A DNA stretch of 38,574 nucleotides, from the NCBI GenBank assembly GCA_949127665.1, contig CASBQE010000351.1, positions 1 through 38,574 on the forward strand. Reading direction: 5' to 3'. The stretch comes from Synechococcales cyanobacterium PMM_0083. Its GTDB lineage: Bacteria > Cyanobacteriota > Cyanobacteriia > Leptolyngbyales > Leptolyngbyaceae. Under the pieces are notes generated by a model. That model was not told the origin of the DNA. It saw nothing but the letters and a program-made list of their open reading frames with translations, and did not search any database. The position numbers and the translations under genes are program-made. How positions within the stretch are numbered: the stretch's first letter is position 1; every line of letters starts with the position of its first letter. Shown here one piece after another: positions 1 to 38,574 of the stretch.

Positions 1-10
1 CAATTCAAAC

Positions 11-90
11 TGCGATCGTTCCAGTGCAAAGCGTCAGCTAAGCCAATTGTAGCTACTGCGTTAGCGGTAAATCCTGGGTGAGCGATCGCC
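11..90. repeat. 80-bp direct repeat, left copy (flanks parDE-like module)
   Basis: TGCGATCGTTCCAGTGCAAAGCGTCAGCTAAGCCAATTGTAGCTACTGCGTTAGCGGTAAATCCTGGGTGAGCGATCGCC recurs at 910-989 with about 7 mismatches; flanking bases differ. Confidence 0.9.
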
Positions 91-383
91 TTACTCCGGG
101 AAGACATCCTGCAAGTTGCGATAACCGTTAACGACTCGGAGGATTTCGACATCATCGCCAAGCACACGATAGAAGATGATGTAATTTATCAGCAATAATC
201 CGCGTAACCCTGTCGTGATAAGGGCATAAGACTTACCGATGTAGGGATAACGCGCTAAGTGAGTGCATTTTTGGTTGAAACTGTAACGAAGCGATCGCCA
301 GCATCAATGCTCTGTGCCAGAAAATAGTCGGAAATCTCATCCAGATCTTGGCTAGCTGCGATCGTAATCCGCAGGTTCTTCAT
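91..383 (-). pseudogene. ParE/RelE-superfamily toxin, frameshifted
   Basis: Reading from ATG at 383: MKNLRITIAASQDLDEISDYFLAQSIDAGDRFVT..., then a stop. A second frame continues ...FNQKCTHLARYPYIGKSYALITTGLRGLLLINYIIFYRVLGDDVEILRVVNGYRNLQDVFPE to TAA at 91-93. ATGA overlap with the upstream antitoxin. Confidence 0.75.
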
Positions 384-673
384 GCAGAAGTAGCTCTGGC
401 GGCATTGACCTTCTGCCGGAGTTGAGCAAGTACATTGTCTGCGTCTAAGACTTCACCTTGCTCGGCGGCTTGTATCCCTGCATCAATTTTGCGGCGAGTT
501 TGTTCGACCCAAGCAAGATAATCTGGGGTTTCCTCAGGATGTTGCTGGGCGACCTCATCGGCGAGGAGTACTAACGCTATATCAATGGCATTTTCGAGAG
601 ATCTGTATCCACCTTGCTGTGAGAGAGACTCAAGAATTTTGCTTTGCTGGGCACTCAAAGTAATTTGCATCAT
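380..673 (-). CDS. ParD-like type II antitoxin
   Basis: 97 aa, MMQITLSAQQSKILESLSQQGGYRSLENAIDIALVLL...; overlaps the ParE-like start by ATGA. Confidence 0.75.
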   Translation of the reverse strand: MMQITLSAQQSKILESLSQQGGYRSLENAIDIALVLLADEVAQQHPEETPDYLAWVEQTRRKIDAGIQAAEQGEVLDADNVLAQLRQKVNAARATSA

Positions 674-909
674 TTTTAAGCAGTTGAAAAAATGGAATTT
701 GTACTTTCAGAGAACGCTGAATAATTTCCTTCAATATAGCGATAGTTTCGGTCTTGCTAATTTAGTCTTCCATCCGCAGAAAGCGCGTTTGGCTTGCCGT
801 CCCTGAGAAATCGCCCGTCTTCTCTCCCAAGCTCGATCGCAGTTGCATAGACACACTCATCGACAACAGCGATCGTTCGAGTGCAAAACCGAAAATTTGG
901 GATGGAAAA

Positions 910-989
910 TGCGATCGCGCCAGTGCAAAGCGCCAGCTAAGCCAATTGTGGCTACTGTGTTAGCGGTAAATCCTGGACGAGCGATCGCC
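910..989. repeat. 80-bp direct repeat, right copy
   Basis: TGCGATCGCGCCAGTGCAAAGCGCCAGCTAAGCCAATTGTGGCTACTGTGTTAGCGGTAAATCCTGGACGAGCGATCGCC; see 11-90. Confidence 0.9.
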
Positions 990-1046
990 CAGTTATGAGC
1001 GCGTGGTATTCTGACGTTCTAATTGATTTCATCGTCGGCTGCATCC

Positions 1047-2699
1047 ATGCGTCAGTTACAGGGCTTCAAAGATTTTTGGGCAAAGCGCCATTCAGAAATG
1101 TGGCTGGAAATGCAGCCCGTGCTGCGGTTGGCAGCATTTTTCTGGGTTGTGATGCTGCTGTTAGCACTGCATCGCCACCTGACTTTTTATGCATCCTACG
1201 ACCAGGGAATTTTTAATCAGCTTTTCTGGAATGGGATTCACGGAAACTTTTTTCAAAGTTCCCTGTCGTCGGTACTGTCGGGGGCAGTGGTGCTTGATCG
1301 CCAAGTGCCCACAGTTGCTTATCACCGATTGGGGCAGCATTTTGACCCAATTTTGCTGCTGTGGCTGCCGATTTACGCGCTGTTTCCCCATGCCGCGACG
1401 TTGGTTGTACTTCAGGTGGCACAGGTAACAGCGGCGGGATTGATGCTATACGCTCTAGCGCGACAGTATTTGCAGCCCACTCTTGCCCAGTGGATCACCG
1501 CTAGCTACTACACCTCGGTTGCCGTCATCGGACCCACCTTTTCCAACTTTCACGATTTGAGCCAGATTCCGCTGCTGCTGTTTACCCTGTTCCTCGCATT
1601 GGAAAGGCGCTGGTGGTGGCTCTTTTGGCTAATGGCAGGCTTAACCCTGCTGGTGCGAGAAGACACCGGCATTTTGCTGTTTGGCATTGGGCTATATTTA
1701 GCGCTGAGTCGGCGATTTGCGATCGTGGGGATTGCCTTGTGCAGCATCAGCTTCGCCTATGTGATGTTAGCCACCAATGTTTTCATGCCGCTGTTTTCTA
1801 GGGATATTTCCCAGCGGTTTATGGTCGAGCGATTTGGACATTTTGCCAGTGGAAACGAAGCCTCCACCTTCGAGATTCTGGGCGGCATCCTCAGCAATCC
1901 GCAGCGGTTAATTAGCCACGTTTTTTCATCAGTTGATTTGAAAGTGTCCTATATGTTGGCGCAAACCCTCTCCCTTACCTTTGTGCCGCTGATCTCACCC
2001 AGCGCTTGGATGATGACCAGCGCACCCTTAGCGCAACTACTGTTACAAGGGGGCGATTCGCGGTTCTCGGTGTATATTCGCTATGCGATCACGCTGGTGC
2101 CCGGTTTGTTTTATGGGGCGATTCTGTGGTGGTCAGTGCATCCCCAGGTTTTTAGATCCCGATTCAAAAAAATCTGGCTAGGGTTGATCATTTTGTCGCT
2201 CTTGGTTGTGCTGTTGAAAAGCCCCCATCGCGTGTTTTATTTTGTCATCCCAGATTCGGTTCAGCCTTGGGTGCAGGTTCCTCTATTCCGTCAGTGGAGC
2301 CATGTGGCAGAGGCGCGATCGCTCCTCACCCAAATCCCCCCCGATGCCAGTGTTTCGGCAACAACCTATCTCGTGCCACCGCTATCGGGTCGTCGAGCCG
2401 CTTTGCGAATGCCCTTTTTGCAGTTTCGCAATGATCAAAATCAAGTGGAAAACGTGGAGTATATTGTGGCGGATTTTTGGCAGTTGCAGCAATATCAGCC
2501 TGCGTTTCGGGAAGAGCGCGGCTACATGGAAATTTTGCCCACTAAAATTGACGACTTGCTCTCACAGAATCAATATGGTATTCAATCTTTTCAGGATGGC
2601 ATTGTATTGATGCAGCACCAAAAACCATCGCAACCCGAAGCCTTAGCCCAGTGGAAAGCACTTCGCCCCACCTATGTGCCCACGCCTAAACCCAATTGA
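1047..2699 (+). CDS. DUF2079 multi-pass membrane protein
   Basis: ORF 1023-2699 (TTG start), first ATG at 1047; FYASYDQGIFNQLFWN...QHFDPILLLWLPIYALFP and REDTG motifs; strongly hydrophobic. Confidence 0.85.
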   Translation: MRQLQGFKDFWAKRHSEMWLEMQPVLRLAAFFWVVMLLLALHRHLTFYASYDQGIFNQLFWNGIHGNFFQSSLSSVLSGAVVLDRQVPTVAYHRLGQHFDPILLLWLPIYALFPHAATLVVLQVAQVTAAGLMLYALARQYLQPTLAQWITASYYTSVAVIGPTFSNFHDLSQIPLLLFTLFLALERRWWWLFWLMAGLTLLVREDTGILLFGIGLYLALSRRFAIVGIALCSISFAYVMLATNVFMPLFSRDISQRFMVERFGHFASGNEASTFEILGGILSNPQRLISHVFSSVDLKVSYMLAQTLSLTFVPLISPSAWMMTSAPLAQLLLQGGDSRFSVYIRYAITLVPGLFYGAILWWSVHPQVFRSRFKKIWLGLIILSLLVVLLKSPHRVFYFVIPDSVQPWVQVPLFRQWSHVAEARSLLTQIPPDASVSATTYLVPPLSGRRAALRMPFLQFRNDQNQVENVEYIVADFWQLQQYQPAFREERGYMEILPTKIDDLLSQNQYGIQSFQDGIVLMQHQKPSQPEALAQWKALRPTYVPTPKPN

Positions 2700-4543
2700 T
2701 CGGGCGATTCGTGAAACGATTCCTACGGGAATCGCCCAACTCCCTTAAATCCCTCATACCGCGACGAGAAAGCAGTCACCCGATTATGGCGCATCTAATA
2801 TCCCTCAAAAAATCGCTCCCTGAGCGGAACGAATCAAACCAGAATCATCAAGCAGAGATCAAATGGCTGCTGATTTTAACAGCCGTTTTTTGCAGCTTCC
2901 TGCTAATTTTTTCGCTCCATCGGTATTACACCTTTTATGCGTCCTATGATCACGGGCTATTCAATCAAATTTTTTGGAACAACCTGCACGGGCGATGGTT
3001 TCAAAGCTCACTAACCGGCGAACATTCAGCGGCAGGCGTGTTTCACAACGAAATTCCGCCCGTTAACTTCAACCATTTAGGACAACACTTTGTCCCCAAT
3101 TTTCTACTTTGGCTGCCGATCTATGCCCTGTTTCCGTCTCCGGTAACCCTGGTCGTATTGCAAATTGGCTTAATGGCGGCAGGTGGAATGGTGCTATATG
3201 CTCTAGCGCGACACTATTTGGAGCCGACTCTATCGTTGCTGATTACAGCGGGTTATTTTGGGGCATATGCGGTGATTGGTCCCACGTTTGCCAATTTCTA
3301 TGAACACTGCCAAATTCCGCTGTTTGTATTTAGCGCCTTGCTGGCAATGGAAAAGCAGCGCTGGTGGGTATTTTGGCTCATGGTTGCTTTCACTTTGGGC
3401 ATTCGGGAAGATACCGGAATTATTTTATTTGGCATTGGATTGTATTTGGTGTTAAGCCGTCGCCATCCCTGGGTCGGAGTAGCGCTTTGCGGAGTTAGTT
3501 TTGCCTATGTGGCAATCATCACCAGCGTGGTTTCACTTCACTTCTCAAGCGATACTCCACCGCCATATATGGCTGGACGTTTTGGACAGTATGTGCCAGG
3601 GATCGAGTCGCCCACGACGCTGCAAGTGCTGTGGGGCATGTTAACCCATCCGGTAGAAGTGTTGAAAAGTCTGCTGACTCCGTTCGATCGCAGAGTCATG
3701 TATCTCCTCGGTCAATGGCTACCGTTAGCGTTTGTGCCTGCCCTATCGCCTCCAAGCTGGATTATTGCAGGAGTGCCCTTGTTAGCGTTGCTGATGCAAT
3801 CGGGAATGTCTGCCCTAACAATTACGCTGCGATATTCAGTTGCGATCGTTCCTGGGATTTTTTATGGCGCAATTTTATGGTGGGCAACGCCGTCTCAGCG
3901 TCCTATGGTTGAACCAATGGGCAAGCGATCGCTGTGGCAAACCCTCGGCTTCACCTACCGCACCCGTCAGTTAACTTCTACCTTTCGTCGCTTTTGGATA
4001 GCTTGCATTGCCCTATCGATCCTCTTGGTGACCCTTTCTAACCCGAATCAGGCATTCTACTTTTTACTGCCCGAATCCTTCAATCCCTGGCTATACATTA
4101 CTCTGCCGCGCCAGTGGGAACATAGCCAAGTGTTGCGCGACATGATTCGGGTGATTCCTGCTGATGCGAGCGTTGCGGCGACCACCTACCTAATTCCACC
4201 CCTTTCCACCCGGCGCGAAATTAGTCGATTTCCCAATCTCCAGCTAAAAGATGAGCAAGGACAAGTGCAGATGATGGAGTATGCCGTGGCGGATCTTTGG
4301 CGGTTGGATCAGTATCAACCCCTGTTTAAGGGGGATCACCAGCGCTTAAGCCTGATTATTGCCAGAATGGATGAAATCCTTGCCCAGAAAGCCTATGGAC
4401 TGGTACATCTGCAAGATGGAGTAGTGCTGTTGCAAAAGGGTGTTCCCTCTCAGACAGAGAGCTTAACCGCTTGGGCACCTTTACGGCAAGATTTACTAGC
4501 GTCTTTAGAAAAAACAACGCTTAAACGGCGAACAAAACAGTGA
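2696..4543 (+). CDS. DUF2079 multi-pass membrane protein, tandem paralog
   Basis: FYASYDHGLFNQIFWNNLHGRWFQSSLTG...QHFVPNFLLWLPIYALFPSPVTLVVLQ; collinear with the preceding ORF; true start may be internal (e.g. 2789). Confidence 0.85.
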   Translation: MIGRFVKRFLRESPNSLKSLIPRRESSHPIMAHLISLKKSLPERNESNQNHQAEIKWLLILTAVFCSFLLIFSLHRYYTFYASYDHGLFNQIFWNNLHGRWFQSSLTGEHSAAGVFHNEIPPVNFNHLGQHFVPNFLLWLPIYALFPSPVTLVVLQIGLMAAGGMVLYALARHYLEPTLSLLITAGYFGAYAVIGPTFANFYEHCQIPLFVFSALLAMEKQRWWVFWLMVAFTLGIREDTGIILFGIGLYLVLSRRHPWVGVALCGVSFAYVAIITSVVSLHFSSDTPPPYMAGRFGQYVPGIESPTTLQVLWGMLTHPVEVLKSLLTPFDRRVMYLLGQWLPLAFVPALSPPSWIIAGVPLLALLMQSGMSALTITLRYSVAIVPGIFYGAILWWATPSQRPMVEPMGKRSLWQTLGFTYRTRQLTSTFRRFWIACIALSILLVTLSNPNQAFYFLLPESFNPWLYITLPRQWEHSQVLRDMIRVIPADASVAATTYLIPPLSTRREISRFPNLQLKDEQGQVQMMEYAVADLWRLDQYQPLFKGDHQRLSLIIARMDEILAQKAYGLVHLQDGVVLLQKGVPSQTESLTAWAPLRQDLLASLEKTTLKRRTKQ

Positions 4544-4601
4544 ATGCAGAGTCAAATTTACTCGGTTGAGCAACTCCTTAAATGAGAATAAACGCGAATT
4601 G

Positions 4602-4620
4602 CCCATCTCCTTTAGATGGG
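4602..4620. repeat. Short inverted repeat (CCCATCT-CCTTT-AGATGGG)
   Basis: Perfect 7-bp stem in the gap between DUF2079 and GT2; no T-tract, so terminator function is uncertain. Confidence 0.5.
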
Positions 4621-4665
4621 AATAAGCGAGTCACAAGTCTAAATCTTTCCATGGGATAGTTCAGT

Positions 4666-5637
4666 TTGCGACTGTCTTGTATGGTAGAAGTTGTGTTTGA
4701 TGCCCGGTGTGTGTGGTTGAGGAGAGCAAGCATGAGTCGGTTCCCTAGAAAGTCGTTAAGCTCTAGGTTGAAGTGGGGGCAGGTGCGCCGCGATCGCGAA
4801 TCACCTAGCCAAAGGCGAGAAGGAGTGTTGGCGTTTGCGGGTGAGCCAGCCGCGACCGTGGAGTTGGCTGAAGGCGTTCCCTATAGCGCAGCGATCGCCC
4901 CTCAGCAGCTTGATCGCGCGGCTATCATCATGCCTGTTTACAATGAGCAAGCCTGCATTGGCAGCACATTTGATGCGGTGATGGCATACTGTCAAAGCCA
5001 TCCTAACTTTCAGTTTATTTTTGTGAATGATGGCTCCAGCGATCGCACCCAGCAAATTTTAGAACAGCGCATTGCCGATTCACAGACTGAGCAAATTCAA
5101 CTGCGGTCCTATTGCGATCGCGGCGGCAAAGGTCATGCCGTCAAAATGGGAGTCTATTTAGCGAATACCGACTACGTTTGTTTTTTAGACGGAGATCTCG
5201 CCTATTCTTTGGATCATTTGGACTGGCTCACGGCAAAATTAGCACAGTACGACGTGGTGATCGGTTGCCGCAGCCTAGTGCCCGAAGGCAACCAAGGACT
5301 CAGGCTTTCTAGAAAAATTGCCGGAAAAGTTTTCAATAGCTTGTCCAAACAAATTTTGAACTTGCCCTATGTGGATATGCAAGCAGGATTAAAGGGCTTT
5401 AGCAGCAAGGCAGCCAAAGAAATATTTGATCGGCAAGAACTGATCGGCTTTTCTTTTGATGTGGAGCTAATTTATTTGGCGAAGAAACTGGGATACTCGA
5501 TCGCCGAAATTCCGGCTTATGTTTCCAACAGCCATGCGACCAAAATATCCAAAGTGGATTTGTTGGCGGATTCTATCAAAATGCTGCGTGATCTATTCAA
5601 AATTCGCTGGAATGATTGGACAGGACGCTATGAATAA
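4666..5637 (+). CDS. Family 2 glycosyltransferase, dolichyl/polyprenyl-phosphate sugar synthase-like
   Basis: IIMPVYNEQACIGSTFDAV...FIFVNDGSSDRTQQIL...RGGKGHAVKMGV...VCFLDGDLAYS; true start may be 4681 or 4732. Confidence 0.88.
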   Translation: MRLSCMVEVVFDARCVWLRRASMSRFPRKSLSSRLKWGQVRRDRESPSQRREGVLAFAGEPAATVELAEGVPYSAAIAPQQLDRAAIIMPVYNEQACIGSTFDAVMAYCQSHPNFQFIFVNDGSSDRTQQILEQRIADSQTEQIQLRSYCDRGGKGHAVKMGVYLANTDYVCFLDGDLAYSLDHLDWLTAKLAQYDVVIGCRSLVPEGNQGLRLSRKIAGKVFNSLSKQILNLPYVDMQAGLKGFSSKAAKEIFDRQELIGFSFDVELIYLAKKLGYSIAEIPAYVSNSHATKISKVDLLADSIKMLRDLFKIRWNDWTGRYE

Positions 5638-6421
5638 AGTGGTTCTGCTGAGTTTTGATGTGGAAGAGTTTGATATTCCCGAAGAATATGGTCAAATTCT
5701 GAATGATCGAGAAAAATTTCGGGTGTCGCTGAAGGGCTTGGAGCCGATTTTGCACCTGTTGAAGCGACTGAATATTCGAGCCACTTTTTTTACAACTGCT
5801 TACTTCGCGCTGCACCATCAGCCGTTGATTCGAGCGATCGCCCAAACCCACGAAATCGCTTCCCACGGCTTCTATCATTCGTCATTTGAGCCAGCCGATT
5901 TAGCCACATCCAAGCACACACTTGAACAAATCACGCAAGCGCCCATCACCGGGTTTCGCATGGCGCGGCTACAAAAAGTGAATGATCATGCGATTGAAAG
6001 CGCCGGATATGCCTATAATTCATCCATGAATCCGACTTATCTTCCGGGGCGATATAATAACTTCTTCACTCAACGCACCGCCTACTACTCGCAGCAGCTT
6101 TTGCATATTCCCGTATCGGTCACGCCGCTGATTCGGTTTCCACTGTTTTGGTTGAGCTTCAAAAACTTTCCACTGCCGCTTTATCAACTTGCCAGCTTGT
6201 TCACTTTGCAATGCGATCGCTATTTGAGCTTATACTTTCACCCGTGGGAGTTTACTGACCTTTCAGCCTATGGGCTACCGAGCTACGTGAAGCGCCATTC
6301 TGGAAAACCGATGCTTCTGCGTTTAGAGCGATATCTCACTTGGCTGCATTCTCAGGCAGACTTTATTACCTACGCTGATTTCAGGCAGTTTGTTTACCCA
6401 AAATCTTCATGTCTGGGCTAA
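5630..6421 (+). CDS. Polysaccharide deacetylase family protein
   Basis: MNKVVLLSFDVEEFDIPEEYG..., HEIASHGFYHSSF, YFHPWEF motifs; ATG at 5630 overlaps the GT2 stop (ATGAATAA); the longer ORF start at 5519 is less likely. Confidence 0.85.
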   Translation: MNKVVLLSFDVEEFDIPEEYGQILNDREKFRVSLKGLEPILHLLKRLNIRATFFTTAYFALHHQPLIRAIAQTHEIASHGFYHSSFEPADLATSKHTLEQITQAPITGFRMARLQKVNDHAIESAGYAYNSSMNPTYLPGRYNNFFTQRTAYYSQQLLHIPVSVTPLIRFPLFWLSFKNFPLPLYQLASLFTLQCDRYLSLYFHPWEFTDLSAYGLPSYVKRHSGKPMLLRLERYLTWLHSQADFITYADFRQFVYPKSSCLG

Positions 6422-7959
6422 ATTTTTTATCATTTATTGGCATTTTTGCGCTCTGTGGCATTGCATGGCTCACCTCAGAGAACCGTGGCATCGTTCCCTG
6501 GCGAACCATTTTTTGGGGAATTGGGCTGCAACTCATTTTAGGGCTGCTGGTCTTTCAGATTTCCGCCACACGTAATTTGCTGGAACTGCTGAGCGATGGC
6601 GTAAATTCTATTTTGCAAGCGACGGAAGCAGGCTCACGCTTTATCTTTGGGTCGCTGTTGGTGCCTGACCCAACGAGCGCTCCGGCAAGTCCTTTGCTGG
6701 CGGGTCGGTGGATTGCCCGTGCCGTTACGCCGCCCTATGTGCCGGTTCCAGGCGATCGCCTCCTGTCCAACGGCTCCAGCGGCGATTTCATCAGCTTGGG
6801 ATATGTCTTTGCGTTTCGGGCGTTGCCTAGCGTCATTTTCTTTTCGGCGCTGATGGCGCTGCTGTACACCCTGGGCTTGATTCAGCCGTTGGTGAATGGG
6901 TTTGCCCGAATTTTTCGCCGCACCATGAACCTCAGCGGTGCCGAAGCCCTCAGCGGTGCTAGCAATATTTTTGTAGGGATTGAAGCCACTATTTTGGTGC
7001 GCCCCTATCTAGAGCGCATGACCCGCAGTGAAATCTGTGCAATTTTGGCAGCCTGCTTTGGCAGCATCGCTTCCACGGTTTTAGCGCTGTATGTCGGCTT
7101 CTTGCGTCCCGTGTTCCCCAATATCACCGGACATTTGATTTCAGCCTCGATTATGGCAATTCCTGCCTGTTTTGTTATTTCCAAAATTGTGGTGCCTGAA
7201 ACCGAAGTGCCAGAAACGATGGGAAAATCCTTGCAACGCCAGCAGACTCGAACGGATGCCGCCGCTGAAGAGAAGGTAAAAGAATCGCGAGATATCGAAA
7301 CCGTTGAGGATCGTGACTTGTTGATTGACGATGAAACTGACGGAAATCAACGGAATTATGAGCAGCCTGCGCGACTGAATTTGATGGAAAGCGTAGTGTT
7401 GGGGGCTATGGATGGAGTGAAGTTGGCAGCAGCGATCGCGGCTTTACTCATCGCTGTTCTCGGATTGGTGGCATTGGTCAACTTATTTTTCGCCAATCTG
7501 GCATCTCTGGCAACCAGTTCTCAACCGTTCATTCGCGGGATTGGTCGCGTATTTCAGATTGTCACTCTGCAAAATATTTTGGGCGCACTGTTCTTGCCGC
7601 TGACCTTTTTGACCGGAGTTTCTCTGCAATGGCAAGAACTGTGGCAATCTTCCGTTTTGATTGGGCAACGGCTGATTTTGACTGAAGTGCCTTCCTATCA
7701 GCAGCTTGCGGTATTGGCAAATCAGGGGGGGTTGAGTCCACGCGCCTTGCTAGTGGTCAGCTACGCCCTGTGTGGATTTGCCCATCTGCCATCGGTTGGC
7801 ATTTTTGTCGGCGGCTTAGTTAGTTTAGTGCCGTCGCGCCGCCGAGATATTACCGAACTCGGCTGGAAGGCTTTGTGGGCGGCTACCCTGGCAACGCTGA
7901 TGATTGGCTGCATCGCGGGGCTATACGATACCGGAAACCCAGCAATCTTAGGAAAATAG
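6409..7959 (+). CDS. CNT (NupC-type) nucleoside transporter family protein
   Basis: GEDFISLGYVFAFRALPSVIFFSALM-type core (GDFISLGYVFAFRALPSVIFFSALMALLYTLG), SGASNIFVGIEA, TEVPSYQQLA, ALCGFAHLPSVGIFVGG. Confidence 0.85.
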   Translation: MSGLNFLSFIGIFALCGIAWLTSENRGIVPWRTIFWGIGLQLILGLLVFQISATRNLLELLSDGVNSILQATEAGSRFIFGSLLVPDPTSAPASPLLAGRWIARAVTPPYVPVPGDRLLSNGSSGDFISLGYVFAFRALPSVIFFSALMALLYTLGLIQPLVNGFARIFRRTMNLSGAEALSGASNIFVGIEATILVRPYLERMTRSEICAILAACFGSIASTVLALYVGFLRPVFPNITGHLISASIMAIPACFVISKIVVPETEVPETMGKSLQRQQTRTDAAAEEKVKESRDIETVEDRDLLIDDETDGNQRNYEQPARLNLMESVVLGAMDGVKLAAAIAALLIAVLGLVALVNLFFANLASLATSSQPFIRGIGRVFQIVTLQNILGALFLPLTFLTGVSLQWQELWQSSVLIGQRLILTEVPSYQQLAVLANQGGLSPRALLVVSYALCGFAHLPSVGIFVGGLVSLVPSRRRDITELGWKALWAATLATLMIGCIAGLYDTGNPAILGK

Positions 7960-8016
7960 CAGGAAGATAGCCGCTTGAACCATTCGGGAATTTGAAACGA
8001 GACAGGAACGACAGAT

Positions 8017-8751
8017 ATGAATCGAAAACGACTTTGGCTGGTGGGTTTAGGCATTATTAGCGCGATCGCCCTGATATTCGGCGGCTATTATCCACACCAG
8101 CCGTCTGCAAGCATTTTGCAGATGCCTGATGCAGCGATCGCTCAAACCGCCAAGCCATCTCCAACATCTTCCCCAGCCACTCCTGCTGCTCCATCCGCCG
8201 CCCCGGTTTCACCTCCGAGTCTGCCTGCTATTCCAGTCAATCCATCCGGCACTGCCTCATTCGCTCCCCCCGCATCGATCGCGCCGCCCTTACCGATGGG
8301 CAGCATCTATCAAGATCCAAGTGGACGCTTTCGGGTTGGCATTTTGCAAGATTACAAAGTCAGTCCGCTGGCAGGCTCCGTGCTAGTTGAATCAGCGGAC
8401 AGCACCCTAGCATATATCGTGGTGCCGCAGTCTCAACCTTTGGGTAATCCCATCGGGCTAAATGCGGGTTACGACAACAGTGAAAGCCTTGCAAAAATTG
8501 CGATCGCGGCATTCCAACGTGGCGAAGGGTTTCAGACTGCGCCTGCCCAACCCGAAGAGGGCGGTGGCGCGGTAATGAATTGGTCAGGCACCTTGACTCT
8601 AGGCGGAAACACCCAGCCCATGAGCGGCGTAATTTTGGCGCGTCCATCATCCAAATATATTTTACTGATGTTGGTTGCTGCGACTCAAGCCGGAGCCGAC
8701 CGGGTGCCGGGTGCTGTTTCTGCTTTGGCAAATAGTCTTGAGCCACTTTAG
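8017..8751 (+). CDS. Hypothetical secreted/lipid-anchored protein with Pro/Ala/Ser-rich linker
   Basis: N-terminal hydrophobic segment, low-complexity PSPTSSPATPAAPSAAPVSPPSLP region, then a globular domain. Confidence 0.7.
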   Translation: MNRKRLWLVGLGIISAIALIFGGYYPHQPSASILQMPDAAIAQTAKPSPTSSPATPAAPSAAPVSPPSLPAIPVNPSGTASFAPPASIAPPLPMGSIYQDPSGRFRVGILQDYKVSPLAGSVLVESADSTLAYIVVPQSQPLGNPIGLNAGYDNSESLAKIAIAAFQRGEGFQTAPAQPEEGGGAVMNWSGTLTLGGNTQPMSGVILARPSSKYILLMLVAATQAGADRVPGAVSALANSLEPL

Positions 8752-8834
8752 AAAATAGGTGTTGGGTGTCGGGTTTTAGATGATAGATTTTGCTTAAGTC
8801 TTTTACCTCGCACACAACACTCAAAGCTTCCGCC

Positions 8835-9440
8835 ATGTATTCAGACTCAGAAATTTATCGCTTAATGGACTTGTTGCCCGCTTCGGGTCGGATGATGACT
8901 AAGCTAGTCAGCAAGCCAGAGCAACGGTATGTGATTGATCATCCATTTCCCATGCCGTGGATGACGGCTCGCCCAATTTGGGTGAATTTTGATATGCTCA
9001 GCCAGCTATCTCGTCCTGAATGCGACCTGCTGATGCTGCGTACCGTTAGCTGGATGACTAGCATCAAGTGGTTTCGCCCCAATTGGTATCAGGCGGCGGT
9101 TTTGGCGGGAGTGGTGGGCGTTGCAGTGCAGACGGTGCAGGCAGATGCGGTGGGTATGATCGCGGCAGGGGCGTTGAGCGCGATCGCAGGCACCCAGATT
9201 TGGCGCGAAAACCGCAGCACCCAAAAAGAACTGGATGCCGATGACACTGCAATTCAGGTGGCACAACGACGCGGCTATACCGAACTAGAAGCCGCGCAGG
9301 CATTACTCTCTTCGATCGAAGCCGTCGCCCAAATCGAAGGACGCAACCTCAGCTTGATTGACTTGTTACGCAGCCAAAATTTGCGGGCGATCGCCCAAAT
9401 ATCTCCCGTTGGCGCTCCTGCAAACCTCCGTAAAAACTAA
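8835..9440 (+). CDS. DUF3318 domain-containing protein
   Basis: MYSDSEIYRLMDLLPASGRMMTKLVSKPEQRYVIDHPFPMPW...RPIWVNFDMLSQLSRPECDLL; ORF 8790-9440, first plausible ATG at 8835. Confidence 0.75.
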   Translation: MYSDSEIYRLMDLLPASGRMMTKLVSKPEQRYVIDHPFPMPWMTARPIWVNFDMLSQLSRPECDLLMLRTVSWMTSIKWFRPNWYQAAVLAGVVGVAVQTVQADAVGMIAAGALSAIAGTQIWRENRSTQKELDADDTAIQVAQRRGYTELEAAQALLSSIEAVAQIEGRNLSLIDLLRSQNLRAIAQISPVGAPANLRKN

Positions 9441-9563
9441 ACTATTCCAAGTCCATAGCTTGATCAAGGCTTTCCCATTAGCTGAATTTTTGCGGTTCTG
9501 CAATTTGTTTGAATAAGTTGGTTATTCGTAAAAATGTCAGTAGAATTTTGATATTCACATCAG

Positions 9564-10307
9564 GTGCGCTGGGTGTACGAGTTGAGAGAAAGAATGAAAT
9601 GGCTTTCACCATCATGGCTGTGGCTTGTGGCTAGCTTTACGCTGCCGATCGCGATTGCGGTTGGGGTCAAAGCATCTATTCGTCTGCAACAACCCTCTCC
9701 TCCAGCATCTCAGCTAGGATGCCAAACGATTATTGCCGATCCTAAGCCACCGATGAACGTGCGCTCTAGCCCAGTTGTTGCGGCTGACAATATGCTGGGT
9801 CGGTTGCCGAACGGAGTGCCGTTAATCGTGACCGATGAAAATGAAGGCTGGCTGAAGATTAGCAGTCCGCTTCAAGGGTGGGTTTACAAAGAGCTAACCG
9901 TGACTAGCTGCGGCTTGCCGAGTGGCGCTGCGCTCACGGCTCAATCACCATCGGATGCTGGGACTCATTTAATGGCGATCGCCACTCAGCAATATCAAGC
10001 TGGCAACATAGATGGGGCAATTGCTTTAGCCAAAACGGTGTCTTCTGACAGTTCTGTTTATCCAGTTGCGATAGCTGCTGTGTCGCAGTGGCAAACGGAT
10101 TGGAATCGAGCAGAGTCAGGCTATTACAGCGCTCAAACAGCTTTAAGGGATGGCAAATGGGATCAGGTTTTAAGCCAAGTCGAACACTATCCTAATATTC
10201 GATTTTGGAAAGAGAAGCTGGCAGGGTTAGTCAAGCAGGCGATCGCCCAACAAGAATCATCCAAAAGCAAAAAGGAGGCAGTTACGCCTCCTTCTCAAAA
10301 TCCTTAA
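9564..10307 (+). CDS. SH3 (bacterial SH3-like) domain protein with N-terminal membrane anchor
   Basis: MNVRSSPVVAADNMLGRLPNGVPLIVTDENEGWLKISSPLQGWVYKEL; TM segment near N-terminus; ATG alternative at 9594. Confidence 0.7.
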   Translation: MRWVYELRERMKWLSPSWLWLVASFTLPIAIAVGVKASIRLQQPSPPASQLGCQTIIADPKPPMNVRSSPVVAADNMLGRLPNGVPLIVTDENEGWLKISSPLQGWVYKELTVTSCGLPSGAALTAQSPSDAGTHLMAIATQQYQAGNIDGAIALAKTVSSDSSVYPVAIAAVSQWQTDWNRAESGYYSAQTALRDGKWDQVLSQVEHYPNIRFWKEKLAGLVKQAIAQQESSKSKKEAVTPPSQNP

Positions 10308-10333
10308 TTAGCTTGGACGATTAAACCAGCGTC

Positions 10334-11323
10334 TTAAACCAACTTCAGGGATGGATATTCCACCAGTAAATCATCACGGGTTAAAACATCCCCTTCTGCT
10401 TGAGGAGTCCAAAGAACTTCCAAAGCCAACAGGCGATCGCTGGCAACTCCGCCCAAAATGCCCAAAGCCTGACGCAAATCTTCGGTATTGTTGACAGCCG
10501 GCAATTTCAGGCTACCCTGAGCGCCGACCACCAATGTCACCACGATAAATTCGCCCGGATCTTTCAACTCTTGAGTTGCCAAAGACCCGACTCCATCACT
10601 ACCAGCCAATAGTGCGTCAAGGGGCGCTTGTTTAAGCTGGTTGTTGACGTTTGAAAGAGTCTCACGGCTAAACTTGCTGCGTTCACCTAAAGCAAGCCGA
10701 TTAAACTCTGCCTCTGCGCTTGCCAAACGCGACTGCTGCACGGTGGAATTGGCATGAGTCCAGTACTCTGGATGGCGAAGCAACGCTAAAGTAGTCTCTT
10801 GCAGAACCTGAGCAAGCCCTTCGGTTGACCCCGTGTTAGCACTAGCTGCTAGTTTGTCTAGATCAGCCTGAAGTTCGCGAGCATTCGCCAACAAGCCCAC
10901 TTGTAGCCGAGCCACGCTAACCGTTGGGTTTGAAACAGCGTCGTAATCAGAACCCTCTCCCTGGCTACGGCGAAATGTTTGAACGAGGAAACTGGCGACT
11001 GCAAAGAAAACCAGAATCGTTACCAAGCTACCACCGCCACCAATAAAGAAGGTGGGCGCAATAAAAGGAAATCCAAAACCACCGCCCGGATAGTAGCCAC
11101 CGCCGCCTATCGGAGGCGCGTAGCTTCGTGGAGAACTGTATCCCCGGCTAGGCATTGGCGCACGCGAACGGAATGATCCGCCACCAATTCGTCCGCCGCC
11201 CCGTGAAGCTGCAAAGGCATCATTTGCCTGCCCTAGCGATAAACCCAGCACCAAGACCAAGAGAAGAAGTGGCTTCAACAACGGTTTGAGATATGAAATG
11301 AGCTTCTTGTACATAACTGACAT
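10334..11323 (-). CDS. DUF1517 domain-containing protein
   Basis: AASRGGGRIGGGSFRSRAPMPSRGYSSPR...GGGGYYPGGGFGFPF; VARLQVGLLANARELQADLDKLA. Confidence 0.85.
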   Translation of the reverse strand: MSVMYKKLISYLKPLLKPLLLLVLVLGLSLGQANDAFAASRGGGRIGGGSFRSRAPMPSRGYSSPRSYAPPIGGGGYYPGGGFGFPFIAPTFFIGGGGSLVTILVFFAVASFLVQTFRRSQGEGSDYDAVSNPTVSVARLQVGLLANARELQADLDKLAASANTGSTEGLAQVLQETTLALLRHPEYWTHANSTVQQSRLASAEAEFNRLALGERSKFSRETLSNVNNQLKQAPLDALLAGSDGVGSLATQELKDPGEFIVVTLVVGAQGSLKLPAVNNTEDLRQALGILGGVASDRLLALEVLWTPQAEGDVLTRDDLLVEYPSLKLV

Positions 11324-11764
11324 CTACTAAACTTTATTCAACGTGAAATGATGTTAGAGAAGATTAGGAACTATTTATCTCAGCGTCTCTGTATATCCAC
11401 CATATAAGCACCTCAAGCAACCTCTTTCGATTGGCTGTGCTAACGCATCAAGTTAAAAGTTCATTTGCCCTTCATTAAGAGTTATAAATCAATCTCATCT
11501 ACTAATCTACAGTCTTTTCGATTGGCTTTAGAGGTGAAAACGCGGTCAAAAGAGGAGTGATTTCCGTAGCTTAACAGGCGGTTCCTTCCCTTGAAAACAC
11601 TTTATGGTTAGATAACTCCTGCTTGCTAGTGCTTACTGTAGTTAGGGTCGCTACTCTAAAGATTTATTCTTCTACATTATATTCTCAAAGGAAAGCAGTA
11701 AAAACGTCTAGCAAAAGACAGACATGACGGCACATAGGCGTTGCTGAGTGCAAGTATGTTTTGA

Positions 11765-11834
11765 CCGTAGGGGTAGGTCTTGTGGCTACCCTGGCGGAGA
11801 TAGAGGGCAACCGCAAGGGATTATTGCCCCTACA
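11765..11834. repeat. Cyanobacterial dispersed repeat-like element with terminal GTAGGGG/CCCCTAC inverted ends
   Basis: CGTAGGGGTAGGTCTTGTGGCTACCC...AGGGCAACCGCAAGGGATTATTGCCCCTACAAA in a long non-coding gap. Confidence 0.6.
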
Positions 11835-11998
11835 AATTTCATCCCCAAATTTAGCAATGCCCGTTACATACAGTCTTGACGACTAGTAATTTCTCCTTAC
11901 AATGGTCTTGCAATAAAGAAATGTAACGGAGAGATTCTGTTCTTTTTTGCACTTTTCTATTTCACGGTTTTTTTCAATTAATAACAAGGTTCACTGAT

Positions 11999-12166
11999 AT
12001 GACTCGACAACCCTCCGTAACGCCTAAAGCTGGCGAACCTAAGTTTGGTTTTAATGAGTATGCTGAACGCTTAAATGGTCGTGCTGCCATGATTGGCTTT
12101 GCTCTAATGCTGGCGATCGAGTATGCCAGTGGTCAAGGGTTACTAGCATGGCTGGGTTTAGACTAG
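11999..12166 (+). CDS. High light-inducible (HliP/SCP, CAB-like) protein
   Basis: 55 aa: MTRQPSVTPKAGEPKFGFNEYAERLNGRAAMIGFALMLAIEYASGQGLLAWLGLD; typical chlorophyll-binding E..NGRxAMIGF helix; below the size cutoff of the ORF track. Confidence 0.93.
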   Translation: MTRQPSVTPKAGEPKFGFNEYAERLNGRAAMIGFALMLAIEYASGQGLLAWLGLD

Positions 12167-12194
12167 GTTGACTGGCACTTGACATTTAGCACCT

Positions 12195-14195
12195 TTAATT
12201 AGGATCTTCCGTAATCAAGCGATCGCGATAAAGCTGTGGTTGTGGCTGATCAAGTTCACTAAGTTGATTAGACGAATCGGCATAGCCCAAAACCTGGAAA
12301 ACCTCAACCAGGCTTTGCCTGCCGCGCAGTTGAAGATGTCCCCACGATTCCACATAAAACTGCTCTTGCAGATGGTCAAGTGTTTCACGAGCAATTAAAA
12401 TTCGACACTGATTAGTTTGCTTATCTTTTTGCCAAGCTTCTAGACGAGCAGCAATGTTGACACTATCCCCAATCACCGCATATTCCAAGCGATTTTTTCC
12501 GCCCAAGCTGCCTGCCATCACATCTCCGGTAAAGATTCCAGCCCGCATTTCCACGACAGGTAATCCTCTTTGCTGCCAATCCTGATTCAGCGTTTGTAGG
12601 CGATCGCCCATTTCAACCGCACAAGCAACTGTTTGCCGCGCATCTTCGGCAATTTCAGCGATCGTTAAACGCGGCACTGGCACACCAAACACCGCCATTA
12701 GTCCATCACCCATAAATTTGTTGATAATGCCGTGATGTTGATGAACGGCTTGAGTCATGCTAGACATATATTCATTTAGCCAGCCCATCATTACTTCGGG
12801 TGGATGTTGTTCGGAAATGCCGCTGAAGTTGCGAATGTCGATAAACAAAATGGTGACCGTGAGAGTTTGCCCCGCTAACCTGCCTGACTGGAGTAGGCGA
12901 TCGCGAGAATTCCATAAAGCCGAAGCAATTTCAGGTGAAGTCTGCTGTCCCAATAGCTTCATCACAATTTGCTGCTGCTGACGGGCGTATTGTATTTGGC
13001 AAGTAATGGTAAAGCTGCCGACCGCGATCGCGGCGATTGCCGGAGCCGCAATCGGAACCCATGCTTGATGCAAAAATAGACTATAGCCTGCACCCATCAA
13101 TAGCAACAGCAGCCCGGTTCCTGCCAATGCCAGCATAAATGGACGCTGCGACCATCCGGCAAGCAATCCCCCGGCGATCGCCCAGCTTACAATCCACAGC
13201 ACTTCCATTGGCTCAGACCAAAACCAAAACAGCGATCGCCCTTCTAGTGCAGCCGTTAGCGTTTGGCTGACCATTTGAGCATGAACCACCACTCCCGGCA
13301 TTTTAGAATTAGCTCTCGCAGCAGCACTAAAAGGAGTAAAAAACAAATCTTTGACGCTGGGTGCAATTGTGCCAATTAAGACAACGCGATCTTTAATCAG
13401 AGCAGGATTGACCTGGTTTTGCAAAACCTGACTCAACGTGACGACTTCCGAAGGATATTGAGCCGATCGATAGTCCAGTAAAATCTGTTCTCCTGCTGCA
13501 TCAATCCGTTGATAGCCACCCGAATTAGACCTTAATGGCGAAAAAACTGCCTTGCCCAATACAAAGTCTCCATTGGGCAAGCGATCGCTGGAATGATTCA
13601 AGTATTGCATTGCTAGCCGAGTGGAAAAGGATACATACTGTGCTGCGTCATCCGATACAAACATCAGATTTCGCCTGATAACGCCATCGGTGTCAGTAAT
13701 CAGATCGCTGAACCCAACCCGGTCAGAGGGTAGTTTAGGCGGGGCAGGAATCGCTTCTTCTGGGGTGTTTCCTAAAGATTGAATGGCAATCACATTAGAA
13801 CGCCGCAGTTCCTTCATTAGGGCATCATGTCCTGGCTCAGCGGGAATATCGCGTAAAATATCCAACCCAACTGCTCGTGGTTGATGCTGTTGAAGTTGGC
13901 TAAGCGCCGCCGCATAAACGCTATCAGGAAATGGCCAACGCTTCTGAGTCCGAATATCGGCTTCTGTGATGGCAACAATCAGCAGCCTAGAATCGACATC
14001 AGTCTCTGATCGCACCCGCACCATTGCGTCATAAACTGCTAACTCTGAGGATTCTAATTGACCTAACTGTCGAGTTCCTAGCACTAAGCCGGTGACGCTC
14101 ATTCCAGTCAGTATTAGCACTCCTAATTCTGTAGAAGTGCTTAGCGGCAAAAAGTTGCACCACCGTAAAAAAACTTGGCGAAACCAGACGATCAC
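12195..14195 (-). CDS. CHASE2 domain-containing class III adenylate/guanylate cyclase
   Basis: N-terminal CHASE2 (LLIVAITEADIRTQKRWPFPDSVYAAAL...RAVGLDIL), TM helices, cyclase core ILFIDIRNFSGISE...NKFMGDGLMAVFG...RAGIFTGDVMAGSLG...YAVIGDSVNIAARLE. Confidence 0.93.
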   Translation of the reverse strand: MIVWFRQVFLRWCNFLPLSTSTELGVLILTGMSVTGLVLGTRQLGQLESSELAVYDAMVRVRSETDVDSRLLIVAITEADIRTQKRWPFPDSVYAAALSQLQQHQPRAVGLDILRDIPAEPGHDALMKELRRSNVIAIQSLGNTPEEAIPAPPKLPSDRVGFSDLITDTDGVIRRNLMFVSDDAAQYVSFSTRLAMQYLNHSSDRLPNGDFVLGKAVFSPLRSNSGGYQRIDAAGEQILLDYRSAQYPSEVVTLSQVLQNQVNPALIKDRVVLIGTIAPSVKDLFFTPFSAAARANSKMPGVVVHAQMVSQTLTAALEGRSLFWFWSEPMEVLWIVSWAIAGGLLAGWSQRPFMLALAGTGLLLLLMGAGYSLFLHQAWVPIAAPAIAAIAVGSFTITCQIQYARQQQQIVMKLLGQQTSPEIASALWNSRDRLLQSGRLAGQTLTVTILFIDIRNFSGISEQHPPEVMMGWLNEYMSSMTQAVHQHHGIINKFMGDGLMAVFGVPVPRLTIAEIAEDARQTVACAVEMGDRLQTLNQDWQQRGLPVVEMRAGIFTGDVMAGSLGGKNRLEYAVIGDSVNIAARLEAWQKDKQTNQCRILIARETLDHLQEQFYVESWGHLQLRGRQSLVEVFQVLGYADSSNQLSELDQPQPQLYRDRLITEDPN

Positions 14196-14361
14196 CTAAA
14201 TCCTCTTTGGACTGACTCAGCCCGATTGAGCGACACAACAGTCAACTCAACAATATTGCAATATGTTCAGCAGAATTTGACACAAAGCAAACTCTATAGT
14301 CCTAACTCTATTTATTCAGAAAAAAATTTAGGGTTATCCCGCCAGCGATCGCCCAAAAAAT

Positions 14362-15318
14362 CTAGAGCATTTCGTGCTGTTCATAGGCTGCCACGATCCG
14401 CTGCACTATTGGATGGCGCACCACATCTGCTTTGGTGAGGTTGCAAAAGGCGATTCCTTCGACGGAGTGTAGCACTTTTTGGGCGATTGCCAGACCCGAT
14501 GCTTGATTATGCGGCAAATCGGTTTGGGTCACGTCACCTGTAACCACCATCCGAGAGCGGAATCCTAGCCGAGTCACGATCATTTTCATTTGGGCGGGCG
14601 TGGTGTTTTGGGCTTCATCCAAAATCACAAAGGCATTATTCAGAGTTCGTCCCCGCATGTAGGCGATCGGAGCCACTTCAATCACCCCACGTTCCATTAA
14701 GCCAGGAATTTTTTCAGGATCGATGAATTCATACAGCGCGTCGTAAAGAGGGCGCAGATAGGGATCGATTTTTTGCTGCAAGTCTCCGGGAAGGAACCCT
14801 AGCTTTTCTCCAGCTTCCACCGCAGGACGGGTCAAAATTAAGCGTTCAAATTCATTGTTTAGCAAGGCTTGAACGCCCAGAACAGCCGCCAGAAATGTTT
14901 TTCCTGTGCCCGCAGGACCGATGCAAAAAGTCAGGTCATGACTGCGAACAGCTTGGATATATTGCCGCTGGCGGAAGGTTTTTGCACGAATGTCGTAGCC
15001 ACGACGAGTGCGAGCAAGCACATCTTTTTGCAGGTCTTGCAGTTCATCTTGCTGCTGAGTTTCGATCGCCTGTTGCGCGGTTAAAATGTCGGCACTAGAA
15101 ATAGGTTTTTCCTGTCCCCAATAGCGTTCTAATAACTGAATCAAGCGGTGGCTTAGTAAAACTTGCTCATCTGTGCCAGAGATTAGAAGCTCTTGCCCCC
15201 GTAGAACTAGCTTTGCCCCCGTTTGGCGAGCAATCAGCTTTAAGTTTTCCTCTCGATTGCCTGCTAAGGCGATCGCGCTTACAGCACTGGGCAACTCAAT
15301 CTTTAATGCCTCTACCAT
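14362..15318 (-). CDS. PhoH family ATPase
   Basis: LTFCIGPAGTGKTFLAAVLGVQALL...LTRPAVEAGEKLGFLPGDLQQKIDPYLRPLYDAL...FVILDEAQNTTPAQMKM. Confidence 0.95.
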   Translation of the reverse strand: MVEALKIELPSAVSAIALAGNREENLKLIARQTGAKLVLRGQELLISGTDEQVLLSHRLIQLLERYWGQEKPISSADILTAQQAIETQQQDELQDLQKDVLARTRRGYDIRAKTFRQRQYIQAVRSHDLTFCIGPAGTGKTFLAAVLGVQALLNNEFERLILTRPAVEAGEKLGFLPGDLQQKIDPYLRPLYDALYEFIDPEKIPGLMERGVIEVAPIAYMRGRTLNNAFVILDEAQNTTPAQMKMIVTRLGFRSRMVVTGDVTQTDLPHNQASGLAIAQKVLHSVEGIAFCNLTKADVVRHPIVQRIVAAYEQHEML

Positions 15319-15365
15319 GCAGTCTGGTTGGCTACTCTAGAGGATAGGAGCGCATCTTAACACGT

Positions 15366-15770
15366 TCATTCATCAACCTGCACATCTTCGTTGCGGGTTA
15401 AAATCCGCTTGGGGCTGGGCACAATCCGACGAGGGGCACTATGCCCTACTTCTCGCTCAGGCTCATCAACCGCCTCAGAAGATGGACTGCCGTAAACATC
15501 CAAGTGAATGGACTGACCCGCTAAATGAGCGATCGCAGAGAGTACAGTACGAATTGCCTGAATGTTTCGCCCACCCCGACCAAACACCCGCCCTTTATCA
15601 ACCCCTTCAAACGCCAACCGAATCCAAACTTTTGTTTTGTTTGGAGATGTTTCACAATCCAACCGCAGAGCATCAGGCGATTCCAAAAAAGGCTGAATTA
15701 AAAATCGAACCAGCCCCTCATAATCTGGAGGCAGTGTCGCGGAAGAATTAACTGCAACGGGTTCAGTCAT
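15366..15770 (-). CDS. khpA: KH domain RNA-binding protein (KhpA family)
   Basis: GLVRFLIQPFLESPDALRLDCE...FGRGGRNIQAIRTVLSA; next to S16. Confidence 0.88.
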   Translation of the reverse strand: MTEPVAVNSSATLPPDYEGLVRFLIQPFLESPDALRLDCETSPNKTKVWIRLAFEGVDKGRVFGRGGRNIQAIRTVLSAIAHLAGQSIHLDVYGSPSSEAVDEPEREVGHSAPRRIVPSPKRILTRNEDVQVDE

Positions 15771-15782
15771 GAAGTTTAAGCT

Positions 15783-16037
15783 TTAGATTTCAGGTTTGAG
15801 TTGATCAAACACGTTAGCTCTTCGCAAAATATCACGCACTGTGTCTGTTGGCTGTGCGCCTTGTTTCAATCGCTTGATAATACCAGGCATATCCAACCTG
15901 ACTTCATCCGTTCTAGGATTATAGAAGCCTAGTTCTTCTAAAGGTCTGCCATCGCGGCGATCGGCGCTATTCATCGCCACAATCCGAAAGCTAGCCTCCC
16001 TCTTTTTTCCGAACCGCTTTAAGCGCAATTTGATCAT
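15783..16037 (-). CDS. rpsP: 30S ribosomal protein S16
   Basis: [43 protein letters not shown]. Confidence 0.97.
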
Positions 16038-16072
16038 GCTGATTTTAGGTTTCTAGGTAAATAGTCTGGTCA

Positions 16073-16106
16073 ATTGTCGGCGGTGAGTATGAACGCCGCC
16101 GACAAT
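16073..16106. promoter_or_regulatory. GC-rich hairpin in the rpsP leader region
   Basis: ATTGTCGGCGGTG-agtatgaa-CGCCGCCGACAAT: 11 perfect outer pairs plus an inner G-U and G-C pair, ending about 36 nt upstream of the rpsP start. Confidence 0.6.
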
Positions 16107-16424
16107 CACAGATTTTTGATCATATCATAGCTAGATATTGTAATAGCGTTTAGGTTAAGGGAAAATAGGGCGATCGCTTTACTACTCAACAATCAAGCGA
16201 TCGCCTCAAACCATGAAGCCGAAAAGCGATCGCTCAGACTCGGGAGTTGCTGCATCATCATGTGCAGCAGACTACGTTTTTCGACGTGGCAGCAGCGCAA
16301 AGACGATCTACATTCAAGATGGGGGAACGAGAATAGCTCAACGGTATCCGACATGAATTTTCTAGGTAATCAGCTTATTCTGTCGCTAGACCAACCAATT
16401 AAAGGCAAACACGACTCAGAAAAA

Positions 16425-17618
16425 CTACTCAGTTAAGTAAGTGGGTTTTGATGGCTGAATCCGCCGCTGTTGTAGCCATAGCCCAAGCAGCAAACCAATG
16501 CCGACGATTCCCGTCATGTAAGCTAGGGAAATCAACCGCACAAACAGCGGTGGAGCAATGCCCTCTACAGGAATGTTCTGTGCGACTTGAAATGGCTGGA
16601 ACTGTCGTGTAGAGACTGCTTGAGGAATGACTTCGACCTCAACATGATGAGGCGCACCATCAAAAAACTGCTGCTGCCATGCGATTTTTCCGGCGCTATC
16701 TGGCAAGCCTTGGTAGGCAAATAGAACCCAACCACCTTCTAAATCTGAGGTTTTTATCCGCAAAGCCACATCCGTTACAGGTTGCTTCGTTTTGGTGTCG
16801 ATCACATTGACTTGCAGTTTGGCAAGCTGACCTACAGTGGCACTTGAATCACCCGAAAGTTGCATCTCTAATCCTTGAGATTGCAGCTTGGATGGCGTGT
16901 CAGATTTCGGCGCATCTTCTGTCATATGGGACATTGCCATCGACATGTGAGCTTGCCCAAGCTCAGCACTGATATTGATATACAAGAGTGCCGCGATCGC
17001 CACCACAGTAACGCCACTCAGCAGCAGTCGCACCCGTTGCGGCGCAATTTCCCCTGGCTGAACCGACTGCCCACTGCCAATGACCCAACCACCGCCCAGA
17101 CCTGCTGCCAGCAGAATTGCTGCCAGAATGCCAAAGTTACGGTACTTAACCCAATCCTCTAGAACCGATAGAGTTAGGGTTTGCTGAATAGGTGCAAAGG
17201 CATTGGGGGCGATCGGTGTCACATCTACCAACAATTGGTAATTTCCCCGAATGGGCAGCATTTGTTGGATTTGCAACTCACCCTTGGGCGCTAGAGTCTC
17301 TAGATTCAGCAACGTTGTGCCTTCGGAGATTGGAAAATCCGTCATAAACCAAGGGTTTTTGAAGGGAGTCAGAATTTGCAGGTGCATCTTGGCGTTCTCT
17401 AGAGGCTGCCCTGACTCGCCTATTGCTTGCAGCGTCAACTGCATGGGAATCTGGGGGCTAGTTGCCTCAGCTTCAAAAGGTCTAATCTCGTTCCGAACGG
17501 GGCTGGTTGTAAGTCTTATAGACGATTGGGGAGTTTGGGAAAACCCAATCCAACTGGAAAAAACAACTCCTATCAAACAAGTCACACTAATCAGCGCTAA
17601 ACGCTTAAATTTTGACAT
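16425..17618 (-). CDS. Uncharacterised membrane protein with Met/His segment and Ig/FixH-like domain, downstream of CbtB
   Basis: ORF 16425-17633; likely start MSKFKRLALISV at 17618; three hydrophobic segments; GQAHMSMAMSHMTEDAP and GAPHHVEVEVIPQ motifs. Confidence 0.75.
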   Translation of the reverse strand: MSKFKRLALISVTCLIGVVFSSWIGFSQTPQSSIRLTTSPVRNEIRPFEAEATSPQIPMQLTLQAIGESGQPLENAKMHLQILTPFKNPWFMTDFPISEGTTLLNLETLAPKGELQIQQMLPIRGNYQLLVDVTPIAPNAFAPIQQTLTLSVLEDWVKYRNFGILAAILLAAGLGGGWVIGSGQSVQPGEIAPQRVRLLLSGVTVVAIAALLYINISAELGQAHMSMAMSHMTEDAPKSDTPSKLQSQGLEMQLSGDSSATVGQLAKLQVNVIDTKTKQPVTDVALRIKTSDLEGGWVLFAYQGLPDSAGKIAWQQQFFDGAPHHVEVEVIPQAVSTRQFQPFQVAQNIPVEGIAPPLFVRLISLAYMTGIVGIGLLLGLWLQQRRIQPSKPTYLTE

Positions 17619-17662
17619 CGGTTTATCCTGCAATCACGACACAAATGGGTTGAACTCAAGCC

Positions 17663-17854
17663 CTAATGACAACTCACCAGCGCGGTGTGATGACGCAGGG
17701 AATGCACTTTGTCGTGAATCGCTGGATAGGTCGTGAAGTAAACAGTCCAGAGCGTTAATGCTAAAAGTGAGATGTAGAGTGATGACTGCACTGGCACTGA
17801 TAAAGTCTGCCGGGCGATTTTTTGTTGAACTGAACCATAAGATTGAGTCGTCAT
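17663..17854 (-). CDS. cbtB: CbtB-like cobalt transporter subunit
   Basis: 63 aa, single TM, C-terminal His motif: SLYISLLALTLWTVYFTTYPAIHDKVHSLRHHTALVSCH; RBS-like GAGG upstream; preceded by a cobalamin riboswitch. Confidence 0.8.
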   Translation of the reverse strand: MTTQSYGSVQQKIARQTLSVPVQSSLYISLLALTLWTVYFTTYPAIHDKVHSLRHHTALVSCH

Positions 17855-17887
17855 TTTGTACCTCGTAAATGAGACGATGTTGTGAAA

Positions 17888-18048
17888 TTCGGCAGGCGTT
17901 CTGACTTGGAAAGTGCAAAATCAAAAATGGTAAGGAGCATACGTCCTATCAAGTTGCTAATTTCCTTCACAGTTGCGGGACAGCGGTAGAGTTTCACTAC
18001 ACTTTCCCTGTTACCTCCGACGGCTGCTTCCCGTCAGAACCAAGTTGT
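17888..18048 (-). promoter_or_regulatory. Cobalamin (B12) riboswitch
   Basis: Minus strand: GGTTCTGACGGGAAGCAGCCGTCGGAGGTAACAGGGAAAGTGTAGTGAAACTCTACCGCTGTCCCGCAACTGTGAAGG...AAGTCAGAACGCC; contains the core GCTGTCCCGCAACTGTGA and a closing stem GTTCTGAC/GTCAGAAC (18033-18040 with 17898-17905). Confidence 0.9.
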
Positions 18049-18432
18049 GGACTCAGCATACTTGATCAGGAAGCTTTTAGAAATGTTTCAGAAGATATTC
18101 TGCTGGGGTTGTTAGTGCTGAAATTTTTGCAGCATTTTTAGCGAATATTGATTCTTCTTTGTTTTTCTTTGTTGAAGATACAGCGATTTTCAGTAGAGTG
18201 GGCATGGCTTTAAGGTGAGGGCGCAAAAGTGAAATGCTCCCCAATGAATATCTCCGATGCTTCTGGTGACAGCTTCACCTCTCCATAAAAATAATGATGA
18301 TTGAGCGTTATCCACATAACTCTAAATTCTTTCGCCTTGACGGTATCAGCGAATGGAATGTAACCAACGATTGATTGCAAAAGGGCGATCGCTTGCCACA
18401 ATATTTTAAATCACTGGTATTCTTGCCAGCAT

Positions 18433-18921
18433 GTGAGCTTGCGAGGATTGAGCATGATCAGATCGTGGATGGTAATTGGGGCAGTGGCGATCGCGGTTTC
18501 TTTTTTGAGCGCTCTCCTCAAACCTAAAGATATCAAATGGTTTAGCCGATTGCGGCGACCAAAATGGCTAGTTTTTGAGCCGCTGATCCCCGTCATTTGG
18601 ACGGTTATTTTAATCTGTGGTGCTTGGTCAGCTTATCTCGTGTGGGAAGCAAACCCCGGCACTGCTCAAACGTGGTGGCTAATGGCGTTTTATTTGGTAG
18701 TAGAGCTTGCCATTATCGCTTACTCGCCTGTTACGTTTCACCTCCAGAGCCTTAAGGCTGGCACGATTGTTGGGATGATTGGATTTGTTTTAGGCTTGAT
18801 TTTGATATTTTTGGTATATCCCATTTCTAATACAGCCGCGCTGTTGCTAATGCCCTACCTCCTTTGGAGTCCCATTGGTAGCTACACCACTTGGGCGATG
18901 GATCAGTTAAATCCTAGCTGA
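18433..18921 (+). CDS. TspO/MBR family (tryptophan-rich sensory) protein
   Basis: WFSRLRRPKWLVFEPLIPVIWTVILICGAWSAYLVW...LLMPYLLWSPIGSYTTWAMDQLNPS; likely start 18454. Confidence 0.8.
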   Translation: MSLRGLSMIRSWMVIGAVAIAVSFLSALLKPKDIKWFSRLRRPKWLVFEPLIPVIWTVILICGAWSAYLVWEANPGTAQTWWLMAFYLVVELAIIAYSPVTFHLQSLKAGTIVGMIGFVLGLILIFLVYPISNTAALLLMPYLLWSPIGSYTTWAMDQLNPS

Positions 18922-19209
18922 AATTATATTTGAGATGTTGCATTCAAGTCGTTTGGGGTTTAGCGCTGAGGTTAGCTGGGTGTGATATTTGCGATCGCGT
19001 TAGACATACTGGGTTGCAGTCAACGCATAAAGTTCTGCGCTGCCATCAACACCAAGTTGCCGTCATGTTTTTTGCCATTGCGCGATCGCGGTCATTGTCA
19101 TCCTCAATAGATGTTGTTTGAAATTGCCAATGGGGGATCTGATAGGCAAAGCGATCGCCCTAACACTGTAGGATCATAATGTTTCGATTCGTGTCCTTAG
19201 GAGACAGTT

Positions 19210-19650
19210 ATGACCCGCGCCATCATGGAAACCGATAAGGGCACCATTCATCTAGAACTATTTGACCAAGATGCCCCTAACACGATCAAAAACTTTGTAG
19301 AACTCGCCAACAGTGGCTTTTATGATGGGCTAGCCTTCCATCGGGTTCTCTCCAATTTTATGGTACAAGGAGGCTGCCCCAACACTCGCCCCGGTGCAAC
19401 AGGCGCACCAGGAACAGGTGGACCAGGCTACAAAATCAAGTGCGAAATTAACCCCAATTTGCACGAAGCAGGCTCACTTTCCATGGCACACGCTGGCAAA
19501 GATACGGGTGGCAGTCAGTTTTTCATCTGTCATTCAGCCCAATCGCATTTGGATGGAGTACACACCGTTTTTGGTAAAACGACTGATATGGATGTCGTCA
19601 ATGCCATTCGTCAAAATGACAAAATTCTTTCGGTGAAAATTGAAGCGTAA
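19210..19650 (+). CDS. Cyclophilin-type peptidyl-prolyl cis-trans isomerase
   Basis: [53 protein letters not shown]...[23 protein letters not shown]. Confidence 0.96.
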
Positions 19651-19680
19651 ACTCTTCTGATCTTGAAAGATGACTCTGTA

Positions 19681-19702
19681 AGGGCGTTTCGCGAAACGCC
19701 CT
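19681..19702. repeat. 22-nt perfect palindrome between convergent genes
   Basis: AGGGCGTTTCGCGAAACGCCCT; midway between the PPIase (+) end and the S8 protease (-) end. Confidence 0.85.
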
Positions 19703-19731
19703 CCGAAAAATCAGTGGTCTAACAATGTCAA

Positions 19732-22716
19732 CTACACTGTAATGCCAGTTCTGGTCGCCGTATTGGTTAACGCACTGATAGCCTGCTCTGTGGTCAAAGT
19801 AGGTCTGCCACTCAGCATTAGAGCGACAACGCCTGCCACATGGGGTGTTGCCATTGAGGTGCCGCTATAGTTTTCGTAACCATTATTGGGCAGGGTCGAG
19901 TAAACTCCCACACCCGGTGCAACCACATAGTTTACAGCAGGCAATCCGGCATCATTGGAGAAATTGGCTAGCTGGCTGTTGATGTTGACTGCTCCCACTG
20001 CAATCCCCCATTGGGCTGCCAGATTAGCCGGGAACCCAGGGCTGGCACTGAACTCATTGCCCGATGCCATCACCACGATCGCTCCCCGTTCTGCCGCATA
20101 TTGCACTGCGGATGCAACCTCGCCAGAGTAACTACCACCAAGGCTGAGATTAATCACTCTTGCGCCATTATTCGCCGCATAGCGGATTCCTGCCGCCACA
20201 TCACTCAAGGTGCCGCTGCCGTCAGCACCTAGCACTCTGACAGGCATGATTCTGGCATTGTAAGCAACACCAATCGATCCAGTACCATTATTTTCGGCGG
20301 CGATCGTGCCTGCTACATGGGTGCCATGACCATTTAGATCCAGGGGAGTATTGTCATTGTTTGCAAAGTCCCAGCCGCGCACATCGTCGATATAGCCATT
20401 GCCGTCATCGTCAATCCCATTTCCAGAAACTTCGCCGCTGTTTACCCAGATATTGGCATCCAGATCGGGGTGAGTGTAATCCACTCCAGTATCAACAACT
20501 GCCACCACCACTCCTTCCCCTGTGAAGCCCTGCGCCCAAACTTCTGGGGCATTGACTAGATCCAAATTCCAGCTATTGCCACCCAAGTCTGGCACATTGG
20601 CATAGGGAGATTGTCCGGTGACTTGAGCAACGGCTGCCGCTGCATTGACCAATCCATAGCCATAGTTGAGGTTGTATCCGGTGGGAAGAATGATTGGAGA
20701 GGCTGAGGCGGTTAGGGTGTAGTTAGTGCTGCCGCTGTAGGGAAAGACTCGAATGTAGTAGGTTCCTGCTGCCAATGCGATCGTCAAACTTTCAGGCAAC
20801 GTGCCGTTTTGCCACGGATAGGCAAGGATTTCACCGGAGTCGATCGCGCCATTGCTGTTGGCATCTTGAATCAACTGGAGATCAGCATCTGCGCTCAAGC
20901 CCAACAGGTTTAGACTGACGCTGTTGGTGCCATCAAGCGTAAAGCGGTAGAAATCGTTTGCATCTCCGCTGCCAATATAGTCGCTAAAGGTTTGCAGACT
21001 GCTGAGGATGCCAATATTACGAGCCGTTGCCAGGGTATTGCCAGCATCGTCAACTGGAGCAGTGTAGGGTGTTGCGGAGGCAGTTAAAGTGTAGGTGGTG
21101 CTGCCGCTGTAGGGAAAGACCCGGATGTAGTAGTTTCCTGCTGCCAGCCCGATTGTCAAACTTTCAGGCAATGTGCCGCCTTGCCAGGGATAGGCAAGTA
21201 CATCACCGGAGTCGATCGCGCCATTGCCATTCACATCTTGGATTAACTGCAAGTCAGCGTCCGCGCTCAAGCCCGATAGATTTAGACTGACGTTGTTTGT
21301 GCCGTTAAGCGTAAAGCGGTAGAAATCGTTTGCATCTCCGCTGCCAACATAGTCGCTAAAGGTTTGCAGACTGCTGAGGATGCCAATATCACGAGCCGTT
21401 GCCAGGGTATTGCCAGCATCAACTGGAGCAGAAATCGCTGCGGTCGTCAGGTTGAGGACATAGTTCGTCTCGCCACTAAATTGGTAGACCTGGACAAAGT
21501 AATCGCCTGCTTGCAAATTTTGAGTCAAAGTTTCTGATAAGGTGCCGCTTTGGTTAGAGGAGGCAAGCATCTCGCCAACGTCTACGATCCCGTTGTTATT
21601 AGCATCGCGAATCAACCGTAGATTAGAATCTGCATTTAACCCAGACAGATTGACGGTTAGGGCACGGGCAGTGTCGAGACTAAAGCGATAAACATCTACG
21701 GTGTCGTTGTTATAAATTGACCCCAAAACGGTCTGAGTTGCGCTGAGCGCACCGAGATTGACCTCGGTAGGCAACAGATTGCTGGGATCAGCGTTCGACA
21801 GGTTCAGGGTGTAGCTGGTATAGCCATTGAACTGATAAACCTGAGCGAAGTAGGTGCCTGCTGCCAGCGATCGCAGATTAATAGACTCATCCAACGCTTT
21901 TCCCCGCTGCGATCGCGCCACTTCCTCGCCAGCCTCAACAATGCCATTATTGTTGGCATCTCGAATCACTCGCACATCTGCGTCGGCGCTTAATCCAGTT
22001 AGCGATAAATTCAAGGGAGCATTAGCGCCAAGCGTGAAGCGATAAAGATCCGTCGTATCTTTGCTGCTGAATGAACCGGTCACAGTCTGCGGCGAGCTTA
22101 AAGATCCGAGTGTCACCCCACCTGTGAGAAACTCGCTCACATCGCTATTGGACAGACGCAGCGAATAGGCAGTATTTCCTGAAAACTGATACACCTGCAC
22201 AAAGTAGGTGCCTGTCGCCAAACTGTCCAGATTCATAAATTCATCAGCGGTTCCAGATAGATCCGACCGTTTAATTTCTTCGCCGATATCGACAGCGCCG
22301 TTGGCGTTTAGGTCTTTAAACAATTTCACATCGGCATCGGCGGTGAGGTTGGTTAACGCCAAGTTGAAGGTGCTGAGTTTCGTCAAGCTGAAGCGATAAA
22401 AGTCGGAGGCATCCGTGTTGCCCACAGAACCACTTTGGATAATTACCCCTTTCAGAACGTCGAGATCGATCGCAGAACTGGGAAAATCGTCCGCATCGGC
22501 AACAGTCACCTTGTTTGAGGAACTTGCCCATCCTGTAATCATCGCTTGATCTAGCATAGAACTGCTTCTGGCTTGTAAGTTGGGCGAGAAGCGATCGCCC
22601 ACTAAATCTGTCAGCCGAGCATCTAACAAGTTCGGGAAAATTTCGTCTGAAACCTCTGCTTGAGAGGACAGACTGTTGCTAGTTGATAGAACATTCTGAA
22701 ATAGATCGTTTGGCAT
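19732..22716 (-). CDS. S8 (subtilisin-like) serine peptidase with N-terminal tandem PPC-like repeats
   Basis: Catalytic Asp VVAVVDTGVDYTHPD, His NGHGTHVAGTIAA, Ser YSGTSMATPHVAG; five repeats of DFYRFxL...LSADADxxLIxDxNxNGxxDxGE...LAAGxYFVQVYxFSGxTxYxL upstream of the catalytic domain. Confidence 0.93.
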   Translation of the reverse strand: MPNDLFQNVLSTSNSLSSQAEVSDEIFPNLLDARLTDLVGDRFSPNLQARSSSMLDQAMITGWASSSNKVTVADADDFPSSAIDLDVLKGVIIQSGSVGNTDASDFYRFSLTKLSTFNLALTNLTADADVKLFKDLNANGAVDIGEEIKRSDLSGTADEFMNLDSLATGTYFVQVYQFSGNTAYSLRLSNSDVSEFLTGGVTLGSLSSPQTVTGSFSSKDTTDLYRFTLGANAPLNLSLTGLSADADVRVIRDANNNGIVEAGEEVARSQRGKALDESINLRSLAAGTYFAQVYQFNGYTSYTLNLSNADPSNLLPTEVNLGALSATQTVLGSIYNNDTVDVYRFSLDTARALTVNLSGLNADSNLRLIRDANNNGIVDVGEMLASSNQSGTLSETLTQNLQAGDYFVQVYQFSGETNYVLNLTTAAISAPVDAGNTLATARDIGILSSLQTFSDYVGSGDANDFYRFTLNGTNNVSLNLSGLSADADLQLIQDVNGNGAIDSGDVLAYPWQGGTLPESLTIGLAAGNYYIRVFPYSGSTTYTLTASATPYTAPVDDAGNTLATARNIGILSSLQTFSDYIGSGDANDFYRFTLDGTNSVSLNLLGLSADADLQLIQDANSNGAIDSGEILAYPWQNGTLPESLTIALAAGTYYIRVFPYSGSTNYTLTASASPIILPTGYNLNYGYGLVNAAAAVAQVTGQSPYANVPDLGGNSWNLDLVNAPEVWAQGFTGEGVVVAVVDTGVDYTHPDLDANIWVNSGEVSGNGIDDDGNGYIDDVRGWDFANNDNTPLDLNGHGTHVAGTIAAENNGTGSIGVAYNARIMPVRVLGADGSGTLSDVAAGIRYAANNGARVINLSLGGSYSGEVASAVQYAAERGAIVVMASGNEFSASPGFPANLAAQWGIAVGAVNINSQLANFSNDAGLPAVNYVVAPGVGVYSTLPNNGYENYSGTSMATPHVAGVVALMLSGRPTLTTEQAISALTNTATRTGITV
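20707..21432 (-). repeat. Two adjacent highly similar ~350-360 bp coding repeats in the S8 protease gene
   Basis: 20707-21065 and 21080-21432 share long identical runs, e.g. AAGCGTAAAGCGGTAGAAATCGTTTGCATCTCCGCTGCCAA and TAGTCGCTAAAGGTTTGCAGACTGCTGAGGATGCCAATAT. Confidence 0.85.
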
Positions 22717-22958
22717 TGTGCTAACCCTATGTGTAGTGAGAAGTACAGCAATAGAAACTGAATAGGTTGCTTGATTAATCTATCGGCAGCACGCATATGT
22801 TTTTTGCAAAAACTTTCAACTGCATCATCATGGAAATGATCTTGCGGCTACGCTAGCCCGGTATGATTTTGTTTGTCGTCAATAGTGACATCAGCTTGAG
22901 TTCGATTCGCTCCGGACTGTAGAGACTTTTTTTACCCCAAGTCTTTAGCCCTGGAAAG

Positions 22959-23002
22959 CGTGAGCCTTTGATGCGATATGGGGCGTGAGCCTTTGATACG
23001 AT
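22959..23002. repeat. 20-bp tandem direct repeat, period 24
   Basis: GCGTGAGCCTTTGATGCGAT (22959) and GCGTGAGCCTTTGATACGAT (22983), upstream of YajQ. Confidence 0.8.
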
Positions 23003-23152
23003 TAGTATGGCAACGAAAAATCTAATGGCTTGTTTGACCCCGCGATCGCGTCTATCGATTGATTTTTCACAGGCATGTCGCGATTAGCACTTAACTATGC
23101 TAAAAAAACAGGATTAGACCTTAAATTTAAACATTCACTTAAACATTCACCG

Positions 23153-23644
23153 ATGGCTGCAAACTATTCCTTCGATATTGTCAGCGAGTTCGATCGCCAA
23201 GAGTTGGTCAATGCGCTTGATCAAGCAACCCGCGAGATTCAGAGTCGCTATGACCTAAAAGACACCAAAACAACTGTGGAACTCGGCGAAGAAGCAATCA
23301 CCATCAACACCGACAGCGACTTCACTTTAGATGCCGTCAACAGTTTGATTCAAACGAAAGCGATTAAGCGCAACCTATCTCTAAAGATTTTTGACTATGG
23401 TAAGGTCGAAGCTGCCAGTGGTACTCGTGTGCGGCAAGAAGTGAAATTGAAAAAAGGAATTTCTCAAGAACTCGCCAAACAAATTTCTAAGCTAATTCGC
23501 GATGAGTTTAGCAAAATTCAAGCATCCATTCAGGGAGATGCAGTAAGGGTTACGGCAAAATCTAAAGATGATTTGCAAGACGTAATCCAGCGCTTAAAAC
23601 AAGAAGACTATCCAACTCCTCTGCAATTTACCAACTATCGCTAG
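23153..23644 (+). CDS. YajQ family (UPF0234) nucleotide-binding protein
   Basis: [44 protein letters not shown]; start refined to ATG at 23153. Confidence 0.95.
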
Positions 23645-23825
23645 CGGCAATTGCCACCTTAAAGGTACGGTTTGGCGACTATCGCTGATCCGAAATTCCG
23701 GCTAACTTCGTATTAGTAGGCGATCGCCATTCAAATTATTCAATCTTCAGAAAAATTAGTTTGATGGAATTTACAACTTTAAGCAGCCTGCTAGTGATTG
23801 AAACCGGATAAAGAGGGATAAGGGC

Positions 23826-25481
23826 GTGCCAAAGTGGTTGTTGCCAACTTTAAGTGAAGTGATAGCGCTGAATGATCCAACCTGGACTATTGGCATGTCA
23901 GATTCAGCAAGTGATGTCAAGCCTGAAGCATCTCAGCGGTCAGGTAGCCGTGTCGCTTTACAGCAGCTTAGGGCAGAAGGGGAATGGTATGCGGCGATCG
24001 CGGCGCTCAACATTCTTCTACAGCAGCATCTTACTGTTCCCAAGACTCCCGCCTACGCAGCCGCCCAAACCGTTGCCCAAACGTTAAATGGCAATGACGA
24101 TCAGGCAATTTCTGGCATGATCTTATCGGGTCCTACTCCTGTTTTCAATCATCCTCAAATTGTCAAGCAGTTTGCAACACGAACTCTGGCAGCCACATCC
24201 CTACATTCGCCTCACTGGATGCCGTTTCAGTTGCTTCCAGCAGAAGCGGGGACCTGTGCTAGTGACCATCCGCTGCCCGTGTTGCCGTTACTACCCGGCG
24301 ATCCCCTGGCGGCAGAACCGTTTTGTCTGGTGATGACTCCCTGGTTCAGTTTAGTTATGGTCTTGGGCGAAACTTTGACCCAAGAACCAGCCTTTTTGTT
24401 TTCGTTTGTGCCAGAAGTCGTGCAGCAAGCTTGGGAGGCAATTCGCCCTCGGATTTTGTTGATGACTTCTCACCAGGTCGATCGCCTGGATGAATTAGTG
24501 CATCAGTTTTCGCCCGTTTCGCCAGACTATAAAACGGTGATGCAGTTTAGCCGCTTGATGTTGGAATTGTTCGACTTGTTGGAAGATGATCAGCCAGAAG
24601 TAAGTTCTCAAATAGAGGAGTTTAATGGCTCAAATGAGGGTCAAAAAGGAAAAATTGCTCAGAATTCTGCTCGGTCAAAAGCGTTTGGCAATCAAACGAT
24701 CCCAGTGCAAGCAGAACTAGATGAGAAATATTTGGATGTGGAATTGGTGCAGGCGATCGCCCATGAAGTTCGCACCCCGTTGACCACCATTCGCACCTTA
24801 ACGCGATCGCTGCTCAAGCGCCTCGATTTAGCGCCTGATGTGCTGAAGCGGCTGGGCATTATCGATCGCGAATGCAGCGAACAGATTGATCGCTTTGGGC
24901 TGATCTTTCGCGCGATGGAACTGGAAACGACCGCCACCCATTCGCCCCAAATGTCTTTGATTCGTACCTCTGTCGTGGATGTGTTTCAACAGAGCATTCC
25001 TCGCTGGCAGCAGCAAGCCAGCCAACGCCAGATGACCCTAGACATCGTTGTACCGGAAGCAATGCCAGCCGTTGTCAGCGACCCAACCATGCTAGAACAG
25101 GTACTCACTAGCCTAATCGAGCGCTTCACCCGCAATTTGCCTGCGGGTAGCCACATTCAAGTAGACGTAACCTTGGCGGGAGATCAGCTTAAACTCCAGT
25201 TGCAATCCCTGTTAGACACCGCCAGCCAAAGTAGCTGTAAGGGATTATTTGGCACTTCTCTGCCCAAGCCTTCGCCCAAGTCAATCGGTCGGATGCTGAT
25301 GTTTCAACCAGAGACAGGCAGCCTTAGCCTCACCTTAGCAGTGACGAAAAGTTTGTTTCAGGCGATCGGCGGCAAACTAACGGTCAAACAACGTCCTAAA
25401 GCCGGAGAAATTATGACGGTTTACCTGCCTCTAGAAATGGAGCGATCGCCGTTGGAAAGTAGTAAAGTTATCACAGTTTAA
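23826..25481 (+). CDS. Sensor histidine kinase-like protein (HisKA domain; degenerate ATPase)
   Basis: H-box QAIAHEVRTPLTTIRTLTRSLL; C-terminal MTVYLPLE; canonical N and G boxes not seen; alternative ATG 23892. Confidence 0.75.
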   Translation: MPKWLLPTLSEVIALNDPTWTIGMSDSASDVKPEASQRSGSRVALQQLRAEGEWYAAIAALNILLQQHLTVPKTPAYAAAQTVAQTLNGNDDQAISGMILSGPTPVFNHPQIVKQFATRTLAATSLHSPHWMPFQLLPAEAGTCASDHPLPVLPLLPGDPLAAEPFCLVMTPWFSLVMVLGETLTQEPAFLFSFVPEVVQQAWEAIRPRILLMTSHQVDRLDELVHQFSPVSPDYKTVMQFSRLMLELFDLLEDDQPEVSSQIEEFNGSNEGQKGKIAQNSARSKAFGNQTIPVQAELDEKYLDVELVQAIAHEVRTPLTTIRTLTRSLLKRLDLAPDVLKRLGIIDRECSEQIDRFGLIFRAMELETTATHSPQMSLIRTSVVDVFQQSIPRWQQQASQRQMTLDIVVPEAMPAVVSDPTMLEQVLTSLIERFTRNLPAGSHIQVDVTLAGDQLKLQLQSLLDTASQSSCKGLFGTSLPKPSPKSIGRMLMFQPETGSLSLTLAVTKSLFQAIGGKLTVKQRPKAGEIMTVYLPLEMERSPLESSKVITV

Positions 25482-25635
25482 CCCCACGGGCGACCTTCTT
25501 CAACTATCTGCAAAGACTGCCCTCACCCTAGCCTATTGGGAGAGAGAACCGGAAATGCCTGAAAGCCATACATCAGCTTGATTTTAAAGCGCAATGGTGA
25601 GCGCAGTAGTGACATATCCTTTGCATCGATCCCGC

Positions 25636-27489
25636 TCAATTTCCCTTGACCGTCGGAGCAGGTGAGGGCGCTATTTGCGTTGTTTCAGCAAGGCTCCATT
25701 GTTGAATGAAGGTTTGCGCTGGGTTATGCAATGGGCGACCATCGCCAATTTTATTGGCAAGCTGAATTGCCTCGGCGTACTGTTTTGCGATCGCCAATTT
25801 CTGAGCTTGATTTAATACTGCCTGATCTTCAAGATCTAAAAGGCGCTGTTTCCAATCAAAGACGGCGGCTTGGGCGGTGGGTCGTAGCGGTCTTCCCAGG
25901 GGAACTTGACTCGCGTAAGCGATCGCGGTGCTAAATGCCTCAGGAGTTCCGACAGCCGCAAATTTTTCAGCCGCAATAATAGCAGCGCGATCGCTAATGT
26001 GTTGCTGATCCTGTTGCCAGACAGAAATCAAAGTCTGAGCATAAAGCCGATGGGGGCGAGTGGGCACAATTCCTTGTGCCATTTGAATGGCAAGCGGTAG
26101 CAGGGGGAGGGTGCGCGCATCCGCCACGAATTTTGCAAGGCGCAGTTGGGTTAAATCTTGCAGTCGATCTTCTAAGGGCGAAATTTTGGTCTGGACGGTC
26201 GTGTACAGCGGGTGGCTGGGCTGAATCTGGCGCAAGGCAGATAGGGTGGTAATTAGCTGCCAAAAGTTTTCTTCCGTTGGCATAGCGGCAGGCATTTGCC
26301 GATTTAACTGGGTTGCCTGATCTAATCCAATCAGGTCTTGCAAGTCAGCAGATAAAGATTGGACGGGAAGCCATTTTGCCTGGGCGATCGCGCCTGCCAA
26401 GTTTCCCTGCTGCAATTGCTGAGTCGCACTATCAGCCAGCGCCTTACTCCAGTGAATTACATCGTTTTCGGCACTTGCACGAGCGTAGGTTTTGGCAGGT
26501 AACTGCTCCAACTCAGCGATCGCGGGTCCCAGTTTTCCCGCAGCTCTAGATACATCCGCTCCTACCTCTGCCCGAATTGTTTGAAGCTGATTATCAGATA
26601 AACGCTCTGTGATGATTCGCTCTTGCATCCGAATGAATTGCTGCTGCCAATACTCATCCTGTTGGTTCGCAAACGGGAGCAGCAACGCTTCAGCTTTTTG
26701 CCAATCGCGTTTCTTTAAGGCACCTTCAATAGAATCCTCTAGCCCTTTCCCTTTGATTTGGCTTTTTCGCCACCGCGTCTCCATCTGTTGAGCATCTTTA
26801 TAAAATGGGCTATTTCCAGGAACTTTGCTGACCAGATAAATCGCCTGCTTTAAATTATTTTGTCCGGCTTTTTGGCTGGCGATCGCCAGCACATTTTTAG
26901 ACCAATCGCGCATCACCCGCTTGGCAGGTTTTTCTAAAGTGTGGTTATCTTGCCAAGGTTCAATCAGTTTTAACCCCGCTACCAGCGCACTAGCGTTGCC
27001 CGATCGCGCTGCTTGTTCTGCACAAAATAACCGCTCCGCATCGGATGAAAAAAACCATAGCTGCTGACAATTAGGATTCGGTGGCACATCCGTTAGCCAA
27101 GAGATTGCTGCAACACCCGTGCCCCCACAAAATGCCACCAGACCCAACCACACCAAAGGCGTTCCTAAGGCTTTAGCTCCTTGCTTCAGCTTTGAGGTCA
27201 CTTGAGCAAATAATTCAGCCGTTGTCTGCCCCTGCGTTTTTGCTTCCACAGATGAGTCAGTGATGTCAGTTTCTTGACCCAAATCTTTAGGGACAGTATC
27301 GAGCAAACCATTCACTTTGGAATTGCTTAAAGTGGTATCGGATTGAGCCGATTGACTGGCTATTTCTGATAGCTCCGAACCTGCGATCTCGCCTTCTAAG
27401 TCAACCGACTGGATTAAAGGATGGGTTTCAGATGCAGCTTGATGCCCTGCCACTTGGGGACGAAATCGGTCAATTGCCTTGTGTGCCAT
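25636..27489 (-). CDS. Hypothetical membrane-anchored protein with helical repeats
   Basis: 617 aa; one TM (PLVWLGLVAFCGGTGVAAISWL); recurring A-rich 'AIxxAxxVPxxxPLxxxAQxxxxxW' units. Confidence 0.7.
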   Translation of the reverse strand: MAHKAIDRFRPQVAGHQAASETHPLIQSVDLEGEIAGSELSEIASQSAQSDTTLSNSKVNGLLDTVPKDLGQETDITDSSVEAKTQGQTTAELFAQVTSKLKQGAKALGTPLVWLGLVAFCGGTGVAAISWLTDVPPNPNCQQLWFFSSDAERLFCAEQAARSGNASALVAGLKLIEPWQDNHTLEKPAKRVMRDWSKNVLAIASQKAGQNNLKQAIYLVSKVPGNSPFYKDAQQMETRWRKSQIKGKGLEDSIEGALKKRDWQKAEALLLPFANQQDEYWQQQFIRMQERIITERLSDNQLQTIRAEVGADVSRAAGKLGPAIAELEQLPAKTYARASAENDVIHWSKALADSATQQLQQGNLAGAIAQAKWLPVQSLSADLQDLIGLDQATQLNRQMPAAMPTEENFWQLITTLSALRQIQPSHPLYTTVQTKISPLEDRLQDLTQLRLAKFVADARTLPLLPLAIQMAQGIVPTRPHRLYAQTLISVWQQDQQHISDRAAIIAAEKFAAVGTPEAFSTAIAYASQVPLGRPLRPTAQAAVFDWKQRLLDLEDQAVLNQAQKLAIAKQYAEAIQLANKIGDGRPLHNPAQTFIQQWSLAETTQIAPSPAPTVKGN

Positions 27490-27693
27490 GACTTCAGCGC
27501 TTCTGTGTCAACAATTCGGTGCCGACTGCTGTGAACAGCCTAGCTGAGATGGGGTGATTACCGTGTCTGTTGACTCATCCGCACGTCAGCTTGCCGCTAT
27601 TGTATAAGCTGTAACTCAGTTTAGATCGCAACTGATGGAATCTTTCGCGATCGCTATAGCCTTGATTAGTCAAAGCGATGTGCTAACAGCAGA

Positions 27694-28146
27694 TTAGCTG
27701 TTGGCAGGTTCGGGATTGCGATAGCCAAAGAAATCAATGTGATAGTCCGTGATTCGCACGCCTGTTTGCTCTTCAATCTGCTTGAGGATATCGGCTGGCA
27801 AAACGATGTGAACATCCAAAATCTGGTTGGTATCTAAACAGTTCACATGACTATGAGAATCACTAATATTGCCGTAAAGTCTGCCATCGGATCGCTCAAT
27901 GCATTCAATAATGTTTTGGCTAGAAAGCGCTTCTAAGTTTTGATAAACTGATGTGTGCCCAATTTCTTTACCTTGCAGATTCAGGCGATCGTAAATTTCT
28001 CTGGCAGACATATGCTCTTGAGCTTGCCACAGCAGTTCTAAAATGAAACGACGCTGACGACTCAGGCGCATCCCCAAGTTTTGGCAACGATCTAGGGCAT
28101 CATCGAGCGATCGAATTGGTTTTTGATTAATGGTGTTGCTTTGCAT
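27694..28146 (-). CDS. Fur-family regulator (FurC/PerR-like of cyanobacteria)
   Basis: ORF 27694-28233; likely start MQSNTINQKPIRSLDDALDRCQ at 28146; GMRLSRQRRFILELLWQAQEHMSAREIYDRLN...GHTSVYQNLEAL...DSHSHVNCLD. Confidence 0.85.
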   Translation of the reverse strand: MQSNTINQKPIRSLDDALDRCQNLGMRLSRQRRFILELLWQAQEHMSAREIYDRLNLQGKEIGHTSVYQNLEALSSQNIIECIERSDGRLYGNISDSHSHVNCLDTNQILDVHIVLPADILKQIEEQTGVRITDYHIDFFGYRNPEPANS

Positions 28147-28240
28147 ATCTAACCGCGCTTTTTCCAACCAGGCTTTTTGATGCGATGCGGCTATAGCTAG
28201 ATACAATCTGTCTTGGGTGCCTCTACACATCATGCTTCCA

Positions 28241-28258
28241 AGTATAGTTCTAGTATAG
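28241..28258. promoter_or_regulatory. AGTATAG direct repeat with 11-bp period upstream of the Fur-family gene
   Basis: AGTATAGttctAGTATAG in the divergent intergenic region. Confidence 0.4.
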
Positions 28259-28361
28259 CTAAAGTAAACTCGCTACAACTTTGGTTTAAGGCTGAGAACT
28301 AAGCCATCAGCCTTTATGGTTCGCGGGTGTCTTCATTGCCTCACAATAAGAAAGATAAAAC

Positions 28362-28967
28362 ATGAGTTTGAATGGTATGTGCTTCTCTGGTTCTGTCTTC
28401 TCTCGGCTGCGATCGCTGCTTCCTTGGCGTAAACTATGCCTGTTGGCAATCAGCCTGCTGATTTTGTTGAATGGGATGAATATGCCAGCGGCGATCGCGG
28501 GGTTAAACGACGATCGCTATGAAGGCGACATTTTCACACTCTACGCAGGAAACGGCTCTCTCGTGCCGCCCAAAGTCACCCTAGAGCAAGCCTTCGAGCG
28601 AAAACGCCCCACAATATTAATTTTTTATGTAGACGACAATAGCGATAGCAAAAAATATTCCACGGTTGTCTCCCAACTGCAAGCATTTTATGGTCGCGCC
28701 GCAGATTTGATTGCGCTGCGTGTAGATGCGATTCCACCCAAAAAAACCTATGCAAAAACAGAGGCAGGCTATTACTACGGCGGAGTTGTGCCCCAAACCG
28801 TTCTATTTGACGAAACCGGCAAAGTTGTTCTCAATCAAAAAGGTAGCGTTCCCTATGAACAATTAGACGACGTATTGCGGAAAGTGTTTAAGTTAGTGCC
28901 CCGATCCGAATCAAGGGAGCTAAAACGTCAGCCTATCAACGAATTCAACACCGAACTGATTCGCTAA
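28362..28967 (+). CDS. Thioredoxin-like thylakoid protein (PSI accumulation factor-like)
   Basis: N-terminal TM/signal; RYEGDIFTLYAGNGSLVPPKVTLEQAFERKRPTILIFYVDDNSDSKKYSTVVSQLQAFYG...GGVVPQTVLFDETGKVV. Confidence 0.75.
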   Translation: MSLNGMCFSGSVFSRLRSLLPWRKLCLLAISLLILLNGMNMPAAIAGLNDDRYEGDIFTLYAGNGSLVPPKVTLEQAFERKRPTILIFYVDDNSDSKKYSTVVSQLQAFYGRAADLIALRVDAIPPKKTYAKTEAGYYYGGVVPQTVLFDETGKVVLNQKGSVPYEQLDDVLRKVFKLVPRSESRELKRQPINEFNTELIR

Positions 28968-29172
28968 CTTGCATCGGCGTAGAGTTTATGTTACGGCTCC
29001 ACTCAGAGGATGGCTGAGAAACACCAGGATTGTTATGGTAGTGGCAAACCTAGGCAAAGCATTGCTGCATGAACTTGAGTGAAGCATCTCGCACAATCCT
29101 AAATCCCCAGCCCCTAGCGGGAAGCAAGCTTGTGTCTTGCAGCTAATTAGGATGTAAGACATCCCCGAAGTT

Positions 29173-30468
29173 CTAAACTTCTGCCTCTGCCCTCTTAATC
29201 TCCAACGCCTCAATCACCAACTGCACCAGCTTTTCAGCCGCGCCGGGTTGTCCACGAACTGCCCGGAGTTCACTCCGCATTTTTTGCAATGTTTCAGGAT
29301 GCTCTAAGTAGTCCGCCACTTTTGCAGCAACCTCTTGAGGCTGAAACTCGCCATACCATTCTGGGACGATTTCTCGCTTTGCCCAGATGTTGGGCCATGC
29401 CCTCAACTTGGGGCGAAGCGAGACAAGCCAAGTGGTTACAGTCGCTATGCTGGTGCCGATCGCCGGGAGATTCACCAATAATCCAGGCAATCCATCCCAG
29501 GCTCGCATAATGTCGAGTTGGTGCATTGGCATCAGCACTAGCATTGGAATTGCCAAGGCACCCAATTCAGCCGTGTTTGCCCCAATCGTGGTGATGCAAA
29601 TGTCACAGCGGGATAGCACATCATAGGCTGGAAACTGTTTCCATAAGGTAACTTGAGTTCCAGAGGAAGTTTTTAGAAAGGGCAGTTGATCGGCTCCATC
29701 GGGAATCACTAGAGTCGCAGATGCCCAGCCAAATTTCTGAATTATTGGGTTTTGGGCTGGATCGGCATAGTTCGCCAGGGTTTGTAGATCTAAGGAGGGT
29801 GCAATGGGAATCCCAAATTGGGCGGTGGGATAGCTTTGATGGAGGTGGTCAGCGATCGCCAGCGTCAACGGCACTCCCAAAGTTAGCTTCATCGGTTTGG
29901 AACCGGGAAGCAGTCCAATTAGAAGTGGGTTGTTGAGTTCAGCTATTGGTTTGTTTTGATCATTAATGCTCTCAATCTTGCCTGCTTCTGCCATCAAGTC
30001 GCCCACAACGGTAAATTTATGGGCATATTTGGGGGCAACGCGATCGCACATTGTGGAATTCATCACGCCAAAGCGATCGATGAGGGAATGCCAGCGTGCC
30101 TCCCATTCCGCATAAACCACGGTGCGATAGCCCAATCGTTTGCCGATTACCACCGGAAAAAACTGATCACCGCCCAAAAATAGCACCACGCCTTTGGGTC
30201 GCCAATCCCAGTGATCCTGAGTTTTGCCCCGCAGCAAAAATGGAAAGAACTGAGCCGCTTCCTGGACGCGATCGATTTCAGTAAAGCGACGGGCGATCGC
30301 GCCTTCCTGTCCGCTGGCATTGGTGCAGGGCGATAACACAACCGAAATTCTGACTTGGCTGCGATCGTTTCCCAGTTGGCGGCGCAGTTCTCGCACTACA
30401 GGATGCACCCAGGTTGCCAACTCACCGGGACCATTCGATAAAATCAAAATATCAACGGGCTGATTCAC
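29173..30468 (-). CDS. Lipid-A-disaccharide synthase-related glycosyltransferase
   Basis: MNQPVDILILSNGPGELATWVHPVVRELRRQLG...LFLGGDQFFPVVIGKRLGYRTVVYAEWEARW...IGLLPGSKPMKL. Confidence 0.8.
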   Translation of the reverse strand: MNQPVDILILSNGPGELATWVHPVVRELRRQLGNDRSQVRISVVLSPCTNASGQEGAIARRFTEIDRVQEAAQFFPFLLRGKTQDHWDWRPKGVVLFLGGDQFFPVVIGKRLGYRTVVYAEWEARWHSLIDRFGVMNSTMCDRVAPKYAHKFTVVGDLMAEAGKIESINDQNKPIAELNNPLLIGLLPGSKPMKLTLGVPLTLAIADHLHQSYPTAQFGIPIAPSLDLQTLANYADPAQNPIIQKFGWASATLVIPDGADQLPFLKTSSGTQVTLWKQFPAYDVLSRCDICITTIGANTAELGALAIPMLVLMPMHQLDIMRAWDGLPGLLVNLPAIGTSIATVTTWLVSLRPKLRAWPNIWAKREIVPEWYGEFQPQEVAAKVADYLEHPETLQKMRSELRAVRGQPGAAEKLVQLVIEALEIKRAEAEV

Positions 30469-30539
30469 CAGTGCATAACCCTTTCACTCTGAGAGATAGA
30501 ATACAGTCACTTTAGCCTTAACAAAGAAGCATCCAGCAA

Positions 30540-31043
30540 ATGACCTCAAGCCAAGTAACAATCCGTGCGGCGATTCCAGGGGATGAAGCCGTGATTTTTA
30601 GCCTGATTCGGGCACTCGCAGAATACGAAAAGCTGACCGATCAAGTCACGGGCAGTGAAGCGTTGCTGCGATCGCATTTGTTTGGCGATCGCCCTTATGC
30701 TGAAGCCATTTTGGCAGAAATAGACGGTGCTGTCGTGGGGTTTGCTCTATTTTTCTACAGCTACTCCACTTTTCTAACTAAACCAGGCATTTATCTAGAG
30801 GATTTGTTTGTCTTACCAGAGTACCGCAGTCAAGGAATTGGCAAGGCGCTGCTGATTGATCTCGCTCAACGGGCGATCGCCCAAGATTGCGGACGGCTAG
30901 AATGGAGTGTGTTGGATTGGAACGAACCCGCCATTGGTTTCTATCGGCGAATGGGCGCAACCCTGCTTCCTGATTGGCGCATTTGTCGCGTCACCGGCGA
31001 TGCATTGGGGCAAATGGCATTAGGAAAAAGGAAAACTCTATGA
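30540..31043 (+). CDS. GNAT family N-acetyltransferase
   Basis: [27 protein letters not shown]...[28 protein letters not shown]...[20 protein letters not shown]. Confidence 0.95.
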
Positions 31044-31813
31044 AGGTCTATCGAATTCCAGTTCTATCGGACAATTATGTGTTTTTGTTGCACGATGCCG
31101 AGGCAAATATTGCAGCCGTCGTTGATCCGGCGATCGCTGAGCCTGTTTTGCAAAAGCTGAGGGAACTGGGCGCGCGGCTAGTTGCGATTTTTAATACCCA
31201 TCATCATAGTGATCATGTGGGCGGCAATCCAAAACTGTTGCAGCACTTTCCCGATGCGATCGTCTACGGCGGCGCAGAAGATCGGGGCAGAATTCCGGGG
31301 CAGCAGGTATTTTTGCAAGACGGCGATCGCGTCTCATTTGCCAACCACACAGCAGAGGTCTTCTTTGTTCCTGGTCACACTCGCGCCCACATTGCCTACT
31401 ATTTCTCGCCTGTGGCTCCGGGTGAAATGGGCGATCTATTTTGTGGCGATACGTTGTTTTCCGGTGGCTGCGGCAGATTGTTTGAAGGCACCCCAACCCA
31501 AATGGTGGAATCCTTGGGCAAGCTCCGTAATCTGCCAGACAGCACCTATGTTTGGTGTGCCCACGAATATACGCTCAAAAACCTTCAGTTTAATTTGACG
31601 GTAGATCGTGACAATCAGGATTTGCAACAACGATTTGCGGAGGTGAAACAGATGCGCGATCGCCACGAAGCGACCATTCCTGCCAATCTGGGCATCGAAA
31701 AACGCACCAACCCCTTTCTCCGGTGGGATGCGCCCGAACTGCAAACTGCAACCCAATCCACGAATGCCATTCAAACCTTCGCTCGTCTACGCGGCATGAA
31801 AGACCACTTTTAA
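31040..31813 (+). CDS. gloB: Hydroxyacylglutathione hydrolase (glyoxalase II)
   Basis: [19 protein letters not shown]...[13 protein letters not shown]...[14 protein letters not shown]...[23 protein letters not shown] overlap with the GNAT stop. Confidence 0.95.
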
Positions 31814-31863
31814 GGCGGTAGGGATTGGAGAACAGATCTCTATAAAGGCGATCGCAATGTTTC

Positions 31864-32433
31864 TCAGTTTCTCGCATTTAAAACCTGAGATGCCGTCAGT
31901 GTGAGGGCAAATACAAAGGATAGGATTACCGCATCATCCTGATAAACCTGTTCCTCGTATAGACCATCCACCCACTGCAAAATTGTCACTTTCTGGGCGA
32001 TCGCATCCACAATCCAATACTCAGAAATCTGCCGTCCTGCATACTCGGTGCGTTTATAGCGATAATCGCGGGTTTCCTGTTTCGGGCTAACCACCTCAAC
32101 CACCAATAACGGCGGCGGCATATCCTGAGTAATCAGGCAATGAGTTGCCCCTTCTAATGCAGCCGCAGTTTCTTCTGATAGCACCATCAAGTCAGGTTCT
32201 CGTGCCGTTGCCCGTGCCCCACTGACTGCAATCTGCGCTCCCATTCTCAAACAGTAATAGGAAACCCCGCTTTGCAGAAAGATGGCAAACAGGAAGGAGG
32301 CAATCCGGTTGTTTAAGTCACTCTCCGTAGGCATGGCAATCAGTTCCCCGTTGACCAGTTCATAGCGGGTATCGCTGCCATCGTCATAGGTCAAGTATTC
32401 CTCGATCGTCATGGGTTTCGTGGTGACAGTCAT
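31864..32433 (-). CDS. Uma2 family (DUF820) putative endonuclease
   Basis: MTIEEYLTYDDGSDTRYELVNGELIAMP...REPDLMVLSEE...PPLLVVEVVSPKQETRDYRYKRTEYAGRQISEYWIVDA. Confidence 0.95.
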   Translation of the reverse strand: MTVTTKPMTIEEYLTYDDGSDTRYELVNGELIAMPTESDLNNRIASFLFAIFLQSGVSYYCLRMGAQIAVSGARATAREPDLMVLSEETAAALEGATHCLITQDMPPPLLVVEVVSPKQETRDYRYKRTEYAGRQISEYWIVDAIAQKVTILQWVDGLYEEQVYQDDAVILSFVFALTLTASQVLNARN

Positions 32434-32511
32434 GGCGTTTAGCGAGATGGGCTGTTTATTCTAGCTATTCCTATGATACTGGTTGAGTTGCCCAGCTAAG
32501 GGCGATCGCTA

Positions 32512-32618
32512 CTGCTGACCGCTGGGTTTCCGCTATTTCCTACTCCCGGTTTTCACGCCCTGCTGTTACCTAAATGGTGTGCGATTCTCCCACGGAGAGG
32601 CTTCGCCAACGCAAAGCG
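32512..32618 (+). repeat. Repeat copy A: decayed CHAT-leader/signal-peptide module
   Basis: CTGCTGACCGCTGGG...TACTCCCGGTTTTCACGCCCTGCTGTT...TGTGCGATTCTCCCACGGAGAGGCTTCGCCAACGCAAAGCG, similar to copies B-D. Confidence 0.75.
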
Positions 32619-32636
32619 ATCGCTCTGAGCATGAGG

Positions 32637-33044
32637 CTAATTCATCAAAATTGAATTCAGTTCAGAGTACCGAGAGAACATCCTATCGATGCTTGCAAGT
32701 TTGGCATTGGCGTTAATTGCCGTAGCGATGATCAAACGATCAAAGGGATCTCGATGGATAGGGGATAAGTTTACCGCTCGATAAGCAATCTCAGCCGTGA
32801 TCGGAAACAATGAAATCCCTGATGGCTCTAGCGCTTCCTGAAGCCAAAGATCGACTTCACAAGAAAGTTCTAAGCGCCCACGCTGATGCGCCATCGCTAC
32901 TTCAAAACAAGAAATGGGTGATATTCCTACTTGGTCAGCAGTTTCGATCGCATCCCGCCAATATGCGGGGAATCGCTCAAATTCCTGAGTCAGAAACCAA
33001 ACCCAAATATGGGTATCCAGGATAATTATTTGAGACATTCCCAA
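32637..33044 (-). CDS. PIN domain (VapC-like) toxin
   Basis: IIILDTHIWVWFLTQEFERFPAYWRDAIETAD...GISPISCFEVAMAHQRGRLEL...HRDPFDRLIIATAI. Confidence 0.92.
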   Translation of the reverse strand: MGMSQIIILDTHIWVWFLTQEFERFPAYWRDAIETADQVGISPISCFEVAMAHQRGRLELSCEVDLWLQEALEPSGISLFPITAEIAYRAVNLSPIHRDPFDRLIIATAINANAKLASIDRMFSRYSELNSILMN

Positions 33045-33256
33045 TCTTGTTCATCCACAATGGGGCTGACTAAATCACCTACTGTTCTGCCTTGACCTGC
33101 GATCGCGGGTGCGGCAGTTCGTCGCTGCGATCGCGGTACTTCTGCTCTTGCTTCTAAGATTGTCACAATCACACGCGCAGACTGTACATTTGGCTGGTCT
33201 GCGACCCAAATCATCTGCCCATTTTCAAAAATCGCCTCATAGCTTTTAAGCATCAT
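33026..33256 (-). CDS. Antitoxin paired with the PIN toxin
   Basis: MLKSYEAIFENGQMIWVADQPNVQSARVIVTILE; overlaps the PIN ORF start. Confidence 0.75.
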   Translation of the reverse strand: MMLKSYEAIFENGQMIWVADQPNVQSARVIVTILEARAEVPRSQRRTAAPAIAGQGRTVGDLVSPIVDEQDWECLK

Positions 33257-33429
33257 GCCTCACTCATGCTTTTTCCCAATCTTACCTGGAGTTACGCGAT
33301 CTACTTTTTATCGCGCCAATATTGCGCGTCAGTTGGCAGAGTTAGCGGTAACTCTGGCGGAGATGGAAGCTGAAGTTGCGAGAGACTTTACAGAAAACAA
33401 TTCTTCTAGCACGGCGGCATAAGGCATTC

Positions 33430-33720
33430 AGATCTCTGACTTCTTGACCTCACCCTAAGTTGCCTGTACTGCTTCACAGAAGTCGGAGATCTTTGTAAAA
33501 TGCTGCATAATTTTTGGGTGAGGGGATGATAGATTTGCAGTCGATACCTCCACTGCCAAATCTCTCATGCCACCCATCCAGCCTCTCCGCCTTGCGGCTG
33601 TGGCGTTCCTGCTGACCGCTGGGCTTCCCCTACTCCCCGCTCCCAATTTTCCACTCCCCGCTGTTGCTCAAACGATGCGCGATTCTCCCACGGAGATGCT
33701 TCGCCAACGCAAAGCAGAGG
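33430..33720 (+). repeat. Repeat copy B: hairpin + leader + signal-peptide module
   Basis: AGATCTCTGACTTCT...AGAAGTCGGAGATCT inverted repeat (33430-33444/33478-33492), TGCTGCATAATTTTTGGGTGAGGGGATGATAGATTTGCAGTC, then the coding segment MPPIQPLRLAAVAFLLTAGLPLLPAPNFPLPAVAQTMRDSPTEMLRQRKAE. Confidence 0.9.
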
Positions 33721-33953
33721 AATCGTCAGTTAAATCAGTGAATGGGTCTCACCATCACAATATGAAAGAACTTCGGTTTGATGCAATGGATGGGGTTTGG
33801 CGAGTTGCGTTTGCGTTTGATCCGGAGCGCCGGGCAATTCTGTTTGTAGCAGGCGACAAGTCAGGAATCAGTCAAAAGCAATTTTATAAGAAACTAATTA
33901 GGAAAGCGGACGAACGCTTTGATCAGCATCTAGAGCAACTGAGGAAAAAGTAG
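33567..33953 (+). CDS. Chimeric ORF: CHAT-type signal peptide fused to the C-terminal half of a HigB/Gp49-like toxin
   Basis: Residues 1-51 match the N-termini at 35924 and 35017; residues after ~52, SVNGSHHHNMKELRFDAMDGVWRVAFAFDPERRAILFVAGDKSGISQKQFYKKLIRKADERFDQHLEQLRKK, resemble the C-terminal part of Gp49-family toxins. Confidence 0.8.
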   Translation: MPPIQPLRLAAVAFLLTAGLPLLPAPNFPLPAVAQTMRDSPTEMLRQRKAEESSVKSVNGSHHHNMKELRFDAMDGVWRVAFAFDPERRAILFVAGDKSGISQKQFYKKLIRKADERFDQHLEQLRKK

Positions 33954-34276
33954 TGATGGTGAATCCGTTAGGAAACAAGTTGAGTCATCTTCCTGAAAAG
34001 CGGCGTGAAACGATTCAGGCAAGGGCTGAGCAGTTAATTGCTGAGGAACTATCGCTACGGGATTTGCGGTTGGCGCGTAAGCTGACTCAGGAAAAACTAG
34101 CAGAGTTGCTTCACATTCGACAGGAAAGTGTATCGCGGATTGAAAAACGCTCTGATTTACATTTGTCTACCCTTCGGGAATTTGTTAAGGCAATGGGAGG
34201 TGAATTACGTTTAGTGGTCGAGTTTCTTGATCGCCCACCCATTATTCTCTCTGGTTTTCAAGATCTACCGGAATAA
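33953..34276 (+). CDS. HigA-like XRE-family antitoxin
   Basis: SLRDLRLARKLTQEKLAELLHIRQESVSRIEKRSDLHLSTLREFVKAMGGELRLVVEF; ORF overlaps the toxin stop by one base, with an alternative ATG next to it. Confidence 0.9.
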   Translation: MMVNPLGNKLSHLPEKRRETIQARAEQLIAEELSLRDLRLARKLTQEKLAELLHIRQESVSRIEKRSDLHLSTLREFVKAMGGELRLVVEFLDRPPIILSGFQDLPE

Positions 34277-34285
34277 GCTTAATTA

Positions 34286-34735
34286 ATGAGAGTTTATCTG
34301 GATACCAGTGCCCTTAATCGAATTTTTGACGATCAATCTCAGGCAAGGATTTACCTGGAGGCAACGTCTATGCAGATAATTTTTCTGGCGGTTGAAAGTG
34401 GCGCTGTAGAGTTGATTCACTCAGGTGCTTTGGTATTTGAAACGGACAGAAATCCTTACAGCGATCGCCAAACCTTTGTTCGCCAAGTCCTTCAAAAAGC
34501 AATTGCCTTTCAGGAAATTGACCAGTCTGTATTAATTGCTGCTCAAGAAATTGAGACCCGCGATAGGATCAGGGGTGTTGATGCGTTGCACCTTGCCTAC
34601 GCCGAGAAATCGGTCGCTGACTACTTTGTGACCTGCGATGACCGCATGATCCGAAAGTACAGCGGTAACGTCGTAACAATAACGCCAATTGAGCTTGCGG
34701 TTCTGTTCTCTACTATTCAAAGCCAGGAGCCTTAA
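34286..34735 (+). CDS. PIN domain protein (putative toxin)
   Basis: MRVYLDTSALNRIFDDQSQARI...RIRGVDALHLAYAEKSVADYFVTCDDRMIRKY. Confidence 0.85.
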   Translation: MRVYLDTSALNRIFDDQSQARIYLEATSMQIIFLAVESGAVELIHSGALVFETDRNPYSDRQTFVRQVLQKAIAFQEIDQSVLIAAQEIETRDRIRGVDALHLAYAEKSVADYFVTCDDRMIRKYSGNVVTITPIELAVLFSTIQSQEP

Positions 34736-34741
34736 ATAACT

Positions 34742-34957
34742 ATGACTAGACTAGCCGTTCCTACAAGTGATGTCGTGAAGTCTGAAGCTATTAAGGTGCT
34801 AATAGAGCAGCTAGGGATTGGTAAGGCAGCTTTCTTTATCCGGGAAACGATGGCGCAACCTGTAGATTATTTGAAGCTCAAGGATCAACTGTTTGGAACT
34901 ATGACTGTGAGCAATGTTTATGATGAAATCCAACGAGATCAGCAAAACCGTGAGTAA
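34742..34957 (+). CDS. Small hypothetical protein, putative partner of the PIN protein
   Basis: 71 aa starting 7 nt after the PIN stop; MTRLAVPTSDVVKSEAIKVLIEQLGIGKAAFFIRETMAQPVDYLKLKDQLFGTMTVSNVYDEI. Confidence 0.65.
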   Translation: MTRLAVPTSDVVKSEAIKVLIEQLGIGKAAFFIRETMAQPVDYLKLKDQLFGTMTVSNVYDEIQRDQQNRE

Positions 34958-34969
34958 TTTCTTGCTTGG

Positions 34970-35170
34970 AGGGTGATAGATTTGCAGTCAACGCTTTCCA
35001 CCGCAAAAATCCTCCCATGCTACCCATCCAGACTCTCGGACTTGCGGCTGTGACGCTCCTGCTGACTTCTAGAGTTCCCCTACTCCCCGCTCCCAATTTT
35101 CCACTCCCTACTGCTGTTCAAGTGGTGCGCGATTCTCCCACGGAGAGGCTTCCCCAACGCAAAGCGGAAG
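34970..35170 (+). repeat. Repeat copy C: leader + signal-peptide module without hairpin
   Basis: GGGTGATAGATTTGCAGTCAACGC...ATGCTACCCATCCAGACTCTCGGACTTGCGGCTGTGACGCTCCTGCTGAC...; encodes MLPIQTLGLAAVTLLLTSRVPLLPAPNFPLPTAVQVVRDSPTERLPQRKAE, then an early stop. Confidence 0.9.
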
Positions 35171-35198
35171 CTCAAAACTTTGCAGTGTTTCAGGCTGA

Positions 35199-35489
35199 TT
35201 AGGTAGGAAGTGGATTGTGTCGAATATAGTCAGACAAAGCGGCATTGATCAGAGCTTGATAGCCTTGATTACCTGCTTGATGCTTGAAGTATTCAATCAC
35301 CAATGTATCCAGCACAACCACTGATTGCTGATTCCGATCCACTGGAACTCTGCCAACTCGAAGAACTGCCTGCGCCATTTGAGTTTCAGTGACTTCAGGA
35401 ATGTCTGATAGATCAATGTCTTCATCCGACATGGCATGAATCCGCTCCCAATTAGTTTGAGAGGTTTTGGAAGAAGATGAGTTGTTCAC
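35199..35489 (-). CDS. brnA: BrnA family antitoxin
   Basis: MSDEDIDLSDIPEVTETQMAQAVLRVGRVPVDRNQQSVVVLDTLVIEYFKHQAGNQGYQALINAALSDYIRHN; ORF to 35528, probable GTG start at 35489 overlapping BrnT. Confidence 0.82.
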   Translation of the reverse strand: MNNSSSSKTSQTNWERIHAMSDEDIDLSDIPEVTETQMAQAVLRVGRVPVDRNQQSVVVLDTLVIEYFKHQAGNQGYQALINAALSDYIRHNPLPT

Positions 35490-35727
35490 GTTTGGTTCCT
35501 CTTCGCATTGAAATAACACGGATTTCATTGTTAGCTTCGGTATGAGCGATCGCCACCAAGATTTGATCTAATACACCAAGGGTGACAAAACGCTGCTCTC
35601 GGTAGGCAAAGCGATCGTCCTCATAGGTAAACGTTGCACCTGTAAAGACAGTTTCAGCATCGGCAAAATCAAACCCATGTTTCGCCAAGTTTGATTGACG
35701 CTTGTTGTCATCCCAGATGAATCGCAT
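35452..35727 (-). CDS. brnT: BrnT family toxin
   Basis: MRFIWDDNKRQSNLAKHGFDFADAETVFTGATFTYEDDRFAYREQRFVTLGVLDQILVAIAHTEANNEIRVISMRRGTKRE; true start at 35727, inside the longer 35452-36063 ORF. Confidence 0.93.
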   Translation of the reverse strand: MRFIWDDNKRQSNLAKHGFDFADAETVFTGATFTYEDDRFAYREQRFVTLGVLDQILVAIAHTEANNEIRVISMRRGTKREQLIFFQNLSN

Positions 35728-35791
35728 AGCCTTACTATACCTGCAATGTAATATATCGAGATCTTTGCCTGAAGTTGGCTGTATGGCATCT

Positions 35792-35852
35792 AGATCTCCG
35801 ACTTCTTGACCTCGCCCTAAGTTGCCTGTATGCCCCCAGAAGTCGGAGATCT
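35792..35852. repeat. Long hairpin element (15-bp perfect arms)
   Basis: AGATCTCCGACTTCT (35792-35806) ... AGAAGTCGGAGATCT (35838-35852); same element at 33430-33492. Confidence 0.9.
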
Positions 35853-35923
35853 TCATGAAAGCTGCATAATTTTTGGGTGAGAGGATGATAGATTTGCAGT
35901 CAATGCTTTCACGGCAAAATTTC

Positions 35924-38515
35924 ATGCAACCCATCCAGACTCTCCGACTTGCGGCTGTGACGCTCCTGCTGACCGCTGGGGTTCCCCTCCTTCCCGCTCC
36001 CAATTTTCTACTCCCTGCTGTTGCCCAAACTACCCCAGAGCGCAAAACTGAGGATGGTGGCAAAGCCTCACAGGAAGCAAATCGGCTGCTGAACCAAGGA
36101 ACGCAGCAATATCAAACGAGCCAATATCAAGCAGCATTGCAGTCCTGGGAACAGGCATTAGCGATCTTTCAGTCAATTAAAGACCGCAATGGAGAAGCTG
36201 CGGCGCTGACTAATTTAGGGATTGCCTATCGTTCTCTGTCGCGGTTCAACCAAGCGATCGAGTACCATCAACAAGCTTTATCGATTTTTCAGGCAGTGGG
36301 CAATCGTAATGGGGAAGCTGCGGCGCTAAATAGTCTAGGGATTGCCTACCGTTCTCTGTCGCAGTACAACAAAGCGATTGAGTTCTATCAAAAGGCATTA
36401 CCGATCTTTCGAGCAGTGCAGGATCGCAACAGGGAAGCTACTGCGCTGACTAATTTAGGGGGTGCCTACGGTTATCTAGCGCAGCACAACAAAGAGATCG
36501 AGTACCATCAACAGGCATTACCAATCTTTCGGGCAGTGGGTAATAACAACGGAGAAGCTATGGCGCTGATGAATCTAAGTGCTGCCTACGGGTCTTTGTC
36601 GCGATACAACAAAGCCATTGAGTACTCTCAGCAAGCCTTATCAATTTTTCGGGCAGTGGGCGATCGGAACGGAGAAGCTATAGCGCTGATAAATCTAGGT
36701 ACTGCTCATGCTGATCTATCAAAGTACAACAAAGCGATCGAGTACCATCAACAGGCATTACCGATTTTTCAGGCAGTGGGCGATCGCAACAGGGAAGCGA
36801 GTGCGCTAATGAAGCTAGGTTCTGCCTACAATTCTCTATCCCAGTACCCTAAAGCCCTTGAGTTCTATCAACAGGCATTACCCATTTTTCGAGCAGTGGG
36901 CGATCTCGAAGGGGAAGGAAATCTCTTGCACAATATGGGTCTTCTTCTCAACAAACAGAAGCAGCCAGAGTTGGCAATTATTTTCTACAAACAATCCGTC
37001 AACGTGCGGGAAACGATTCGGGAGCCACTCCGCACCCTTTCCCGTGAGTTGCAAGAATCCTATGCTCAATCGGTGTCTGGCACCTATCGTTCTCTGGCAG
37101 ATTTGCTGTTAGCGCAGGGGCGAATTCTGGAAGCACAGCAAGTGTTGGAACTGCTGAAAATCCAGGAGATTCGGGAATTTACCCGTGAGGCAAGAACGAC
37201 GACCTCGATGGGGATTGCGACGACGGCGAGTGAAGCCAAAATCCTCAAAGAACACGGCAGCTTGATCGCCTTTGGGCAAAAGGTGGATGCCTGTGAACAA
37301 AGCCGCTGTGACCAACTCAGCCAACTCAACGACCAACAGCAAGCCCTGACGCAGCAATACAACCAGACGGTTTCCAGCTTTGAGAAAGAAATCCGCCAGC
37401 GCAAATCGGTGGATGATGCCCTGTTCGATCCGCGCAACTTGTCGTCTAAAGCGAAGGAAATTGTGGAATCGCAACCGGGCACGGTGTTGATTTATCCCTT
37501 TGTGTTGGAAGACAAAATCTGGCTACTGTGGGCGGCAAAAGGCGGGATTGTCAAAACTGTGGCGGTGCCTGTTTCCCGGAGGCAGTTGGGGGAAACCGTG
37601 CTGAAGTTTCGTCAAGCGCTGCAAGACTCTAGTCCGACTGCGCGCCCAGCTATTGTCACGTCTGGCAAGCAACTGTATGACTGGCTGATCAAACCACTGG
37701 AATCAGAACTGAAGGCAAACAAGATTCAAAATCTGGTGTTCTCGCTGGATCGCGTCACCCGCTATATTCCCATGAGTGCCCTATTTGATGGCGAAAAATT
37801 TCTGATTGAAAACTATGCGGTTTCCACGGTGTTATCTGCCGAGTTGACGGATCTGCGCGACAGGCTACCCGCCAGCAACCAGACTTCCATTTTGGCGATG
37901 GGTGCATCGGAGTTTAAAGATGATCCGCCGTTGCCGAATGTGCCTGGGGAACTCAACGCGATTATTCAACAAACTCAATCGAGTTCTAAGTCAAACAGCG
38001 GCTTCTCTGGCTCAAAGTTCCTCAACCAGTCGTTTGACTTTCGCACCCTGCGAGACAATCTAAGCAAGCATAAAATTTTGCATATCGCCACTCACGGTAA
38101 GTTTGTTGCAGGTCGCTCGGAAGATTCCTTCCTGGTGTTGGGCACTAGCGAGAAACTCACCATTCCCGAAATCAAAACCCTGCGAAATTTAAGCAATATC
38201 CATCTGGTGGTGCTGTCTGCTTGCGAAACGGCGTTGGGCGGGGATCAAGATGGAATAGAAATCTCTGGGCTAAGCTCCTATTTCTTGAACAATGGTGCCA
38301 AAGCGGTGATGGCTTCTCTCTGGGTTGTGGATGATGCCAGTACGAGTGTACTGATGTCTGAGTTTTACCGTAGGCTGGCAAGCAGCACTGCCGAGAAACC
38401 GATGACCAAAGCTGAGGCGTTGCGTCAAGCTCAACTATCCCTCATCCGCGAGGGAGGCAATTTTGCCCGTCCTTACTTCTGGGCACCCTTTACCCTGATC
38501 GGCAATGGATTATAA
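35924..38515 (+). CDS. Secreted TPR-repeat CHAT-domain (caspase-like) protein
   Basis: Start MQPIQTLRLAAVTLLLTAGVPLLPAPNFLLPAVAQ (signal peptide); consecutive 40-aa TPRs (YNKAIEYHQQALPIFRAVGDRNGEA); CHAT core LHIATHGKF and LVVLSACETALGGDQDGIEISGLSSYFLNNGAKAVMASLWVVDD. Confidence 0.93.
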   Translation: MQPIQTLRLAAVTLLLTAGVPLLPAPNFLLPAVAQTTPERKTEDGGKASQEANRLLNQGTQQYQTSQYQAALQSWEQALAIFQSIKDRNGEAAALTNLGIAYRSLSRFNQAIEYHQQALSIFQAVGNRNGEAAALNSLGIAYRSLSQYNKAIEFYQKALPIFRAVQDRNREATALTNLGGAYGYLAQHNKEIEYHQQALPIFRAVGNNNGEAMALMNLSAAYGSLSRYNKAIEYSQQALSIFRAVGDRNGEAIALINLGTAHADLSKYNKAIEYHQQALPIFQAVGDRNREASALMKLGSAYNSLSQYPKALEFYQQALPIFRAVGDLEGEGNLLHNMGLLLNKQKQPELAIIFYKQSVNVRETIREPLRTLSRELQESYAQSVSGTYRSLADLLLAQGRILEAQQVLELLKIQEIREFTREARTTTSMGIATTASEAKILKEHGSLIAFGQKVDACEQSRCDQLSQLNDQQQALTQQYNQTVSSFEKEIRQRKSVDDALFDPRNLSSKAKEIVESQPGTVLIYPFVLEDKIWLLWAAKGGIVKTVAVPVSRRQLGETVLKFRQALQDSSPTARPAIVTSGKQLYDWLIKPLESELKANKIQNLVFSLDRVTRYIPMSALFDGEKFLIENYAVSTVLSAELTDLRDRLPASNQTSILAMGASEFKDDPPLPNVPGELNAIIQQTQSSSKSNSGFSGSKFLNQSFDFRTLRDNLSKHKILHIATHGKFVAGRSEDSFLVLGTSEKLTIPEIKTLRNLSNIHLVVLSACETALGGDQDGIEISGLSSYFLNNGAKAVMASLWVVDDASTSVLMSEFYRRLASSTAEKPMTKAEALRQAQLSLIREGGNFARPYFWAPFTLIGNGL
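36130..36930 (+). repeat. 120-bp coding tandem repeats (TPR array)
   Basis: Units such as AACAAAGCGATCGAGTACCATCAACAGGCATTACCGAT(C/T)TTTC(A/G)GGCAGTGGG recur every 120 bp. Confidence 0.9.
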
Positions 38516-38574
38516 GTAGAAGGGCGAAATTAAAGCTAACCTAAATTACCGGGTTTCGACTACGCTCAACCCTC

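What the first reader, a model, noticed from the sequence alone, without database searches (positions are those of the whole stretch)
33567..33953. In-frame fusion of a secretory signal peptide to a truncated HigB/Gp49-like toxin
The ORF starts with the same ~50 aa as the secreted CHAT protein (signal peptide plus RDSPTEMLRQRKAE) and then runs in frame into ...SVNGSHHHNMKELRFDAMDGVWRVAFAFDPERRAILFVAGDK..., the C-terminal part of a Gp49-family RelE-like toxin. The toxin N-terminal half is missing while the HigA-like antitoxin (33953-34276) is intact. Either the module recombined into higB and inactivated it (leaving a solitary antitoxin), or it created an exported toxin-derived polypeptide.
Basis: partly seen in the sequence, partly recalled or inferred. 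Interest (0 to 1): 0.7.

Follow-up and report, generated by a model that had tools for sequence, protein, structure and literature searches.

The report
Broken toxin gene spliced to exporter leader
In this cyanobacterium a leftover copy of the front end of a secreted repeat-protein (TPR-CHAT) gene has been joined in frame to the back half of a HigB-type toxin gene, most likely leaving a dead toxin beside an intact antitoxin; it is a real genomic rearrangement but probably not a new kind of system.

Summary
The chimeric ORF (33567-33953) is real. Its first ~37 codons are a copy of the signal-peptide end of a TPR-CHAT gene. Its last ~70 codons are the C-terminal part of a Gp49/HigB toxin (Pfam Gp49, profile 23-89 of 90). 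The first ~48 toxin residues (beta1-alpha1-alpha2 of the RelE-like fold) are gone. HigA downstream is intact.

One detail of the finding is wrong. 'RDSPTEMLRQRKAE' is not shared with the CHAT protein. 'SPTEMLRQ' is encoded by a 24-nt hairpin repeat inserted in a HIP1 site (GCGAT|CGC) of the leader, as reported for the cyanobacterial repeat SDR5. A sister copy in the same genome still has the empty HIP1 site.

DNA upstream (33307-33518) is collinear with DNA directly upstream of a signal-peptide TPR gene in another genus. So 33.4-33.7 kb was most likely a CHAT locus whose body was replaced by a 5'-truncated higBA. At least eight leader copies exist in the genome, and four sit between toxin-antitoxin pairs in this window. 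None of the other 385 genomes sampled from the phylum has the fusion.

Best reading: a recombination-born chimeric pseudogene, toxin inactive, HigA orphaned. An exported toxin-derived peptide is not excluded but has no positive support.

The parts
33307..33422 (+). 3' relic of a small ORF (...YRANIARQLAELAVTLAEMEAEVARDFT...) that in another genus (G012) lies directly upstream of a hairpin and a signal-peptide TPR gene
   Evidence: tblastn 69% over 32 aa; DNA 72% over 213 bp running on into the hairpin, E 8e-35
33425..33520 (+). Hairpin block of the CHAT upstream leader (AGATCTCTGACTTCTT...AGAAGTCGGAGATCTT)
   Evidence: 89-90% identical copies before both intact TPR-CHAT genes of this genome and 82-83% copies in G012; folds at -24.5 kcal/mol, z -1.9
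33567..33677 (+). Signal-peptide codons of the chimeric ORF (MPPIQPLRLAAVAFLLTAGLPLLPAPNFPLPAVAQTM), derived from a TPR-CHAT gene
   Evidence: alignment of eight copies; codon comparison
33684..33707 (+). 24-nt hairpin repeat TCTCCCACGGAGATGCTTCGCCAA inserted in a HIP1 site (GCGAT at 33679-33683, CGC at 33708-33710); encodes SPTEMLRQ
   Evidence: empty site GCGCGATCGCAAAGCAGAGG in copy C70c; 10 copies of the repeat in the genome, 0 for the control pattern
33721..33740 (+). Junction interval between CHAT-derived sequence and toxin-derived sequence
   Evidence: identity with copy C70c ends at 33720; homology with intact toxins is clear from NGS at 33741
33741..33953 (+). C-terminal part of a Gp49/HigB toxin (beta2-beta3-beta4-alpha3); first ~48 toxin residues absent
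   Evidence: Pfam Gp49; alignments; AlphaFold2 models of an intact relative and of the remnant
33953..34276 (+). HigA-like HTH antitoxin, intact; GTG start overlapping the chimera's stop codon, ATG at 33956
   Evidence: HTH_3, E 5e-9; homologues next to higB in 76 of 80 loci
34286..34735 (+). PIN-domain protein downstream of HigA
   Evidence: PF01850, E 3e-11
32507..32625 (+). Truncated orphan copy of the signal-peptide leader carrying the same 24-nt insert
34950..35172 (+). Orphan leader copy carrying the same 24-nt insert; no CHAT body
35782..36030 (+). Leader and signal peptide of the intact TPR-CHAT gene (ATG at 35924; gene runs to 38515)
   Evidence: CHAT domain E 1.4e-65

Best explanation
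The ORF is a chimeric pseudogene-like gene made by recombination. A duplicated TPR-CHAT locus (upstream ORF, hairpin leader, signal peptide, with a 24-nt SDR5-like repeat already inserted in its HIP1 site) lost its body just after codon 51, and a higBA operon lacking the 5' part of higB was joined there, by chance in frame. The toxin remnant lacks the N-terminal strand and helices of the RelE-like fold and would carry a signal peptide, so it should not act as a cytoplasmic ribonuclease. HigA remains as an orphan antitoxin, now perhaps transcribed from, and translationally coupled to, the CHAT leader. Shown by sequence: the composition, the insert, the junction and the upstream synteny. Inferred: the order of events, loss of toxicity, and transcription.
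For: Partial Gp49 profile match. Intact homologues in many phyla carry the missing N-terminus. The model of an intact relative (pLDDT 94) places beta1, alpha1, alpha2 and a short strand (residues 4-47) entirely in the lost part, and Foldseek matches it to RelE/HigB toxins. Eight leader copies in the genome have ragged ends and only two lead into TPR-CHAT genes. DNA at 33307-33518 is collinear with the upstream region of a signal-peptide TPR gene in G012. The fusion is absent from 385 other genomes of the phylum and no higB relative is present in the other 41 genomes of the family. Comparable 5'-replaced or N-terminally truncated higB relics lie beside dispersed repeats in G108 and G110, with damaged higA.
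Against: The C-terminal part is not visibly decaying: no stop or frameshift, and only one change at strongly conserved positions away from the junction, within the range of intact toxins. The signal-peptide codons of this copy have pN/pS ~0.5 relative to CHAT, like CHAT against CHAT, whereas the orphan copy at 35.0 kb has ~0.8-0.9 (only 37 codons). Either the fusion is recent or it is retained. No transcription or protein data exist.
Confidence: 0.8

Rival explanations
1. The fusion makes a functional exported polypeptide: the Sec signal peptide delivers a RelE-core fragment to the periplasm or outside, where it has a new role.
For: Classic n-h-c layout with AVAQ-type end, by eye; open frame; conserved C-terminal residues; signal-peptide codon pattern like the CHAT genes; the 78-aa remnant is predicted to fold as a sheet plus helix, pLDDT 84.
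Against: Found in one genome only; the remnant lacks the N-terminal strand and helices and is predicted with lower confidence than the intact toxin; an in-frame join has a one-in-three chance; many sister leader copies lead nowhere.
Confidence: 0.08
2. What matters is retained expression of HigA (and of the PIN gene): the CHAT leader acts as a captured promoter and ribosome-entry region, with the chimera as a translational feeder; HigA serves as an anti-addiction antitoxin or a stand-alone repressor.
For: The chimera's stop codon overlaps the HigA start; HigA is intact; the leader comes from an apparently functional gene.
Against: The only promoter-like site in the leader is no better than chance and is poorly conserved between copies. 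No cognate HigB remains in the genome: the only other Gp49 above cut-off, on contig C8, is too distant to match this HigB subfamily.
Confidence: 0.1
3. Assembly chimera: two unrelated loci joined at the repeat.
For: The genome is a fragmented draft (484 contigs), and contigs C17 and C70 end in or near these repeats.
Against: At the junction the longest exact match to any other leader copy is 21 nt, and 34 nt over the whole 33401-33760 stretch. Copies are only 75-87% identical. The upstream synteny and the downstream higA-PIN order are coherent.
Confidence: 0.05

Closest known systems
HigB/Gp49 (PF05973) - HigA type II toxin-antitoxin pairs
   Same: 64-75% identity over the C-terminal ~75 residues; toxin-antitoxin gene order; intact HTH antitoxin
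   Different: N-terminal ~48 residues (beta1-alpha1-alpha2) replaced by a signal peptide
Secreted TPR-CHAT proteins of cyanobacteria
   Same: Leader hairpin and signal peptide closely similar to the intact genes at 35.9 kb and on contig C17
   Different: No TPR and no CHAT domain follows
SDR5, small dispersed repeat inserted in HIP1 sites (Elhai et al. 2008, cited in PMC4390886)
   Same: 24-nt hairpin repeat inside a HIP1 octamer, present elsewhere in the genome
   Different: The published consensus could not be read here. The exact insertion point in HIP1 fits nt 5/6 best; nt 3/4, as reported for SDR5, needs one substitution. The other copies in this genome are not in clear HIP1 sites
MaOC1 orthocaspase and toxin-antitoxin locus of Microcystis aeruginosa PCC 7806, fenced by direct repeats (PMC7935541)
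   Same: A caspase-fold gene beside a RelE-superfamily toxin-antitoxin pair with direct repeats containing an inverted repeat
   Different: There the pair is intact and the repeats are non-coding; here the repeats are CHAT-gene leaders and the toxin is truncated

Membership tests
HigB/Gp49 toxin | Sequence match over the curated cut-off | tested here: met
   50.5 bits against 23.9
HigB/Gp49 toxin | Complete RelE-like fold including N-terminal strand and helices | tested here: not met
   Homology starts near residue 49 of intact relatives; lost part = beta1, alpha1, alpha2
HigB/Gp49 toxin | Adjacent HigA antitoxin downstream | tested here: met
   33953-34276
HigB/Gp49 toxin | Toxicity relieved by HigA | not testable with these tools
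   needs expression
Sec-exported protein | Cleavable signal peptide | tested here: inconclusive
   By-eye n/h/c regions and copy of the CHAT signal peptide; no SignalP tool available
TPR-CHAT protein | TPR repeats and CHAT domain | tested here: not met
   No match in the 128-aa ORF
SDR5 small dispersed repeat | Short repeat (24 nt here) inside a HIP1 octamer | tested here: met
   Filled copies at 32.6, 33.7 and 35.1 kb against the empty site in C70c; HIP1 enriched, 77 against 0.7 expected
SDR5 small dispersed repeat | Published consensus sequence | not testable with these tools
   Elhai et al. 2008 is not held

The most novel reading that the evidence does not exclude
Leaders of CHAT genes act as repeated in-frame landing sites around which toxin-antitoxin cassettes are shuffled, and this process can create secreted toxin-derived proteins; the chimera would be an expressed, exported product of it.
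Probability: 0.06. Interest if true: 0.65.

Novelty: new member of a known kind. Interest (0 to 1): 0.22.

Why it matters
It is a clean snapshot of how toxin-antitoxin loci in a cyanobacterium are broken and recombined with neighbouring gene leaders, and of how a 24-nt repeat can add eight residues to a reading frame without breaking it. If the product were made and exported, it would show a route from an intracellular toxin to a secreted protein. As it stands it warns against annotating such ORFs as secreted toxins.

Tried and rejected
Looked for an intact syntenic higBA in relatives: none in 41 other genomes of the family ('order' held the same genomes). Looked for the same fusion in 386 phylum genomes and in viral contigs: none. 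No Rfam match in 31.8-36.2 kb.

Considered that the breakpoint near 'NGS' is a recurrent hot spot because L138 and L145 break close to it. Rejected: other truncated copies break elsewhere and the query itself started at that point. Considered programmed frameshifting because six homologues shift frame near residues 33-44. Not pursued: the positions differ, and the ascertainment (intact C-terminal query) explains much of it.

A plasmid search found only C-terminal toxin matches. A strict hairpin pattern was too strict and found nothing, not even in the own genome.

Full report
Observation. The ORF 33567-33953 is present and open. It is a chimera. The N-terminal part belongs to a repeat family that also forms the 5' end of the TPR-CHAT gene starting at ATG 35924. 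The C-terminal part is Gp49/HigB (PF05973, 50.5 bits, profile 23-89 of 90). A HigA-like antitoxin follows with an overlapping start codon.

What the toxin has lost. A scan of genome contigs found 531 relatives of the C-terminal part. The aligned intact members start with ~48 further residues (M.W.VEFH..FE.EF..LPE.VQ..LLA...LLE.FG..LGRP.VDTL-NGS). The chimera departs at R, P, D, T and L just before NGS and then shows only one change at strongly conserved positions, no more than intact toxins. An intact relative is modelled at pLDDT 94 with strand 4-7, helices 9-17 and 20-39, strand 45-47, then strands 56-63, 66-74, 79-87 and helix 93-114. Its best Foldseek matches are RelE/HigB-type toxins: 6af4, 4fxe, 1wmi, 5ja8. 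The chimera therefore keeps the sheet and last helix and lacks the first strand and both N-terminal helices. The remnant alone is predicted as sheet plus helix at pLDDT 84.

What the front part is. The genome holds at least eight copies of the leader: four in the window, one on C17 before a second intact TPR-CHAT gene, and three on C70 without a CHAT body. Their ends are ragged. The peptide RDSPTEMLRQRKAE is not in either CHAT protein. In copy C70c the DNA reads GCGCGATCGCAAAGCAGAGG (RDRKAE). In the chimera it reads GCGCGAT + TCTCCCACGGAGATGCTTCGCCAA + CGCAAAGCAGAGG. So a 24-nt hairpin repeat sits in a HIP1 octamer. Related 24-nt repeats occur ten times in this genome, twice in the other species of the genus and nowhere in 40 other family genomes; the reversed control pattern gives none. 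The other copies in this genome do not lie in clear HIP1 sites. HIP1 is abundant here, 77 sites against 0.7 expected. The HIP1 review PMC4390886 reports that SDR5 inserts inside HIP1, between nt 3 and 4. The original SDR paper is not held, so identity with SDR5 proper rests on length, hairpin and HIP1 context. Copies at 32.6, 33.7 and 35.1 kb share the insert, so it predates the toxin fusion.

Direction of the event. Upstream of the chimera, 33307-33518 is collinear (72% over 213 bp, E 8e-35) with DNA in G012, a different genus. There the same small-ORF 3' end and hairpin lie directly upstream of a signal-peptide TPR gene. The 33.4-33.7 kb stretch is therefore best read as the front of a former CHAT locus. 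Its body was replaced by a 5'-truncated higBA after codon ~51, at 33721-33740. No 5' half of this higB was seen upstream, in line with replacement rather than simple insertion into higB.

Rarity and artefact. In 386 genomes of the phylum only this one has a match spanning both parts. In the family no other genome has a relative of this toxin. Misassembly is unlikely: the longest exact repeat at the junction is 21 nt. Other cyanobacteria show higB remnants whose 5' part is missing or replaced next to dispersed repeats, with damaged higA, so decay of this kind is not unusual.

Function. The most likely state is an inactivated toxin with an orphan HigA. Export of a toxin-derived polypeptide is possible. 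The signal peptide is copied from genes that use it, and its codons differ from CHAT in the same manner as CHAT genes differ from each other, but with only 37 codons. The C-terminal frame is undamaged. Both facts also fit a recent event. Capture of the CHAT leader as promoter for higA is possible, but the promoter-like site found is at chance level.

Setting. The four leader copies in the window alternate with toxin-antitoxin genes: a PIN pair, higBA plus PIN, and BrnTA. A caspase-fold gene beside a toxin-antitoxin pair fenced by direct repeats with an inverted repeat has been described in Microcystis (PMC7935541). Whether the leaders drive the shuffling or merely mark old gene copies cannot be decided from one genome.

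Noticed in passing
window 31864-36063: Four same-orientation CHAT-leader copies alternate with toxin-antitoxin genes (PIN toxin with small partner, higBA remnant plus PIN, BrnTA) and a Uma2 gene; contig C70 shows three more leader copies among small toxin-antitoxin-like ORFs.
   Followed up: partly
L014 (G012 contig C364) 678-1585: Two hairpin copies like window 33425-33520 in another genus, one directly upstream of a signal-peptide TPR gene, with a PIN-toxin pair nearby; a third copy (L031) is intergenic with no CHAT gene.
   Followed up: partly
L049, L086, L087, L103, L111, L139: Six HigB homologues have their N-terminal and C-terminal parts in different frames, each shift lying near toxin residues 33-44; ascertainment explains part of it, programmed frameshifting was not tested.
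   Followed up: partly
L138 and L145: Other cyanobacterial higB genes cut off within a few codons of the same point, one directly after a palindromic dispersed repeat, with truncated higA.
   Followed up: partly
L124-L126 (contigs C16, C53): The 24-nt hairpin repeat also occurs in tandem within CCATTCGCCAT-type heptameric repeats.
   Followed up: no
L011 4739-5110: A papain-fold toxin 2 domain ORF (PF15643, E 3e-30) just downstream of an orphan CHAT leader and a small antitoxin-like ORF.
   Followed up: no
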